From Deltaproteobacteria bacterium (lineage in GTDB: Bacteria > Desulfobacterota > WTBG01 > JAGOGO01), in the NCBI GenBank assembly GCA_017996625.1, contig JAGOGO010000011.1, positions 1 to 42,963 of the forward strand: a stretch of DNA of 42,963 bases. Reading direction: 5' to 3'. The position numbers and the translations under genes are program-made. Positions 1-42,963 of the stretch are shown here, piece by piece (the stretch's first letter is position 1; every line of letters starts with the position of its first letter). Below the pieces are notes generated by a model that was not told where the DNA came from, did not search any database, and saw only the letters and a list, made by a program, of their open reading frames with translations.

Positions 1-41
1 TCGTTCGATTGTAGTAATACTGGAAGCGTTACACATCCTGG

Positions 42-61
42 ATTCCCGCCTGCGCGGGAAT
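42..61. repeat. REP-like palindrome, copy 1
   Basis: A perfect 8-bp inverted repeat (ATTCCCGC / GCGGGAAT) closes a 4-base loop. The same stem recurs at 6987-7006 and 15087-15106, and a diverged form is at 4767-4796, always between genes. There is no T-run after it on either strand, so it is not a classical terminator for argG. The rest of 1-139 holds no gene that I can support. Confidence 0.75.
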
Positions 62-139
62 GACCATGGGAACGTTTCTTCTGCGATCAACCGGGGCCCG
101 AAGGCGCCCAGAGGCTTGCGCTCACTCTTAACTGTTTAA

Positions 140-1348
140 TCACTTTTCCGCCAGAGCTCTCAGTCGAAGCCGCAGGGCATTGATCTTGATAAAACCCTCG
201 GCATCCTTCTGCCGGTAAACATCATCTTCGTCGAAGGTAGCATAGTCGATGCGATACAGGGACGCAGGAGACTTCCTTCCCACAACAGTGCAGTTACCCT
301 TGTAAAGCTTGACTCGAGCTGTGCCGTTCACTGCTTTCTGAGTTTCATCGATCATAGCCTGCATGAGACGCATTTCCGGGGTGAACCAGTAGCCGTAATA
401 AATCAGCTCAGCATAGCGGGGCATCAGTGAATCACGCAGATGCATCACCTCGCGATCCATGGTCAGGGATTCCACTGCCCGGTGAGCAATCTGCAAAATC
501 GTTCCTCCGGGAGTTTCGTAAACGCCACGGGATTTCATTCCCACATAGCGGTTCTCCACAATGTCCACCCGGCCGATACCGTTCTCTCCGCCCCGGCGGT
601 TAAGGTGCTCAAGCAGAGCAGCCGGAGACAGGCGTTCACCGTCCACGGCCACGGGATCGCCGTTTTCAAACTCAATTTCTAGATAGGTCGGCCGGTCGGG
701 CGCTTTTTCCGGAGACACCGAAAGAATAAACATATTCTCCGGCGGCTCCGCCCAGGGGTCCTCCAGAATACCGCCCTCGAAGCTGATGTGAAAAAGATTA
801 CGATCAGAGCTGTACGGCTTTTCCGCCGTCACCGTGACCGGGATGTTTCTCTGCTTGGCATAAGCAATCAGATCGTTACGGGAGCGAAATGTCCAGTTAT
901 CATCTCGCCAGGGGGCGATAATCTTTATCCCCGGATCAATGGCGTAGCAGGTCAGCTCGAAGCGAACCTGATCATTCCCTTTCCCGGTAGCTCCATGGGC
1001 AACACCGTCAGCATGTTCTTTGCGGACAATATCCATCTGCACCTTTGCGATCAATGGCCGGGCCAGTGAGGTACCCATCAGGTAGGAACCTTCGTACACT
1101 GCATTTGCCCGCAGGGCGGGAAAGACGTAATCTCGAACGAATTCTTCACGCAGATCCTCGACATAGACTTTGCTCGCGCCGGTAGCTTTGGCCTTTTCTT
1201 CCAACCCGGAAAGTTCTTCCGCCTGACCCACATCTGCGGCGTAGGCAACAACTTCACAGCCATAGGTATCGATCAGCCAGCGAAGGATGACCGACGTATC
1301 GAGACCTCCTGAATAGGCCAGCACTATTTTTTTCACTGATTGTGTCAT
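140..1348 (-). CDS. argG: argininosuccinate synthase
   Basis: Joins citrulline and aspartate using ATP to give argininosuccinate, the penultimate step of arginine synthesis, in the cytosol. The 402-residue length is normal for the family. The N-terminal ATP-pyrophosphatase loop AYSGGLDTS is intact (about residues 11-19), as are the family segments [13 protein letters not shown] and APWRDD. The ATG start is supported by a GGGGAG ribosome site 7 bases upstream. It follows argD on the same strand, but about 200 bases of repeat-rich spacer separate them, where many related genomes carry argF. No argH is seen before the window edge. Identity is certain; only its operon membership is open. Confidence 0.98.
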
Positions 1349-1385
1349 ATGTTTGCTCCCCTAAAGATGTCCATCGTTATTCTGT

Positions 1386-1550
1386 GTTTTCCGTTCACCG
1401 TTGACCGTTATCCGTAAGAGCAAAGGGAAGAGAGCTTTAATTCGGAACGCTTCGCAGCATTGGTAGATAACGGCTGATCAGTCTTTGTCGGTAAACGGTG
1501 AATCCCGCTTCAGCGGGATCAACGCGCAGCTCGTGAACGGTCAACGATTA
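1386..1550. repeat. heptamer-periodic spacer between argD and argG
   Basis: The 202-base gap between argD and argG contains 7-bp-periodic blocks of the type CCGTTCA-CCGTTGA-CCGTTAT near 1389-1412. Roughly complementary blocks (GGTAAACGGTGAA, GTGAACGGTCAACG) lie near 1488-1550. Opposite ends could therefore pair. A short palindrome (CCCGCT / AGCGGG) sits near 1504-1518. No coding sequence is seen here. Confidence 0.5.
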
Positions 1551-2732
1551 TCATATCTTCGCTAGCACTGCATCCAGCGTGGAAATCAGCGTATCAATTT
1601 CTCTTCGGGTAACGACCAATGGTGGAATAAACCGCAGCACGGTATCCTGAACGCAGTTGACGAGCACACCCTTCTCCATACATTGTCTGACCACCTCTGC
1701 TCCTGGAATACTAAGGTCCATACCCACAAGCAGACCCTTGCCGCGAATCTCTCGTATCACTGGGTACGTTGTTTTAAGTTGCTGCAACCCTTCCATTAAC
1801 GCCGCACCCATGGCTCGGCAGTGACCGAGAAATTCCGGATCGTTGATCGTAGTCAACGCGGCCAGGGCTGCCGCTGTCACCACGGGATTCCCGCCGAAGG
1901 TTGTCGCGTGCGTCCCCGGGCCAAGGCTTGCTGCTATCTCATTACGAGTCAGCACTGCACCAATGGGAAGCCCACCCGCAAGTCCTTTAGCCAATGTCAT
2001 AATATCCGGGAGCACACCATAGTGCTGATACGCAAAGAGTGTTCCGGTTCGCCCCATACCGGTCTGGATCTCATCAAAGATAAGCAGCAATCCCCGTTCA
2101 TCACACACGTTGCGCACTGCGCTGAGATAGCCGAGGTCAGGGCATACGATCCCCCCTTCCCCTTGAATCGGCTCCAAAAGGACGGCGGCGGTTCTATCGG
2201 TAATCGCTTCAGTAAGGGCTTCCATATTGTTAAACGGAACATGCCTGAAGCCTGGTACCAGGGGTTCAAATCCTTTCTTGACCTTGTCCTGACCAGTAGC
2301 CGTCAACGTCATCATGGTTCGACCGTGAAATGAGTTCGTCGCCGTAATCACTTCAAATCGATCATTCCCACAGCGATCCCGCATATACTTGCGAGTAAGC
2401 TTCATTGCTCCTTCATTTGCTTCCGCACCGCTGTTGCAGAAAAAAACCTTATCGGCAAAACACACTTCCGTCAGAAGCCTGGCGCAGTCGACCTGGGGCT
2501 TACTGTGGTACAGGTTGGAGACATGAATCAATGTATTCACCTGTTTCTGTACCGCTTCCACGATCGCCGGGTGGCAATGACCCAGGTTGCACACAGCGAT
2601 CCCGGCAACAAAGTCCAGGTATTCATTTCCTTGTTCGTCCCAGACCGAACAACCCCTGCCCTTTACCAACGTTATTGGAAATCGATTGTACGTATTAAAA
2701 AGAAACTGCTGAGCATCGGAAATTGTTGTCAT
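1551..2732 (-). CDS. argD: acetylornithine aminotransferase
   Basis: PLP-dependent class III aminotransferase that converts N-acetylglutamate semialdehyde to N-acetylornithine with glutamate as amino donor. The protein is 393 residues, as expected. The cofactor-phosphate motif CNSGAEANEGAMKL, the PLP-ring aspartate in IFDEIQTGMGRTG, and the Schiff-base lysine in TLAKGLAGGLPIGA are all present. It begins 3 bases after the argB stop, so the two are co-transcribed and probably translationally coupled. Some family members also act in lysine synthesis (dapC); the argB context favours arginine. Confidence 0.96.
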   Translation of the reverse strand: MTTISDAQQFLFNTYNRFPITLVKGRGCSVWDEQGNEYLDFVAGIAVCNLGHCHPAIVEAVQKQVNTLIHVSNLYHSKPQVDCARLLTEVCFADKVFFCNSGAEANEGAMKLTRKYMRDRCGNDRFEVITATNSFHGRTMMTLTATGQDKVKKGFEPLVPGFRHVPFNNMEALTEAITDRTAAVLLEPIQGEGGIVCPDLGYLSAVRNVCDERGLLLIFDEIQTGMGRTGTLFAYQHYGVLPDIMTLAKGLAGGLPIGAVLTRNEIAASLGPGTHATTFGGNPVVTAAALAALTTINDPEFLGHCRAMGAALMEGLQQLKTTYPVIREIRGKGLLVGMDLSIPGAEVVRQCMEKGVLVNCVQDTVLRFIPPLVVTRREIDTLISTLDAVLAKI

Positions 2733-2735
2733 AGT

Positions 2736-3620
2736 CTACTCGAGCACAATTTGGGTTCCTACACCTTCACTCGTAAATACTTCAAGCAGCATGGCATGAT
2801 CGGCACGGCCGTCAATAATATGGGTCTTAGCCACACCGCCTCTCAGGGCTTGAAGGCAGCAGTTCACCTTGGGAATCATTCCGCCGGCGATAGTTTTTGC
2901 CTTGATTAGCCGCTCCGCCTCATGAGCAGTAAGAGTGGAAAGAAGCTGTTTCTCCCGGTCCATCACACCTTCCACATCAGTCATCAGGATAAGCTTCTCA
3001 GCCTTAAGTGCTGCGGCGATCGCTCCGGCGACTGTATCGGCGTTAATATTGTATGACTCGCCTTCCTTTCCTGCCCCGATCGGGGCGATGACCGGAATAA
3101 ATCGTTCCTGCTCGAGCGCATGGAGAATTTGGGTATTGACGGCGAGGACTTCTCCCACCATGCCGATATCGATAAGCTCAGGCGGCCGATCAGGCAAACT
3201 GTGCCGGGTAAGCTTTTTCTTGCCCGCCTCTACTAATAAGCCATCTTTGCCACTCAGGCCCACAGCCTTGCCACCGAAGCGGTTAACCAATGCTACGATT
3301 TCCTTGTTGATCTTTCCGCCGAGGACCATTTCCACTACATCCATGGTGGCACCGTCGGTAATGCGCAAGCCGTCGACAAACGATGATCCTATCCCCAATT
3401 GTTCCAGCATGGACCCGATCTGCGGCCCTCCGCCATGGACAACCACTGGCTGAATGCCGATGTAGTTGAGCAGAACGATATCCTTGGCAAAGTTTTCCTT
3501 CAGCCGATCTTCCTGCATGGCGCTGCCACCGTATTTGATCACAAAGGTCTTTTGAGAAAAACGACGAAGATAGGGCAGCGCTTCCATTAGGATACTTGCT
3601 TTTTCTGTAGCGTCACGCAT
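2736..3620 (-). CDS. argB: acetylglutamate kinase
   Basis: Phosphorylates N-acetylglutamate with ATP, the committed step of arginine synthesis. It has the amino-acid-kinase fold: the KYGGSAM phosphate loop near residue 29, the [10 protein letters not shown] substrate loop, and the C-terminal TDVEGVMD nucleotide segment. At 294 residues it is the usual length. The N-terminal helix before the first strand ([17 protein letters not shown]) resembles that of hexameric, arginine-inhibited enzymes, so feedback control by arginine is likely (inference). First gene of the argB-argD pair, divergent from the queuosine-salvage gene at 3742. Confidence 0.97.
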
Positions 3621-3685
3621 ACTTAATTCGACTCCGGAAAATGGTCAGTTATGTCAGAAATCGAGAATTAGTTTAAAAATTTTTT

Positions 3686-3691
3686 ATTATA
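3686..3691 (-). promoter_or_regulatory. possible -10 box for argB
   Basis: On the minus strand a perfect TATAAT lies about 65 bases before the argB start within a very AT-rich stretch. No convincing -35 hexamer is seen 16-18 bases upstream, so this is tentative. Confidence 0.3.
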
Positions 3692-3741
3692 GGGTAAAAC
3701 CGAAAGCAAAGAAAGTAATTTTTTTCTACCTCGCAAAGCCT

Positions 3742-4704
3742 ATGCAGGAAATACTCCGAACCACTCGCTGGGTAGTTGAAAGAAGCCGGCTTGTTCATCT
3801 GGATCCAATGGCGGCAACCCAGTCTGTCCACCTCTGGCTCGGCAGTGCGGTCAGCCCGCCGCCCTGGGATACTACCTGTCATTATCACGGCGAACCAGAA
3901 GCCATGCTGTCCTACCTGCTCGTACTGGATACCATTAATTTCTGCTTCTGGCCGGAAGAGGGCACAAAAAGGTGGGAATTTGACTTCAATGGACAATTGC
4001 TCTCCGGCTACCATGGCCTCGCTTCGGCACTCACTCAGGCGATGAATTCGGGTGTTCCCCTCACAGATGCCCACTTTTTGGCAACGATTTCATGTGTTGA
4101 CCTTCAGAAGATCCTGGGTGGTTCCGGCCGCCTGCAGCTCCTCGACGAGCGTGCACAGAATCTGAACGAGCTTGGCGCCCTTCTGCTTGCCCGCTACCGA
4201 GGAAGCCCTTGTCGTCTGGTGGAAACAGCTGAAGGCTCAGCTCTTACCCTGGTGCGAATGACAACCGAACAGCTCAATTCTTTCCAGGACATAGCGTGCT
4301 ACGAAGGTCAGCATGTCTTCTTCTACAAACGCGCACAGATCCTTGCTGCAGATATCTATGGGGCCTTTAATGGAACCGGCTGGGGAGCATTCTCAGATAT
4401 CCGTCAGCTTACCGCCTTTGCCGATTACAAGCTTCCGCAAGTGCTGCGCCATTTGGGAGTGCTGCGGTACAGCCCGGAGCTGCAGGCAGCTATCGACCAG
4501 CACATCCTCATCGCTCCCGGCAGTGCCGCTGAAGTGGAAATCAGAGCGAACACAATCCAGGCAGTCGAAATGATGAGGCAGACGGCCGAAAAGCAGGGAA
4601 TGGTTCTGGCCGCTCATGAAATTGACTGGCTCCTCTGGAACATGGGACAAGAAGAACCGTATAGAGAAAAACCATATCATCGGACCAGGACTGTTTTCTA
4701 CTAG
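3742..4704 (+). CDS. queuosine 5'-phosphate N-glycosylase/hydrolase (QNG1, DUF2419 family)
   Basis: Predicted to release the free base queuine from queuosine 5'-monophosphate so that it can be reinserted into tRNA. The 320-residue protein matches the eukaryotic QNG1 (C9orf64) family along its whole length. Key segments are DTINFCFW (about residue 74), the FYKRAQILAADIY helix, FADYKLPQVLRHLG, and the terminal HRTRTVFY, the last being nearly the C-terminus of the human protein. The ATG start has only a weak ribosome site. It lies about 200 bases upstream of tgt on the same strand, which supports a salvage pathway. Bacterial homologs occur patchily, so transfer is possible. The assignment rests on family motifs; the activity itself is inferred. 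Confidence 0.9.
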   Translation: MQEILRTTRWVVERSRLVHLDPMAATQSVHLWLGSAVSPPPWDTTCHYHGEPEAMLSYLLVLDTINFCFWPEEGTKRWEFDFNGQLLSGYHGLASALTQAMNSGVPLTDAHFLATISCVDLQKILGGSGRLQLLDERAQNLNELGALLLARYRGSPCRLVETAEGSALTLVRMTTEQLNSFQDIACYEGQHVFFYKRAQILAADIYGAFNGTGWGAFSDIRQLTAFADYKLPQVLRHLGVLRYSPELQAAIDQHILIAPGSAAEVEIRANTIQAVEMMRQTAEKQGMVLAAHEIDWLLWNMGQEEPYREKPYHRTRTVFY

Positions 4705-4766
4705 CAGGATGGAAGAGGTTCAAGGTTAAGTCGGCTGGGATCACGAAAGGTCTCGTAAAGATTACT

Positions 4767-4796
4767 TTGTCATTCCCGCGCAGACCGGAATGACAA
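4767..4796. repeat. REP-like palindrome, diverged copy
   Basis: Ten-bp perfect arms (TTGTCATTCC / GGAATGACAA) flank a 10-base loop that retains CGCGCAG of the other copies. It lies between the salvage gene and tgt and could act as a weak transcript-end stem on either strand. Confidence 0.65.
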
Positions 4797-4904
4797 GGAA
4801 ACATGTGCGCACTTCCGAGGCTGTGCATCATATAGTCATCTCACGCTCCATGCGAGACGAATGCGCTTTTCCCATAACGCTCCTAGCAGCATCGAGGAAT
4901 CATC

Positions 4905-6098
4905 GTGTCTTATTTCACCGTAACAAGTCAGGACAGTAACGCTCGTACGGGTAAACTGGTCACGCCTCACGGCGACGTCGAAACGCCGGCATATCTGCCT
5001 GTTGCTACACATGCCGTAGTGAAAGCACTCTCCTCCGATGATCTTCTTCAGTCCGGAGTTCAGGCGCTTATTGCCAACACCTATCACCTGCACCTGCAGC
5101 CGGGTGAGACCCTGATTGCCCGCTTAGGCGGGTTGCACCAATTCATGCGCTGGCCTCGGCCTCTCATCACCGACTCGGGCGGTTTTCAGGCGCTTAGCCT
5201 AGGGGCCGCCAAGGATCACGGCGTTGGCAAAATTGCCTCGACTACGGACCTGCCGGTCAGCGAATCTTCCAGCCCGAAATCCACGGCAAGAGGTTTTGTA
5301 GAAATCCATGAGCCCGGCATCGCCTTCACTTCTCATCTGGATGGCACCTCTTGTCTCTTTTCTCCCGAAGCAGCCATTGCTATGCAAAGGAAGCTCGGAG
5401 CGGATGTCATTCTCGTCCTTGATGAATGCACCTCCCCGGCCCATGGTTATGGATACACCAGATCGTCCCTTGAACGCACCCATCGTTGGGCAATGCGTGC
5501 ACTTACAGCCTTTCAAAACTCTCCAGCCAATGGCCAGGCCCTCTGGGCCGTAGTCCAAGGAGGTGTTTTCGAGGATCTGCGTCGTCGGAGCGCTTCGTTT
5601 CTCGCTGAGCAGCCGTTTGATGGATTCGCTATCGGCGGAGCCCTGGGATCCACGAAAAAGGAGCTTCCTGAAATAGCTGCGTGGACAGTACCGTTTCTTC
5701 CGGTCAACAAGCCCCGTCACTTGCTCGGCATGGGAGAGATTGAAGACGTTTTTGCCGGAGTACATGCTGGTATCGATGCTTTCGATTGTATTCTGCCGAC
5801 TCTTCTGGCCCGAACCGGAACCTTCTTGCTGAAGACAGCGCCCCGTTATCGCATTCACATTCTCAACGCGCAGTTTAGGGATGATCCCCGCCCGATCGAC
5901 GAAGACTGCTTTTGCCCGGCCTGTACCGGATACTCCCGGGCCTATCTCCGGCACCTTTTCGCAGCCCGGGAACCTTTGGGCGTCCGCCTCGCCGGAATAC
6001 ACAACATCTTCTTTATGGAATCGCTGATGCGTGAGATCCGCCGGTCCATCCAGGAAAAGCGCTTCGAAGCGTTGTACAAGGAATGGATGGACACATAG
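4905..6098 (+). CDS. tgt: tRNA-guanine transglycosylase, possible queuine-using variant
   Basis: Exchanges guanine-34 of GUN-anticodon tRNAs for a deazaguanine base. It keeps the catalytic aspartates in ITDSGGFQALSLG and GIDAFDCILPT, the VLDECTSP segment, and the zinc site CFCPAC followed by a histidine (RHLF). The start is GTG behind GAGG. Unusually, the loop that reads LAVG in preQ1-specific enzymes reads GGALGS here, placing glycine where Zymomonas Val233 sits. Eukaryotic queuine-using enzymes also have glycine there. The neighbouring cysteine (DEC) is kept. There is also an extra Ser/Thr-rich insertion after the first catalytic loop. Together with the QNG1-like neighbour, this suggests salvaged queuine rather than preQ1 as substrate (inference). 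Confidence 0.94.
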   Translation: MSYFTVTSQDSNARTGKLVTPHGDVETPAYLPVATHAVVKALSSDDLLQSGVQALIANTYHLHLQPGETLIARLGGLHQFMRWPRPLITDSGGFQALSLGAAKDHGVGKIASTTDLPVSESSSPKSTARGFVEIHEPGIAFTSHLDGTSCLFSPEAAIAMQRKLGADVILVLDECTSPAHGYGYTRSSLERTHRWAMRALTAFQNSPANGQALWAVVQGGVFEDLRRRSASFLAEQPFDGFAIGGALGSTKKELPEIAAWTVPFLPVNKPRHLLGMGEIEDVFAGVHAGIDAFDCILPTLLARTGTFLLKTAPRYRIHILNAQFRDDPRPIDEDCFCPACTGYSRAYLRHLFAAREPLGVRLAGIHNIFFMESLMREIRRSIQEKRFEALYKEWMDT

Positions 6099-6100
6099 GT

Positions 6101-6242
6101 TCAAGGTTGAAAAAACAGTGAAGAGTGAGGAGTGAAGAGTAAAGAGCACTCAGACGATGGCTGCTTCGGTCCTATTCGTTCTTACTTCCAACTCCCAACT
6201 CTTTACTCCTTACCGTTTCACTTTGAACCTTGAACCTGGAAC
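6101..6242. repeat. heptamer-periodic intergenic spacer
   Basis: The spacer after tgt is built from degenerate 7-bp units. GTGAAGA-GTGAGGA-GTGAAGA lies near 6117, and on the complementary base pattern a run of CAACTCC, CAACTCT, TTACTCC, TGAACCT, TGAACCT and GGAACCT lies near 6189-6242. A related GGTTCAAGGTT occurs at both 4719 and 6100. An open frame crosses this spacer into the next gene, but it is repeat sequence and not a credible N-terminus. Confidence 0.55.
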
Positions 6243-6342
6243 CTTTTCGGGGCTTGCGCCCAGATGCAGCTTTCGCTACAATCATATGTATTGCAAATCT
6301 GGTTTTAGCAGCCTTCATTTTTCTGTCCAAGAGGAAAGGATC

Positions 6343-6825
6343 ATGCCCATCTATGAGTTTTTCTGTGACGAGTGTATGACGGTTTTTACCTTTTATTCAC
6401 GCGCGGTCAATACGACTACTATTCCCGGATGTCCCAAATGCACCAACCGGAAACTGTCCCGGATGATGAGCGCCTTTGCCGCCATCTCGGGTTCGCGAAA
6501 GGATACCGATGATGCTGATCTGCCGATCGACGAATCCAAGATGGAGGGCGCGCTCCGGTTTCTCGAAAGCAACATGTCTTCGATGTCTGAAGATGATCCC
6601 CGCCAGGCAACTGCGCTGATTCGACAAATGACAGAAGCGATGGGAGGAAATCTGGACGAGGGTGTTGAAGAGGCGCTGCGGCGCGTTGAAGCAGGCGAAG
6701 ACCCGGAGAAGGTGGAAGCAGAAATGGGGGATCAGTTGGATCCGGAAAAGCTCTTTTCAGGCAGCAGGAAGAAAAAAGGGGGGGCGAGAAAAATTACCTA
6801 TGATGAGACACTCTATGATCTCTGA
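6343..6825 (+). CDS. FmdB-family zinc-ribbon protein
   Basis: A 160-residue soluble protein with an N-terminal FmdB/CxxC_CXXC_SSSS-type zinc ribbon. It opens MPIYEFFCDEC and has a second CPKC knuckle near residue 34, followed by an acidic, helical, low-complexity C-terminus ending in a Lys/Arg-rich tail. The start is chosen at the ATG preceded by GAGGAAAGG at ideal spacing. A longer in-frame extension to 6157 consists of repeat-derived sequence. FmdB was first noted near formamidase genes and its role is unsettled; nothing here fixes a function. Confidence 0.88.
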   Translation: MPIYEFFCDECMTVFTFYSRAVNTTTIPGCPKCTNRKLSRMMSAFAAISGSRKDTDDADLPIDESKMEGALRFLESNMSSMSEDDPRQATALIRQMTEAMGGNLDEGVEEALRRVEAGEDPEKVEAEMGDQLDPEKLFSGSRKKKGGARKITYDETLYDL

Positions 6826-6983
6826 AGAAGATAGGGGAAAAGGAATCAGAGTCCAGTGCTGGTCGACTCCTATAAAGCGCCAGTAAGCCGCGTGGCGGCA
6901 ACCTATGAGCAGCGAAGTGATGCCCACTTCGTTGGAAGTCCTCAACATGTCATCCCTGTCGAAGCACGCTGCCTTTTATATCC

Positions 6984-7009
6984 GTCATTCCCGCGCAGGC
7001 GGGAATGAC
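6984..7009. repeat. REP-like palindrome, copy 2
   Basis: The fullest copy of the family: 11-bp perfect arms (GTCATTCCCGC / GCGGGAATGAC) around a GCAG loop. It lies in the 250-base convergent gap between the fmdB-type gene and the signalling cluster. The same gap has a small hairpin at 6913-6931 (CGAAGTG / CACTTCG) without a T-run. Confidence 0.75.
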
Positions 7010-7076
7010 ACCATTTTCTCACTTTATTCCTCTTCTCTTCTCACTCTTAACCAGGTAATGCTCTACTGACATCTTG

Positions 7077-8291
7077 TCAGTTATTCTGCAGCATTGTCTC
7101 CGCCCACATCACTGAATCCACGTAAAGCTGAGGAATCTTGCTCTGATCGATATCGAATGCTGCTATATACTTGAGAAGGGTGTCCCAGTCTCCCGTCTCG
7201 TAGCATAGTGCTATATCGAGCAGATCACGGTAGATATTGCGCTCTCCTTTAAGTGCAGCCTTTACATCCTGCGAAAGCGGCATATCATCGACAATCTCAT
7301 CCAGCGGTCTCCCGATGAAGGCGTCGAGATTGGCGAACATTCCTACCAGAAAAGAAGATGATTCTTTCTCCCGGCGTCCAACCTCCTGCGACATTAACTC
7401 GCAGAATTTTGCCTTGATCAGTGCGTTGGCCAGAAGCTCGGCCGTCTTATCCTGAGCGATGATTGTCATGACCACCAGTGAAAGCCATTTACGCACCTCT
7501 CTCTCACCCAGAAGCGAAAGCGCGTGACGAATGGACTCGATTTGTTTCTGCTGTCCGAAGTAAGCGGAGTTTATGTACTTGAGAAGCTTGTAACTGAGCG
7601 ATGCATCACATTTGACGCTCTTTTCGAGCGCCGCAATATCCAGTTCTTCCTGGTGTATCTCCTGCAAAACATTCAAGTAGGCGATTTTGGTGGTTGGTAT
7701 ATCGTTACGGGCTACAATAACCGGTTTGCTGAAAAAGTACCCCTGAAAGTAGCTGTACCCCATTCGCTTGGCTTCATCGAATTCATCGACCGTTTCGGTT
7801 TTTTCAGCCAGCAGTTTGATTCCTCTGCCTGCATAGGCATCGGCAATTTCTTTTCGCTCCTCAATCGATGTAAGCTTGAAATCAACTTTCACAAAGTCGA
7901 CCACATCAAGCAGAGAGCCAAACTCCTTTCCGGCCACTACGTCGTCCAGCGCAAGCGAGTACCCGGCTTTGCGCAGTTCCCTGCACTCCTTCACCAAGAC
8001 ATCATCGAGTTCGACGTCCTCAAGGATTTCAATAACCAGCACTTGGTTAGGCAGATTATGAGCGGTCTTATTGGTCAGAAGATTTCTGGTGAAATTGATA
8101 AAAGCCTTTTTTCCGCCGGTGAGATTGTGAGAACCGATGAGAAGAAACGTGTTGTGGATAACGTCGAGGGTAGCCCGGTCTCCATCGAGTCCATCATACG
8201 CATTGGCCTGCTGGGAACGATAGAGGAGTTCATACCCGAACACATTCTGTGACTTGTCAAAAATAGGCTGCCTCGCAACGAACAGCTCCAT
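7077..8291 (-). CDS. degenerate EAL plus HDOD signalling protein
   Basis: A 404-residue cytosolic regulator of the YuxH/CdgJ type. The N-terminal EAL-like domain (about 1-200) begins MELFVARQPIFD, and its signature is GYELLYR where active phosphodiesterases have an EAL/EVL glutamate motif. Several metal ligands are missing, so c-di-GMP hydrolysis is unlikely. The C-terminal HDOD domain (about 200-400) includes LLKYINSAYFG and the LLGEREVRKWLSL helix. The internal ATG at 8291 is preferred because family members start at this residue; an upstream ATG at 8303 has a poorer ribosome site. Last gene of the minus-strand signalling cluster. Relatives affect motility and biofilm switching. Confidence 0.9.
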   Translation of the reverse strand: MELFVARQPIFDKSQNVFGYELLYRSQQANAYDGLDGDRATLDVIHNTFLLIGSHNLTGGKKAFINFTRNLLTNKTAHNLPNQVLVIEILEDVELDDVLVKECRELRKAGYSLALDDVVAGKEFGSLLDVVDFVKVDFKLTSIEERKEIADAYAGRGIKLLAEKTETVDEFDEAKRMGYSYFQGYFFSKPVIVARNDIPTTKIAYLNVLQEIHQEELDIAALEKSVKCDASLSYKLLKYINSAYFGQQKQIESIRHALSLLGEREVRKWLSLVVMTIIAQDKTAELLANALIKAKFCELMSQEVGRREKESSSFLVGMFANLDAFIGRPLDEIVDDMPLSQDVKAALKGERNIYRDLLDIALCYETGDWDTLLKYIAAFDIDQSKIPQLYVDSVMWAETMLQNN

Positions 8292-8360
8292 AAGCGATCT
8301 CATGTACTGGGAAAAGGATGTGCTCCGGTCAGTTCAGCTGGCAGGGCTGATTCTGAGATT

Positions 8361-9104
8361 TCAAAAGGCTGCTTTTGCTTCTTCAAACGTAGTGGCAATG
8401 CTCAAGGCACTGGTCTCCTTGAACTCTTTCAGCTCGTTGCCGAGAGTAGCACTTCCCATAAGCCGCACCGCAACGCCAGCAGCCTGACAGTGTTGAAAGA
8501 TGGTTACCAGCAGCCGAATAAGCGGTACACTTGTTCCTCCTATATTGCTCAAGTCCAGCACCAATTTGCTTTTCCCGCCGTTCGACAATTCCTGAGTCTT
8601 GGTCTTGAGTGCGTTTTCGACTTCACCGCTAGTGATCCGGTTTATGGTTGCGGGCAGCGCAAGCCGATAAACGTTTCCATCCAGGGTGAAATAGCGTTTG
8701 CCGGCTTCGCCGCTCGCTTCCGTATCCGCCTTGGGCGTCAACTTGACGAATTTGATGGCGCGCTCGATCAGCTGTTCCCCTTTAAACGGCTTGACCATGT
8801 AATCTTGAACGCCCATTTTGATGATTCTCATGACGTTTTCTTTCCCTGACTCGGCCGTCAGCATGATGACCGGTATCTTCTTCAGGGACTCTTCTTTTCT
8901 CAGCTTCTCCAGCATCTCGGCTCCGTTCATGACCGGCATCGTAATATCGAGCACAATTAAATCCGGCTTTTCACGGGCAGCCGTTGCCAGCCCTTCCACG
9001 CCGTTTTCGGCTTCGAACAGCTCGCAGTCAAATGGTGTAAAAGCCTTCCGCACAATCATCCGAATCGTTTTACTGTCATCGACAGTGAGAACTTTCAGTG
9101 ACAT
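8361..9104 (-). CDS. response regulator with CheY-like receiver and STAS domain
   Basis: 247 residues. The receiver (about 1-122) has the acidic pair VDDSK, the phospho-acceptor aspartate in LIVLDITMP (about residue 52) and the switch lysine in YMVKPF. The second half (about 135-245) is a STAS-like domain with LDLSNIGGTSVPLIRLL, where the serine/threonine cluster corresponds to the anti-anti-sigma phosphorylation loop. A phospho-relay controlling a partner-switch, or a scaffold role, is the inference. The start has an AGGAG site 7 bases upstream. It is 25 bases downstream of cheX and likely shares its sigma-28 promoter. Confidence 0.88.
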   Translation of the reverse strand: MSLKVLTVDDSKTIRMIVRKAFTPFDCELFEAENGVEGLATAAREKPDLIVLDITMPVMNGAEMLEKLRKEESLKKIPVIMLTAESGKENVMRIIKMGVQDYMVKPFKGEQLIERAIKFVKLTPKADTEASGEAGKRYFTLDGNVYRLALPATINRITSGEVENALKTKTQELSNGGKSKLVLDLSNIGGTSVPLIRLLVTIFQHCQAAGVAVRLMGSATLGNELKEFKETSALSIATTFEEAKAAF

Positions 9105-9129
9105 ACAACGTCTCCTTCAGGTGAATTCG

Positions 9130-9606
9130 TTACGCCTCTTTGATACATACTTCCACTGCGACAGCATGGGGACCATAGTGGAAATCAAGGCGCTCGTGTC
9201 GTGCCCAGTTTCTGCACTCGATGTGAAAACTCGTTCCGCAGGTTATGTTCGGTATGGAAAGATCACACCGCAGCCCGGCATCGCACAGCCGTGACTTGAG
9301 GTTCCCGCCAATCATGTTACTCATTTCCCCGATCACATCGTTGACATCCTCCTCTCCTTGCACCTCTTCCTCTTCCATACCCAGCATCACCGCTGTCATA
9401 ACGCGGGCAAATGCTTCGTTCATGTGAATACTGATATTTCCCAGAACCTTCCCGGCAAAACTCACCGACCCGACGACTCTCGTGCCGTCAAAGCCGTCAG
9501 GAGAACCGTCACCAGCTGGAACCACTTCCATGGACAGCATGGTTTTAAACACTTCGTGAACTGCATTTGTAGTAAACGCTTTAATATCCAGGGCATCAAG
9601 ATTCAT
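9130..9606 (-). CDS. cheX: CheX-like CheY-P phosphatase
   Basis: Predicted to dephosphorylate CheY-type receivers. The 158-residue protein carries the CheC/CheX/FliY helix GEMSNMIGGNLKS, whose Glu and Asn form the phosphatase active site. The start at 9606 follows a GAGGAA site; a longer frame starting at 9633 lacks one. It sits between the GAF histidine kinase and the receiver-STAS gene and has its own sigma-28 promoter in the 168-base gap upstream. This is one of two CheX-like genes in the window (the other ends at 40543). Confidence 0.87.
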   Translation of the reverse strand: MNLDALDIKAFTTNAVHEVFKTMLSMEVVPAGDGSPDGFDGTRVVGSVSFAGKVLGNISIHMNEAFARVMTAVMLGMEEEEVQGEEDVNDVIGEMSNMIGGNLKSRLCDAGLRCDLSIPNITCGTSFHIECRNWARHERLDFHYGPHAVAVEVCIKEA

Positions 9607-9652
9607 AATAACGTTCCTCACTGAAATTGGCACAACGTTTGTCCTACATGCT

Positions 9653-9679
9653 TAATCGTCCAACACCGACAAAACTTTA
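9653..9679 (-). promoter_or_regulatory. sigma-28 (FliA) promoter for the cheX operon
   Basis: Minus strand: TAAAGTTT, then exactly 11 bases, then GACGATTA. The consensus is TAAAGTTT-N11-GCCGATAA, so the -35 is perfect and the -10 matches 6 of 8. It ends about 45 bases before the cheX start. Confidence 0.72.
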
Positions 9680-9774
9680 GCTGCTTCTGCGTATGTTTTT
9701 CAATCCGCCCAACTTCTGATGTCAGGCCGGGGAAAGGCTTCGTTCGGGTATTATGGTGGATGTCGTCTCATCGT

Positions 9775-11097
9775 TCACTCCTCAGGTTCTACCGAACCAG
9801 GAAGATATACCCTTACGGTAGTTCCTTGATTGACGGTACTGTTAATATCGATTTTCCCTCCATGTTCCTGGATGATACCGTAGCTCAACGACAATCCAAG
9901 ACCACTGCGACCGCCATCCGATCGCGTCGTAAAAAAAGGATCAAAAACCTTCCGCAGATGCTCTTCAGGTATTCCGCACCCGGTGTCGCTTACCGTCACT
10001 GCGATCCAATCTCTCGATGCCTGGCCAGTGGGATCACCCACAATGGTTGCGTCCACCGTAAGAGTGCCTCCATGGGGCATGCTGTCCCAGGCATTGTGAA
10101 ACAGGTTGAAGAAAACATGTGATAGTCGTTCTTCGTCGCCGGTAATGTCGGGCAGCACGTGATCCAGCTTTTTGACCACGCGAATGTTGTCGAAACGAAT
10201 CTCGTATTCCACCAGCGCAAACACTTTTTCAATGACTTCACACACATTCAGGTTTCGCCGGCTCTGTTTCGGCAGTCGGGAAAATTCCAGCAGCCCGGTA
10301 ACAACTCTGGCAATCCGGTCACACTGCCCTTTCATAATGCTGAGAAAACGTGCAAGCCGCTCTGAGAGCGTATCATCCCGGAGGAGGAGCTGAACGTAGC
10401 CGGAGATGATATTCAAAGGATTCAGAATTTCATGGGATACACCTGCAGTAAGCCGACCAATCGATGCCAGTTTCTCGGCCTGCAGAATCTGCACCTGAGC
10501 CTTTTGCAGAGAGTCATGCTGAGTGCGGAGCCGATCGTACAGCATTGTGTTTTCGATCACCAGCGAGCACTGCCGGGAGAGCATCGTCAAGAGCCTGAGA
10601 TTTTCCTGTGTGATCGAACTTTCTTCAATAGGAGAGAGAATGACCGCCATCCCGTATGTTTTTCGAACAGTACAAAGCGGAAGCATGATAATCGTCTTCT
10701 GGTCTTTAAACACCAACGACGGAACGACAGCTGGCTTCCGGCGCTGGACAACCCAGGAGAACATCCCGCATTCAATCTGATAGGCAACTTCCTCCTGGCA
10801 GAAAGCCGCTTGGTCTTCAGGCGCAGCGTGCTTAAGGATGAACTCACGCGTCACGTCATCAACAAGAAACAGAGAACATACTTCGACATGAATAAGCCGG
10901 CGCATATAGCCAAGAAACACATCCCAGATACGATCAATGTTTCCGGACGGAATATCGATTTTATCCTGAAAGCGAGTCAGGTCCTCCATCGTGTCGCTCA
11001 ACTCAAGCACTGCGGAATTGCCCTTCTGCAGCGCAGCGACTTGAGCCTCGCAACGCCTGAGAGCCTTTTCAAGTTCCGGTTTGGTGAGTGACGACAT
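9775..11097 (-). CDS. GAF-domain sensor histidine kinase
   Basis: 440 residues with no membrane segment. An N-terminal coiled coil (about 5-40) leads to a GAF-like sensor domain (about 60-190). The dimerisation/phospho-acceptor helix has the H-box GVSHEILNPLNII, and the ATPase domain has the N-box HNAWDSMP, G1 DTGCGIPEE, FDPFFTT and GLGLSLSYG. All catalytic motifs are intact. It lies 17 bases after the HDOD gene in a cluster with two receiver proteins, which are its likely partners. The signal it senses cannot be read from the sequence. Confidence 0.93.
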   Translation of the reverse strand: MSSLTKPELEKALRRCEAQVAALQKGNSAVLELSDTMEDLTRFQDKIDIPSGNIDRIWDVFLGYMRRLIHVEVCSLFLVDDVTREFILKHAAPEDQAAFCQEEVAYQIECGMFSWVVQRRKPAVVPSLVFKDQKTIIMLPLCTVRKTYGMAVILSPIEESSITQENLRLLTMLSRQCSLVIENTMLYDRLRTQHDSLQKAQVQILQAEKLASIGRLTAGVSHEILNPLNIISGYVQLLLRDDTLSERLARFLSIMKGQCDRIARVVTGLLEFSRLPKQSRRNLNVCEVIEKVFALVEYEIRFDNIRVVKKLDHVLPDITGDEERLSHVFFNLFHNAWDSMPHGGTLTVDATIVGDPTGQASRDWIAVTVSDTGCGIPEEHLRKVFDPFFTTRSDGGRSGLGLSLSYGIIQEHGGKIDINSTVNQGTTVRVYLPGSVEPEE

Positions 11098-11114
11098 TAC
11101 TGCCTGCGGTTTGG

Positions 11115-11969
11115 TTAGAGATGCATGGCAAAGGAGTGAATGTCTCTAAATTCCTTATCAATCGTGTCCATAATCGGATCGAGCGCATTCACATCAAGGC
11201 CAAGAACACGAAACGAGTCTTCATGCAGCCGGGGAATCTTGTTGTCTCCTCCGGAACCGAGATCCAGTGCCCGACAGAGAATATCCGCCAGATGAACAAT
11301 ATAGGTTTCCCGTTGAAAGCGATCAGCGGTATGCGGAAGATGATGGCAGGCGATTGCCTCCACGTGTTTCGGGTGCAGGTTCCACTGTTCCGCGAGGAGC
11401 TTCCCTACATCAGCGTGGCTATACCCCAGCAGTTCTTCCTCTGCTTTTACGACGAGAAGACCTCGCTGCGCCACTGCAGCTTCAACGATCGAAAAATCCT
11501 TGCTGGCGTAAACCATTTCAACGATCTTCCCGATATCGTGCAAGAGCCCTGAAACAAAGAGCTCTTCCACTTTTTCATACCCGATGTACTGTCCGATCAC
11601 TTTTGCACTCACTGCACACCCCAGCGAATGGTCCCACAGTGCTTCAGGATGCACACCATTTTTTCGTCGTGCAGTTGAAAACAGATCGAACAACGAAGTG
11701 GTCAGCAGCAGATTCCGTATTTCGTCGAACCCAAGCAACACAATCGCACCGGTAACAGTGGTTATCCGCTGCGGAAAGCCATAGAACGATGAATTTACCA
11801 GCCGGAGCAGCCGGGCAGTAAGCACCTGGTCATCAGTGATGACCCGGCTCAGTTCGCGCGCTGATGACCGGGGATTGTTGACCAGCTCTGTGATCATAAG
11901 CACTGTCCGCGGCAGTGTGGGGAGATCGTCGATCCGTTTGATGATCTGAGAGAGTCGTGCAATGGTCAT
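11115..11969 (-). CDS. HDOD-domain protein
   Basis: 284 residues, made of one HDOD (HD-related output) domain spanning most of the chain. Landmarks are IDDLPTLP at the start, LLRLVNSSFYGFP, and LLHDIGK near residue 145. Unlike many HDOD proteins it keeps a histidine/HD/histidine series (WDHSLG, LHDIGK, YSHADVG, ACHH), so residual metal-dependent phosphohydrolase activity cannot be excluded. It lies 3 bases after the preceding small gene. HDOD proteins usually serve as regulatory adaptors in motility or c-di-GMP pathways. A paralog of almost the same length is encoded at 41583. Confidence 0.9.
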   Translation of the reverse strand: MTIARLSQIIKRIDDLPTLPRTVLMITELVNNPRSSARELSRVITDDQVLTARLLRLVNSSFYGFPQRITTVTGAIVLLGFDEIRNLLLTTSLFDLFSTARRKNGVHPEALWDHSLGCAVSAKVIGQYIGYEKVEELFVSGLLHDIGKIVEMVYASKDFSIVEAAVAQRGLLVVKAEEELLGYSHADVGKLLAEQWNLHPKHVEAIACHHLPHTADRFQRETYIVHLADILCRALDLGSGGDNKIPRLHEDSFRVLGLDVNALDPIMDTIDKEFRDIHSFAMHL

Positions 11970-11972
11970 GGC

Positions 11973-12308
11973 TTAGTCTGATGATAAACGACGCTTCTGG
12001 AGCAACCGCCCGGCCGCACGCATGATTTCAGCCATCAACGGATCGTCGAGAACGTCGCGGAATTTTTCACGCAGCGCAGCGCTGCTGCTGTCTTCTTCAG
12101 TTTCGGCCGCAGCTTCTGAATCGTCCACTGCGGGCTGAGTGACATCTTCGACTACCCAGACATCGCGGACGCCCCACGACTTCAGAGTGCTTATGTGTTT
12201 CTCGGTAAGAGTGATTCCTTCAGCAAAAAGAATCGTGTTGTGATGATCCCGCACCGGCAGTCCCAATACCATACCACTGCGCAGGGAACTGATGTCTCTG
12301 TTTTTCAT
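11973..12308 (-). CDS. small protein with DUF3391-like N-terminus, unknown function
   Basis: About 111 residues. The N-terminal half (ISSLRSGMVLGLPVRD ... ITLTEKHISTLKSWGVRDVWV) resembles the small beta domain that precedes HD-GYP domains. Here it stands alone and is followed by an acidic linker and a short helical tail. The start at 12308 shares an ATGA overlap with the stop of the response-regulator gene, indicating translational coupling. Its place between a receiver and an HDOD protein suggests an accessory regulator. No enzymatic motif is seen. Confidence 0.75.
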   Translation of the reverse strand: MKNRDISSLRSGMVLGLPVRDHHNTILFAEGITLTEKHISTLKSWGVRDVWVVEDVTQPAVDDSEAAAETEEDSSSAALREKFRDVLDDPLMAEIMRAAGRLLQKRRLSSD

Positions 12309-12712
12309 CCGGCATTCTCGCAGCATGACTTATGTCGTTCATGCAGCAACGTTTCAAGGCTTTGCAGCTCGAATGGTTTCACCAGGAAATCATCTGCGCC
12401 CATTTGCAGCATATCACTGACGGTAACACTGTCGCCGAAGGCGGAGAGGACGATCACGCCGGTGGTGCTGTCGATTTCCTTAATCCTTCGCAAAAGCTCC
12501 CGCCCGTTCATTCCCGGCATTTTAATGTCCATCAGCACAGTGCTGTATCGTTCCTCAGAGAGTTTTGTGAGTGCTTCACTGCCGCTCGTGGCCGTATCCA
12601 CGTGATATCCGAGCCGTGACAGGAATTCATCCAGAAGATCACAAATAAAAATCTCATCGTCCACAACAAGTACATGTATATCTTCTGATTGAACTACGTT
12701 CATGAGTGCCAT
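12305..12712 (-). CDS. single-domain response regulator
   Basis: 135 residues of CheY-like receiver. It has the acidic pair VVDDE, the phospho-acceptor in TVLMDIKMPGMNG, the conserved V-L-S-A segment and the switch lysine in FLVKPF, and no output domain. The start is placed at 12712 (MALMNVV) after an AAAGGA site; an open frame to 12865 exists but is not family-like. It heads the minus-strand cluster and is probably phosphorylated by the GAF kinase three genes downstream. Confidence 0.9.
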   Translation of the reverse strand: MALMNVVQSEDIHVLVVDDEIFICDLLDEFLSRLGYHVDTATSGSEALTKLSEERYSTVLMDIKMPGMNGRELLRRIKEIDSTTGVIVLSAFGDSVTVSDMLQMGADDFLVKPFELQSLETLLHERHKSCCENAG

Positions 12713-12803
12713 GGGAATGATTCCTTTCTCCTGGATCAAAGACTTCATCTGGCGCACGTTTCTTTGCCATCCGCTATCCGCGCATAAAATGGTACCATTC
12801 CCT

Positions 12804-12831
12804 ATATCGTACCCGCTTCTCCTAAACTTAA
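12804..12831 (-). promoter_or_regulatory. candidate sigma-28-like promoter for the signalling cluster
   Basis: Minus strand: TTAAGTTT, 12 bases, TACGATAT. Seven of 8 match in the -35, but only 5 of 8 in the -10, and the spacer is one base longer than ideal. It lies about 90 bases before the response-regulator start. Confidence 0.35.
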
Positions 12832-12919
12832 ATACTTTATTACCGTACCAGTCTCCGGCTCGCATTACTCGTGGCCATCATACGTAGTGAAAGAATGATA
12901 CGTGCTACTCACAGGCACT

Positions 12920-12960
12920 GTCATCCTGAGTCCCGCGTGCAGCGGAACGAAGGATCTCAG
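12920..12960. repeat. intergenic repeat of the GTCATCCTGAG...AAGGATCTCAG type
   Basis: An imperfect inverted repeat: GTCATCCTGAG at one end, AAGGATCTCAG at the other, with GCGTGCAGC in between. It belongs to a class of short dispersed elements common in intergenic DNA of environmental bacteria. The 12713-13147 interval otherwise shows only a 7-bp inverted repeat at 13082-13106 (ACGATAC / GTATCGT) and no supportable gene. Confidence 0.55.
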
Positions 12961-13147
12961 CTCTATACACCTCATCACATAGATCCAGGTTCAGATGCCT
13001 TGATCAACAACATGATTCAGTGCGGTTGTCGGTTCTCTGCGACCGGTACCGGCAGTGCATTTAAGGTTTATTATTAAAGAGACGATACCATCAACAGCAG
13101 TATCGTTACAGCTATGGCTATGTCGCCGCAGAGTTTCCCGCCGGCAC

Positions 13148-13174
13148 TAAAGTTCCCCAAAATTCTGCCGATCA
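13148..13174 (+). promoter_or_regulatory. sigma-28 promoter P1 of flagellin
   Basis: TAAAGTTC, exactly 11 bases, GCCGATCA: 7 of 8 in each element of the FliA consensus at ideal spacing. It lies about 230 bases before the flagellin start. Confidence 0.82.
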
Positions 13175-13204
13175 TAGCAGATGAAAGGAATATGCGGTAT
13201 CGGC

Positions 13205-13231
13205 TAAAGTTTTCCCAGGAGCTGCCGATAT
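13205..13231 (+). promoter_or_regulatory. sigma-28 promoter P2 of flagellin
   Basis: TAAAGTTT, exactly 11 bases, GCCGATAT: a perfect -35 and 7 of 8 in the -10. It lies 57 bases downstream of P1, about five and a half helical turns. It leaves a long leader of about 170 bases. Confidence 0.88.
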
Positions 13232-13315
13232 CTGGTATCAGCGAATACAACCATGATCATGCGCAGCCGTTTATACGGCGCTCAGTAAACCAAGAAAGGA
13301 GAAAACAGACTAATC

Positions 13316-13389
13316 GAAAGGAGGTGACCCGGGTAACGCAGCAACGCATGGCACCCATAACAACAGTGAGTTCAATCAACAATTTTTAG
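13316..13389 (+). promoter_or_regulatory. strong non-start ribosome site and leader frame in flagellin 5' UTR
   Basis: GAAAGGAGGTGACC is almost the exact complement of a 16S rRNA 3' end, yet no normally spaced start follows it. A 21-codon frame runs from the embedded GTG to a TAG at 13387, just before the true flagellin ribosome site (GGAGG, 8 bases before ATG 13406). It could be a translated leader or a ribosome standby site; it could also be chance. Confidence 0.35.
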
Positions 13390-13405
13390 TATGGAGGATT
13401 AAACC

Positions 13406-14758
13406 ATGGCTCTTATAATTAACCACAATATGATGTCTTACAATGCCGCCAGGAACCTGGCCACGACGTTCAACAGGTTGGCGACGTCGACCCAGCGGCT
13501 CTCCTCAGGCCTTCGCATCAATTCGGCAGCGGACGACGCGGCCGGCCTCGCTGTGCGTGAGTTGCAGCGTGCCGACATCGCGGTATTAAATCAAGGCATT
13601 CGAAATGCCGGCGACGCCATTTCCATGATCCAGACGGCTGAAGGTGGCTTGCAGGTTATCGATGAAAAACTCATTCGAATGAAAGAGCTGGCCGAACAGG
13701 CTGCCACCGGCACCTATACTGATGCCCAGCGCCAGATCATGCAGGATGAATACAATGCTATGGCCAATGAAATCACCCGAATTGCCAATGCCACCGATTT
13801 CAACGGCCAGAAATTGCTCGACGGTTCCATGTCCGGTACAGGAATGAAGATTCATTTCGGACCCGGCAATGATTCCTCTGAAGATTACTATTATGTCTCC
13901 ATCGGAATGATCACTGCCGAGGCTTTGGGAGTCGCCGTCGGTAATGCCAGCCAGGCGGCAGTCAGTTCTTTTGCCTCCCTCGGTTCTCAGGCAGCGGTTT
14001 CTTCACAGGCTGCGGTTGGCACCCAGGCTGCAATTGCATCCCGTGCCTCTGCTTCCGGCGCTTCCTATGCTTCGAGTGCATCCCAGGCTTCAGTGGCTTC
14101 TCAGGCTGCGGTAGACTCTCAGGCTTCGGTAGCATCCCGGGCCTCCATGGCCGCTCAGATTTCCATTGCCTCTCAGGCCTCCCAGGCCTCTCAGGTCGGC
14201 ATCGCTTCCCAGGCTTCGGTCGCCAGCCAGGCCTCGATGGCTTCGCGGGCATCTCTGGCTTCTCAGGCCTCAGTAGCATCGCAGGGGTCGGTTGCTTCCC
14301 AGGCTTCACTCGCTAGCCGGGCTATACGTGCTTCTAATGCTACTGGCACCACCATGGCCAGCCAGGCCGCGGTTACCGCCCAGGCAGCAGTCGCTACCCA
14401 GGCCGCAGTTGCCTCACGAGCGTCACTCGGTTCGCAGGCCGCAGCGACTACATGGGGTGTTACGCTGAACACCCAGCATGGCGCCCAGCAGACGCTGACC
14501 GTAATTGATGCTGCCATCAATGCCAAAGACCGGGCCCGCGCTTCTCTCGGTGCGGTGCAGAACCGGCTCGAAAACACCATCACCAACCTGACCATTCAGG
14601 CGGAGATGACCCAGGCAGCGGAAAGCCGGATCTCGGACGTCGATGTTGCGGAGGAGATGACTGAATTCACCCGCAACAACATCATGGCCCAGGCTGCAAC
14701 CGCCATGCTGGCACAAGCCAACAACATCACCCAGCTGGCGCTCAAGCTCCTTGGGTAA
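13406..14758 (+). CDS. fliC: flagellin with hexapeptide-repeat variable domain
   Basis: Main filament subunit, secreted by the flagellar export system. Residues 1-175 form a normal D0/D1 half (LRINSAADDAAGLAV; IRNAGDAISMIQTAEGGL), and residues 355-450 form the matching C-terminal half (MTEFTRNNIMAQAATAMLAQ). Between them, residues 177-348 are almost entirely hexads of the form [V/I/L/M]-A-S-[Q/R]-A-[S/A], including 14 in an unbroken row (about 230-313). This replaces the usual D2/D3 domains and supplies some 50 serines. Two sigma-28 promoters lie upstream and a rho-independent terminator downstream, so it is monocistronic. The divergent glycan genes next door are its likely modifiers. Confidence 0.96.
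   Translation: MALIINHNMMSYNAARNLATTFNRLATSTQRLSSGLRINSAADDAAGLAVRELQRADIAVLNQGIRNAGDAISMIQTAEGGLQVIDEKLIRMKELAEQAATGTYTDAQRQIMQDEYNAMANEITRIANATDFNGQKLLDGSMSGTGMKIHFGPGNDSSEDYYYVSIGMITAEALGVAVGNASQAAVSSFASLGSQAAVSSQAAVGTQAAIASRASASGASYASSASQASVASQAAVDSQASVASRASMAAQISIASQASQASQVGIASQASVASQASMASRASLASQASVASQGSVASQASLASRAIRASNATGTTMASQAAVTAQAAVATQAAVASRASLGSQAAATTWGVTLNTQHGAQQTLTVIDAAINAKDRARASLGAVQNRLENTITNLTIQAEMTQAAESRISDVDVAEEMTEFTRNNIMAQAATAMLAQANNITQLALKLLG
13934..14449 (+). repeat. coding hexapeptide (18-bp) repeat region of flagellin
   Basis: About 28 hexads with consensus V-A-S-Q-A-S. Position 1 is V, I, L or M in most units, position 2 is a small residue, and position 5 is nearly always Ala. 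At the DNA level the units are well diverged: serine is written TCT, TCC, TCA, TCG and AGC, and alanine likewise varies. The pattern is therefore maintained at the protein level and is not a fresh microsatellite. Confidence 0.92.
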
Positions 14759-14780
14759 TTCATACCAACCATACTAACCG

Positions 14781-14812
14781 AAAAGGGGAAGCAGCAATGC
14801 TTCCCCTTTTTT
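14781..14812 (+). terminator. rho-independent terminator after flagellin
   Basis: Perfect 13-bp arms (AAAAGGGGAAGCA / TGCTTCCCCTTTT) around a GCAA loop, followed by further T residues, 22 bases after the flagellin stop. Confidence 0.92.
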
Positions 14813-14896
14813 ATGCCTGCAGGAGGCTGCTGTCATCCGCTGGAATAGCAGCCTGACTCGTAATTGAAACAATCCATTGGTAAGAGTCCTGGGGGA

Positions 14897-14930
14897 TTGG
14901 AATAGTGGAATGATGGAATACTGGAAAGCC
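14897..14930. repeat. 8-bp tandem repeat in flagellin downstream gap
   Basis: Four imperfect 8-bp units of the type TGGAATAG, TGGAATGA, TGGAATAC and TGGAAAGC. They lie in the 570-base gap between the flagellin terminator and the next gene. Apart from this and the palindrome at 15087, I see no gene or RNA in 14813-15385. Confidence 0.5.
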
Positions 14931-15086
14931 GGAAAACGGGGAAATTCGCTTGGTTCAGCTACAGCAGGGAAAATGGTCAAGAAATCATTAGCACTACAGT
15001 ATACATTCTAAGCTCTACGCACAACATTCTAAACAATACCTAAGTCTAAAACTTCACTGGCCTAAACAGACGCTGGAATGTCCGTC

Positions 15087-15106
15087 ATTCCCGCGGAGGC
15101 GGGAAT
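15087..15106. repeat. REP-like palindrome, copy 3
   Basis: The same 8-bp arms (ATTCCCGC / GCGGGAAT) as at 42-61 and 6987-7006, here with a GGAG loop. Confidence 0.75.
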
Positions 15107-15385
15107 CCGGATGTATAGCCTTGGAGCATTTGGACTCGGTATTTGTTTAGGGCTCAGATATTCGGATGTAGGATTTGTCTTAGCTGTTCTCCCACCTACC
15201 AAGAGGTTATCCAATATACCAACAGTCCATTTCCAATCCATCCTCCTATTTCAGAGGGATACCTGACCTTTCAGACAGACAGAGCACCAGGGGCTCTCTT
15301 AGGCAACCCTGATGCTCCGCGGTGATTAGTTTATGGGAAGAGTATGTATTTGGCGAAGAGTTGAATACCTGTGTATACTGCTGAA

Positions 15386-17161
15386 CTACTCTTCTATGGT
15401 CACCACTTCTGCCAGGCGCGGCAAGGATTCCGGCTTGGCGGCGATCATATTGAGCTGGAACATATCGAGTTCATCGCCCTTATGGAAGCGTTTGAGTGAT
15501 CTTGCCGGGTTGCTGTAGAGATAAGACTGGTATCCCATCTCTGCAAAGGCATCAGCCAAACCTACACCTGCTTCGGAAAATTCATAAAAGATGATCGGTG
15601 CCTTCTCCCCGATGATGTTGCGGGCTCCTTTGAGCATGTTGAACTCCGACCCTTCAACATCGATTTTGATGATATCAAAAGCATCAATGCCAAGACGCTC
15701 TGCGAGCGCATCCACCGTGGTAATTTCCACCGCTTCTGAATTTTCCTGGTTCAGGATCACCCGATTCATCTCCGGACCATTATTATCAATCGCCATATTA
15801 CCCCAGCCGCTCTGTTCGCCCACAGCGACATTCAGAGGAGCCACCATCGGAAATCCCGCCGCAGACTTACTCAGCAGCTCGAAGGTCGAGCGGGCCGGTT
15901 CGACCGCTACCACCCGTCCCTGACTCCCAACGCGCTGAGCAGCGCTGATCGTATACACACCGACGTTGGCTCCCAAATCGAGCACCCGGTCACCCGGACG
16001 CACCAAAGCGCGATACAGCACCATATCCTGTTCAAACCAATCGCCCTGTTCCAGGAGGCAATAGGTAGTGAGGTTTTCGATCTGTGGATACACAAAGAGC
16101 TTCGTTCCATCATAGGGCACCGCCAGTTCATCGCCGCACTGATGTTTCGTTACCGCCAGAAGTGCCGCCGACCGCTCATTGTTCATCAGACAGTGAGCAT
16201 GGTCAAGCAGATCAAGAAAAAACCGCACCGGAGGCCGATTGTTTTTTGCCGCATCGAGAATCTTTAACAAACCCAGCCTGATGAATGGTTCCGGATTTTC
16301 CGGATCATACACGCACCACCAGTTCAATGCTTCCTCATAATCGCCCACAACGCTTGCGAAGCTTCCGCAGTGCACTACCAGGGTAACGAGCATAGCCGCA
16401 AAGAGTGACTCCCGGTTGGGTGCCCTCCAGTACTTCAAGAGCCGCTCCGGGACATCTCCCGGAGTTCCTTCCTTGATCAGGCGAAACCCTTTGATGGCAT
16501 ACCATGCAGCACATTGTCGATAACCCAGCTGATACAGGCTTTGCACCATTATGCCTGTTTCGGCGACCGTATTCACATCAGCTGTGGGCAGAATGCGTTC
16601 TCCCGGTGCAGAACTCCTCAATGCGTTTTCTGCAGCGATCGGAAGGGATTCTTGGTGTTGAGATGGATCGGGAACAGACATCTTCTCCGTGCATTGCTTT
16701 TTTACTTGTGCCAGCGAGCCCCGATACCGGAGTTTCCCGAAAATATTGTTCGGCTCATTCTTAACTACGCTACTATAGGTATTCAGCGCCTTGGTGAAAT
16801 CCCCGATTTCGTAGTATCCATTCCCCAACCCGAGAAGAGCATTGCTGTGCTGCGGATCGAGCGCGAGCACTTTTTCATAGGTGCTGACCGACTGTCCATA
16901 ATCGCCTATATTGTCAGTCATCACCGCATAGTTGCAGAGCCACTGAATGTCATTCGGCACCAGTCGGAGCGATCTTTTCACCAGAGGAACCGCTGCCTGG
17001 AAATTCTTCCGGTCAAATTCGATCAGACCGAGCAGATGCAGAGCGCTCGGATGTTCCGGGGCCAGAGAAAGGACTTTCCTGTAGCCTGCTTCCGCATCGG
17101 CAATCTTGCCTTCACGGTGATCACCAAATGCTTTCTGAAAAAGCGCGTGCGCAGTATTCAT
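15386..17161 (-). CDS. TPR protein with C-terminal FkbM-type methyltransferase
   Basis: 591 residues. TPR repeats fill about 5-145 (for example the NALLGLGNGYYEIGDFTKAL unit). A helical middle region follows, then an S-adenosylmethionine methyltransferase at about 355-575. Its motif I is DRVLDLGANVGVYT, and the FkbM hallmark IIKIDVEGSEFNML is intact. FkbM enzymes O-methylate sugars or other hydroxyls, and TPRs often bring such enzymes to a protein target. Start chosen at ATG 17161; AGGAG lies 10 bases upstream, and a TTG three codons earlier sits too close to it. Last gene of the minus-strand glycan island, next to flagellin, which makes methylation of a flagellin glycan the best guess. Confidence 0.87.
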   Translation of the reverse strand: MNTAHALFQKAFGDHREGKIADAEAGYRKVLSLAPEHPSALHLLGLIEFDRKNFQAAVPLVKRSLRLVPNDIQWLCNYAVMTDNIGDYGQSVSTYEKVLALDPQHSNALLGLGNGYYEIGDFTKALNTYSSVVKNEPNNIFGKLRYRGSLAQVKKQCTEKMSVPDPSQHQESLPIAAENALRSSAPGERILPTADVNTVAETGIMVQSLYQLGYRQCAAWYAIKGFRLIKEGTPGDVPERLLKYWRAPNRESLFAAMLVTLVVHCGSFASVVGDYEEALNWWCVYDPENPEPFIRLGLLKILDAAKNNRPPVRFFLDLLDHAHCLMNNERSAALLAVTKHQCGDELAVPYDGTKLFVYPQIENLTTYCLLEQGDWFEQDMVLYRALVRPGDRVLDLGANVGVYTISAAQRVGSQGRVVAVEPARSTFELLSKSAAGFPMVAPLNVAVGEQSGWGNMAIDNNGPEMNRVILNQENSEAVEITTVDALAERLGIDAFDIIKIDVEGSEFNMLKGARNIIGEKAPIIFYEFSEAGVGLADAFAEMGYQSYLYSNPARSLKRFHKGDELDMFQLNMIAAKPESLPRLAEVVTIEE

Positions 17162-17204
17162 ATTCAGCAAGCTCCTTTTTAGTGCCGCACTGTCGTGATT
17201 GCTA

Positions 17205-17804
17205 TTAAGCCGCCCGAGCTGTCATAATTTCTTTATACTCGAGCAGGAGGGGAGATAAGTCGTGTTCAAGCAGATCCGCAAGGTTCTTCCAGTCCTGATG
17301 CTCCTGGGCAGTCAGCATGCTGTCAAAGAGATGTGAGGAGTTCCTCAGCGTATTACGCAGTGAGGCACTTTTCAGCTGTACGTTCTGAAAATCCAGTTTC
17401 AGGACCGCCTCGCTCTCGTGAAGCATGGCGAAGAATCCCTGACAAGACTCCATCAGGTTCCAGTACTGGCGGTTTGCTTCCTGATGGTTCGAGGTGCGGA
17501 ACAATCCCGAAACCCGATCGGCACTTTCCGACAGGCAGTCAAGAATCGAGCCACTATTCCTCAGAAAGGTTTCACAGATCTCCTCAGCGCTCATCGTCTC
17601 CACTTCAAGCGTCTGGATATCGGCGAGGTCCATCTGACTTGCTTCATGCGGCACTTTCTCGCCGAATGCCTCACCGTTGACTTTCACCGACCAGATCACC
17701 CGGTTCTTTTCGATCTGCAGATCAATAATTTCCTGCAAGACATCTTGCAGATTAGCGTGATAAGCGTGAAGAACTGTCTCGCAGCCGTCTATCCAAACTT
17801 TCAT
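17205..17804 (-). CDS. protein of unknown function in the flagellin-modification island
   Basis: 199 residues, not recognised. The first 75 residues alternate short strands with one helix (VWIDG, a helix around residues 18-32, VIWSVKVNGEAFGE, DIQTLEVET), which would suit a small beta-grasp-like domain. The remainder is predicted all-helical (about 75-199) with many acidic and Leu residues, reminiscent in size of flagellar chaperones. There is no signal peptide or membrane segment. A good AGGGG ribosome site precedes the ATG. It is in line with its neighbours (gaps of about 40 bases), so it is probably co-expressed with the glycosyltransferases. Confidence 0.75.
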   Translation of the reverse strand: MKVWIDGCETVLHAYHANLQDVLQEIIDLQIEKNRVIWSVKVNGEAFGEKVPHEASQMDLADIQTLEVETMSAEEICETFLRNSGSILDCLSESADRVSGLFRTSNHQEANRQYWNLMESCQGFFAMLHESEAVLKLDFQNVQLKSASLRNTLRNSSHLFDSMLTAQEHQDWKNLADLLEHDLSPLLLEYKEIMTARAA

Positions 17805-17838
17805 GGCGAACCCCTCTTCTTTGTATGTGAATGGTACA

Positions 17839-19728
17839 CTACCGTCCGAAAATTGCCCGCATCGTCTTGACCATCATTTCGATCCGGGAAACATAGGTAT
17901 GGTCGCGAATTGCCCGTGCATATCCACGTTGCGCAATATGCATCCGTTCTTCCTCTTCACGGAGGTAGTATCTGACCAGGCCCTCGATTTCTCCGGGGTC
18001 CCGGTAACAGACAACCTCTTTTCCCACCTCAAAGAGCTCTTCGATCTGCTCCTGGTAATCAGTGAGAAGAAACCGGTTGCATGCCGGCACATCGAACACC
18101 CGCTGGTTTACTGCACCCTTCATCTGCCGGCTGGTGGCGTTGAAATTGATTGTAGCAACATTATAGAAATAGGGCACTTCATCGTAATAGGACAACTCAC
18201 GGCCGTACCGGAACGTTTCAGCATCGAAGAGCTCGTTCCAGCCCGGGTCACCCACAATGGTGGGTGTGAAGGGGAGGAGTTTTTCTATACGTTCCATCCG
18301 GTACTGTCTGGTGGCCTCCCACGTCACCGCGGTCTGGAAAATCGAGCGCTTCTCCTCGGATAGCGCTGCAAGGACCAGAGCGGCTCCCGGAAACTGCCGC
18401 TGCAACACATCTTCCACGCTCCGGGATGGGGCGTGCGAAAATGAGCGGGCGATTTCCTTGAAACAGCTGGTCAGTGTTGAATCGACATCTGCTTTTAGCA
18501 GACGCGCCCGGGTTTTCTTGACCATTGAATTGCCGATAAACCCTACGTCGCATGCCAGGTGCGCTAAAGGATTGTGGAGGTGCGCCAGCGGCCTGAACCG
18601 CTGCTCGTCCACACCCAGAGGCATATAGAAAATGTGTTCGAATCCGAGCTTCTTCATTTCCGGAATAGTCTCCCGATCCCAGAGGAAGAGCACGCAAAAG
18701 GGACTGATCTTCTTCTGGTAGTGAGGGAGAAGAAGACTCGGGTTATCGACATACCACGAGGCAAAAGGCATTTCTATTTCGTTCAGGAACTGCGCTAATA
18801 CACCCTCCCGGTCCAGCCCGAGGTGATTGATAGTAAAAAGAAAATCAGGTCTGAACTGGAGAATTTTTTCCGACACCTCCTCGATGAACTCGCTTCCGTC
18901 CATCTCCTCCTGATCGATGGTCACAAGTTGAAACCGCATCCCGAGACGCCGCATCGCGCTGACCACCTCACCCATCAGAAAATACTTTGTTGTCAGCAGC
19001 AGTGCCCGCTCCGGGGCTTGGCAGAATTTTGCATATCGCAATCGATCCTGCATGGACTTCCTGGTCAGACGGGTAAACACTCGCACTACCGCATCATAGA
19101 AATCCGGAAAAATCTGCACCGAAGGACGATGGCTGAGAAAATGAATTCTCTCCAAAGAGGTGCCGGTATATGACGTGCTGATACACTGAGCCGCCTCGCT
19201 AACGTCCTCACCCACCCAGATGGTAAGGTTTTTGCGCTGAAACAGCGGACTCAGGTCTACTGCCCTCAAAGCTTCAGCAAAAGCATCCTCATCCCGTTCG
19301 ATAACAACAACTGGTTGAGAATCAGGTATTCGCTGCAGGGCCTCGAGCACATGGTAGAACAACCCTCCCCCGAGAATAACGAAAACCGCATTGTCATCCG
19401 CAGGAATCTGGGCAGCCCACTGTCGTGCTTCTTTGACCGGCTCCGACCAGCTGTAAAATCGTTTTCCCTGCATATTCTCAGTTGCATAGTCGAATCTGGT
19501 CTGACGGCCACGTAACGTCCCGGTATGGACCCGCTGACGAAAACAGCGATCGTCGAATTTAACACGCAGGTATGGATGACGTTCAAGAAAGAGACGGCTA
19601 TTCTCCTGCCAGTAGTCCGGCTGTCCCGAATGCCTGAGCGCATGCTGACCTAAAATGTTCTCAGGTGAGATCAAGGTGGCGTCTCTCTGCTGTTGTCCCT
19701 TGTTCCAGGCAAATTCTCGCATCGTCAT
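17839..19728 (-). CDS. Maf-like/CgeB-type glycosyltransferase
   Basis: 629 residues. The N-terminal third has a Rossmann-like segment (VFVILGGGLFYHVLEAL, VVVIERDEDAF, then LFQRKNL about 15 residues on; about 113-175). This resembles the core of motility accessory factor (Maf/DUF115) proteins that glycosylate flagellin. From about residue 240 it matches DUF3880/CgeB-type GT-B transferases (FRPDFLFTINHLG, ASWYVDNP, FYMPLGVDEQRF, CDVGFIGNS, and a C-terminal FDVPACNRFLLTD segment). The start at 19728 overlaps the end of the upstream TPR-GT41 gene by 68 bases, implying coupling. Donor sugar and acceptor are unknown; flagellin is the natural candidate. Confidence 0.82.
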   Translation of the reverse strand: MTMREFAWNKGQQQRDATLISPENILGQHALRHSGQPDYWQENSRLFLERHPYLRVKFDDRCFRQRVHTGTLRGRQTRFDYATENMQGKRFYSWSEPVKEARQWAAQIPADDNAVFVILGGGLFYHVLEALQRIPDSQPVVVIERDEDAFAEALRAVDLSPLFQRKNLTIWVGEDVSEAAQCISTSYTGTSLERIHFLSHRPSVQIFPDFYDAVVRVFTRLTRKSMQDRLRYAKFCQAPERALLLTTKYFLMGEVVSAMRRLGMRFQLVTIDQEEMDGSEFIEEVSEKILQFRPDFLFTINHLGLDREGVLAQFLNEIEMPFASWYVDNPSLLLPHYQKKISPFCVLFLWDRETIPEMKKLGFEHIFYMPLGVDEQRFRPLAHLHNPLAHLACDVGFIGNSMVKKTRARLLKADVDSTLTSCFKEIARSFSHAPSRSVEDVLQRQFPGAALVLAALSEEKRSIFQTAVTWEATRQYRMERIEKLLPFTPTIVGDPGWNELFDAETFRYGRELSYYDEVPYFYNVATINFNATSRQMKGAVNQRVFDVPACNRFLLTDYQEQIEELFEVGKEVVCYRDPGEIEGLVRYYLREEEERMHIAQRGYARAIRDHTYVSRIEMMVKTMRAIFGR

Positions 19729-22411
19729 ACTCGTTCTTTTGAAGGTGCATTTCACCGAGCAGCTTCCACGCTCCCGGATTCCGATCATTCAGGCTGAGCG
19801 AATGCTTCAGGCTAGCAATAGCCTCTTCGCTTCGACCCAGCTTCTGGTAGGCAACGCCTGCGACATACCATGCTAAGCTGGCAATGCCGGTCGTATCGAT
19901 CAGGCGCAGACTGATTTCCAGCGCCTTCTCCGGTTCACCCGCTTCCAGCTTCACCATCGCCATGCGCAGCATGCTCATACCCCGGATAACCAGATCCATA
20001 CTGTCGCCGGTCTGACTACTCCTCGCATCAGCAGGCATCTCCAATGAGGCTTCTTTTCCGTAGTCAGCCCAGATTTTTTTGAGGTGCACTTCCAACTCGC
20101 GGGTGAACACCCGGGGATTACAGATTGAAGAAGCCAGCAGGTTCCTCCTCATCCGAGTCTTGAGTTCTTTGATCTGTTCAGGGCTTCGAGCAAGAGCCAC
20201 TGCGGCGTCAACATACTCCTCGTCGGAATAGGCAATCAAAGGATCGAGGTCGAGATTCTTGAGGATGGAAAATCCGACCCGCTGAGCATGGCTTTCCCCT
20301 ACCAGGGTTATAACCGGAACATTCATCCATAACGCTTCCAGAGTAGTCACGGTACCATTATAGGGAAACGTATCGAGTGCAACATCAATGGAATCGTAGA
20401 GCCGCAAGTGGTCTTCACGGGTGACGGTATAGCCGAGACATACCAGCCGCTGTTCGGCAATGCCGTGCCGGCCGAACTCGCGAACGATGTTGTTCCAAAC
20501 CAAAGGGGTATTGAGCTGCTTGGCTTTTAACAGGAGCCGGCTTCCTTCCACCTGCCTTAAAATGGCCGCCCAGAGGCTGACTGCCTGGGGCGTAAGCTTC
20601 TGGATATTGTTGAAACACCCGAACCTGATGTCATTCATCTGGACGTCGCGAATCTCGGCCGGTGAAAGCCCTTCAAAGCCCTTGAACGTGAGAAAGCAAT
20701 GGGTAAGCCGAAGCAGCTTCTCTGCGTAACGGTAATCCTTATGGTCACACTCCGCGTACTGATCGGTAATCCGGTAGTCGATACGTGAAAGTCCGGTCGT
20801 ATGAGGATATCCCAGGTACGTCATTTGAACCGGAGCAGGTTTCCGGGCCATGGCCCGGAGTCGATGTCCGGCAGTATGCCCGGCGAGGTCAATGAGAATA
20901 TCCACTTCATCCCGATAGATTTCCTCGGCTACCTCCTGGTCGGAAAGATCATATATATATTTGAAGACGGTGCAGCTGTCGATTATCTCCTGCGTAAAGG
21001 CATCGGCATCCTTGGGATTGAAGTTGGCATAGCAGTAAACGTCGAAATCGCAGTAGTTGTGACTTGTAATGATATCCTTGATCAAATATCCAACTGAGTG
21101 TTCATGCAAGTCAGGCGACACATACCCGATGCGGATCCGTTGATGATGACGCCGTTCCTTAGGATGCTCGTAAGCCCCCACCTCTGCCTCGGTAAATGTT
21201 CCCCACTGCCTGTGGAGGTCGGATATCTCATCAAGCGTCAGATCGGTTGTAGCACAAAACTCCATGAAGCTTCCTGCCAGCACGTCTTTTCCTTTTAAAT
21301 CGTCGGGCGCAATGCGAAAACGCTCGATCAGGGCTCGTGCCTTATCCCACGCACATATCTGTATACAGGTATCATGAAGTGTTGCTAAGTCCGCCTTTTT
21401 CAGATCTTCATAGTTCAGGATCTTCTCGGAAAGCTTTTCCGCTTCCTCGAAGAGACACAGCTCTTTTTGCAGTCCGCACAAATTAGTCAGGCCGACGAGA
21501 CTCTCCTGTATATCGATCGACTTCTGATAGCACTCGGTTGCCTTCTCCAACTCACCGCGCTGGCGATAGGTGTTTCCCATATTCAGATATGCATCCGCGG
21601 CCGACGGATTGATCTCGATCGCCTTCCGAAAAAGGCTGAGAGCCTGATCGAGCCGGTTGCAGTAATGGTGTACAAGTCCAAGGTTGGTCAAGGCTGCGCT
21701 ATTTCCGGGTTCCAGACTGATAGTTTTTTCGTACCAGCGAACCGCATCGTCATATCGTTTCTGTTCCAGGGCAATGTACCCTCGGTTAAACCAGGCGGCG
21801 GCGTATGATGCCGCCAGATCGATCGTCTTCTGAAACCACTGTTCAGCTTCTTCGTAGCGATGCTGGGTCAGGCGAATGCATCCGATATTGTAGCTCGCAT
21901 CAGTGTAACGATCGTTGAGACTCAGTGCCTTCTCATAATAAGCGACCGCCTCGTCCAGATTGTTCTGTGCGCCGGCGACAAAACCGAGATTGTACCAGCC
22001 CTCGGCATCGTTCGGGTTCATTTTTACCGTGACCTGGTATATTTCAGCAGCTTCACCGTATGATTTCGTCGAGATGTAGGCACTGCCAAGCAAAAAAAGT
22101 CCCGGCCGGTGATCTGGATGAAGCTCCCGGAGCTTTCCAAGATATTCGATTGCATCTGCATAGAGTTTCCGGTCATGTGCAATGCAGGACAAAGAATAGA
22201 GAGCCTCAGCGTTGCCCGCATCCTTGCTGATTACCTTGAGAAAAATCTTTCGAGCACTCGTAAGATCGCCGGCCTGGTATGCTTCCCGGCCCTGCATGAT
22301 CAGCCGTGCCCGGTTTGCTGCCGCACTTTTCCCGTTCGATGAATCATGCTGGTGTGCTTTTTTTCTGTCTCGTGAATAGCGATGCTTTACCATAGTCAAT
22401 CGCCCCATCAT
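19661..22411 (-). CDS. TPR-containing GT41 (OGT/SPINDLY-like) glycosyltransferase
   Basis: About 916 residues. At least eight TPRs (about 35-335) precede a GT41 catalytic region (about 425-785). Its motifs are RIGYVSPDLHEHSVGYLI, with the conserved catalytic-region histidines, TYLGYPHTTGLSRIDYRITD, FGCFNNIQKLTP, whose lysine corresponds to the UDP-contacting lysine, and DTFPYNGTVTTLEALW. Two more TPRs follow (about 815-905), which is unusual. GT41 enzymes add one sugar to Ser/Thr hydroxyls of proteins. A strong GGAGG is badly placed for every start: 1 base before TTG 22432 and about 20 before ATG 22411. I use the latter. The Ser-rich flagellin nearby is the likely acceptor (inference). Confidence 0.92.
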   Translation of the reverse strand: MMGRLTMVKHRYSRDRKKAHQHDSSNGKSAAANRARLIMQGREAYQAGDLTSARKIFLKVISKDAGNAEALYSLSCIAHDRKLYADAIEYLGKLRELHPDHRPGLFLLGSAYISTKSYGEAAEIYQVTVKMNPNDAEGWYNLGFVAGAQNNLDEAVAYYEKALSLNDRYTDASYNIGCIRLTQHRYEEAEQWFQKTIDLAASYAAAWFNRGYIALEQKRYDDAVRWYEKTISLEPGNSAALTNLGLVHHYCNRLDQALSLFRKAIEINPSAADAYLNMGNTYRQRGELEKATECYQKSIDIQESLVGLTNLCGLQKELCLFEEAEKLSEKILNYEDLKKADLATLHDTCIQICAWDKARALIERFRIAPDDLKGKDVLAGSFMEFCATTDLTLDEISDLHRQWGTFTEAEVGAYEHPKERRHHQRIRIGYVSPDLHEHSVGYLIKDIITSHNYCDFDVYCYANFNPKDADAFTQEIIDSCTVFKYIYDLSDQEVAEEIYRDEVDILIDLAGHTAGHRLRAMARKPAPVQMTYLGYPHTTGLSRIDYRITDQYAECDHKDYRYAEKLLRLTHCFLTFKGFEGLSPAEIRDVQMNDIRFGCFNNIQKLTPQAVSLWAAILRQVEGSRLLLKAKQLNTPLVWNNIVREFGRHGIAEQRLVCLGYTVTREDHLRLYDSIDVALDTFPYNGTVTTLEALWMNVPVITLVGESHAQRVGFSILKNLDLDPLIAYSDEEYVDAAVALARSPEQIKELKTRMRRNLLASSICNPRVFTRELEVHLKKIWADYGKEASLEMPADARSSQTGDSMDLVIRGMSMLRMAMVKLEAGEPEKALEISLRLIDTTGIASLAWYVAGVAYQKLGRSEEAIASLKHSLSLNDRNPGAWKLLGEMHLQKNEYDDARICLEQGTTAERRHLDLT

Positions 22412-22465
22412 TACAAATTCCGCGTAATGCAAACCTCCTGAAAACGAGGCAGCCGTGGTTTGGTC

Positions 22466-24964
22466 TTACAGATACTTCTGACCCAGGAGAATGCTGCGGC
22501 CCCGTTCGCTCACCGCCACTTTCTTCACGCTTCCGAAGCCTGCCTGCGCCAGCCGCTTCAGCTCCACCTCATCGCTCTCGTGTCCCTCATAGAGCACTAC
22601 CTTCTGCCGTGACATCAGCCCGATCAGATTCTCCTTGTTCCGTACCCAGTTCATAACCGACAAACACGTGCATACATCCGCTCCATCTTCAATCGCGTCC
22701 GTCATCTCTTTGCGATTGAAATCTGCCTGCTGCCATCGACACTGCTGCTCAACTCCAAATTCCTCCGCCACGAGCCGACATCCTTCCAGAATGTCCGCCT
22801 CGTATTCGTAACCCCGACATTGCGCTCCCTCTCGAGCCGCCCAGACACTCAACAACCCCAGATTACAGCCCAGCTCCAGAATCTTCTTGCCGTCCAGACT
22901 CCCTCCACATGCTTCCCGCAGCGCCGGCCCAATATACGACCAGCGCTCCTCCCACGGCCGCTCTCCTTCAAAATACCGGCCATCTACATTCAACGAGTAA
23001 TAGGCTACGTACTTCCCCGGATAACTCGCGTTGCTCCTCGCCGCTATGTCCCAGGCCGCTTCAAGACGATTGTTCGTATGAATCGGGTTACCGGAAACGG
23101 ACCGTGGAACCCGATAGAAAAATCCATGGTCGTAATCATTTCTGCCCTCTGCAGGCTCGGCCTGATCAAAATCGATGAGGCAGAGTTCATAGTCAGGACC
23201 GACGAGGAAATTTCTTTCGAAAAGATCATTATGCAAAATACCTGCGCTGTTTACGGCTTGGATAATTCGGTGCTTCTGCTGTTCGACTCTGTTTCGCATC
23301 TCGGGAGGTATCGGCACCGCGTCCAACGTACCAACGTTGGGAAAATATTCCAGTACGCTGATCGTATGATCTTCACGCTCTCGGTATTCCTTGAGCCGGC
23401 AGACGTTTTCTACCCCGGCGAGTTGCCTCAGGTACTGGGCCTCCTGGTGCGGCGAGGCCAGTTTCGCCGGATTTTTATCTTTTGACAGCCGGGCCTTCCA
23501 CACCTCCAGCTTGTAGTAAATTCTTTCTTTTTCTCCTCCGTCACCTTTCGACACACTGGGGACGCAGAACGGCGCCCCAATGAGGTCATACCGCTTCTCG
23601 AATTCATCCCAGCTCATCTGTTTCGCTGCTCCATCTTTTCGAGCCAGAAAAACGCTGCGGCCCCGTTCGCTCACCGCCACTTTCTTCACGCTTCCGAAGC
23701 CTGCCTGCGCCAGCCGCTTCAGCTCCACCTCATCGCTCTCGTGTCCCTCATAGAGCACTACCTTCTGCCGTGACATCAGCCCGATCAGATTCTCCTTGTT
23801 CCGTACCCAGTTCATAACCGACAAACACGTGCATACATCCGCTCCATCTTCAATCGCGTCCGTCATCTCTTTGCGATTGAAATCTGCCTGCTGCCATCGA
23901 CACTGCTGCTCAACTCCAAATTCCTCCGCCACGAGCCGACATCCTTCCAGAATGTCCGCCTCGTATTCGTAACCCCGACATTGCGCTCCCTCTCGAGCCG
24001 CCCAGACACTCAACAACCCCAGATTACAGCCCAGCTCCAGAATCTTCTTGCCGTCCAGACTCCCTCCACATGCTTCCCGCAGCGCCGGCCCAATATACGA
24101 CCAGCGCTCCTCCCACGGCCGCTCTCCTTCAAAATACCGGCCATCTACATTCAACGAGTAATAGGCTACGTACTTCCCCGGATAACTCGCGTTGCTCCTC
24201 GCCGCTATGTCCCAGGCCCCCTTGAGACGATCCCGTGATGCAACCTGAAGGTCCACAGGTTGAACCTCAGAACACTGGCTTGAGAGCTTGTCGGAGGCGT
24301 GGAACAGGTGGTAAAGATCTCCTTGCTCCGAAACATCGCTCTCCAGAAGCTCGTAGCCGCATTCCAGCGGCGCGACGATGCTCTGCTCATCACTGCCGGC
24401 GATAATCATGAAGGCTGGACGATGCTTCGTTGTGTCAAGCCCGTCAAGAATAGTCTTTCCTGCCGCGGACACATTCAGGACGAGAAGATCAGGATTCGCA
24501 ATGTCGTATTCGTTCAAAATCGAACTGATCGTTCTGGCTTTCTCGCTCAGGTTCTGCGACTGCGGCGGCTGGTTCCAGAACCCCGCTCCGCTGGCCAGCG
24601 GCGATTCGGTTCCGATACAAGTGTAATTCAGAACGCCGCAGGCCGGCCGGTTAGCCATGCACTGGGCGCTCTTTTCCGCTTCCGCTTCAATCAGGAGACC
24701 AGTCCATCCTTTTCGTTCTAAAGAGACCGTTATGCTGGAGCAAAGACCGTCCCCCGCACCGACCTCAACAAAGAGCCCTTGATCGGGTCCGGCATGCTTG
24801 GTCAGCACGCGTGCCACGTCAAAAGATGAGATCCGTCCAGCTCCTGCATTCGCGGGCTCGGGCTTGGTGACGGTGTTTCCGATAATGTCGCATCGTTCGT
24901 GAGGATATTCGGCATTCCCTTTCACTGTGCAGATCCTTTCTTCGCTACGGATGATTGACGACAT
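22466..24964 (-). CDS. four-domain FkbM-like / methyltransferase / kinase-like / methyltransferase protein
   Basis: 832 residues. Domains: (a) about 30-200, an FkbM-like methyltransferase fold (LFVEVGAGDGLCSS, WTGLLIEAEAE) whose second hallmark has decayed; (b) about 249-437, a class I methyltransferase with KKILELGCNLGLLSVWAA; (c) about 440-630, a small kinase-like domain with GILHNDLFERNFL and LCLIDFDQAE, matching the catalytic HxD...N and DFD motifs of aminoglycoside/LPS-kinase relatives; (d) about 636-824, an exact second copy of (b). The two copies are identical at the DNA level. The ATG is preceded by hairpins and no clear ribosome site. A role in tailoring a glycan by methylation and phosphorylation is inferred from domains and neighbours. 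Confidence 0.85.
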   Translation of the reverse strand: MSSIIRSEERICTVKGNAEYPHERCDIIGNTVTKPEPANAGAGRISSFDVARVLTKHAGPDQGLFVEVGAGDGLCSSITVSLERKGWTGLLIEAEAEKSAQCMANRPACGVLNYTCIGTESPLASGAGFWNQPPQSQNLSEKARTISSILNEYDIANPDLLVLNVSAAGKTILDGLDTTKHRPAFMIIAGSDEQSIVAPLECGYELLESDVSEQGDLYHLFHASDKLSSQCSEVQPVDLQVASRDRLKGAWDIAARSNASYPGKYVAYYSLNVDGRYFEGERPWEERWSYIGPALREACGGSLDGKKILELGCNLGLLSVWAAREGAQCRGYEYEADILEGCRLVAEEFGVEQQCRWQQADFNRKEMTDAIEDGADVCTCLSVMNWVRNKENLIGLMSRQKVVLYEGHESDEVELKRLAQAGFGSVKKVAVSERGRSVFLARKDGAAKQMSWDEFEKRYDLIGAPFCVPSVSKGDGGEKERIYYKLEVWKARLSKDKNPAKLASPHQEAQYLRQLAGVENVCRLKEYREREDHTISVLEYFPNVGTLDAVPIPPEMRNRVEQQKHRIIQAVNSAGILHNDLFERNFLVGPDYELCLIDFDQAEPAEGRNDYDHGFFYRVPRSVSGNPIHTNNRLEAAWDIAARSNASYPGKYVAYYSLNVDGRYFEGERPWEERWSYIGPALREACGGSLDGKKILELGCNLGLLSVWAAREGAQCRGYEYEADILEGCRLVAEEFGVEQQCRWQQADFNRKEMTDAIEDGADVCTCLSVMNWVRNKENLIGLMSRQKVVLYEGHESDEVELKRLAQAGFGSVKKVAVSERGRSILLGQKYL
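22493..23057. repeat. 565-bp perfect direct repeat, copy A (3' end of gene)
   Basis: Read by eye, it is base-for-base identical to 23654-24218. The offset is 1161 bp, exactly 387 codons, so the repeat is in frame. Identity stops abruptly at both edges; outside them only scattered matches remain. Confidence 0.93.
23654..24218. repeat. 565-bp perfect direct repeat, copy B (middle of gene)
   Basis: Partner of 22493-23057, encoding the first methyltransferase domain of the polyprotein. Recombination between the copies would delete or duplicate a methyltransferase-kinase unit without breaking the frame. Confidence 0.93.
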
Positions 24965-24974
24965 CGTCAAAAGG

Positions 24975-25014
24975 CCCAGCTTGTCAGCTGGGGGTAATCA
25001 CGCCAACGGCGTGA
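24975..25014. other. paired stem-loops upstream of the polyprotein gene
   Basis: Two adjacent perfect hairpins: CCCAGCT/AGCTGGG with a TGTC loop (24975-24992) and TCACGCC/GGCGTGA with an AAC loop (24998-25014). They end about 10 bases before the ATG of the polyprotein. The arrangement resembles subterminal hairpins of IS200/IS605-type elements, but no transposase is present. A weak -24/-12-like GG-N10-GC arrangement on the minus strand (25025-25038) lies just upstream. The rest of 24965-25219 holds nothing I can name. Confidence 0.5.
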
Positions 25015-25219
25015 CTGAAGCGCAGCTATCTGTTTGCCGATGGAGAGTCCCCCTTTTCTAAAGGCAGATGCAGGAGGATGTGTACTCACGTCAAAATCCA
25101 CTCTAACCCTCCTTTACCAAGAGCAGGGAGCTAACAACTTCTTACGGCTCCATCATGGCCGGGCTCTCAGCAGAGGAACAGTCGCGATACGGCCGCTCCT
25201 CTATTGATGGCATTAGAAC

Positions 25220-26305
25220 TCATTCATAGTAGTTATAGACTCGGAAACCATGGTCCCGGCAGACTTCCTCTTTTCGTGCTTCATCGAGATCGCACTTCAC
25301 CATTTCCCGTACTAAAGTGGAAAACGGGACGCATGCTTTCCAATCCAGTACCGCCTTGGCCTTGCTTGAGTCACCGAGGAGTGTCTCAACTTCGGCTGGA
25401 CGGAAATAACGGGGATCTATTTCAATCAGACACCGGCCGTTTTCCGCATCGAATCCTTTCTCGTAGACTCCCCACCCTTTCCAGCGCAGATTAATCCCTG
25501 CCTCGCCGAAGGCCTGTTCGCAGAATTCCCGGACGGTATACTGCTCGCCGGTGGCGATGACATAATCATCAGGCTGCGGCTGCTGGAGGATTAACCACTG
25601 GGCTATGACATAGTCCCGGGCATGGCCCCAGTCGCGCTTTGCGTCGAGATTCCCCAAGTAGAGCTTATCCTGAAGGCCCAAACTGATGCGGGCAGCCGCT
25701 CTCGTGATTTTCCGGGTCACGAACGTTTCTCCCCGCAGCGGCGACTCATGGTTAAAAAGAATGCCATTGCTCGCATGGAGACCGTACGCTTCCCGATAAT
25801 TAATCGTAATCCAGTATGCGTAGAGTTTTGCGGTGGCGTAGGGAGACCGGGGATAGAAAGGAGTTGACTCCCGCTGCGGCACTTCCTGCACCTTGCCGAA
25901 GAGTTCGGAGGTCGATGCCTGGTAGAACCGCGTTTTCTCGTTCAAGCCGAGGATTCTTATCGATTCAAGAAGACGAAGCGTACCGAGCGCATCTGCATTT
26001 GCCGTATATTCAGGAGTCTCGAAAGAAACGGCAACGTGACTCTGAGCTGCCAAGTTGTAGATTTCATCCGGCTGCACATGCTGCACGATCCGAATAAGAT
26101 TCGTGGCATCCGTGAGATCTCCATAGTGAAGAACAAGAGAACGGTTCTTCTCGTGAGGGTCCTGATAGAGATGATCGATTCTGCCGGTATTGAATGAAGA
26201 GGCCCGTCGTTTGATTCCGTGTACCTCATAACCCTTGCCGAGAAGAAATTCCGCCAAATACGCGCCATCCTGACCGGTAATTCCTGTAATCAGTGCTCTT
26301 TTCAT
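25220..26305 (-). CDS. gmd: GDP-mannose 4,6-dehydratase
   Basis: Converts GDP-mannose to GDP-4-keto-6-deoxymannose, the precursor of GDP-fucose, GDP-rhamnose and GDP-perosamine, using NADP. The 361-residue short-chain dehydrogenase shows the [10 protein letters not shown] cofactor loop, the LHYGDLTD acidic motif, the STSELFG catalytic segment and the YATAK tyrosine-lysine pair. The segment [11 protein letters not shown] is typical of Gmd. ATGA overlap with the merR stop shows translational coupling. No fcl or rmd follows directly; the epimerase/reductase at 33020 is a possible partner. In this context it likely supplies a 6-deoxy sugar for flagellin modification. Confidence 0.97.
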
Positions 26306-26652
26306 TGTTGTTCATGTCCTCGCAAAAAAGAGTAAATTTCTTGTCGCACCAGTGCGCTCACCCGCTCGGCCAGCGCATCGATACCATGCACCCGTGAAGA
26401 GTCATCGTTTTGACTCGATCCGAGCATCTGGCGAATCTTCTGCAGGCTGACCCCTTCACGTCGAAGACGACGGATCTCCTCGATCATCTGAACTGTTTGA
26501 GGAGAATATTGCCGTTGTCCGCCTCTGCTTCTCCGAGAAACTACAATTCCTTCAAGTTCTTGTTCCCAGAAGCGGATCGTGTGACTGGGCGTATTGGTTA
26601 TGCGGCTTACCTCACGGATACTCATCAGGTGTTCGTTTTTTGGTGATCTCAT
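26302..26652 (-). CDS. MerR-family transcriptional regulator
   Basis: 116 residues. The N-terminal winged helix is [21 protein letters not shown], followed by the wing ([12 protein letters not shown]) and a recognition segment with [18 protein letters not shown]. The C-terminus is a short helix that probably dimerises, and there is no metal-binding cysteine set. The ATG at 26652 has a GAGGAA site; an earlier frame start at 26703 lacks support. It heads the glycan island and overlaps gmd by ATGA, so it may control the island in response to an unknown cue. Confidence 0.9.
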
Positions 26653-26825
26653 AGTGTTCCTCGCGTACATACTCCTGCACGAAACCGTACATTCAAAATT
26701 CATACCTTTTACTCATCGTTACCGTTAAACTTGAATCTGAACTTTAACTTTAGCGTCATCAAGCCGCTCCCGAATACCATCTAAGCAACGGTATTCACAT
26801 ATATTTTCACATCCTTGGGACACAT

Positions 26826-27026
26826 GTGCCTTCAGCGTTCCCGATCAGTGTCGATGCATATATCAAACTGCCGGAATCACCGAATCAAGTATTTTGTCCC
26901 TCGTGCCGATACAAAGAAAGAAATTCAGTCCGGCTCAGCAGGAAAAAGTTTCCTCATCAGAGGGAAAATAACGCCGGTTTTATTCCAGCCGGTGGAGAGA
27001 AGTTCGACTCATTCGATGTTGCCTAG
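26826..27026 (+). CDS. possible small CDS, unknown
   Basis: A 66-codon GTG frame with GGGA five bases upstream. It encodes a basic peptide with one CPSC pair and no recognised domain. It lies in the 518-base divergent region between merR and fliD and overlaps a sigma-28-like motif, so it could equally be chance. Nothing else in 26653-27094 is supportable. Confidence 0.22.
   Translation: MPSAFPISVDAYIKLPESPNQVFCPSCRYKERNSVRLSRKKFPHQRENNAGFIPAGGEKFDSFDVA
26885..26912 (+). promoter_or_regulatory. weak sigma-28-like site upstream of fliD
   Basis: TCAAGTAT, 12 bases, GCCGATAC. The -10 is good (7 of 8), the -35 matches 6 of 8 and the spacer is one base long. It lies about 260 bases before fliD. 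The sigma-54 site downstream is much stronger. Confidence 0.3.
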
Positions 27027-27094
27027 CTACCTGTTAACCTGATAAACCTTTTATTTTGGCCGGCTAACACTCTCACCAACGCTGCCGGGATTCT

Positions 27095-27110
27095 TGGCAC
27101 ATCGATTGCT
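27095..27110 (+). promoter_or_regulatory. sigma-54 promoter of the fliD operon
   Basis: TGGCACATCGATTGCT has GG and GC exactly 10 bases apart and matches the -24/-12 consensus (TGGCACG-N4-TTGCW) at all but one fixed position. Transcription would start near 27121, 50 bases before fliD. Confidence 0.87.
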
Positions 27111-27170
27111 AATGAAGTAGAATCTTACGATCAATGAGCATCCACCAGTGAGAGAACACGAGGATACAGC

Positions 27171-29678
27171 ATGAGCGTTTCATCGGTTAACAGCGCTACG
27201 AGCGCAACTGCAGGAAAGGTTCAGTATTCCGGGCTTGCATCGGACACGAACTGGGTAGACTTTGTCGATGAGTTGATGGAGGCGGAGCGTTTTCACATCA
27301 ATGAGCTTAATGACTGGAGAGCCGAATGGAACACTAAGATTACCGCCTTGCAGGGGCTGGATGCCAAAATATTGATCCTGGAACAACAGGCCCAGGATCT
27401 CAGCAGCGAAACATCCTTCTATTCGCGCGCCTCTTCCTCGAGCAGCGAAACCGTTCTCACGGTAACGAACACCAGCGCTGCATTGCCCGGCGCCCATACC
27501 ATCACCGTTGCTTCCGCAGTTCAGCATACCATTGCATCTCAGGGGTGGGCCGACAGAAATACGACGCCGATTGGGGATAGCGGCGGCGACTTGGTCATTC
27601 AGGTTGGAAGCCACGGTGCGATCACCATCGATGCTGCTGACATCAGTGCTGCAACTACCCTGCAAGAGCTCCAGGATCTGATCAACAACGATGCAGAAAA
27701 CAGCGGCGTTAACAAGGTTACTGCTGCAATCCTCAACGATGGGTCGGCCACCAATCCGTATCGGCTCAGCATAACCGCAGATAATGGCGGCAAGGACTAT
27801 GCTCTGACCGTGACGCGCAACCCGACCCGGCTGAATTTTTGCACCAATGACATTTCCCCGGCAGATACGTCCGGCCTCACTGCTGCCACAACAACGACTA
27901 TTGCCAGCAGCGGATCCTTTACCGCCGTAAAAAGTGTTGTCGGCTCAGACGGGTACCGCACCTATACCTTCACCGGCCCGGCAACTCAGCAAACCGTGGG
28001 GAGCGGCTCTTGGACCATCTTCTGGTCCGGGGACCATGGGGGCGGCAGCGGCACCATTGAACTCGGAAGTGACTACACGCCGGGGGAAAGCATCGAGATT
28101 GAAGACGGCATCTCCGTTTCTTTCGGTGAAGGTATTTTCGAAGGTGGCAGCGCGACCTTCACCATGAAGGCATATGCAACCGACATCGATGACATTGAGC
28201 TTGGTACCTGGTCGGGAACTGCTACGCCTACGGCTGACGGCAATTATTGTGGGAATACCAACAAAACATTTTCGTTCTCAATTGTTGGATCAGGAAGCAA
28301 AACCGTTGGAACTGACTCCTTCGATGTCGCCTGGTTTGATACTGAAGGCAACACCGGGACGATAACGGTCAGCGCCTCGGAATACACCGGCCTCGAAGTT
28401 GCCCAGGGAGTAACCATTTCCTTTGCGGCAGGCACCGTTACCGGCGGGGACAGCTTCTCTCTAGACGTTTTCAATACAACGGTGCAGGATGCTGTCGATC
28501 AGGGACTCGCTCAGGCTGAAGTGGAAACGCACAGCGGATTCAGCGATCTGAACAGTACTTCGGTTACTGTCTCGGCTGGTCACTTTTCTTATACCTACGC
28601 GGGGATTACCACCAGCATTGCCGTTCCCGAGAATACAACTCTGGCCGAACTGCGCGATCTCATCAACAATGATGAGAACAACCCGGGAATAATCGCTACT
28701 ATCGTAAATGATGGAACCGGTCTCAACACTGCTTATCATTTGCAGCTTGCCGGCACGGACTCGGGAGCGATGAACCGCATCGAGAACATAACGCATTCTC
28801 TCGACAACTTTTCCAAAGCCGGATCGAGCGGCTACGGTTTCTCCGAGACTCAAAAAGCCCAGAATGCGATGCTCAAAGTTGACGGCTATCCGACTGATGA
28901 AGCACAGTACATCCAGCGCAGTTCGAATTCCGTAAGTGACCTGTTGACGGGAATCACCGTCAATCTCCACAGCACAGGCACTGCCACCATCTCCACCGTC
29001 AACGACATCGAGGCTATTACTGCCAAAATTGAAGAATTCGTCGATGCAGTAAACGGGGTTCTGGACTATATTAAAGCCCAGACCGCTCGAATCACAGCTG
29101 GCGATGAATCTTACACCGGCCCGATGATCGGAAATTATGCATTCCAGATCGTCCAACAGAATATTAACAGCATTCTCACCAGCCTGGTGTCAGGACTCGT
29201 TGACGGTACCGATACCTATACTCATCTATCTCAAATCGGGATACAAACCGACGATGACACAGTCAAATTCACATCCGGCGAACAAGAATATTCCGTCAGC
29301 GCCCGCCGCTGGACTATCGACAGCGCAGCACTCGCGATTGCGTTGAATAATGACATTGAAGCGGTCTGCTCGCTTTTTGTCAACGATACAGTCCGCAGTA
29401 CCGCGGGTATTGCCGAGTCGCTTCACCAGAATATGAGTGACCTGAGTAACCCGTACACTGATGCCAACCCCGGAATCGTATCCGTTCTAATCGAAAATTA
29501 TGAGGGGATCATCGAGAACATCGACAGCAAAATCGATCGTGAAGAGCGCCGGCTCGACCTGGTGGAGAACCGTCTCAACACCCGCTACTCCCAGCTGGAG
29601 GCGTATCTTAAGGAGTTACAGGGCCAAACCACCTTGCTCACATCGATGATCGAAGCAATGACAAGGGACAATGATTAG
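27171..29678 (+). CDS. fliD: flagellar filament cap FliD (HAP2), enlarged
   Basis: Caps the growing filament and folds flagellin into place. At 835 residues it is far longer than the usual 450-ish. N-terminal GLASDTNWVDFVDELMEAE and the C-terminal helical region (residues 610-835, including RLNTRYSQLEAYLKELQGQT) are typical. The middle contains a flagellin-IN-like motif (about 138-222), two tandem copies of a 90-residue beta module (about 243-336 and 344-436) and a second IN-like motif (about 460-535). The beta module also occurs once in FlgL. Start ATG with GAGGA upstream, behind a sigma-54 promoter; fliS and a chaperone-like gene follow. Confidence 0.94.
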   Translation: MSVSSVNSATSATAGKVQYSGLASDTNWVDFVDELMEAERFHINELNDWRAEWNTKITALQGLDAKILILEQQAQDLSSETSFYSRASSSSSETVLTVTNTSAALPGAHTITVASAVQHTIASQGWADRNTTPIGDSGGDLVIQVGSHGAITIDAADISAATTLQELQDLINNDAENSGVNKVTAAILNDGSATNPYRLSITADNGGKDYALTVTRNPTRLNFCTNDISPADTSGLTAATTTTIASSGSFTAVKSVVGSDGYRTYTFTGPATQQTVGSGSWTIFWSGDHGGGSGTIELGSDYTPGESIEIEDGISVSFGEGIFEGGSATFTMKAYATDIDDIELGTWSGTATPTADGNYCGNTNKTFSFSIVGSGSKTVGTDSFDVAWFDTEGNTGTITVSASEYTGLEVAQGVTISFAAGTVTGGDSFSLDVFNTTVQDAVDQGLAQAEVETHSGFSDLNSTSVTVSAGHFSYTYAGITTSIAVPENTTLAELRDLINNDENNPGIIATIVNDGTGLNTAYHLQLAGTDSGAMNRIENITHSLDNFSKAGSSGYGFSETQKAQNAMLKVDGYPTDEAQYIQRSSNSVSDLLTGITVNLHSTGTATISTVNDIEAITAKIEEFVDAVNGVLDYIKAQTARITAGDESYTGPMIGNYAFQIVQQNINSILTSLVSGLVDGTDTYTHLSQIGIQTDDDTVKFTSGEQEYSVSARRWTIDSAALAIALNNDIEAVCSLFVNDTVRSTAGIAESLHQNMSDLSNPYTDANPGIVSVLIENYEGIIENIDSKIDREERRLDLVENRLNTRYSQLEAYLKELQGQTTLLTSMIEAMTRDND

Positions 29679-29779
29679 CGGTATCACACTATAAGAAGTC
29701 AGGAGCAACATTCGCGAAACGTCTTCCCCTCAGTTCAAATATAGTCACAAGAAAACACTTATCCCATAGGAGGCTGATG

Positions 29780-30214
29780 ATGCAGGCATACGCACAAACG
29801 CAGTACAGAAAAATGGATATTGTTACTGCCGATCAGGGTAAGCTGGTTGTGCTTCTCTACGACGGAGCAATCAGCTTTCTCCACCGGGCAAAAAAATGCG
29901 CTCATGCGCGTGACTTTGCCGGCAAGTGCAACAACCTCAATCGTGCCTATGATATCATCCAGGAACTCAACTTTTCTCTCAATATCGATGAAGGCGGCGA
30001 GCTTGCATTCAATTTGCGCAGGCTCTATCTCTTCATGCTCCGTCAGCTCATCCAGTCCAAGATAGAGCGTGAGGGAACCCAACGGATGGATCAGGTGATC
30101 GGCATGCTGAACAGACTTAATCAGGCGTGGCGGGAAATCGGCCAGTGCAAAGCTGCTCCGCAGCAAGCCATGACATCAGAACTGCCGCGCTTGTCCCATG
30201 ATCTTTCGGCATGA
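29780..30214 (+). CDS. fliS: flagellin export chaperone FliS
   Basis: Binds the C-terminus of flagellin in the cytosol and prevents premature polymerisation. About 144 residues, all-helical, with the family segments KLVVLLYDGAISFLHRA and LNFSLNIDEGGELAFNLRRLY. AGGAGG lies 6 bases before ATG 29780; the ATG directly before it at 29777 is only 3 bases away. It is co-directional with fliD, 100 bases downstream. Confidence 0.95.
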   Translation: MQAYAQTQYRKMDIVTADQGKLVVLLYDGAISFLHRAKKCAHARDFAGKCNNLNRAYDIIQELNFSLNIDEGGELAFNLRRLYLFMLRQLIQSKIEREGTQRMDQVIGMLNRLNQAWREIGQCKAAPQQAMTSELPRLSHDLSA

Positions 30215-30266
30215 ACGGGACTGATTGTATTTATGCAGGGAACAAACGATCAAAAGGAAACTACGC

Positions 30267-30713
30267 ATGCTCGCCGTACAAGAGATCATCCTCTTCTATA
30301 GACAGAAACTCGCTCTCATCGAGCAGGTTCGGTCATTAACCGCTTCGGCGGAACACATCATACAGAACAAGTCATCCCTCGATCAATTAGCATCGCTCCT
30401 CGCCGGCCGGCAGAGGCTTCTGTCTCACATTGGATCGTTGGAGAATCGCATTTTTCCGATACGGAGAGCCGTGGCTGCACAATGGTCAACCCTCGGTCCG
30501 CAGGACCGCTGGACGATTGCATCCCTCCGCAAGCGGCTCAATGAAGATGTGCACGCGCTGATTCGGAAGGACGCTCATCTGTATGTCCTCGTAAGAACTG
30601 AGTTTGATCGAGCATGCAGAGAACTGCAAAAATTATCTCCATCGCGGGCACTGCACAAACGCTACTGTAAAAGTCCGTTGCAGGACCCTCGTTACTTTCG
30701 TTTGTCAGCCTGA
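30267..30713 (+). CDS. FliT/FlgN-like helical protein, probable flagellar chaperone
   Basis: 148 residues, all-helical and basic, with no signal peptide. Position (directly after fliS), size and helical pattern fit FliT or FlgN-type export chaperones for FliD or the hook-associated proteins. Sequence similarity is too weak to choose between them. The start at 30267 follows AAAAGGAAA; an in-frame TTG at 30225 has no ribosome site. It ends 18 bases from the convergent sulfotransferase gene. Confidence 0.68.
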   Translation: MLAVQEIILFYRQKLALIEQVRSLTASAEHIIQNKSSLDQLASLLAGRQRLLSHIGSLENRIFPIRRAVAAQWSTLGPQDRWTIASLRKRLNEDVHALIRKDAHLYVLVRTEFDRACRELQKLSPSRALHKRYCKSPLQDPRYFRLSA

Positions 30714-30731
30714 GTGCACTTTTGGAAGCAG

Positions 30732-31517
30732 TTAGAAGTCTTGGTATCCAAGCATTTCCAGAGCAGAGCGGTAATGTGGATTTCCCTGAAATTGCCGCAA
30801 GAGTTCCGGCTCGATTGTCTGGCGGGGAAGCGGAAGGATTTCATTTCTCCCGCGGCCGGATGGAGGATAGTCACCGCTGATCGTGACGTAGCTGGTCCAC
30901 TTATGCTTGTAGTCTGGATCGAAAGGAACATGCAGCCGCTGGCAGAGAACCTCAAGGTGGGTATCGGGGTCACGAGTAAAATCCTCGTACCGGATGAACC
31001 CTAAAGAAAGGCATTCCTGGGCGAATCGATAGTACCCATAGAGGAACGAATCCAGGGACACCTTCCCCTGTGCTGCCGTGAGTTGCCGAAGGCTCATCCA
31101 CTGATCGATGGGATGACGAACCAGGGCAGTGCGCACAATGGTGAAATGTTCCCGCAGCTCTTCAACAAGCGACAGAACATACGTGGGCAGCGGTTCTCCT
31201 TCTACCGGTGTAAAATCCCGATGGCTCCAGTCCCTCAGAACCAGGATTTTGCCCTGTCGGCTGCAGGCGGATTCAATAACGGCAATATCCTCGGAAAAGC
31301 GGCGGTGGACTCGCTTCTCAACAATGTCTTCTACTTCTTCCCGGGTCAGCAAATTGTGCCATTGACGAGCCTGAATGGCTGCCATTTCCGGTGCATCGCA
31401 TGGATGAATCTCACTCAGGAGAGCGACGTTCTGCATGCATCCTAAACAACGGCTCACCACCGTTGCACCAGACCGTGCCATTTGATGAAAAATCCTTATC
31501 ACTTTCTTACCAGACAT
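30732..31517 (-). CDS. sulfotransferase-family protein
   Basis: 261 residues. The N-terminal 5'-phosphosulfate loop (IRIFHQMARSGATVVSR) and the 3'-phosphate segment (TALVRHPIDQWMSLRQL, followed by FIRYEDFTRDPD) are those of PAPS-dependent sulfotransferases. Expected to transfer sulfate to a sugar or other hydroxyl. The start at 31517 has GAGG nine bases upstream; a longer frame to 31637 is not family-like. A strong sigma-54 promoter lies 50 bases upstream, tying it to flagellar expression and suggesting sulfation of the filament glycan (inference). Confidence 0.85.
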   Translation of the reverse strand: MSGKKVIRIFHQMARSGATVVSRCLGCMQNVALLSEIHPCDAPEMAAIQARQWHNLLTREEVEDIVEKRVHRRFSEDIAVIESACSRQGKILVLRDWSHRDFTPVEGEPLPTYVLSLVEELREHFTIVRTALVRHPIDQWMSLRQLTAAQGKVSLDSFLYGYYRFAQECLSLGFIRYEDFTRDPDTHLEVLCQRLHVPFDPDYKHKWTSYVTISGDYPPSGRGRNEILPLPRQTIEPELLRQFQGNPHYRSALEMLGYQDF

Positions 31518-31565
31518 ACCACCTGTCCTCATATAATATGATGAGTATCTGCCGTGCTTCTCGAG

Positions 31566-31581
31566 TGCAAAAGCAGTGCCA
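31566..31581 (-). promoter_or_regulatory. sigma-54 promoter of the sulfotransferase gene
   Basis: Minus strand TGGCACTGCTTTTGCA: GG and GC exactly 10 apart, with only one mismatch to TGGCACG-N4-TTGCA. The predicted start is near 31554. Confidence 0.85.
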
Positions 31582-31898
31582 CCAGTGACACCCTGCTGCA
31601 ATGCTCCCGGTGAGATCCTCGAGGCGTATGACCGCACCTCACGTCCGCTCCTCTCGGGGCGTCAAGATTTTGGATTATAAGCGTCATATCTCCAACGTCC
31701 GGCACGACCGTCAGACACTCTCAGCGTACTTTCCAAACCGTGCATTCGATCAAGGATATACTATCGCCTTTAATGTGCCGGCTGAGCCGCGAGTCAGCCA
31801 TAGTGATCATTAAGCACAGCGCCGTTCGCTATTGTAACGGACATGCATTGAACAACAACCCGCTTCGTCAGTCTCCGGCATTTGTTGCTTTAGTCCTG

Positions 31899-31914
31899 CG
31901 GCACGCTTTCTGCA
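31899..31914 (+). promoter_or_regulatory. sigma-54 promoter of the methyltransferase-epimerase-glycosyltransferase operon
   Basis: CGGCACGCTTTCTGCA: GG-N10-GC spacing is exact, GGCACG is perfect, and two flanking bases deviate. The predicted start is near 31925, 66 bases before the first gene. The 473-base divergent interval holds this site, the opposite sigma-54 site and no gene I can support. Confidence 0.78.
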
Positions 31915-31990
31915 ACCACAGTCTTGAAAAGGTCACGCTAACCATATCAGTTGTCCTCAGTATCAGTCTGCCCAAGAGCAGGAAGGATGT

Positions 31991-33019
31991 ATGACTGACC
32001 AGAATACTCTCTTTCATCATTCGAAGCAGACCGCCTTCTCGTATCTCAATACCTTTCGGTCTTTGGAAGCGCTCGAACTCCTCACCGGCCTTAGGGAAAC
32101 TGACCGCGTCAGCCCTGAGGTCATGTTCGCCATGGCGATAGGCCTCGTTCGTCTCAATCGCATTACTGAGGCTGACGCACTGATCACAATGCTCCTGGAA
32201 CTCTATCCCGGTCATCCGTCCGCCACTCTGTTTCATGATGAGGTGCGGCAGCTCGTCTCCTCTCTACGCCCTGTCGTTCTCGGCAGTCGCTTCAACTATG
32301 GTCACAATTTCTATGGGAACGTTATTCTCACCCCTCGCACATTGGCTCACTATGCCAGTTCTCCTGAACTGTGGCGTGATCTGTTGTCCTTTCATCATCT
32401 CCTCGCGACCGACACCTATACCGACTACCTCGATGCTTTTTATCGGGAAAGCTTCAAACGGTTCGGCCATCACTGGTTCTATCTCGATATCGTAAACGTG
32501 CTTTTTGCCGCGTCAAATATGCTTCATCCTCAAACGTACCTTGAAATCGGGGTCCGGCGCGGCCGCAGTCTCTGCACCGTGGTTCGCGGCTGGTCAAAGG
32601 TCGACATCGTCGGATGCGATCTCTGGATGGAGAATTATGCCGGAATGGAAAACCCCGGACCGGCGTTTGTTCGGTCCGAGCTCGAAAAGCACAACCACAC
32701 CGGAAACATCACGCTTCTCACAGGTGACAGTCACCAGATACTTCCTCAGTATTTTCAGCAGAATCCACACCAGCGGTTTGACTTAGTGACCGTGGACGGC
32801 GATCATTCCGAAACGGGGGCTTTCGCTGACCTGTGTGTGGTTATTCCTTATCTGGCGCCGGGAGGAATCATCGTGTTTGACGACATTGCTCACCCGGCGC
32901 ATCCGTACCTTCTTGATGTGTGGCGCCGGACAATGAGACAGTTTCCATTTCTCGTCAGCTATGAATATACTGACTGCGGCTATGGTGTTGCTTTTGCACT
33001 TCATCGAGGTACCTGTTAG
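31991..33019 (+). CDS. class I SAM-dependent methyltransferase with helical N-terminus
   Basis: 342 residues. The N-terminal 80 residues are helical and TPR-like (VMFAMAIGLVRLNRITEADAL). From about 170 there is a Methyltransf_24-type domain: YLEIGVRRGRSLCTV (motif I), VGCDLW, then FDLVTVDGDHSE and GGIIVFDDI. This family methylates sugars or small hydroxyl compounds. Its stop codon TAG is immediately followed by the ATG of the epimerase gene, so the two are coupled. Expression from the sigma-54 site places it with flagellar genes. Confidence 0.85.
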   Translation: MTDQNTLFHHSKQTAFSYLNTFRSLEALELLTGLRETDRVSPEVMFAMAIGLVRLNRITEADALITMLLELYPGHPSATLFHDEVRQLVSSLRPVVLGSRFNYGHNFYGNVILTPRTLAHYASSPELWRDLLSFHHLLATDTYTDYLDAFYRESFKRFGHHWFYLDIVNVLFAASNMLHPQTYLEIGVRRGRSLCTVVRGWSKVDIVGCDLWMENYAGMENPGPAFVRSELEKHNHTGNITLLTGDSHQILPQYFQQNPHQRFDLVTVDGDHSETGAFADLCVVIPYLAPGGIIVFDDIAHPAHPYLLDVWRRTMRQFPFLVSYEYTDCGYGVAFALHRGTC

Positions 33020-34063
33020 ATGAAACCTTCGGTCCTTATAACCGGTGCCAGCGGATTTTTGGGCTCGTGGCTCTTTAACCATTTCCATTCTCATGGCTAT
33101 TCCACATTTGGTGTGGATCGGTCCCGGCCATGTACGGCTGGGATTTTTCGCATAGCGGCAGAGAACTGCTATTGTCTGAAAATTCCATCGATTCGGTTTT
33201 ATTCTCTGCTGGCTTCGGTCCGGCCTTCGGTGATAATTCATGCTGCCGGACCCTCGTCGGTCAGTGCATCGGTTGCCGATCCTGAAAGCGATTTTCACGA
33301 TAGCGTTAGCGTAACCGAATTCCTTCTCCAGTGCATACGGCGGTATTCTTCTCGCAGTGCTTTAGTGTATCTCTCCAGTGCAGCTGTCTACGGCAATCCT
33401 CCGGGGCTGCCGGTTTCGGAATCCATGCCCTGCCAGCCCATTTCGCCCTACGGCCGTCATAAGCAAATCTGCGAACAGATGATCCAGGATTTCTCACAGC
33501 ACTATGACGTGCCTTGCGCCGTGCTCCGCATCTTTTCCGCCTACGGGGAAGGGCTGCGTCGGCAGGTTATCTATGATATCTGCAGCCGCGTCTGTAATCC
33601 GGAGGAAAGCACCGTTGCTGTCTATGGTACCGGCGAAGAAACTCGTGACTTCATTCATGCATCCGATGTCGCACGAGTCGTCGAACAGGTAATAGCCGCC
33701 GGTAGCAGGGGCGTATTCAACGTGGCCTCCGGCACCAAAACTACCATCGCCGAAATCGCACATCTCATTATCCGCTCGTTCAGAAGCACCAAGCCGGTCC
33801 AGTATACACACCATATACGAGAAGGCGATCCCCTTTACTGGCAGGCGGATATCTCTCGTCTTGCAACGATAGGGTTTCATCCCGCCATGTCCTTTCTCGA
33901 TGGGATCACTGCTTACTGTAAATGGATTACCGCATCTGTACAAGGAACCAGGCATGATACACAATATTCGCGTCGGAATACTTCTGGTAGGCGCAGGATG
34001 GAAGGGCGGCGTCTCGTACATCACCTCGCTCGTAACCGCAGTCGCCTCTCTACCGCCCGATGA
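33020..34063 (+). CDS. NAD(P)-dependent nucleotide-sugar epimerase/dehydratase
   Basis: 347 residues, extended short-chain dehydrogenase. GASGFLG cofactor loop, VIIHAAGPSSV, YLSSAAVYG and the SPYGRHK catalytic Tyr-Lys pair are intact. The region RDFIHASDVARVV is typical of UDP- or GDP-sugar epimerases and reductases. The domain appears complete by about residue 310. The last 35 or so residues are Arg-rich and lie inside the next gene in another frame, suggesting loss of an earlier stop. It could process the Gmd product or another activated sugar; the substrate cannot be read. Confidence 0.88.
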   Translation: MKPSVLITGASGFLGSWLFNHFHSHGYSTFGVDRSRPCTAGIFRIAAENCYCLKIPSIRFYSLLASVRPSVIIHAAGPSSVSASVADPESDFHDSVSVTEFLLQCIRRYSSRSALVYLSSAAVYGNPPGLPVSESMPCQPISPYGRHKQICEQMIQDFSQHYDVPCAVLRIFSAYGEGLRRQVIYDICSRVCNPEESTVAVYGTGEETRDFIHASDVARVVEQVIAAGSRGVFNVASGTKTTIAEIAHLIIRSFRSTKPVQYTHHIREGDPLYWQADISRLATIGFHPAMSFLDGITAYCKWITASVQGTRHDTQYSRRNTSGRRRMEGRRLVHHLARNRSRLSTAR

Positions 34064-35378
34064 ACAGCCACGACTCTTTTTTATCGTCAACGATGAGGCG
34101 CTTGAGTATTATTCTGAGCATGCGTCCATTATTGATTCCTTTAGCGGCACGTTCTATATCGGTCAGAATACCGGCAAAGCCCGGGACGTTATGGGCGCCT
34201 CAGTTGCCATAGTACACAGCATCACCGACCTTATTCCACTGATCGATTTTTTCTATCCAACCATGTATACCGCCTGGCCCAGTATCTGTTCTGCATGCTG
34301 GATACCTGATTTACAGCATGCGCACCTGCCGCAGCTTTTCACCCCCGATCAGCTGACCAGCAGAACTAATGCCATCAGTACAATTTCCCAGGAGGCGCGG
34401 CTTATCGTCTTCAGCAGCAAAGACGCGCAAAACGATTTCCTGGGTCTGTATCCCCGTTCTTCCGCAATTACACGACTGCTTCCCTTTCATATCCTCCCCT
34501 GCGAAGAATGGTACCGCCACGACCCCCGGGCAGTTCAGCAAACGTATCAGCTCCCCGACAGTTTTATGATCTGTTGTAACCAGTTCTGGAAGCACAAGGA
34601 TCATTTCAGTCTCATCGAGGCCGTCTACCGACTTCGCCAGGACAGTATTGACGTCCACGTCGTGTGCACTGGCAGCACCAGTGACTACCGGGCACCGGAC
34701 TATTTTTCCCACCTCCAGGAAACCATCCACAGTCGGGGAGTGGAGGATCTCTTCCATATTCTCGGTGATATTCCTCGTGATGACCAAATCCAGCTAATGC
34801 GAAGAGCTCTGGCGGTTATCCAGCCCTCCCTCTTTGAAGGATGGAGTACGGTGGTAGAAGAGGCACGCAGCTTAGGAAAACCAATCGTTCTTTCCGATCT
34901 TCCGGTTAATGTCGAGCAAGGTCCTTCTCGTGGTCTTTTTTTCAAGAAGAACGATCCCGATGATTTGGCCCGCGCTCTTCGCAGCGTTCTTACTGCGGAA
35001 ATTCCGGGTGCTGACCTGGTCCGAGAAGCCGATGCTGCAAAAGAAACCGCACGACTGGTGGAATCGTACGGTCGGGCTTTTTGCTCGCTCGTCGTGGAAG
35101 CGCACTTCATCTATCAGAAGCGTATACGAGGAATGAGTGATGCCTTATGGAAGCTGCTGACGAAGCCGATCCATGAAGATGAATGGAACGAATCGAATGA
35201 GATGTCCGGCGCATCAATGAGATCTGATGCAGGTGGACAAAAACACTCTGAGGTCATTGATCAGTGCGACTGCGGCAGACGATTCAATGTCGCCTGCCCT
35301 CATTGTTCCACGCTGATCTGTATCAGTCATAAGGGTACCTGGGAATGTTGTGCGTGTGGGAAGCAGTTTGCAGTATAA
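33954..35378 (+). CDS. GT4-type glycosyltransferase with C-terminal zinc-ribbon-like tail
   Basis: 474 residues with a GT-B fold. The N-terminal domain begins IRVGILLVGAGWKGGVSYI. The C-terminal domain has NQFWKHKDHFSLIEAV and the E-x7-E-like motif SLFEGWSTVVEEA, then LGKPIVLSDLPVN. After residue 400 come a polar linker and a Cys-rich tail (CDCG, CPHC, a lone Cys, then CCACG; about 438-472) that could bind zinc, unusual for this family. The ATG at 33954 follows AAGGA. It overlaps the epimerase gene by 110 bases. Third gene of the sigma-54 operon; likely adds a sugar during filament glycosylation. Confidence 0.88.
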   Translation: MIHNIRVGILLVGAGWKGGVSYITSLVTAVASLPPDEQPRLFFIVNDEALEYYSEHASIIDSFSGTFYIGQNTGKARDVMGASVAIVHSITDLIPLIDFFYPTMYTAWPSICSACWIPDLQHAHLPQLFTPDQLTSRTNAISTISQEARLIVFSSKDAQNDFLGLYPRSSAITRLLPFHILPCEEWYRHDPRAVQQTYQLPDSFMICCNQFWKHKDHFSLIEAVYRLRQDSIDVHVVCTGSTSDYRAPDYFSHLQETIHSRGVEDLFHILGDIPRDDQIQLMRRALAVIQPSLFEGWSTVVEEARSLGKPIVLSDLPVNVEQGPSRGLFFKKNDPDDLARALRSVLTAEIPGADLVREADAAKETARLVESYGRAFCSLVVEAHFIYQKRIRGMSDALWKLLTKPIHEDEWNESNEMSGASMRSDAGGQKHSEVIDQCDCGRRFNVACPHCSTLICISHKGTWECCACGKQFAV

Positions 35379-35387
35379 AGGAGGGAC

Positions 35388-35903
35388 TTACCGCTGGTCC
35401 TGCTCATAAGGGTACCAGTCTGACCTGCGCAGGTTCTCGACTTTCATCACCGCAATCTCGTTAGTTCCGGTATTGAAAACGATTTTTCTTCCTTTCTTTC
35501 CGCCCACGTCTTCCGAAACGACGGGGATTCTTTCTCGCGCTAGTAGTTTTCGGGCCATCTGATAATTTTCCTGGCCGATATCTTTCGAGGAAATCTTCTC
35601 GTTGTAGGCTCCGCCGAAAATCTGAGCTTCGAGATGCGCTCCTTCTGATCCATCCTGATACATCATTCGGATCAGAGCCAGTGTTGCGACATTTCCATAA
35701 CAGGCGGTCGCTTCCTCCTTTTTAAGCGTAAGGGGATACGAAAAATGGTTCATTCCCCCAACATTCCGTTTTCGATCAAACAAGCATACCGAGACGGATG
35801 ATCCCAGAACGGTTGAGATCACCGCCGATCTGTCGGCAAGAAAAATGCTCCCGGGTTCAAGAAAATAATTTCGCGCTGCTGGTGTTCTTGTTTCCTTAGC
35901 CAC
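35388..35903 (-). CDS. cheD: chemoreceptor glutamine deamidase CheD (second copy)
   Basis: 171 residues. Deamidates specific glutamines of methyl-accepting chemotaxis proteins and is a partner of CheC-type phosphatases. The catalytic cysteine in LGSSVSVCLFD, the histidine in GGMNHFSYP and the threonine in YGNVAT are present, as is FGGAYNEKI. The last gene of the minus-strand run behind flgL, 9 bases from the convergent glycosyltransferase stop. A second, more divergent cheD lies at 42428, so the two may serve different receptors or signalling arms. Confidence 0.93.
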   Translation of the reverse strand: MAKETRTPAARNYFLEPGSIFLADRSAVISTVLGSSVSVCLFDRKRNVGGMNHFSYPLTLKKEEATACYGNVATLALIRMMYQDGSEGAHLEAQIFGGAYNEKISSKDIGQENYQMARKLLARERIPVVSEDVGGKKGRKIVFNTGTNEIAVMKVENLRRSDWYPYEQDQR

Positions 35904-35955
35904 TATCTTAGTACCTCTCCAATTCGTTCAAACAACTCAGCGCCGGCAGGAATCC

Positions 35956-36432
35956 TCAGTGGTGATGTTTCTCCAAGTCAATGATTAATCCCATTGAATC
36001 GAGCATGTCCCACGCCTGTTGCCGTTCCTGGTCACTTCGATCTTCTGACCCGCATACAATCAGAGCCTTGATAACCTCATCGCTCAATCCCGCTTGTTTA
36101 AGCTCGATAATATCGTTCACCGTGGCAAACTTGAGCGGTTGGATTTCTTTTCCATACACAACCGGCTCCCGGTTTTTCATAAATGACCCCTCGCGCACGA
36201 CAATCTGGATCGTCTCATCACTCAGGCCCGCTTGTTTCAAGGATACGATTTCCTGAACAGTGAATGCAGACGTTTCCAGCGCCTTTTCCTGCACGAGTAC
36301 CTGAATGGTATCGTCACGGACTCCGGCCCGCTTCAGCGTAATGAGGGCTTCGGGATCCAGCGCGTATCCGACAGTGCCAGCAAGCCAGCAACTGATGAAG
36401 AGCAGGAAGAGCACTCGTTGGCTGGGCTGCAT
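35956..36432 (-). CDS. exported protein with three LKxAG-SDE-type repeats, unknown function
   Basis: 158 residues. An N-terminal signal peptide (VLFLLFISCWLAGTVGYA, cleavage predicted after Ala 24) precedes three copies of a helical repeat: LITLKRAGVRDDTIQVLV, IVSLKQAGLSDETIQIVV and IIELKQAGLSDEVIKALI. A His tail ends the protein. Such repeats occur in periplasmic proteins of Geobacter-like bacteria without known role. It sits 18 bases after flgL, so it may be co-expressed with hook-junction genes. Confidence 0.82.
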   Translation of the reverse strand: MQPSQRVLFLLFISCWLAGTVGYALDPEALITLKRAGVRDDTIQVLVQEKALETSAFTVQEIVSLKQAGLSDETIQIVVREGSFMKNREPVVYGKEIQPLKFATVNDIIELKQAGLSDEVIKALIVCGSEDRSDQERQQAWDMLDSMGLIIDLEKHHH

Positions 36433-36450
36433 CGTTTATATCCTCGTGGG

Positions 36451-37968
36451 TTACCTGAGAAAGTCGATAAGTGAGGGCTGAATTACCTTGGCTGCCGCCG
36501 CAAGTGAGGCCTGATAGGCGGCTTCCTGGCTGGCGAGGTCAGCTGTTACCTTGGCAAGATCGGCATCTTCCGTGTTGGAAAGCGTTTCCGTTACCTGGAG
36601 AAGAAACATCTCCCAGTGAGTCTCGGTCGCTTCGATGCGATTGAGCCGGGCACCTGCCTCCGCCCGGACAGTCGCTACCTGTTCCAGGGCTTGTCCCAAC
36701 GGCTCAATCTGCCGGGAAATGCCGTCGATATCATTATGTTCGAGTGCGACCTGAAGCTCATGGAGCGCCTCAAAGATATCCACCGCACTGTCGAACACCT
36801 CACTTCCGGTAAAATTAACTCGCTGGAGCGCACTCTCGCCTGCAGCGATGCGGATTGCACCCTCATCCCCATGGTAGGTTGCATACTCTCCGCTCATGTC
36901 AGGATGCCAAACATCGACGGAAAACGTATCGCCCGCTGTCACCGTTCCCGCACCCAGCTGTACCTGCAACCCTTCAACAACAGTAATCAGGGTTCCGGGA
37001 ACATAGGTGGCGTCAAGCGTGATTTCACCTTCGCCGTATGATCCATCATTCCACTGAATCGTTATGCTGTCGGTGCCCACAGTACCTGTTCCCGATGCAG
37101 AGGCAATTCTGAACTCAAATGTCTTGCTGGTTGTGCCGCTGTAACTTCCTCCCGAAGAGACGGTCGAAGTCCCCGCCCACGTTGCTGCTGGCTCAGCTGC
37201 ATCGATGAGTGCAGCAGGGTTGGAGGTATTGAAGAGAAGATTGCTGGTGTTTCCGCTCACCCTGATCGTCTGGTCGCCTGACGTCCAGTTGGCAGTGAGC
37301 ACGAGACGATCCGGATTTGATGAGGATCCATCATCCACAATTGCTGCACTCAAAAGATTACCTGCGGCATCATCCGCCGCCTCTATAGCATCACGGAGGG
37401 CGGTCAGGCTGGTACCATTTGCCACATCAACGGTAAAACTTTTCGATCCCACTGAAATGGTCCAGGTTTCAGTCCGATTCAAAACAAAGGTTGCCTGGTC
37501 GACCCCTTGCGAGCCTAGCCGGGTATCGTCGTAGTACGGTGGCGTATCGGTCTGATGGCCGGCAAACAGATACCCCTGGGTCACCTTAGTATTCGCAAGC
37601 TGCATGATCTGATCGTGAATGTCGTTGATTTCTTCTGCAGCAATAGCTCGGGTCTGAGCTGTAGCAGTAGCGGTTGCCTGATACACAGCAAGTTCTTTGG
37701 CTCGAGTCAGAAGAGTGCCGACGGTATCCAGCGCGCCGTCGACGTGTTCCAGATTCGATTTGCCATACATAATATTGCGCTGGTACTGTTCGATACGCGC
37801 GATTGTCTCACGGTAGTTCAACACATGAGCCATTCCGGTAGGATCATCGGACGGACGATTTATCCGTTTTGTGGAGGAGATGATGTTCTGCGTTTTGTAG
37901 AGCCGTTCGATATTTCGAAAAAGGTTCCCGGTAATGCTATTTGCCATAGATTGATTGGTTACCCGCAT
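36451..37968 (-). CDS. flgL: hook-filament junction protein FlgL (HAP3), enlarged
   Basis: Forms the junction between FlgK and the filament. 505 residues against about 300 usually. The N-terminus (MRVTNQSMANSITGNLFRNI) and C-terminus (QEAAYQASLAAAAKVIQPSL) are standard. Between them are a flagellin-IN-like motif (about 165-250) and one 90-residue beta module (about 263-354) matching those in FliD, with TFEFRI, TVGTDSITIQW and GTVTAGDTFSVDV. Two adjacent ATGs exist; 37968 has the AAGGAG at 6 bases. It follows flgK by 62 bases. Confidence 0.95.
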   Translation of the reverse strand: MRVTNQSMANSITGNLFRNIERLYKTQNIISSTKRINRPSDDPTGMAHVLNYRETIARIEQYQRNIMYGKSNLEHVDGALDTVGTLLTRAKELAVYQATATATAQTRAIAAEEINDIHDQIMQLANTKVTQGYLFAGHQTDTPPYYDDTRLGSQGVDQATFVLNRTETWTISVGSKSFTVDVANGTSLTALRDAIEAADDAAGNLLSAAIVDDGSSSNPDRLVLTANWTSGDQTIRVSGNTSNLLFNTSNPAALIDAAEPAATWAGTSTVSSGGSYSGTTSKTFEFRIASASGTGTVGTDSITIQWNDGSYGEGEITLDATYVPGTLITVVEGLQVQLGAGTVTAGDTFSVDVWHPDMSGEYATYHGDEGAIRIAAGESALQRVNFTGSEVFDSAVDIFEALHELQVALEHNDIDGISRQIEPLGQALEQVATVRAEAGARLNRIEATETHWEMFLLQVTETLSNTEDADLAKVTADLASQEAAYQASLAAAAKVIQPSLIDFLR

Positions 37969-38030
37969 CATGCACTCCTTCGCTTCATCCATCATTAACC
38001 GGTAAGGCAAAAAAACAGCAGCAAATCATA

Positions 38031-40542
<2,512 letters not shown>

Positions 40543-41028
40543 TCAGCTCACCGCCTCACCAAGTTCCTTCTCCGTATACAACATCATGCTGAAAATACCG
40601 TCATCCAGTTCGAGCTTGGCGGCCCCAGCCAGCCTCAATCCGCTGGTACAGGAAGCTATTTCTTCCTGCTGAATGATCGCCGGAACGCCGATATGAAAAA
40701 TCTCCCGATTCCCCGCCACCGCAGGCAAAAGATTTCCGCAGATAACATTGAGCAGCTCTTTCAGAGCATCCTGCTGCTGCTCAACAGAAATGTCCTCTCC
40801 CGTATCCACACCCAGCATATTTGCCGCAAGCTCAGGGAGAGCATTTTTGGACACCAGCACCACCACGCCGCCCGAAAAGGGACCGCTGAAAGAAACGTTA
40901 GCAATCAGCAGGGACTCACTATCAGTTTCCCCAATATCTTCTTCTGCTGGGACAGCAAAAATGAACGCAAGACCTTCAAGCATCTCCGCCGCAACAGTGC
41001 GCAGTATTTTGCCAATATCAGTTCCCAT
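40543..41028 (-). CDS. cheX: CheX/CheC-like phosphatase
   Basis: 161 residues. The helix ALKELLNVICGNLLP carries the Glu and Asn of the CheC/CheX/FliY active site. Predicted to remove phosphate from CheY. The start at 41028 has GGAGGAAAA and overlaps the end of cheY by 11 bases, so kinase target and phosphatase are made together. It is diverged from the cheX at 9130. CheD partners CheC in Bacillus and Thermotoga; with cheD in this run, CheC could also be the right name. Confidence 0.82.
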   Translation of the reverse strand: MGTDIGKILRTVAAEMLEGLAFIFAVPAEEDIGETDSESLLIANVSFSGPFSGGVVVLVSKNALPELAANMLGVDTGEDISVEQQQDALKELLNVICGNLLPAVAGNREIFHIGVPAIIQQEEIASCTSGLRLAGAAKLELDDGIFSMMLYTEKELGEAVS

Positions 41029-41404
41029 GGTTTTCCTCCATGATTTCCCGAATCGCGTCGCGGACATTTTCCGGCGTGAACGGCTTGTGGATGAATTTCA
41101 CGCCCCTTTGTTTCAGCTGCTCGATGCGCTTTTCGCTCCCTTCAGTCGACACCACGATTACCGGAATCGAACTCATCTCCGCACTCTGTTGCATATTCTC
41201 GATCATCTCTTCCCCGTTCATAACCGGCATATTGATATCAACGATTACCAGATCGATCCAGTTCTCACCGAGTGCTTTGAGGCCTTCGCTTCCGTTTGCC
41301 GCCTGGTGCACTGCTCCAAGCTCGACCCCGCTCATGCCGAGCGACTTAATAATCATAGTCCGCATCACACTGCTGTCATCTACAACGAGAATATTGTAGG
41401 CCAT
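41018..41404 (-). CDS. cheY: chemotaxis response regulator CheY
   Basis: 128-residue single receiver domain with VVDDSSVMRT, the phospho-acceptor aspartate in LVIVDINMPVMNG, the VVSTEGS threonine/serine position and the lysine in FIHKPF. When phosphorylated it should bind the flagellar switch. It is directly followed by the CheX-like phosphatase gene with an 11-base overlap. AGGA lies about 10 bases before the ATG. Confidence 0.93.
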   Translation of the reverse strand: MAYNILVVDDSSVMRTMIIKSLGMSGVELGAVHQAANGSEGLKALGENWIDLVIVDINMPVMNGEEMIENMQQSAEMSSIPVIVVSTEGSEKRIEQLKQRGVKFIHKPFTPENVRDAIREIMEENHGN

Positions 41405-41438
41405 CGCTAGTCATCCTTTTAAAAATCTATACCCGCTC

Positions 41439-41564
41439 TCAATACAACACCCATCGCTGCGTGAGGATAAACGGTTCATACTCCTGCTTGGTACTGTTGT
41501 CCGGCCGCCGCTCCTCTATCCGGATGGTGTACCTGTCGGTGCCGTTAAGGCCTGACGGTACCAT
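41439..41564 (-). CDS. possible 41-residue small protein between HDOD gene and cheY
   Basis: An ATG frame of 41 codons plus stop in the 178-base gap. The peptide contains RYTIRIEERR and YEPFILTQRWVLY, patterns of alternating hydrophobic residues that look like two beta strands and not random sequence. It lies in the same frame as the preceding HDOD gene, six codons after that gene's TAA, so it may be a remnant of a longer C-terminus or a separate mini-gene. The ribosome site is weak. Not recognised. Confidence 0.35.
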   Translation of the reverse strand: MVPSGLNGTDRYTIRIEERRPDNSTKQEYEPFILTQRWVLY

Positions 41565-41582
41565 GAGGTCAGCTGTCAGCCA

Positions 41583-42431
41583 TTATTTCTTGAACATGTC
41601 CCGCAACTCGTCGACCCATTGCAGGGTCTGGCTGGCAACGATTTCCAGTACAGCAGGTTTCAAGCCCAGTCGTGCCGTCACCATTGGCGAGAGCTCGACA
41701 CGCAGTCCTTCCCGACCGATTCCGATTCCCATAGTAAGGCAGAGGACATTCGCCACGTGCACAATATCTATTCCCACGGTGGGCTTTACTGCGCGACCAG
41801 GATCATGATGCCAGCGCACAATCTCGATAACCTCCGCCGGCAAGGACCAGCTCTTAAGGATCTCGGCGCCAACTTCGGCATGATCCATTCCCAGCACCAG
41901 CCTCTCTGCTTCATCAAACGCGATCCCGTCAGCCGCCTTTGCTTCGATTACAGACAGCTCGCTCTTAACGAAGCTCCCCAAAATCAGCTTGCCCAGGTCG
42001 TGAAGAAGGGCGGCGGTATACACTTCATGCGCTGACTGGAGCTTAAGCTCTTTCACCAGCATTTCCGCAGCAATCGATACGCCAATAGAATGGCGCCACA
42101 GTTCTCCGGCAGGCAGTTCATACCCGACGATCGGTTTTGCCATCAGAGCGCTCACACAGCTTGTCATCACCACCTGGGTGACCCGCTTCCATCCCAGAAG
42201 AATGATTGCCTGCTTAACCGAACCGACCTTCGTTGGAAGCCCAAAATAGGCTGAGTTAGACAGCTTGAGGATATTTGCCGTCAGGCTGGGCTCGTACCGT
42301 ACAACTTCTTCTATCTGGCCCGGTGTTGTATCAGGATCGTCCAGCAATGCTAGAAGCTTTGCGGCAGCGCCAGACATACTGGGGAAATTCTGCACCTGAG
42401 AGAAGAGTTTTTTCTTGTCTTTCTCGTTCAC
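41583..42431 (-). CDS. HDOD-domain protein (paralog)
   Basis: 282 residues with one HDOD domain: NFPSMSGAAAKLLALL at the start, ILKLSNSAYFGLP, ALLHDLGKLILGSF, DHAEVGAEILKSW and RWHHDPG. Close in length and layout to the HDOD protein at 11115, and it too retains HD-type histidines. The GTG start overlaps the cheD stop (GTGA), so the two are coupled. HDOD adaptors next to cheD/cheY probably feed a second signal into motility control. Confidence 0.9.
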   Translation of the reverse strand: MNEKDKKKLFSQVQNFPSMSGAAAKLLALLDDPDTTPGQIEEVVRYEPSLTANILKLSNSAYFGLPTKVGSVKQAIILLGWKRVTQVVMTSCVSALMAKPIVGYELPAGELWRHSIGVSIAAEMLVKELKLQSAHEVYTAALLHDLGKLILGSFVKSELSVIEAKAADGIAFDEAERLVLGMDHAEVGAEILKSWSLPAEVIEIVRWHHDPGRAVKPTVGIDIVHVANVLCLTMGIGIGREGLRVELSPMVTARLGLKPAVLEIVASQTLQWVDELRDMFKK

Positions 42432-42901
42432 AGCTCTGTCTCCTGCCCATTGGAGCGAATCGTTGTCCTTCCGGTAAGGAGGTCAAAAAACACCGTTCTG
42501 CTGAATGTCCCACCGACATCCTCCGACTCCAGCAGGATATTGTTCTTCCACAGCAGCTTCTTCAGAACGGTGAAGTTGCGCTCTCCAATGCGAAAAGCCT
42601 CATTGTCGCCGAGCGGCTTTCCGCAACCCGCCGCCTTGACGATCAAGCGGTTTTTTTGACCTCCGAGATCATAGAGCTGATGAAACAACTCCGGCACCCC
42701 GACATCCACGAACATGTATGGATTGGTCCGCGCTTTCTCCTCATTAATTTTCGCAAGCGGAAGCATTGCATGCAGAAGCCCGCCTATTCGTATAACCGGA
42801 TCATAGACCATCAGTCCGAGGCAACTTCCCAAAGCATGGGTAACAAGCTGATCGCCCTCTTTGCCGATTTTCATGTCCGCAACACCCACAATAACCTTCA
42901 T
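42428..42901 (-). CDS. cheD: chemoreceptor glutamine deamidase CheD (first copy)
   Basis: 157 residues. The catalytic cysteine is in ALGSCLGLMVYD and the histidine in IGGLLHAMLP, with VKAAGCGKP and ESEDVGGTFSRTVFF toward the C-terminus, as in typical CheD. ATG 42901 is preferred over a TTG nine bases earlier, although the ribosome site is weak. First gene in view of the cheD-HDOD-cheY-cheX-cheB-flgK-flgL run; the promoter would be beyond the window edge. It is more standard in motif spacing than the copy at 35388. Confidence 0.94.
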   Translation of the reverse strand: MKVIVGVADMKIGKEGDQLVTHALGSCLGLMVYDPVIRIGGLLHAMLPLAKINEEKARTNPYMFVDVGVPELFHQLYDLGGQKNRLIVKAAGCGKPLGDNEAFRIGERNFTVLKKLLWKNNILLESEDVGGTFSRTVFFDLLTGRTTIRSNGQETEL

Positions 42902-42963
42902 GTTTATCAAGCCCGTTTAGCCGATAGGTTTCTGATACACCGCTGGCCTTACATACAAAAACT

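Follow-up and report, generated by a model that had tools for sequence, protein, structure and literature searches.

A hexad repeat at the outer-domain position of a deltaproteobacterial flagellin

The sole flagellin found in a 3.14 Mb deltaproteobacterial genome (92% complete) carries, between conserved D0/D1 halves, about 170 residues built of the hexad [VILM]-A-S-[QR]-A-[SA]. The overall explanation that we consider probable is that this Ala/Ser-rich repeat module has replaced the D2/D3 outer domains and serves as a length-tolerant coat. The source genome and most of the relatives compared here are MAGs. Here, we describe the gene and its insert, the other proteins in which the same hexad is found, and the folds that the insert might adopt.

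The flagellin gene and its insert

The gene lies in a window of 42,963 nt (the whole stretch of DNA that was analysed) and reads through without internal stop or frame break (Table 1). Pfam assigns Flagellin_N (PF00669, 5e-36) and Flagellin_C (PF00700, 1.5e-25) to its two ends, which bears out an earlier note, made from the letters of the sequence, that had called it a flagellin with conserved D0/D1 flanks; no Pfam model covers the repeat region between them. The other PF00669 match in the genome is FlgL (36451-38010), which is encoded in the window together with FliD and FlgK. Three tandem sigma-28-like sites are found upstream of the flagellin (13062-13231, forward strand), scored against the sigma-28 (FliA) consensus, which has four matches in the window versus 0.16 expected by chance. 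This context (sole flagellin, sigma-28 sites, and FliD, FlgK and FlgL genes) is supporting evidence that the protein would act as a filament subunit.

Table 1. Positions of the flagellin gene, its parts and neighbouring features in the window
Feature	Coordinates	Strand	Basis or remark
Flagellin gene P0001, 450 aa	13406..14758	+	ORF; Pfam; genome profile search
N-terminal D0/D1 half, residues 1-176	13406..13933	+	Flagellin_N at residues 5-141; insert-free flagellins align up to ...ITAEALGV
Repeat segment 1 with closing break SGASYAS, residues 182-223	13949..14074	+	18 residues longer than in sister genus
Repeat segment 2, 14 in-register hexads with break RASNATG, residues 224-314	14075..14347	+	42 residues (7 hexads) longer than in sister genus
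Repeat segment 3, residues 315-348	14348..14449	+	18 residues longer than in sister genus
C-terminal D1/D0 half, residues 349-450 and stop	14450..14758	+	Flagellin_C at residues 364-449
Putative sigma-28 (FliA)-type promoter, TAAAGTTT-N11-GCCGATAT, 1 mismatch	13205..13231	+	upstream of flagellin
Further sigma-28-like site, 2 mismatches	13148-13174	+	upstream of flagellin
Further sigma-28-like site, 3 mismatches	13062-13088	+	upstream of flagellin
199-aa protein, no Pfam or NCBIfam match, kept near flagellin genes of the class	17205..17804	-	neighbourhood comparison
DUF3880/Glyco_trans_1_2 glycosyltransferase, kept near flagellin in repeat-bearing and repeat-less relatives	17839..19788	-	Pfam; neighbourhood comparison
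TPR + GT41 glycosyltransferase (OGT-like, FlmG-like architecture), candidate flagellin O-glycosyltransferase	19661..22432	-	Pfam; neighbourhood comparison

The repeat occupies residues 177-348 (13934-14449), as had been noted, and its periodicity is pronounced: residues six positions apart are identical in 83 of 166 comparisons, against a mean of 32.5 and a maximum of 48 in 5000 shuffles. An in-register run of 14 consecutive hexads (residues 224-307) agrees with the earlier count of uninterrupted units, while the accompanying total of about 28 hexads equals the length divided by six; 20 hexads match [VILMF]-small-[STA]-[QR]-x-small, or 22 with a looser position 4. Within the array there is a sub-period of three (A-S-x), so that the unit V-A-S-Q-A-S consists of A-S-x triplets in which x is alternately aliphatic and Gln/Arg. 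Two breaks (about residues 212-223, SGASYAS, and about 308-316, SNATGTT) divide the array into three segments. Copies of the repeat shifted against one another were discarded as alignment input because MAFFT merely re-registers them.

Relatives of the same class that lack the insert have flagellins of minimal size (281-283 aa), which align to both of its edges, with ...ITAEALGV / insert / GVTLNTQHGAQ... corresponding to ...TAEALGLN-TLNISTQSGAQ... in the insert-free proteins. The repeat therefore sits at the D2/D3 position, as had been proposed. Two of the insert-free flagellins (L006 and L022) have a near-hexad D1 return segment (SIASQSGAQ and DIASQSTAQ, respectively), and one may speculate that a local duplication of this segment could have seeded the repeat.

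The same insert is present in the 372-aa flagellin of a sister genus of the same family (L004/L137; L088, JAFGRE010000175.1, from 'Deltaproteobacteria bacterium Zod_Metabat.815'). Both array breaks are kept there, and segments 1, 2 and 3 are shorter by exactly 18, 42 and 18 residues. Proportions of synonymous (pS) and nonsynonymous (pN) differences are 0.74 and 0.22 between the two species, and 0.68 and 0.25 between the hexads of this one gene. Synonymous sites are thus saturated and amino acids kept, so that the protein is conserved and not the DNA; the repeat unit is kept by purifying selection on the protein, as the earlier note had suggested from the differing codons of the units. The saturation, together with the presence of the same insert in the sister genus, rules out recent slippage and assembly error. 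A frame or assembly error across the repeat, which had been raised as a concern, thereby falls away: the frame is unbroken, and the insert recurs in an independent MAG of another genus.

The same hexad in other proteins and lineages

The hexad also occurs in flagellins of three Rhodospirillales-type genomes, designated here as G396 (664 aa, about 386 residues of repeat), G789 (insert of about 313 residues) and G781 (L249, insert of about 86 residues). Over the 107 hexads of five flagellins, the six positions are dominated by V70 I19 L13, A80, S85, Q56 R14 V9 I8, A83, and S72 A32, respectively. In G781, TSLRTTATQLG follows the repeat without a gap, and the repeat takes the place of the beginning of the CD1 helix; the repeat may be helical at that point, or CD1 may be shortened. 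Besides its flagellin, G396 encodes an RTX protein of 1728 aa (L071/L238, JAJFID010000091.1, a Rhodospirillales MAG) in which a 544-residue insert of the repeat separates the two halves of a Big_9/cadherin-like domain. ABC and HlyD genes adjoin the RTX gene.

In a D0/D1 tree, the repeat flagellins form two clades (SH-aLRT 98 and 99) among repeat-less ones, and the hypothesis of one clade is rejected (p-AU 0.00035). The outer domain would therefore either have arisen on two occasions or have passed from one lineage to another without D0/D1, and the tree is compatible with both. The Rhodospirillales and deltaproteobacterial inserts have only the consensus in common, so that the repeat cannot prove the inserts to share an ancestor.

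Scanning GTDB at the DNA level with three strict hexads returned 67 loci, most of which are 18-bp satellites read out of frame (Treponema, actinobacteria); the scan recovered the sister genus and the RTX protein, missed the Rhodospirillales flagellins, and gives no estimate of prevalence. When 395 genomes of the phylum were scanned for A-S-x, no genera other than the two of this family were conspicuous, as judged from the matched sequences, and the remaining matches look like simple repeats or are out of pattern. In the class of G396, 385 genomes were scanned with two hexads; this returned G396 itself and a match in G487, which was rejected as a chance match since there is no such ORF there. 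Scans of viral contigs yielded short satellite-like frames, none identified as flagellin, and a tblastn search of plasmids and phages with the insert gave no match, possibly due to the low-complexity filter. Literature searches for a repeat or beta-helix flagellin found nothing relevant.

Similar hexads were seen in two further groups. Mycobacterium loci L042, L054, L066 and L100 contain long IASQAG/IGGQAG hexad arrays in Gly-rich proteins, with no Pfam match for L066. Treponema MAGs (L043, L046, L067, L068, L079, L091, L092 and L102) have frequent 18-bp arrays reading SLASRAS, and in L102, an in-frame SLASQAS array lies within a sensor histidine kinase.

Possible folds of the insert

The insert could form a beta arrangement outside the established classes, fold as a helical hairpin, or make up a brush that is glycosylated or disordered; a classical left-handed beta-helix (LbH) is less likely. 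Tentatively, we suggest that the VASQAS/A-S-x array could be an undescribed extracellular repeat fold, which has taken the place of flagellin D2/D3 on at least two occasions and is also displayed by an RTX protein. Such a fold would represent a new structural class, a solenoid or sheet tightly packed through Ala and Ser that is neither LbH nor collagen nor PGRS, with a length adjusted in whole units.

Possible too, though somewhat doubtful, is a Ser-rich stalk or brush that is largely extended or disordered and bears O-glycans, which the adjacent TPR-GT41 protein would attach in the cytoplasm before export, much like FlmG in Caulobacter. The insert is 29% Ser+Thr and nearly uncharged, AlphaFold2 gives it no confident fold, and the genes beside the flagellin encode, besides the TPR-GT41 and DUF3880 glycosyltransferases, FkbM-type methyltransferases, in a glycosylation cluster common to the sister genus. 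In Caulobacter, O-glycosylation of flagellins depends on FlmG, a glycosyltransferase of the TPR type (PMC7591256); the GT41 model also finds matches in Caulobacter (control). The insert may thus be glycosylated, and the glycan-coated stalk that the earlier note had named as its main alternative stays as a rival. The occurrence of the enzymes, however, does not follow that of the repeat: repeat-less flagellins also have parts of the cluster next to them, GT41 lies near repeat-less flagellins in Rhodospirillales relatives (alphaproteobacteria), and none was found in the repeat-bearing G781, whose genome is possibly incomplete. A role of GT41 as a repeat-specific enzyme was rejected on these grounds. 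Furthermore, a disordered acceptor would not need the strict order of A-S-x and hexad.

Two other observations concern this neighbourhood. Homologues of the 199-aa protein (24-36% identity) stand beside flagellin or glycosyltransferase genes of several relatives; it is perhaps an uncharacterised flagellin-modification or chaperone protein. ORF 22466-24970 (reverse strand) contains a 300-nt direct repeat (22480-22779 and 23641-23940, 99% identical), with the same methyltransferase segment on both sides of a kinase-like domain; this is either a recent internal duplication or an assembly effect.

An alpha-helical outer domain, in which segments 1-3 form three Ala-rich helices packed as a hairpin or bundle, appears somewhat unlikely. 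Both AlphaFold2 runs call helix: the run with P0001 alone places a low-confidence helix in the insert (pLDDT mostly <50), and the run that combined the insert with the sister-genus and RTX repeats gives three helices broken near the two conserved breaks, at a pLDDT of about 30. At such scores, the structure prediction that the earlier note had called for did return a helix, but neither supports nor refutes an LbH. The Ala/Gln-rich composition of the insert, the replacement of the CD1 helix start by the repeat in G781, and the joint change in length of segments 1 and 3 (18 and 18 residues) are consistent with helices. Against them, the hydrophobicity of the insert has strong periods of 2, 3 and 6 and none of 3.5-3.6, Val/Ile are favoured over Leu/Met at position 1, and the insert lacks charged helix formers.

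A classical left-handed parallel beta-helix, with three hexads per coil and about nine coils projecting from each subunit, was the proposal of the earlier note and seems unlikely from what the sequence offers. The minimal hexapeptide rule [LIV]-[GAED]-x-x-[STAV]-x (quoted in PMC3046976) is matched 18 times, against a shuffled mean of 6.7 and a maximum of 13, and to this extent the proposal holds. The turn residues do not follow: of the 22 hexads in this gene, 4 have G/N/D at positions 2-4 and none has it at position 4, and in the five flagellins the count is 9 of 107, versus 71 of 80 hexads in LbH proteins of the same genome, with 51 of the 80 having it at position 4 (Fisher test of the five flagellins against this reference set, 5e-31; the set itself is made of pattern-selected hexads of one genome). 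Related inserts have Val/Ile at the turn position. The preference for Val/Ile and a hydrophobicity that recurs with a period of 2, not 3.6, do point to beta structure, and in a phmmer search of the insert against the PDB, three LpxD chains are the best matches, in register (E=0.035); order-scrambled controls, however, score E=0.006-0.055 against unrelated proteins. Pfam Hexapep does not match the insert even at E<=10 (the same genome has 12 Hexapep matches elsewhere), and neither a profile of all inserts nor the RTX insert found an LbH in the PDB. The difference in length from the sister genus is 18 residues, or one coil, in each of segments 1 and 3, but 42 residues in segment 2, which does not divide into whole coils. 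In addition, the insert starts and ends at a single D1 hairpin, while a solenoid has its ends apart.

Least credible, to a degree that we regard as extremely improbable, is a slippage-driven DNA tandem repeat (VNTR or phase-variable) without protein constraint, or an assembly artefact: Tandem Repeats Finder does detect periods of 18-36 bp, but the DNA copies are just 65-73% alike, where a phase-variable repeat would be expected to have near-identical units, and the saturated synonymous sites and the independent MAG described above speak against it.

Proposed role and comparison with known systems

We return to the probable reading, a repeat module inserted at the D1 tip in place of the D2/D3 outer domains. 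With D0/D1 conserved, the filament core should assemble as usual, and each subunit would display a nearly uncharged sheath or spike of Ser, Ala, Gln and Val. The length of this sheath could change by whole repeat units with the core undisturbed; the insert differs in length between close relatives while D0/D1 is conserved. Since flagellins of two clades share this module with an RTX protein, where it occupies a loop, it would most likely be a generic, length-tolerant module for extracellular display or coating and not a flagellum-specific machine. We infer this coat or display function from the position and composition of the insert only. Against the outer-domain view stands the G781 repeat, whose entry into the start of the CD1 helix hints at a partly helical structure there and not a separate domain.

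Outer domains of flagellins are very diverse; that one regular repeat should turn up separately in two distant groups, and again in a secreted surface protein of one of the organisms concerned, points to a surface module that is reusable and follows a strict sequence rule. Length variation among close relatives provides a natural series for studying the effects of a filament coat on swimming, adhesion and recognition. Because the repeat follows such a rule and is short of turn residues, the question of its fold can be tested directly.

Among characterised flagellins, type B FliC of Pseudomonas aeruginosa PAO1 has D2/D3 as variable outer domains (PMC10256154). The flagellin described here likewise has a D0/D1 core and an insert at the D1 tip, and as in flagellins generally, outer domain size and type vary between species. 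Unlike in PAO1 FliC, the outer domain is a low-complexity hexad/triplet repeat rather than globular D2/D3. With LbH proteins (LpxD, LpxA, GlmU and NeuO; PF00132), the insert shares the six-residue unit, an aliphatic position 1 and small residues at positions 2 and 5; it differs from them in having no Hexapep match, scarce G/N/D turn residues and no confident beta-helix prediction, and from the LbH acyltransferases in being the outer domain of a flagellin. As in the FlmG system of Caulobacter (PMC7591256), a TPR + GT-B/GT41 gene lies near the flagellin, although here the presence of GT41 does not follow the repeat among relatives.

The mycobacterial IASQAG/IGGQAG proteins resemble the insert in their long arrays of [VIL]-small-small-Q-small-small hexads, but are Gly-rich, different host proteins that lack flagellin domains. 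Finally, the Rhodospirillales RTX/Big_9 protein carries the same V/I-A-S-Q-A-S repeat, placed in a loop of an extracellular domain; unlike the flagellin, it is a protein of the type I-secretion type and not a filament subunit.
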